11,743 nt of DNA from an uncultured Gammaproteobacteria bacterium (GTDB lineage Bacteria > Pseudomonadota > Gammaproteobacteria > Pseudomonadales > Litorivicinaceae): positions 1 through 11,743 of the forward strand of contig CAJXXD010000011.1 of assembly GCA_913062835.1 (NCBI GenBank), in the 5' to 3' direction. How positions within the stretch are numbered: position 1 is the first letter of the stretch; each line of letters opens with the position of its first letter. This document shows positions 1 to 11,743 of this stretch, one piece after another. The notes under the pieces were generated by a model. That model saw only the letters and a program-made list of their open reading frames with translations, had not been told where the DNA came from and did not search any database. The position numbers and the translations under genes are program-made.

Positions 1-441
1 AGCCACGGTCACTAAAAACGCTTCTTCATCAACACTGAACTTACGTGGGGTGGTTTGCTGGATGACCAACACCCCGAGTATTTCTCTCTGGTGCACGATG
101 GGCACGCCCAAGAACGATTGGAAAATCTCTTCGCCCGTCTCTTGCAAAAAACGGAATGATGGGTGATTCGAGGCGTCGTCTAAGTTCAGTAATTCGCCCC
201 GGCTACCCACGGAACCCACCAAGCCCTCGGCTTTACCGAGGCTGGCCACTCGAACTGAATCTGGGTTCAAACCATCGGTTGCCATCAGCACCCATCGATC
301 GGTCTGATCATCAAGCAAGTACACTGAACAGACACCGGTTTGCATGGTGTCTTTCAGGCGGGTCACGATGGTGACCAAAGCCTCATCCAGGCTCTCTGCA
401 TCGGTTACCGCCTGAACTAGGCGACGGAGGGTCTCTAACAT
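1..441 (-). CDS. ptsP: Phosphoenolpyruvate-protein phosphotransferase PtsP (EI-Ntr), N-terminal GAF part, runs off left edge
   Basis: Only the first 147 codons are present; the gene continues past the left edge. PtsP is cytoplasmic enzyme I of the nitrogen PTS: it takes phosphate from PEP and passes it to NPr, and its N-terminal GAF domain senses nitrogen status. The visible protein begins [20 protein letters not shown] and continues with a GAF-like fold (about residues 18-147): the stretch VCSVYLLDD, then [19 protein letters not shown], then [19 protein letters not shown]. The PEP-utilising catalytic domain lies outside the window. The ATG overlaps the rppH stop region by 7 bases, and rppH-ptsP is a conserved pair in gammaproteobacteria, which strongly supports the name. 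No separate promoter is visible, so it is probably read from the rppH transcript by coupled translation. A free-standing GAF protein is the alternative, made unlikely by the context. Confidence 0.9.
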
Positions 442-926
442 GCCATGGGACCAAACCAGCGAAGCGCTGGAGCCAATTCCATCATCGCTTGGCGATAGAC
501 ATCTCGCTTAAACGGAATCACTTGGCTCAAGGGGTACCAATAGCTGACCCACTGATAGGCATCGAACTCGGGATGATCCGTGGCATCAAAATCCGGCACC
601 ACGAAGGGGTCATTGAGCGCCAACAAATACCAGCGCTGCTTTTGTCCGACACAGGTCTTTTTCCCTCTCGGACGAATCAGCGATTTCGGCAGACGATAGC
701 GAAGCCAACCCGCAGTTTGGGCCAGCACAAAGACTTTGTCGCGAGAGATCCCGAGCTCCTCGTGCAGCTCACGGTACAGAGTATCCTCTGGAGTCTCGCC
801 TGCCTGCATACCGCCTTGCGGAAACTGCCAAGCATCCTCACCACGCCGTCGCGCCCAGAGAACAGATCCGGTCGGATGCACGAGGATAATCCCCACGTTT
901 AGCCGAAATCCGTCCTGATCGATCAT
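435..926 (-). CDS. rppH: RNA pyrophosphohydrolase RppH (Nudix)
   Basis: 163-residue Nudix hydrolase that removes pyrophosphate from the 5' triphosphate end of mRNA and so opens transcripts to RNase E decay in the cytoplasm. The Nudix box fits GX5EX7REUXEEXGU exactly at residues 38-60 (G38, E44, R52, E53, E56, E57, G59). Other stretches recalling E. coli RppH are the start [20 protein letters not shown] (33-39), [21 protein letters not shown] and [21 protein letters not shown] chose ATG at 926 because it matches the family N-terminus and has AGGAG at 936-940, nine bases upstream; a TTG three codons earlier is possible but lacks this spacing. It lacks the long basic C-terminal tail of the E. 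coli protein. The stop overlaps ptsP by 7 bases. The divergent neighbour starts at 998. Confidence 0.95.
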
Positions 927-953
927 TGCTTGCAACTCCTGAGAAACCTTCGC

Positions 954-982
954 ATTCTTTCAACTTTTCACCCATGCCTCAA
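954..982 (-). promoter_or_regulatory. Possible sigma-70 promoter for rppH-ptsP
   Basis: On the minus strand, TTGAGG (982-977) is followed after 17 bases by AAGAAT (959-954). Each hexamer matches 4 of 6 consensus bases. Transcription would begin near 947, giving a leader of about 20 bases that holds the AGGAG ribosome site. The 71-base divergent gap to the HAD gene is the natural place for this promoter. The hexamers are imperfect, so the call is tentative. Confidence 0.35.
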
Positions 983-997
983 TGGCCAAGGACTGAC

Positions 998-1654
998 ATG
1001 CGACTCGCCATTTTTGATCTCGACCACACCCTCATTCCATTTGACAGCGACAAATCATGGAACCAGTTCTTGGTCGATATCGGCGCCGTTGATGCCGTCG
1101 CCTACGCAGATGCGAATGAACGATTCTATCAGGATTACCTCGAGCAAAAGTTGGACATTCGGGACTACAGCCGTTTTGCCTCAAGCATCCTGAGGAGTCA
1201 TCCCGTAGAGCAAGTCGAAAGGTGGCGCACGCAATACGTCGATGAAATCGTAGTACCCCAGATTCAGCCCCGCGCACTGGCATGCGTTGAGCAATATAAA
1301 ACCGAGGGGTATTTCACACTGATCATTTCAGCCACCAACACCTTTGTTATCGAACCCATCGCCGAGCTCCACGGGGTTGATGACTTTTTAGGCTGCGAAC
1401 TCGAAGTGATCGATGGAGAGTACACGGGCGAACTCGTAGGCACACCCACCTATCGAGAAGGCAAAGTCGTGGCACTCGAAGCGTGGCTGTCTGCCCGACA
1501 AGCGCGCGCTGAAACCATTCACTTTTATTCAGACTCAATCAATGACCGTCCGTTATTGGAATACGCAGACCAAGCATTTGTAGTTGACCCAGATCATGCC
1601 TTAGCCGCAGTCGCCAATGAAAAGGGCTGGCCAGTGATACAGTTCTCGGATTAA
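998..1654 (+). CDS. HAD-IB family phosphatase (SerB-like; substrate uncertain)
   Basis: 218-residue cytoplasmic phosphatase of the HAD superfamily, subfamily IB. Motif I is FDLDHT with nucleophile D7 and acid/base D9; motif II is S111 in LIISATN; motif III is K156; motif IV is SDSIND with D179 and D183. The cap domain lies between residues of about 15 and 100. The start is set by AAGGA at 988-992, five bases before ATG 998, and by the family N-terminus (a few residues before FDLDHT). In-frame starts at 926 and 974 would add residues without similarity. A HAD-IB gene divergent from rppH-ptsP is also found in Pseudomonas. Family members act on small phosphomonoesters such as phosphoserine or histidinol phosphate; the sequence does not decide which. 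The deacetylase gene follows after 11 bases, so the two are probably cotranscribed. Confidence 0.88.
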   Translation: MRLAIFDLDHTLIPFDSDKSWNQFLVDIGAVDAVAYADANERFYQDYLEQKLDIRDYSRFASSILRSHPVEQVERWRTQYVDEIVVPQIQPRALACVEQYKTEGYFTLIISATNTFVIEPIAELHGVDDFLGCELEVIDGEYTGELVGTPTYREGKVVALEAWLSARQARAETIHFYSDSINDRPLLEYADQAFVVDPDHALAAVANEKGWPVIQFSD

Positions 1655-1665
1655 GGGAGCGTTTC

Positions 1666-2601
1666 GTGAAGCATATCGGCTACTTTACTCACAATGATTG
1701 CATGATCCATGACATGGGTCCGATGCACCCTGAGCATCCAATGCGGCTTCAGGCCATTGATACGCGCTTGCAAGCGCAAGGGCTGATGCTCGACTTGGTT
1801 CGCTATGAGGCAGAGCCTGCGTCGCTCGACCAAATTGAACGCGCGCACCCCCACCAATACGTTCACGAAATCGAACAAATCGGCTACGACGCAATCAATG
1901 GTGATCTCATCCCCGTCGACAGCGATACCTCGATGGGGCCCGGCTCTTTACGGGCAGCCTTGCTAGCCTCCGGCGCTGGATGCCAAGCCGTCGATGCGGT
2001 GATAGCTGGGGACATTCACCGTGCCTTTTGTGCCACCCGGCCCCCAGGGCATCACGCCGAAAAATCACAGGCTATGGGATTTTGCTTATTCAATAACATT
2101 GCGGTGGCTGCCCTCCATGCGATTGAAGTGCACGGGTTAGAGCGGGTCGCCATCATTGATTTTGATGTCCATAACGGCAATGGGACGGTCGATATCTTCA
2201 AAGACGATCCCCGCGTGATGGTGTGCTCCTCCTTCCAACATCCGTTTTACCCCAATCGGCATTACGACACGCCAGGAGATCACCTGATCTTAGTACCTAT
2301 CAATGCAGGTGCCAGCGGACTTGAGTATCGAAACAAGGTTGAAACGCCCTTTTTCTCCGCGCTCGATACGTTCAAACCGCAACTGATTCTCATCTCAGCG
2401 GGCTTTGATGCACACGCAGAAGACCCACTCGGCGAGCTCAACCTGTCGGAGGACGATTACCGTTGGGTCACTACCTTAATCAATGACGTGGCCAATCGAC
2501 ACGCAGAGTCGCGCATTGTCTCCATGCTCGAGGGCGGCTATCACCTGGGTGCACTTGGAAGGAGTGTCTGTGCTCACGTTGAAATGATGCTCCACGACTA
2601 A
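1666..2601 (+). CDS. Zinc-dependent deacetylase, histone deacetylase / acetylpolyamine amidohydrolase superfamily
   Basis: 311-residue arginase-deacetylase-fold hydrolase expected to remove acetyl groups from an acetylated amine, either a small molecule or a lysine side chain, in the cytoplasm. The zinc ligands are visible: D167 and H169 in IDFDVHNGNGT, and D248 in SAGFDAH. The tandem catalytic histidines H129-H130 sit in RPPGHHAE, and the transition-state tyrosine is Y292 in EGGY. GFCLFNNIAVAA (139-150) is also typical. Translation starts at GTG 1666 with GGGAG at 1655-1659, six bases upstream and directly after the stop of the preceding gene, so the two are likely coupled. Bacterial members include acetylpolyamine amidohydrolases and AcuC. 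The substrate cannot be read from sequence alone; the aminotransferase for acetylated ornithine downstream hints at acetylated diamine or amino-acid metabolism, which is only an inference. Confidence 0.9.
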   Translation: MKHIGYFTHNDCMIHDMGPMHPEHPMRLQAIDTRLQAQGLMLDLVRYEAEPASLDQIERAHPHQYVHEIEQIGYDAINGDLIPVDSDTSMGPGSLRAALLASGAGCQAVDAVIAGDIHRAFCATRPPGHHAEKSQAMGFCLFNNIAVAALHAIEVHGLERVAIIDFDVHNGNGTVDIFKDDPRVMVCSSFQHPFYPNRHYDTPGDHLILVPINAGASGLEYRNKVETPFFSALDTFKPQLILISAGFDAHAEDPLGELNLSEDDYRWVTTLINDVANRHAESRIVSMLEGGYHLGALGRSVCAHVEMMLHD

Positions 2602-2677
2602 ATAATCCGATTCATTTTTCAAGCCTTAGCATGCGATGATACTGTCATGCTCATCGCCCGGATTAGATCGCCCGACC

Positions 2678-3889
2678 ATGACCGACTTAACTGACTACGC
2701 GCACTATTTGACGCCGAATTATGGCGTGCCTCCCATTCTGATGACCGAAGGTCAGGGGTGTCGACTAACAGATCAAGCGAATCGGCAGTACCTGGACTTG
2801 GCTGGCGGCATCGCGGTCAGCGCGCTAGGTCACTGCCATCCAGAACTCATCAATGCGCTCACGACTCAAGCACACAAAGTGTGGCACCTATCAAACACAC
2901 TTGCCAACGAACCTGCGATCCAACTGGCCGAGGCCCTAGTTAAAAGCACATTCGCCGATCGCGTGTTTTTTTGTAACTCAGGGGCTGAGGCCAACGAAGC
3001 AGCGATCAAGGCAGCCCGTCGGGCGGCCTACGACCAGGCCGGAGACGAAAAGCATGAGATTCTCTGTTTCGAGAACGCGTTTCACGGGCGCACCATTGCC
3101 ACCGTCACAGCCGGCGGCCAGCCTAAATACCGACAAGGCTTTGGGCCCATGCCAGAAGGCTTTCGGCACCTGCCCTACAATGATTGCAACGCACTTCTGG
3201 CCGCTGTTTCAGAAAAGACCTGCGCCATTATGGTCGAGCCGATTCAAGGTGAGGGCGGCGTACGACCCATCTGCCCAACCTTTTTCGAAAAAATCCGCAG
3301 CGCATGCGATCGTGTGGGCGCTGCACTGATCGTAGACGAAGTGCAAACCGGCATGGGCCGTACTGGCCATCTATTCGCCTATGAAGCGTCTGGTGTAACT
3401 CCTGATATTCTCACCAGTGCCAAGAGCTTAGGCTGTGGCTTTCCGATCGGCGCCATGCTGTGTACCGAGTCGATTGCCAAACACCTTGTCCCTGGTACTC
3501 ATGGGAGTACCTATGGCGGCAACCCGCTCGGCACAGCGGTGGCGTTAAAAGCACTATCGATCATCAATAACGAGTCTTTTTTAGACAATGTGCGTTCGCT
3601 CAGCGAGCGATTTATCAGCGAGTTAAAGCGACTCAACGACGCTCACGGTCTGTTTGAAACAATTCGTGGGCGCGGCTTACTGGTGGGGGGCGTTCTGAGA
3701 GAACGCTGGGCGGGCAAAGCCCCCGACTTGGTCAGTCTTGGTCACGAAGAAGGACTGCTCACCCTTGTAGCGGGTCCCAACGTACAACGATTTGCCCCCC
3801 CATTGATCATCACAGAGACTGAGATCGATGAGGCTCTCGAGAAATTGGATCGGGTCTACACCCGTTTTACACAGACAGTGGCAACTTGA
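2678..3889 (+). CDS. argD: Acetylornithine aminotransferase, ArgD/AstC type
   Basis: 403-residue class-III PLP aminotransferase that interconverts N-acetylornithine and N-acetylglutamate semialdehyde in arginine biosynthesis; many also serve succinyl-diaminopimelate in lysine synthesis. Visible residues are SGAEANE (101-107) for the cofactor phosphate, D220 in LIVDEVQTGMGRTG for the pyridine nitrogen, the Schiff-base lysine K249 in TSAKSLGCG, T278 in GSTYGGNPL, and R371 in VQRFAPPLI for the substrate carboxylate. Length matches E. coli ArgD (about 406). I chose ATG 2678 (MTDLTDYAHYLTPNYG) because ArgD proteins begin just before this stretch. An ATG at 2636 would add 14 unrelated residues; neither has a clear Shine-Dalgarno. 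The arginine-catabolic paralogue AstC is the main alternative, but no other ast genes are nearby. It begins 76 bases after the deacetylase gene. Confidence 0.88.
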   Translation: MTDLTDYAHYLTPNYGVPPILMTEGQGCRLTDQANRQYLDLAGGIAVSALGHCHPELINALTTQAHKVWHLSNTLANEPAIQLAEALVKSTFADRVFFCNSGAEANEAAIKAARRAAYDQAGDEKHEILCFENAFHGRTIATVTAGGQPKYRQGFGPMPEGFRHLPYNDCNALLAAVSEKTCAIMVEPIQGEGGVRPICPTFFEKIRSACDRVGAALIVDEVQTGMGRTGHLFAYEASGVTPDILTSAKSLGCGFPIGAMLCTESIAKHLVPGTHGSTYGGNPLGTAVALKALSIINNESFLDNVRSLSERFISELKRLNDAHGLFETIRGRGLLVGGVLRERWAGKAPDLVSLGHEEGLLTLVAGPNVQRFAPPLIITETEIDEALEKLDRVYTRFTQTVAT

Positions 3890-3907
3890 TTGGTTTAGAC
3901 TGCACCC

Positions 3908-4420
3908 ATGATGAATATGAAACGAACCACTTCTCAATGGACCGCCGGATTGATTGGTTTCAGTCTCTCGGCTTTCGTCAGCGCATTTGATGTAGCGGGC
4001 TTACGAATCGGCGATACAGTTGAGCAGTTTGAAGCGCTCGACAGCCCAGCCAAAGAGTTTCTGACCATCACGCACGACCCAGAAGGCAAGATTGTTCGCA
4101 TCTTTTACCAACAGGAAGGCCTGCCTAACGATGAGCGCACACAAGCGAAACTGGTGAGTCGCATTTGCGACAAATACGGTCGGGTGACGCCCTGCTACTC
4201 AGCCATGTCTGAAATTGAATCAAACGATAAGCAGTTTCTTCGATTCTTCCATCTGTATCGAAATGACGAGGAAACTCAAGAACTGCGGGCGCGCATCCGT
4301 CGCACAAAAGCGTTCAGTCTGACGCCCGATCTGACGGTTGAAATCGATTTAATGGACTCAGCCTACGCCAAAGCATTGCGTGAACAAAAAGCCACTGCAT
4401 CTGATCTAATCGATTTCTAA
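3908..4420 (+). CDS. Exported small protein of unknown function with two cysteines
   Basis: I do not recognise this 170-residue protein. It begins with a signal peptide (charged MKRTTSQW, hydrophobic core TAGLIGFSLSAFVSA, likely cleavage near residue 26), so it should be periplasmic. The mature part opens with DVAGLRIGDTVEQFEAL, the 'xLxIGD' opening common in small envelope proteins, is rich in charged residues, and has only two cysteines, C87 and C96, in RICDKYGRVTPCY. They are spaced to form one disulfide. Three ATGs (3908, 3911, 3917) could start it; none has a Shine-Dalgarno. It starts 18 bases after argD, so it may share that transcript. It converges on dsbA across a shared terminator. 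The coding call rests on length, signal peptide and clean spacing between neighbours; no function is assigned. Confidence 0.75.
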   Translation: MMNMKRTTSQWTAGLIGFSLSAFVSAFDVAGLRIGDTVEQFEALDSPAKEFLTITHDPEGKIVRIFYQQEGLPNDERTQAKLVSRICDKYGRVTPCYSAMSEIESNDKQFLRFFHLYRNDEETQELRARIRRTKAFSLTPDLTVEIDLMDSAYAKALREQKATASDLIDF

Positions 4421-4443
4421 GGGAAGGACAGAAAGGTAACCAT

Positions 4444-4472
4444 AAAAAAGCCCGGAAAAACCGGGCTTTTTT
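4444..4472. terminator. Bidirectional intrinsic terminator between the exported-protein gene and dsbA
   Basis: A perfect 12-bp inverted repeat: AAAAAAGCCCGG at 4444-4455 pairs with CCGGGCTTTTTT at 4461-4472 around a five-base AAAAA loop. The six-T run follows the GC stem on either strand, so it should stop transcripts from the plus-strand argD side and from the minus-strand cytochrome c4-dsbA operon. It fills almost the whole 53-base gap between the two convergent stop codons. Confidence 0.95.
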
Positions 4473-4473
4473 C

Positions 4474-5100
4474 TTACTGAGTCCGTGACTTCTCAATTAG
4501 ATGGTTAAGCACCTCAAACAGCGCCGCCTCACCACCGGCCTGTGACACGCTCGTCACATACGTTCCGTTCACTACCAAAGCGGGTACACCGCTGATGCCA
4601 TAAGCACGAACGCGCGCGTCGGCTAAACGAAGCGCACTCTCGGTTGCAAAGCCTCTGAGCTCACGCTGAACCACAGAAGGGTCTGCACCGAACTGCTCAA
4701 AGAAAGACACCACATCCGACTCGGATTGCAGAGCGCGCCCTTCACGATGCAGCGCATTGAAAATGGGCTCGTGCATTTGCTCGAGCAGCCCCAGATTCTT
4801 CGCCACCCAGAACATACGTGCATGCATCTCCCAGGAACGGCCAAACACCACGGGCATGGCCACAAAATTAACGTCCTCAGGCAGTGTTTTCACCCAAGCC
4901 TTCAGGGAGGGGTCCAGCGCATCGCAGTGAGGGCAGCCGTACCAAAACAGCTCGGTAACCTCAATTTTGGACGGATCTGCGGTCATCACCGGGTTAGACA
5001 ACGTCTGGTAATGAACGCCATCTTGAAAACCCTCTTGCGCACAGGCCTGATTTAACAGGAGCGCAGCCCCCAAAAGCAGTTTCGAAGCCCAGCGCATCAT
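4474..5100 (-). CDS. dsbA: Thiol:disulfide interchange protein DsbA
   Basis: 208-residue periplasmic oxidoreductase that introduces disulfide bonds into exported proteins and is reoxidised by DsbB. It has a signal peptide (MMRWASKLLLGAALLLNQACA, probable cleavage after A21). The thioredoxin-fold active site is CPHC at residues 56-59 in ELFWYGCPHCDAL, and the cis-proline is P173 in ISGVPALVV. CPHC with a valine before the cis-proline is the strongly oxidising DsbA signature, as opposed to DsbC or thioredoxin. The residue before the mature start is a cysteine (C20), but the surrounding NQAC is not a good lipobox, so I treat it as soluble. Start is ATG 5100, with a second ATG directly after it. 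The gene begins two bases after the cytochrome c4 stop, so translation is probably coupled. The cytochrome c4-dsbA pairing beside engB/polA also occurs in Pseudomonas. Confidence 0.93.
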   Translation of the reverse strand: MMRWASKLLLGAALLLNQACAQEGFQDGVHYQTLSNPVMTADPSKIEVTELFWYGCPHCDALDPSLKAWVKTLPEDVNFVAMPVVFGRSWEMHARMFWVAKNLGLLEQMHEPIFNALHREGRALQSESDVVSFFEQFGADPSVVQRELRGFATESALRLADARVRAYGISGVPALVVNGTYVTSVSQAGGEAALFEVLNHLIEKSRTQ

Positions 5101-5102
5101 AC

Positions 5103-5717
5103 TTACCGAAGCCCCGATACGTAGCTGGCGACTGCTTTGATGTCTTGATCCGACATATTTTTCGCAACGCCATTCATCATGTTGTGCACGCGAGTGCCTT
5201 CACGATACGCCTTCAACTGCACTTCGGTATACGCTGGCCACTGGGCCTTTAACGATGGGAATCCTGCCGACGCTAAACCACCGCCAGTTGGAGTATGGCA
5301 TGCGGCACACGCGCTGATGCCCTTGGCCGTGTCCCCAAACCGGAACAATTCCTCTCCACGCGCCACCAACTCAGGATCGGCTGCGCCTGGTGTCACGGAC
5401 TGTTCAGCATAATAAGCCGCCAAATCAGCGATGTCTTCGTCTGACAAAGGTGCCGCCATACCCTGCATGATGGCATTGACACGAGACCCATCGCGATAGG
5501 CCTTCAATGTGGTGGTCAGATAGCTTGCGTGCTGTCCCGCTAACTTAGGGTATTCCCCAATGGCCGAGTTGCCATCGGCTCCGTGACAGGCCGCACACAC
5601 GACGCTCTTGGCTTTACCTGCCTCGGCATTTCCAGCGTAGGCAGTGTTCACAGGGTCAGCAGCGTGGGCCATCGTGGCTACCATGCTCGCTGCCATTAGA
5701 GTCCAGATTGGCTTCAT
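5103..5717 (-). CDS. Dihaem cytochrome c4
   Basis: 204-residue periplasmic dihaem cytochrome that carries electrons toward terminal oxidases. It has a signal peptide with AHA-A cleavage near residue 19. Two homologous cytochrome c domains follow. Each has the haem motif CAACH, at 41-45 and 137-141, and each has an axial methionine in a similar setting: M84 in [16 protein letters not shown] and M181 in [15 protein letters not shown]. Length and the internal duplication match the cytochrome c4 family. The purine-rich leader AGAGAAGAGAG just before ATG 5717 can act as the ribosome site. It is the first gene of a two-gene unit with dsbA. Haem attachment needs reduced cysteines in the periplasm while DsbA oxidises them, so the pairing has functional sense, though that link is an inference. 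Confidence 0.93.
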
Positions 5718-5762
5718 TGCTCTCTTCTCTCGGTTTCGAACGCGATTTGTTTAAAGTGCAGT

Positions 5763-5768
5763 AGTATA
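5763..5768 (-). promoter_or_regulatory. -10 element TATACT for the cytochrome c4-dsbA operon
   Basis: On the minus strand TATACT at 5768-5763 matches 5 of 6 consensus bases and would start transcription near 5756, about 40 bases before the cytochrome c4 ATG. The element 17 bases upstream is TGCATA, a poor -35, so activity may need an activator. The central GTATAC is a palindrome, so a TATACA can also be read on the plus strand toward engB. Confidence 0.45.
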
Positions 5769-5786
5769 CAACGACCTTTCGTTTTT

Positions 5787-6422
5787 ATGCAGTTTAGGAA
5801 TAAGCCCAATTTGCGTGATTTTCAACTCGATCCATTGCTGGCCCATGCACGCTTTACCATCAGCGCGCCCAAATTGAGCCTGTGTCCGCCTGAAGCCGGC
5901 CCCGAAATCGGATTCTGCGGGCGATCCAATGCCGGCAAATCCAGCGCCCTCAACACCCTAACAGGTCAAAAGGCATTGGCACGGGTGTCCAAAACACCGG
6001 GGCGCACTCAGCTCATCAACTTCTTCGAAGTACCGCAAACCGGGGGATTTTTGGTGGATTTACCGGGGTATGGCTTTGCCAAAGTTCCGGAAGCGATGAA
6101 AAAAGCGTGGCAGCAAAACCTCGGTGAATTCCTCGCCGAACGGCGCACTTTGATTGGGCTCGTGGTGTTAATGGATTGCCGATTGCCGATGACTGATCTC
6201 GATCAACAATTGCTGGAATTTGCGGACCACCGGGGCATGGACACGCTGTTGTTGCTCACCAAAAGCGACAAACTCAGTAAAAACCAAGCAGCCAGTGCGC
6301 GATTGAAAGTACAGAAGAGCCGGCCGCAATCCACCGTGCTCAATTTTTCAAGCTTGACCAAACTGGGATTGGCCGAGGCGTCAGCCTGGATTCGAGGCCA
6401 CTTAGTCAATTCCGAGGACTGA
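5787..6422 (+). CDS. engB: Ribosome biogenesis GTP-binding protein EngB (YihA/YsxC)
   Basis: 211-residue TRAFAC GTPase needed for late assembly of the 50S ribosomal subunit and for normal cell division. GTPase motifs are in order: G1 GRSNAGKSS (45-53), the switch I stretch [13 protein letters not shown] with T72-region residues (68-80), G3 DLPGYGF (91-97), G4 TKSD (158-161) and G5 FSSL (187-190). [20 protein letters not shown] and [14 protein letters not shown] recall E. coli YihA closely. The start at ATG 5787 gives a slightly longer N-terminus than E. coli; no Shine-Dalgarno precedes it, and a TTG at 5811 is a weaker alternative. The gene is divergent from cytochrome c4 and convergent with polA, an arrangement kept in both enterics and Pseudomonas. 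Confidence 0.95.
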
Positions 6423-6426
6423 AAAT

Positions 6427-6456
6427 AAAAAACCCCGGTAGCTCACTCCGGGGTTT
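6427..6456 (-). terminator. Intrinsic terminator of the candidate sRNA (and polA)
   Basis: On the minus strand AAACCCCGG (6456-6448) pairs with CCGGGGTTT (6438-6430) around a nine-base loop, and the T-run TTTTTT ends at 6427, followed by A and four more T. This is a strong minus-strand terminator. On the plus strand the stem is followed only by TTTAACA, so it would be weaker for engB, although its 5' edge is just 4-8 bases after the engB stop codon. Confidence 0.88.
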
Positions 6457-6505
6457 AACAACCGACAGGGGTATGTCGGGCGAATCGAGGGAATCTCATC
6501 GTCTT
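6427..6505 (-). ncRNA. Candidate small regulatory RNA in the Spot 42 / ErsA position
   Basis: What is seen: the 134-base gap between convergent polA and engB contains, on the minus strand, a promoter-like pair (6538-6512), no convincing reading frame, a 6-bp hairpin CCGACA/TGTCGG (6479-6474 with 6467-6462) with loop TACCCC, a short U-rich link TTGTT, and a terminator hairpin followed by six T. The predicted transcript from about 6505 to 6427 is about 79 nt. What is known: this position downstream of polA encodes Spot 42 in enterics and ErsA, a sigma-22-dependent Hfq-binding sRNA, in Pseudomonas. Inference: this is a positional counterpart, with the C-rich loop able to pair with ribosome-binding sites and the U-rich parts able to bind Hfq. 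Sequence similarity to either known sRNA was not established. The alternative is that the hairpins only serve as the polA 3' end. Confidence 0.6.
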
Positions 6506-6511
6506 ATATAC

Positions 6512-6538
6512 TCTGACTCCCTGGTTGCAAAAAAGTTC
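6512..6538 (-). promoter_or_regulatory. Sigma-E/AlgU-type promoter for the candidate sRNA, with overlapping sigma-70-like elements
   Basis: On the minus strand GAACTT (6538-6533) is followed by exactly 16 bases and TCAGA (6516-6512). This fits the envelope-stress sigma factor pattern (GAACTT, 16-17 bases, TCTGA/TCAAA). A sigma-70-like pair overlaps it: TTGCAA (6530-6525), 16 bases, TATAAG (6508-6503). Either would start transcription within about 6506-6496 and run into the hairpin and terminator. The polA stop codon is at 6557, so the elements sit entirely in noncoding DNA. Confidence 0.55.
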
Positions 6539-6556
6539 AAAAAAATCTGAAAAAAC

Positions 6557-9253
6557 TTAATGGGCCTCAAACCAACTCGGACCCATACCGATTTCCACGA
6601 CCAAAGGCACAGACAATGCAGCCGCGCCCTCCATGGCCTCTCGAATCAGCAAGCGTGCCGTCTCCAGCGCCTCATCTTTCACCTCAAACACCAATTCATC
6701 GTGCACCTGAAGCAGCAAATTACAGGGCAGTGACTCGGCGCTTAGCTTCGCATCCACGGCTAACATCGCCCGTTTGATGATATCAGCCGCCGTTCCCTGC
6801 ATTGGCGCATTGATTGCAGCCCGCTCTGCTGCCTGTCGCACTTGGGCCTGGGATGACCGAATATCCGGTAACGTCAAGCGACGGCCAAACACGGTTTCCA
6901 CATACCCTTTCTCGTGTGCCATGGTTCGAGTGCGATCCATGTAATGACGGACGCCCGGGTAGCGGTCAAAGTAAATGTCGATGTAGCGCGCCGCCTCTGC
7001 GCGCTCAATGCCCAACTGCCTCGCAAGGCCGAAGGCACTCATGCCATAAATCAAACCGAAGTTGATGGCCTTGGCACGACGGCGCTGCTCATCGGTCACA
7101 AACATCGGTTCGACCTCAAAGACCTCAGCGGCCGTAGCACGATGAATGTCTTCGCCCCGCGCAAATGCACGGACCAAACTGTCATCGCCCGACAAATGCG
7201 CCATGATCCTGAGCTCCACCTGCGAATAATCAGCGGCCATCACCGACCAACCCGACGGGGCAACAAACGCTTTTCGAATTCGACGGCCCTCTTCGGTGCG
7301 TATCGGGATATTCTGCAAATTGGGATCTGAAGACGATAGCCGTCCCGTCGAGGTCACCGCCTGGTGGAAAGAAGTATGGATGCGACCGTCCTCTGGATCG
7401 CAATCCTCAGGCAACTTATCGGTGTAAGTGCCTTTCAACTTAGACAAGCTTCGATGCTCCATTAGCAACTTCGGCAAGGGATAGTCGAGCGCTAATTCCG
7501 ACAAGACTTCCTCGTTGGTTGAGGGAGCGCCTTTCGGAGTTTTTTTCAAAACCGGCAGCTTAAGCTCATCAAAAAGTACTTCTTGTAATTGTTTGGTACT
7601 CGCCAAGTTGAACGCCCGGCCTGCCAACTGGTGAGCCTCTGTCTCCAAAATCGCCAGCCGCTCACCCAGCGCACTCGATTGCTCCTGCAAAATCTTAGCG
7701 TCGATCAATGCCCCGTGATTTTCCATGACACGAAGCACCTGCATCACAGGCAATTCGAGATCCTGATAGATCGATAACAACTTAGGCTCTGTATCCAACT
7801 GTGCCGAAAACACTTGATGCAATCGCAAGGTGATGTCGGCATCTTCAGCTGCATAGTGCGTGGCCGCCTCGAGGTCCACCTCATCGAACCCAATCTGCTT
7901 GGCACCCTTTCCACACACGGCTTCATAAGGCACGGTCGTCACACCTAAGATGCGACTGGCTAGACTGTCCATATCGTGGCGCCCGCCCGATGCATCCCAG
8001 ACATAGCTCATTAACAGGGTATCTGCGAGCCGACAGCTCGGTGTTAAGCCCACGGATTCTAGAACGGTCAGATCGTATTTAAGATTATGGCCCACCCAGG
8101 TGCACTCGGGATCCGACAGCAGTGAGGACAGCCGGGTCAGTAAATCGGTCATCGAGATCTGCGTGCCTTCACGGTGTCCTACAGGGATATAGCAGGCTGC
8201 TCCAGGATGCGTCGCCAGGGATACGCCCACGAGACTTGCATGGCGTGCCACTAACGATGTGGTTTCCGTATCGAGCGCAAATACTCCGGCATTGCGGCAC
8301 TCAGCCACCCAGCGATCCAGCGCTTCGATTTGTTGCACGCACTCGTATTGTGCCTGAACCACAGGCTTCGCCGCTGACGGTAAAGAAACCGATGGCTTCG
8401 CTGAGCTGCCGTCGAGTTGCTTTAGAAATTGATTAAACTCCAACGACTCGTATAAGGCACGAAGTGCCTCTATATCTGGCTCAGACCGCTTCAGGTCATC
8501 CAAATGAATGGGCAAGTCACAATCGGTCTTGATGGTCACAAGAGCTTTTGACAAAGGCAGCACATGCATGTGCTCGCGGAAGGTTTCACCAATCTTGCCG
8601 CCGATTTGATCGGCATGCTCAACCACCCCATCCAATGTGCCATATGCGTTTAACCACTTCGCTGCCGTTTTGGGACCGCACTTTGGGATGCCGGGCACGT
8701 TATCTACGCTGTCACCGGTCAGCGCAAGAAAGTCGATAATTCGCTCAGGGGGGACGCCAAATTTTTCTTCCACCCCCGCTGGGGTCATGCGAGTGTCGGT
8801 CATGGTGTTAACCAATGTCACCTGATCTGTGACCAGTTGGGCAAGGTCTTTATCCCCCGTGGAAATCAAGACCGACTCCCCGTTTGCAGCCGCAGCGTGA
8901 GCCAGGGTGCCGATCACGTCGTCGGCCTCAACACCTGGAATCACCAATAAGGGATACCCAAGCGCCTTCACCAACTCATGCAACGGCTCTATTTGCGCCC
9001 GCAAATCGTCCGGCATTTTCTCTCGATTGGCCTTGTACTCTGGGTACATGTCGTCTCGAAAGGTTTTGCCCGAGGCGTCAAAGACCACAGCCATCCGTTC
9101 GGCACCTGTCGCATCCGCCAATTTTTTGAGCATGGAGACCACGCCACGGATGGCACCCACCGGTTGGCCTGATTTGGTGGTCAACGGCGGCAATGCATGA
9201 AACGCGCGATACAGGTACGAGGACCCGTCGACCAGTACCAAAGGTGCAGTCAT
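6557..9253 (-). CDS. polA: DNA polymerase I
   Basis: 898-residue enzyme for Okazaki-fragment maturation and repair synthesis. The N-terminal 5' nuclease (about 1-290) shows VDGSSYLYRAFHA, FDASGKTFRDDMYPEYKANR, GVEADDVIGT, STGDKDLAQLV and LTGDSVDNVPGIPKCGPKTA. The 3'-5' proofreading domain (about 320-490) keeps its catalytic acids: D328 and E330 in ALDTETTS, D394 in HNLKYD, and Y467/D471 in YAAEDAD. The polymerase domain keeps D675 in motif A (AADYSQVELR), the O-helix RRRAKAINFGLIYG with K728, F732 and Y736, and motif C QVHDELVFEV with D852. All three activities should be intact. Start is ATG 9253 with GGGAG five bases upstream; a TTG four codons earlier is unlikely because it would overlap that ribosome site. 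It is divergent from thrB. Confidence 0.98.
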   Translation of the reverse strand: MTAPLVLVDGSSYLYRAFHALPPLTTKSGQPVGAIRGVVSMLKKLADATGAERMAVVFDASGKTFRDDMYPEYKANREKMPDDLRAQIEPLHELVKALGYPLLVIPGVEADDVIGTLAHAAAANGESVLISTGDKDLAQLVTDQVTLVNTMTDTRMTPAGVEEKFGVPPERIIDFLALTGDSVDNVPGIPKCGPKTAAKWLNAYGTLDGVVEHADQIGGKIGETFREHMHVLPLSKALVTIKTDCDLPIHLDDLKRSEPDIEALRALYESLEFNQFLKQLDGSSAKPSVSLPSAAKPVVQAQYECVQQIEALDRWVAECRNAGVFALDTETTSLVARHASLVGVSLATHPGAACYIPVGHREGTQISMTDLLTRLSSLLSDPECTWVGHNLKYDLTVLESVGLTPSCRLADTLLMSYVWDASGGRHDMDSLASRILGVTTVPYEAVCGKGAKQIGFDEVDLEAATHYAAEDADITLRLHQVFSAQLDTEPKLLSIYQDLELPVMQVLRVMENHGALIDAKILQEQSSALGERLAILETEAHQLAGRAFNLASTKQLQEVLFDELKLPVLKKTPKGAPSTNEEVLSELALDYPLPKLLMEHRSLSKLKGTYTDKLPEDCDPEDGRIHTSFHQAVTSTGRLSSSDPNLQNIPIRTEEGRRIRKAFVAPSGWSVMAADYSQVELRIMAHLSGDDSLVRAFARGEDIHRATAAEVFEVEPMFVTDEQRRRAKAINFGLIYGMSAFGLARQLGIERAEAARYIDIYFDRYPGVRHYMDRTRTMAHEKGYVETVFGRRLTLPDIRSSQAQVRQAAERAAINAPMQGTAADIIKRAMLAVDAKLSAESLPCNLLLQVHDELVFEVKDEALETARLLIREAMEGAAALSVPLVVEIGMGPSWFEAH

Positions 9254-9321
9254 ATTGACTCCCAAGAGTGTCGAAGTTGCTTGTGAATAGGCATAATACC
9301 GCGCTTACACAGGACACGGCG
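9254..9321. promoter_or_regulatory. Divergent polA/thrB intergenic region with weak promoter elements
   Basis: This 68-base gap must drive both polA (minus) and thrB (plus) unless promoters lie inside the genes. I see overlapping -10-like sequences: CATAAT at 9292-9297 on the plus strand and TATTAT at 9298-9293 on the minus strand. Neither has a convincing -35 hexamer at 16-18 bases. The polA ribosome site GGGAG and the thrB site AGGA (9311-9314) flank them. Confidence 0.3.
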
Positions 9322-10287
9322 ATGAGTGTTTACACCGAATTAACTCAGCAAGAGCTGCAAGACTTTTCTCTCCAGTTTGATCTCGGGGCTCTTGAATCCT
9401 TTGAGGGCGTGGATGCGGGCGTGGAAAACACCACCTATTTCGTGACCTTCCCCCAGCACCAAACGGTGTTACAGATTTTCGAAGAACAAGGATTTGATGA
9501 AGTCCCCTTTTTCATCGAGCTCAACCGACGTCTCGGACAAGACGGTGTCCCAGTCGCAATTCCCATTGCCAATCGACAGGGCGAGCGTTTGTTTCAGTTG
9601 AAAGGCAAACCGGCCGTTTTATTTCCCAGGCTAAAAGGCGGCACATTAAAGCAACGTTCCGACGAGGCGTGCCGTCAGATCGGTGAGGCACTCGGAAAAA
9701 TGCACGCGGCCACGCAGCATTACGCAGACCTATCGCGAGACAACCATCGCTGGAATGCCTGGTGGGAAGGTAATGTCGATCGAGTCTCCGATTTAGTCGA
9801 AGCTCAGTATCAGTCAACCTTAATTGACCAAGTGGAGCGCTCTAAATCCTTTGTCACCGTCGCACCCGCGTTACCCAACGGCTTGATTCATGGCGACTTG
9901 TTTATGGATAACGCGCTCTTCGATGGAGACCGACTCTCCGGCATCATCGATTTCTATAATGCCTGTGATGGCGCTTTTGCATTTGATCTAGCCGTCACCC
10001 TGAATGACTGGTGTTCAGGCGCCGATGGCCGACTCATTCCGAGTCATGCCAAAGCCCTGCTCACCGCCTATCAAAGCCAGCGCCCTCTCACCGATCAGGA
10101 AATCACCTATTGGCCTCTGGCACTAGAGACCGCGGCACTCCGCTTCTGGATGCTTCGGCTGGTTGCCTTGGCGCGGAAACGCGAAGGCGGACCTCAAGCC
10201 CCGCCCCACGTCAAAGATCCCAATGATTTTCTCACCATTTTGTTGGCCCGAAGACACGACCCGCAATGCGAACTGCTGGACCGATAA
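9322..10287 (+). CDS. thrB: Homoserine kinase ThrB (aminoglycoside-phosphotransferase fold, Pseudomonas type)
   Basis: 321-residue kinase that phosphorylates homoserine with ATP, the step before threonine synthase. It belongs to the APH/choline-kinase fold family used by Pseudomonas and alphaproteobacteria, not to the GHMP kinase family of E. coli ThrB. Evidence: the start MSVYTELTQQELQDF with FEGVDAGVENTTYFV recalls Pseudomonas ThrB; the catalytic loop is LIHGDLFMDNALF with H190, D192 and N197, and the Mg-binding aspartate is D210 in GIIDFYNA. Length is close to the family norm of about 316. Start ATG 9322 is preferred because AGGA lies seven bases upstream; an earlier in-frame start at 9268 would add 18 unrelated residues. 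It is next to polA, as in Pseudomonas. Its last 22 bases overlap the MATE gene. A choline or fructosamine kinase is a less likely alternative. Confidence 0.9.
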   Translation: MSVYTELTQQELQDFSLQFDLGALESFEGVDAGVENTTYFVTFPQHQTVLQIFEEQGFDEVPFFIELNRRLGQDGVPVAIPIANRQGERLFQLKGKPAVLFPRLKGGTLKQRSDEACRQIGEALGKMHAATQHYADLSRDNHRWNAWWEGNVDRVSDLVEAQYQSTLIDQVERSKSFVTVAPALPNGLIHGDLFMDNALFDGDRLSGIIDFYNACDGAFAFDLAVTLNDWCSGADGRLIPSHAKALLTAYQSQRPLTDQEITYWPLALETAALRFWMLRLVALARKREGGPQAPPHVKDPNDFLTILLARRHDPQCELLDR

Positions 10288-11621
10288 GGATCGCGATCAG
10301 TAGACACTGGTCACTGGCATGGCCCTTAATCATCGCAAATGCAGCCACCCCACTCCTCGGTCTTGCCGATGCCGCGATCGCCGGCCACTTGGATTCTGCC
10401 TATTACTTGGCTGCGGTTACAGTGGGCGCCGAGCTATTTGCTGTGTTCTTTGGGGCGTTTAATTTCCTTCGAATGGGGACCACCGGTCTGGTGGCGCAAG
10501 CAACCGGCGCACAAAATCCAAAGATTGGACTGGAAACGCTCGGGAACGCTCTGCTGCTTGGCCTAGTGATCGGGCTGTGCCTCATCGGTATCGGATGGGC
10601 TGGTATTCCCACGGCATTGGCGCTCGCGGATCCGGCTGCTGACCTCGTCGACCCGCTCCGAGGCTATCTTGAAATCCGCATTTATGGCGCACCCGCCAGT
10701 CTAATGCTGTTTGCAGTTTCAGGCTGGCTTATTGGGCTCGGGCGAACGCGGGAAGCACTGTACCTTGCCGTCGGTATCAATGCCGTCAACATCCTCTTGA
10801 ATTTCGTATTCGCCATCGGTCTCGGCCTCAACGCAAAAGGCATCGCAATCGGTACCGTGATCGCCGAGGTGCTCGGTATTTTTTACGGCTTCTACTGGGT
10901 CAAAACATTGCACCCCCAAGCATCGATTATCCGTCTTTATAAGCCGATGTCTGAGCGCATGCTTCAATTACTCAGACTCAATGGCCCGCTCTTTCTTCGG
11001 ACCATCGCGCTGCAAACCGTATTCGTCACTTTATCGGTGTACGCCGCCCGGATCGGCGTGACTGAGGCCGCCGCTGTGGGCCTGTTTTTAGTGCTACTCG
11101 CAACAGCCGCTTATGCGTTGGACGGATTTGCCTTTGCCTCAGAAATCGAGGCCGGTCGGCAATTGGGTGCCGGCCAGGTTCGCGAGTTCGTTCATGGGTT
11201 GTGGGCGGGCGCCATTGTGACTGTGCTGTGTACGATTTGTATTATCGGAGTGATCGGTCTGTTCGGCGGATCCATCATCGAGCTTTTGACACAACATACG
11301 GGCGTTCAATCTGAGTCCCAACGGCTGCTTCAGTGGTTCGGGGTAATCTTGGCGGCGCTTTGCTTATCCTACTGGCTCGATGGGGTCTTTGTCGGACTGA
11401 CACGCAGTGTGGATATGTGCATTAGCATGGTGGTAGCCACAGGCCTTGGGTGGTTCGGCGTGTTGCAACTGGTCTCCACCGACCGCGTCGACGGCCTATT
11501 CATCGCATTTTTCAGTTTTGGCGTGCTTCGCACCCTCACACTTGGCAGTAGGCTGCCGGCTGCATTACGCCAACTTAGGTCTCAGGCGGCGAATCATCCA
11601 ACAAAATACGGACCGGTTTGA
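10266..11621 (+). CDS. MATE family efflux transporter, DinF-like
   Basis: 451-residue inner-membrane protein with about 12 hydrophobic segments arranged as two six-helix halves, the MATE plan. The first part, WPLIIANAATPLLGLADAAI followed by AGHLDSAYYLAAVTVGAE and FLRMGTTGLVAQATG, strongly recalls E. coli DinF (LGLVDTAVIGHLDSP, FLRMSTTGLTAQAFG). Charged residues within membrane segments that may couple cation flow are D35, D286 and E293 in LDGFAFASEIEAG, and D372 in YWLDGVFVG. MATE proteins expel organic cations, drugs or metabolites in exchange for H+ or Na+; the substrate here is unknown. The ATG at 10266 lies inside the last codons of thrB (22-base overlap), so translation is probably coupled; no good ribosome site precedes it. 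The start is the usual distance before the first helix. Its 3' end overlaps the opposing gene by 47 bases. Confidence 0.9.
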   Translation: MRTAGPIRIAISRHWSLAWPLIIANAATPLLGLADAAIAGHLDSAYYLAAVTVGAELFAVFFGAFNFLRMGTTGLVAQATGAQNPKIGLETLGNALLLGLVIGLCLIGIGWAGIPTALALADPAADLVDPLRGYLEIRIYGAPASLMLFAVSGWLIGLGRTREALYLAVGINAVNILLNFVFAIGLGLNAKGIAIGTVIAEVLGIFYGFYWVKTLHPQASIIRLYKPMSERMLQLLRLNGPLFLRTIALQTVFVTLSVYAARIGVTEAAAVGLFLVLLATAAYALDGFAFASEIEAGRQLGAGQVREFVHGLWAGAIVTVLCTICIIGVIGLFGGSIIELLTQHTGVQSESQRLLQWFGVILAALCLSYWLDGVFVGLTRSVDMCISMVVATGLGWFGVLQLVSTDRVDGLFIAFFSFGVLRTLTLGSRLPAALRQLRSQAANHPTKYGPV

Positions 11622-11743
11622 CGTCTTCATCAAAAACCGGATCGGTGTAATTCACTCGAGTGGTGATTTCGGACGGTCCGTCTTCCAATGCAATCACGTC
11701 TTCATGACCACAGGCCACGCACTCCCGACGCATCACGCCGGCC
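11575..11743 (-). CDS. YheV-like (DUF2387) putative metal-binding protein, C-terminal part, runs off right edge
   Basis: The last 55 codons and stop (TAA 11577-11575) of a minus-strand gene that begins beyond the right edge. The fragment contains RRECVACGHEDVIAL, whose C-x-x-C recalls the second half of the zinc-ribbon motif of the YheV/DUF2387 family (ECVxCGH/Y in E. coli YheV), followed by TTRVNYTDP and an acidic tail ending VRILLDDSPPET. The missing N-terminus should carry the first C-x-x-C pair. Function of the family is unknown. The frame is open to the edge and its codon use looks normal. It overlaps the 3' end of the MATE gene by 47 bases tail to tail, which is long for convergent genes but gives the usual short family length. 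Family assignment is from memory of the motif only. Confidence 0.72.
   Translation of the reverse strand, partial: AGVMRRECVACGHEDVIALEDGPSEITTRVNYTDPVFDEDVKPVRILLDDSPPET

Follow-up and report, generated by a model that had tools for sequence, protein, structure and literature searches.

The gap between polA and engB in the window (the whole stretch of DNA analysed, 11,743 nt from an uncultured gammaproteobacterium of the Litorivicinaceae) contains a predicted, conserved small RNA gene on the polA strand. We consider it likely that this gene is a free-standing, compact, sigma-E-driven variant of the polA-engB RNA group that includes ErsA of Pseudomonas, with C-rich loops that would block ribosome sites, a porin mRNA being the best candidate target.

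A predicted small RNA gene between polA and engB

The gap is 134 nt long (6423-6556), polA ending at 6557 on the minus strand and engB at 6422 on the plus strand. The features of the locus, as read by computation, are the following:

5787..6422, plus strand: engB (yihA/ysxC), the convergent neighbour; TIGR03598 above cut-off
6557..9265, minus strand: polA (DNA polymerase I), the upstream neighbour on the same strand; NF004397 and TIGR00593 above cut-off
6538-6533, minus strand: -35 element GAACTT of a sigma-E/AlgU-type promoter, read from the sequence; GAACTTTT invariant in all 17 genus RNAs with a promoter
6516-6512, minus strand: -10 element TCAGA, separated from the -35 element by a 16-nt spacer; GTC invariant and spacing identical in the same 17
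6427..6507, minus strand: predicted small RNA of 79-81 nt; 5' end predicted at 6505-6507, U's to 6427
6501-6481, minus strand: hairpin 1, with a C-rich apex, from the fold; UUCCCU in 16 of 17 genus RNAs, 88.8% of helix cells paired
6487..6498, minus strand: UGAGAUUCCCUC, the proposed seed; complementary over 12 nt to the porin leader of the genus, GAGGGAAUCUCA
6479-6462, minus strand: hairpin 2, loop UACCCC (6473-6468), from the fold; CCCC in 16 of 17 genus RNAs, three of five pairs changing on both sides
Between the hairpins and the terminator, minus strand: the link UUGUUAAA, read from the sequence
6427..6456, minus strand: intrinsic terminator; stem-loop 6456-6430, U's to 6427, 100% of cells paired

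A sequence-only reading of this DNA had placed promoter-like elements, a small hairpin, a U-rich link and a terminator on the polA strand. All are there on that strand, with the correction that the small hairpins are two (6501-6481 and 6479-6462) and not one. The 5' end was deduced from the promoter position and the spacing in ErsA. At 79-81 nt the RNA is shorter than ErsA (132 nt), as the earlier reading, with its estimate of about 79 nt, had proposed. Folding of the 79-nt RNA gave -27.9 kcal/mol (z -3.16), a value equalled or bettered by one shuffled sequence in 200; for the terminator region (6427-6460), z was -3.24 and none of 200 shuffles did as well.

A mechanical scan for promoters and terminators, which does not include sigma-E promoters, called neither a sigma-70 promoter nor a terminator at the locus. 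We believe that it missed the terminator because the 9-nt terminator loop exceeds the limit of 8 set in the scan. The window also contains a sequence readable as a sigma-70 promoter, TTGCAA-N16-TATAAG; it was rejected, TATAAG being without conservation in the genus. The earlier statement that the RNA has no reading frame needs qualification: a 14-codon AUG frame runs from 6499 down to 6455, but by our reading no more than five of the 17 genus RNAs have this AUG, so that the frame is not conserved. Beyond engB, on the minus strand, lie DsbA-like and cytochrome-c-like genes (window 4474-5717, below curated cut-offs); the gene order beside ersA in P. aeruginosa is similar.

Conservation and covariation within the genus

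Twenty-two genomes of the genus were compared, the window's own (G000) included. engB was found in 20 of them, the one in G017 being a fragment at the end of a contig; the polA-engB gap could be read in 19, and 17 carried both promoter and RNA. In one of the other two (G013) the contig ends inside hairpin 1, hairpin 2 and the terminator being present; in the other (G014, locus L003) the RNA gene is decayed and gives no match to the genus model, while RpoE and the porin leader are still there. Of the 18 intact gaps, 17 thus retain promoter and RNA. Since this is so while the promoter spacer varies in all but its length, we regard the conservation as above chance. A covariance model of the genus RNA (R1), built from 12 sequences that did not include the window, matched positions 6427-6510 at 63.7 bits (E 3.6e-14). 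The promoter alignment (A1) comprised 16 of the 17 loci, G011 being left out. The loop motifs UUCCCU and CCCC each have one exception among the 17 RNAs, the two being G018 and G011; G011 has lost the CCCC of loop 2, which, like the loss of the RNA in G014, counts against our main reading.

The stem of hairpin 2 reads CCGAC/GUCGG in most genus RNAs and CUGGU/ACCAG in G007 and G020. Among the 17 RNAs, five pairs change on both sides, compared to 2.4 in shuffled alignments (14 of 500 as high), and 11 cells do so, compared to a mean of 3.1 (0 of 500 as high) and to 7 in the best slid control. These values were obtained with an alignment fitted to the structure, which favours covariation. The number of pair types shows no excess (12 compared to 12.4 in shuffles). 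The covariation that the sequence-only reading had proposed to look for is thus visible as double-sided changes in the set of 17, and is absent from the 12 closest RNAs taken alone.

The same reading had expected the promoter and the first hairpin to be unconserved among relatives if it was wrong; both are conserved in the genus. Its suggestion of a small RNA at the address of Spot 42 and ErsA is well borne out by the 17 of 18 intact gaps, which make the gene a separate conserved unit and more than a terminator of polA. One could still suppose that the locus marks no more than the 3' end of polA mRNA, with read-through stopping at the terminator and any small RNA being a processing product. 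The strand is the same, the polA stop is nearby, and the distinct 5' end is a prediction; yet a terminator requires neither a promoter whose spacing is constant across 17 of 18 gaps nor loops that are kept while their stems change, and we hold this explanation to be very improbable.

Sigma-E and Hfq in the genus

The promoter is of the sigma-E/AlgU type, as in ErsA, judging from its motif. RpoE (TIGR02939) was matched in 16 of the 22 genus genomes and in 10 of the 10 good ones, four matches being above the curated cut-off; the window's genome is among these four, with rpoE on contig C82. Four rpoE loci were read. In two of them (L257 and L259) GGAACTTTTTTG..TTGTCAAAG straddles the end of rpoE ahead of the following frame, its spacing being that found in the RNA promoter; the G000 locus has the variant GGAACCTTTTTG..TTTGTCTTA, and no such motif was present at the rpoE end in L258. 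The motif across the end of rpoE lies at about 2059 in L257 and L259 and at about 2065 in L256; the next gene probably encodes an anti-sigma factor, and we read the frame after rpoE as a putative rseA. An Hfq gene was found in 18 of the 22 genomes; it was not found in G000, which is 68% complete, a point against our main reading.

The same gap across the order

We examined 81 loci of the order (L020-L030 and L061-L130, G053 being counted twice), L061-L090 being the best engB matches rather than a random sample. The tail of polA could be identified in 41 loci; three of these belong to the window's family but lie outside its genus, and none belongs to the Pseudomonadaceae. Within 250 nt of the polA stop, the strict sigma-E core motif was present in 27 of these 41 gaps, representing 15 of 25 families, whereas dinucleotide shuffles of the 41 gaps gave a mean of 0.23 motif-bearing gaps and a maximum of 2 (200 shuffles). 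No promoter was found in the gap for the other 10 families, which counts against our main reading; some of these gaps look too short by eye. The other 40 loci lacked polA in the stretch examined; four of these combined a looser motif with two or more CCCC and a T-run.

A terminator was found by script in 24 of the 27 motif-bearing loci. Of these 24 predicted RNAs, 23 carry CCC in one hairpin loop or more (shuffles: mean 9.5, maximum 16) and 16 in two or more (shuffles: mean 1.3, maximum 4). Model R1 gave weak matches in the sister genus of the window's family (L021, E 0.0036; L024, E 0.0042).

Two arrangements were seen in passing. The RNA and its promoter are apparently duplicated in tandem in three loci (L081 of G224, L111 of G047 and L126 of G239). 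In L030 (G034, about 2111-2250, plus strand), a sigma-E-like motif precedes a terminator on the engB strand, so that the orientation is reversed.

Comparison with ErsA and Spot 42

No Rfam family reached its cut-off anywhere in the window. A lax search of 6380-6620 brought up four families, and the two models proposed at the outset, Spot 42 (RF00021) and ErsA (RF01719), were not among them at E<=5; the gathering score of RF01719 is 50 bits.

The likeness to ErsA (Pseudomon-1) lies elsewhere. Both RNAs occupy the polA-engB gap on the polA strand, and both have the promoter motif GAACTT-N16/17-TCAGA, C-rich hairpin loops and a terminator. In P. aeruginosa PA7 (L168), the gap carries GAACTT-N17-TCAGA and matches RF01719 at 137.8 bits; from the fifth base after TCAGA to the T-run it measures 132 nt, which is the published length of ErsA, compared to 79-81 nt for the window RNA. 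ErsA also has a long U-rich unstructured domain II which the window RNA lacks, its two hairpins being 1 nt apart in the fold, a difference that counts against our main reading; and, unlike that of ErsA, the terminator loop of the window RNA is not C-rich. Among 80 named Pseudomonadaceae records, retrieved with an EngB protein from the order as query, promoter and ErsA motif were found in 54 by a loose test and in 37 by a strict one; all six records labelled Stutzerimonas failed both. Applied to seven Pseudomonadaceae loci, model R1 gave three matches at E 0.05-0.08 and none at E<=1 in the other four, P. aeruginosa included. Because plan and address are the same as in PA7 while model matches are weak or absent, we conclude that the window RNA is ErsA-like in address, promoter and loop style, yet lies outside RF01719. 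An excerpt of PMC2864571 lists Pseudomon-1 for the Pseudomonadales.

Spot 42 of enterics shares the polA-engB address, and the window RNA has no Rfam match to it. Spot 42 is under CRP-cAMP control. Its reported targets belong to carbon metabolism, unlike the one proposed here.

Comparison with anti-hemB, sX13 and S17

The anti-hemB model (RF02837) matched 169 of 370 genomes of the class at E<=0.001, 22 of them above cut-off; weak matches mean little, because 3 of 14 control genomes matched as well. engB was located in 69 of the 80 class genomes with the strongest matches. In 56 of these 69, the best match lay at most 2.6 kb downstream of engB (within 500 nt in 51, on the opposite strand in 53); for the remaining 13, it was on another contig in 10 and on the same contig at least 4.6 kb away in 3. 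Matches were clustered in several class genomes, four places each in G458, G538 and G551 and two in G537. In 20 anti-hemB loci that were read, a sigma-E motif preceded the RNA in 8 by the strict definition and in 13 by the loose one (0.04 and 0.58 in shuffles).

Anti-hemB (ncS04, Burkholderia RNA 7) thus resembles the window RNA in being linked to engB, often with a sigma-E motif, and in having a CU-rich loop. Its loop UUUUCCUCCCUGAG, present in the loci read, and its loop CUUUUCCUCCCUGAGCGGG, present in L141-L160, are both absent from the window RNA. In B. cenocepacia, ncS04, which is anti-hemB by name, is reported to bind Hfq (PMC5688073, in the part available).

The window locus itself scored 23.7 bits with RF02837 (cut-off 49.5; E 0.00152). 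In the same genome a plain terminator on contig C158 scored higher (25.5 bits, E 4.5e-4). At E<=1, the polA-engB locus was matched in 15 of the 22 genus genomes; because other places in the genus and 11 of the 14 controls matched at equally lax values, RF02837 provides no evidence for the window. An identification with anti-hemB was rejected, the match being no better than those of gene-end terminators of the same genus.

sX13 of Xanthomonadaceae (RF02232, gathering score 50 bits) is likewise encoded downstream of polA and has C-rich loops. It differs in length (115 nt), in having three C-rich loops where the window RNA has two, and in being independent of Hfq. RF02232 matched 15 of the 370 class genomes, three of them above cut-off, and had no match in the window; no sigma-E motif was present upstream of sX13 in the three loci above cut-off. 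As described in an excerpt of PMC3771888, sX13 represses mRNAs through CCCC loops acting on G-rich motifs near start codons, without Hfq. S17 of Bordetella is described as acting through C/U-rich sites, and its genomic place differs from the polA-engB gap.

These comparisons bear on whether the window RNA is unrelated to the others and new to a favoured address, with sigma-E promoters and C-rich loops having arisen independently in the gaps of separate lineages. Such an origin would agree with the lack of any significant covariance-model link to ErsA, Spot 42 or sX13, with the non-specific nature of the RF02837 match, and with the variation of RNA length, hairpin number and loops among the families of the order. 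It fits poorly with the fact that address, strand, promoter type and C-rich loops are common to 15 of 25 families, and with the weak R1 matches in the sister genus. We therefore judge it unlikely. Where the sequence-only reading spoke of a third, possibly diverged RNA, we find it likelier that the RNA is a compact form within a broader polA-engB group, comprising ErsA and anti-hemB, than that it is an independent third RNA, even if no covariance model ties the window RNA significantly to ErsA; common descent with ErsA is what we infer from the shared plan.

A candidate target: the porin leader

Targets were searched with loop 1 only, as GAGGGAA placed 3-9 nt before an ATG in four genus genomes. 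The pattern occurred at 74 places, compared to 28 for the reversed pattern, and most were not porins. Of the 74, 71 were fetched. Four places read GAGGGAATCTCA. Two of them mark the start of a gene with a porin-type signal sequence; the other two (L286 and L309) are not gene starts and were discarded. The gene behind GAGGGAATCTCA in G001 is a Porin_4 (PF13609), and that in G020 (L287) has a porin-type start, no Pfam match and a frame that looks broken. A csrA-like frame (L276 of G005, named by our reading) also has GAGGGAA at its own start.

Homologues of the G001 porin were found in 9 of the 22 genus genomes, G001 included, eight of them full length; a search with this porin found none in G000. 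All eight full-length homologues have GAGGGAATCTCAA before the ATG and seven match Porin_4, the eighth (L351), identified as a homologue through the search, having no Pfam match. In these loci (L344-L351), the leader reads TTAAGTA.CCTTT ... GAGGGAATCTCAAATG just before the porin ATG in 8 of 8 cases, and it can fold with GGAAU in the loop, a form which we take to resemble a CsrA site.

Loop 1 of the window RNA is complementary to the porin leader GAGGGAAUCUCA over 12 unbroken nt. For the window RNA paired with the G020 leader, the computed duplex energy was -25.1 kcal/mol, a value reached by none of 1000 shuffled leaders and none of 1000 shuffled RNAs; the G020 RNA gave -22.9 kcal/mol and the G001 RNA -19.8. 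In genomes with both the RNA and a porin-type gene, the unbroken match measures 12 nt in G020, 10 in G001, 8 in G009, 7 in G008 and G012, and 6-7 in G018, where the porin leader differs by one base. Two points count against our main reading: among genomes in which both were seen, the 12-nt match is found only in G020, and the leader persists in G014.

Complementarity of this kind makes the porin mRNA with the GAGGGAAUCUCA leader the best candidate target. We give about equal credence to its opposite, namely that the RNA is real but has a conserved target other than the porin: the leader, which can fold as GAG-GGAAU-CUC, would then be kept for another purpose, such as a site for a CsrA-like protein, and the RNA would act on other G-rich leaders. 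The retention of the leader in G014, where the RNA decayed, is consistent with this, as are an unbroken complementarity of 7-10 nt in most genomes with both seen and the mostly non-porin nature of the 74 places (28 reversed) in four genomes. Against it stand the duplex energy, unmatched in either set of 1000 shuffles, and the precedent of ErsA, which is controlled by AlgU and, with Hfq, represses the porin gene oprD, as stated in an excerpt of PMC7264166.

Discussion

According to our preferred reading, that of a compact sigma-E-driven member of the ErsA-containing group, envelope stress would lead sigma-E (RpoE/AlgU) to transcribe the window RNA from its own promoter, and the transcript would end at its own terminator. 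The two hairpins would present the C-rich loops UUCCCUC and ACCCC, which may pair in the cell with G-rich ribosome-binding regions of mRNAs and so block translation, the porin mRNA being the best candidate for such pairing; Hfq might take part. Two precedents support this reading: sX13, whose CCCC loops act on G-rich motifs, and ErsA, with its AlgU control and porin repression.

A broader proposal, which we put forward tentatively and hold to be somewhat short of an even chance, is that the polA-engB gap of Gamma- and Betaproteobacteria houses one ancient sigma-E-controlled RNA gene. ErsA, anti-hemB and the window RNA would be its diverged descendants, with sX13 and Spot 42 perhaps rewired; promoter, address and C-rich anti-ribosome-site loops would have been kept while sequence and length drifted. 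The existence of C-rich-loop RNAs at the polA locus is already in print: the sX13 paper of 2013 (PMC3771888, in the part available) sets sX13 beside Spot 42 and alpha-r7 and raises the question whether polA loci elsewhere encode such RNAs and whether they act alike. Neither the sigma-E promoter as a common feature nor a link between ErsA and anti-hemB was found in the open-licence literature, in searches mostly aimed at single RNAs. The present data indicate that many do encode such RNAs, and that a sigma-E promoter is common to much of one order. If the broader proposal is true, RNAs that now carry separate names would become one testable family, and a porin regulator responding to envelope stress would be predicted in lineages for which we know of none.
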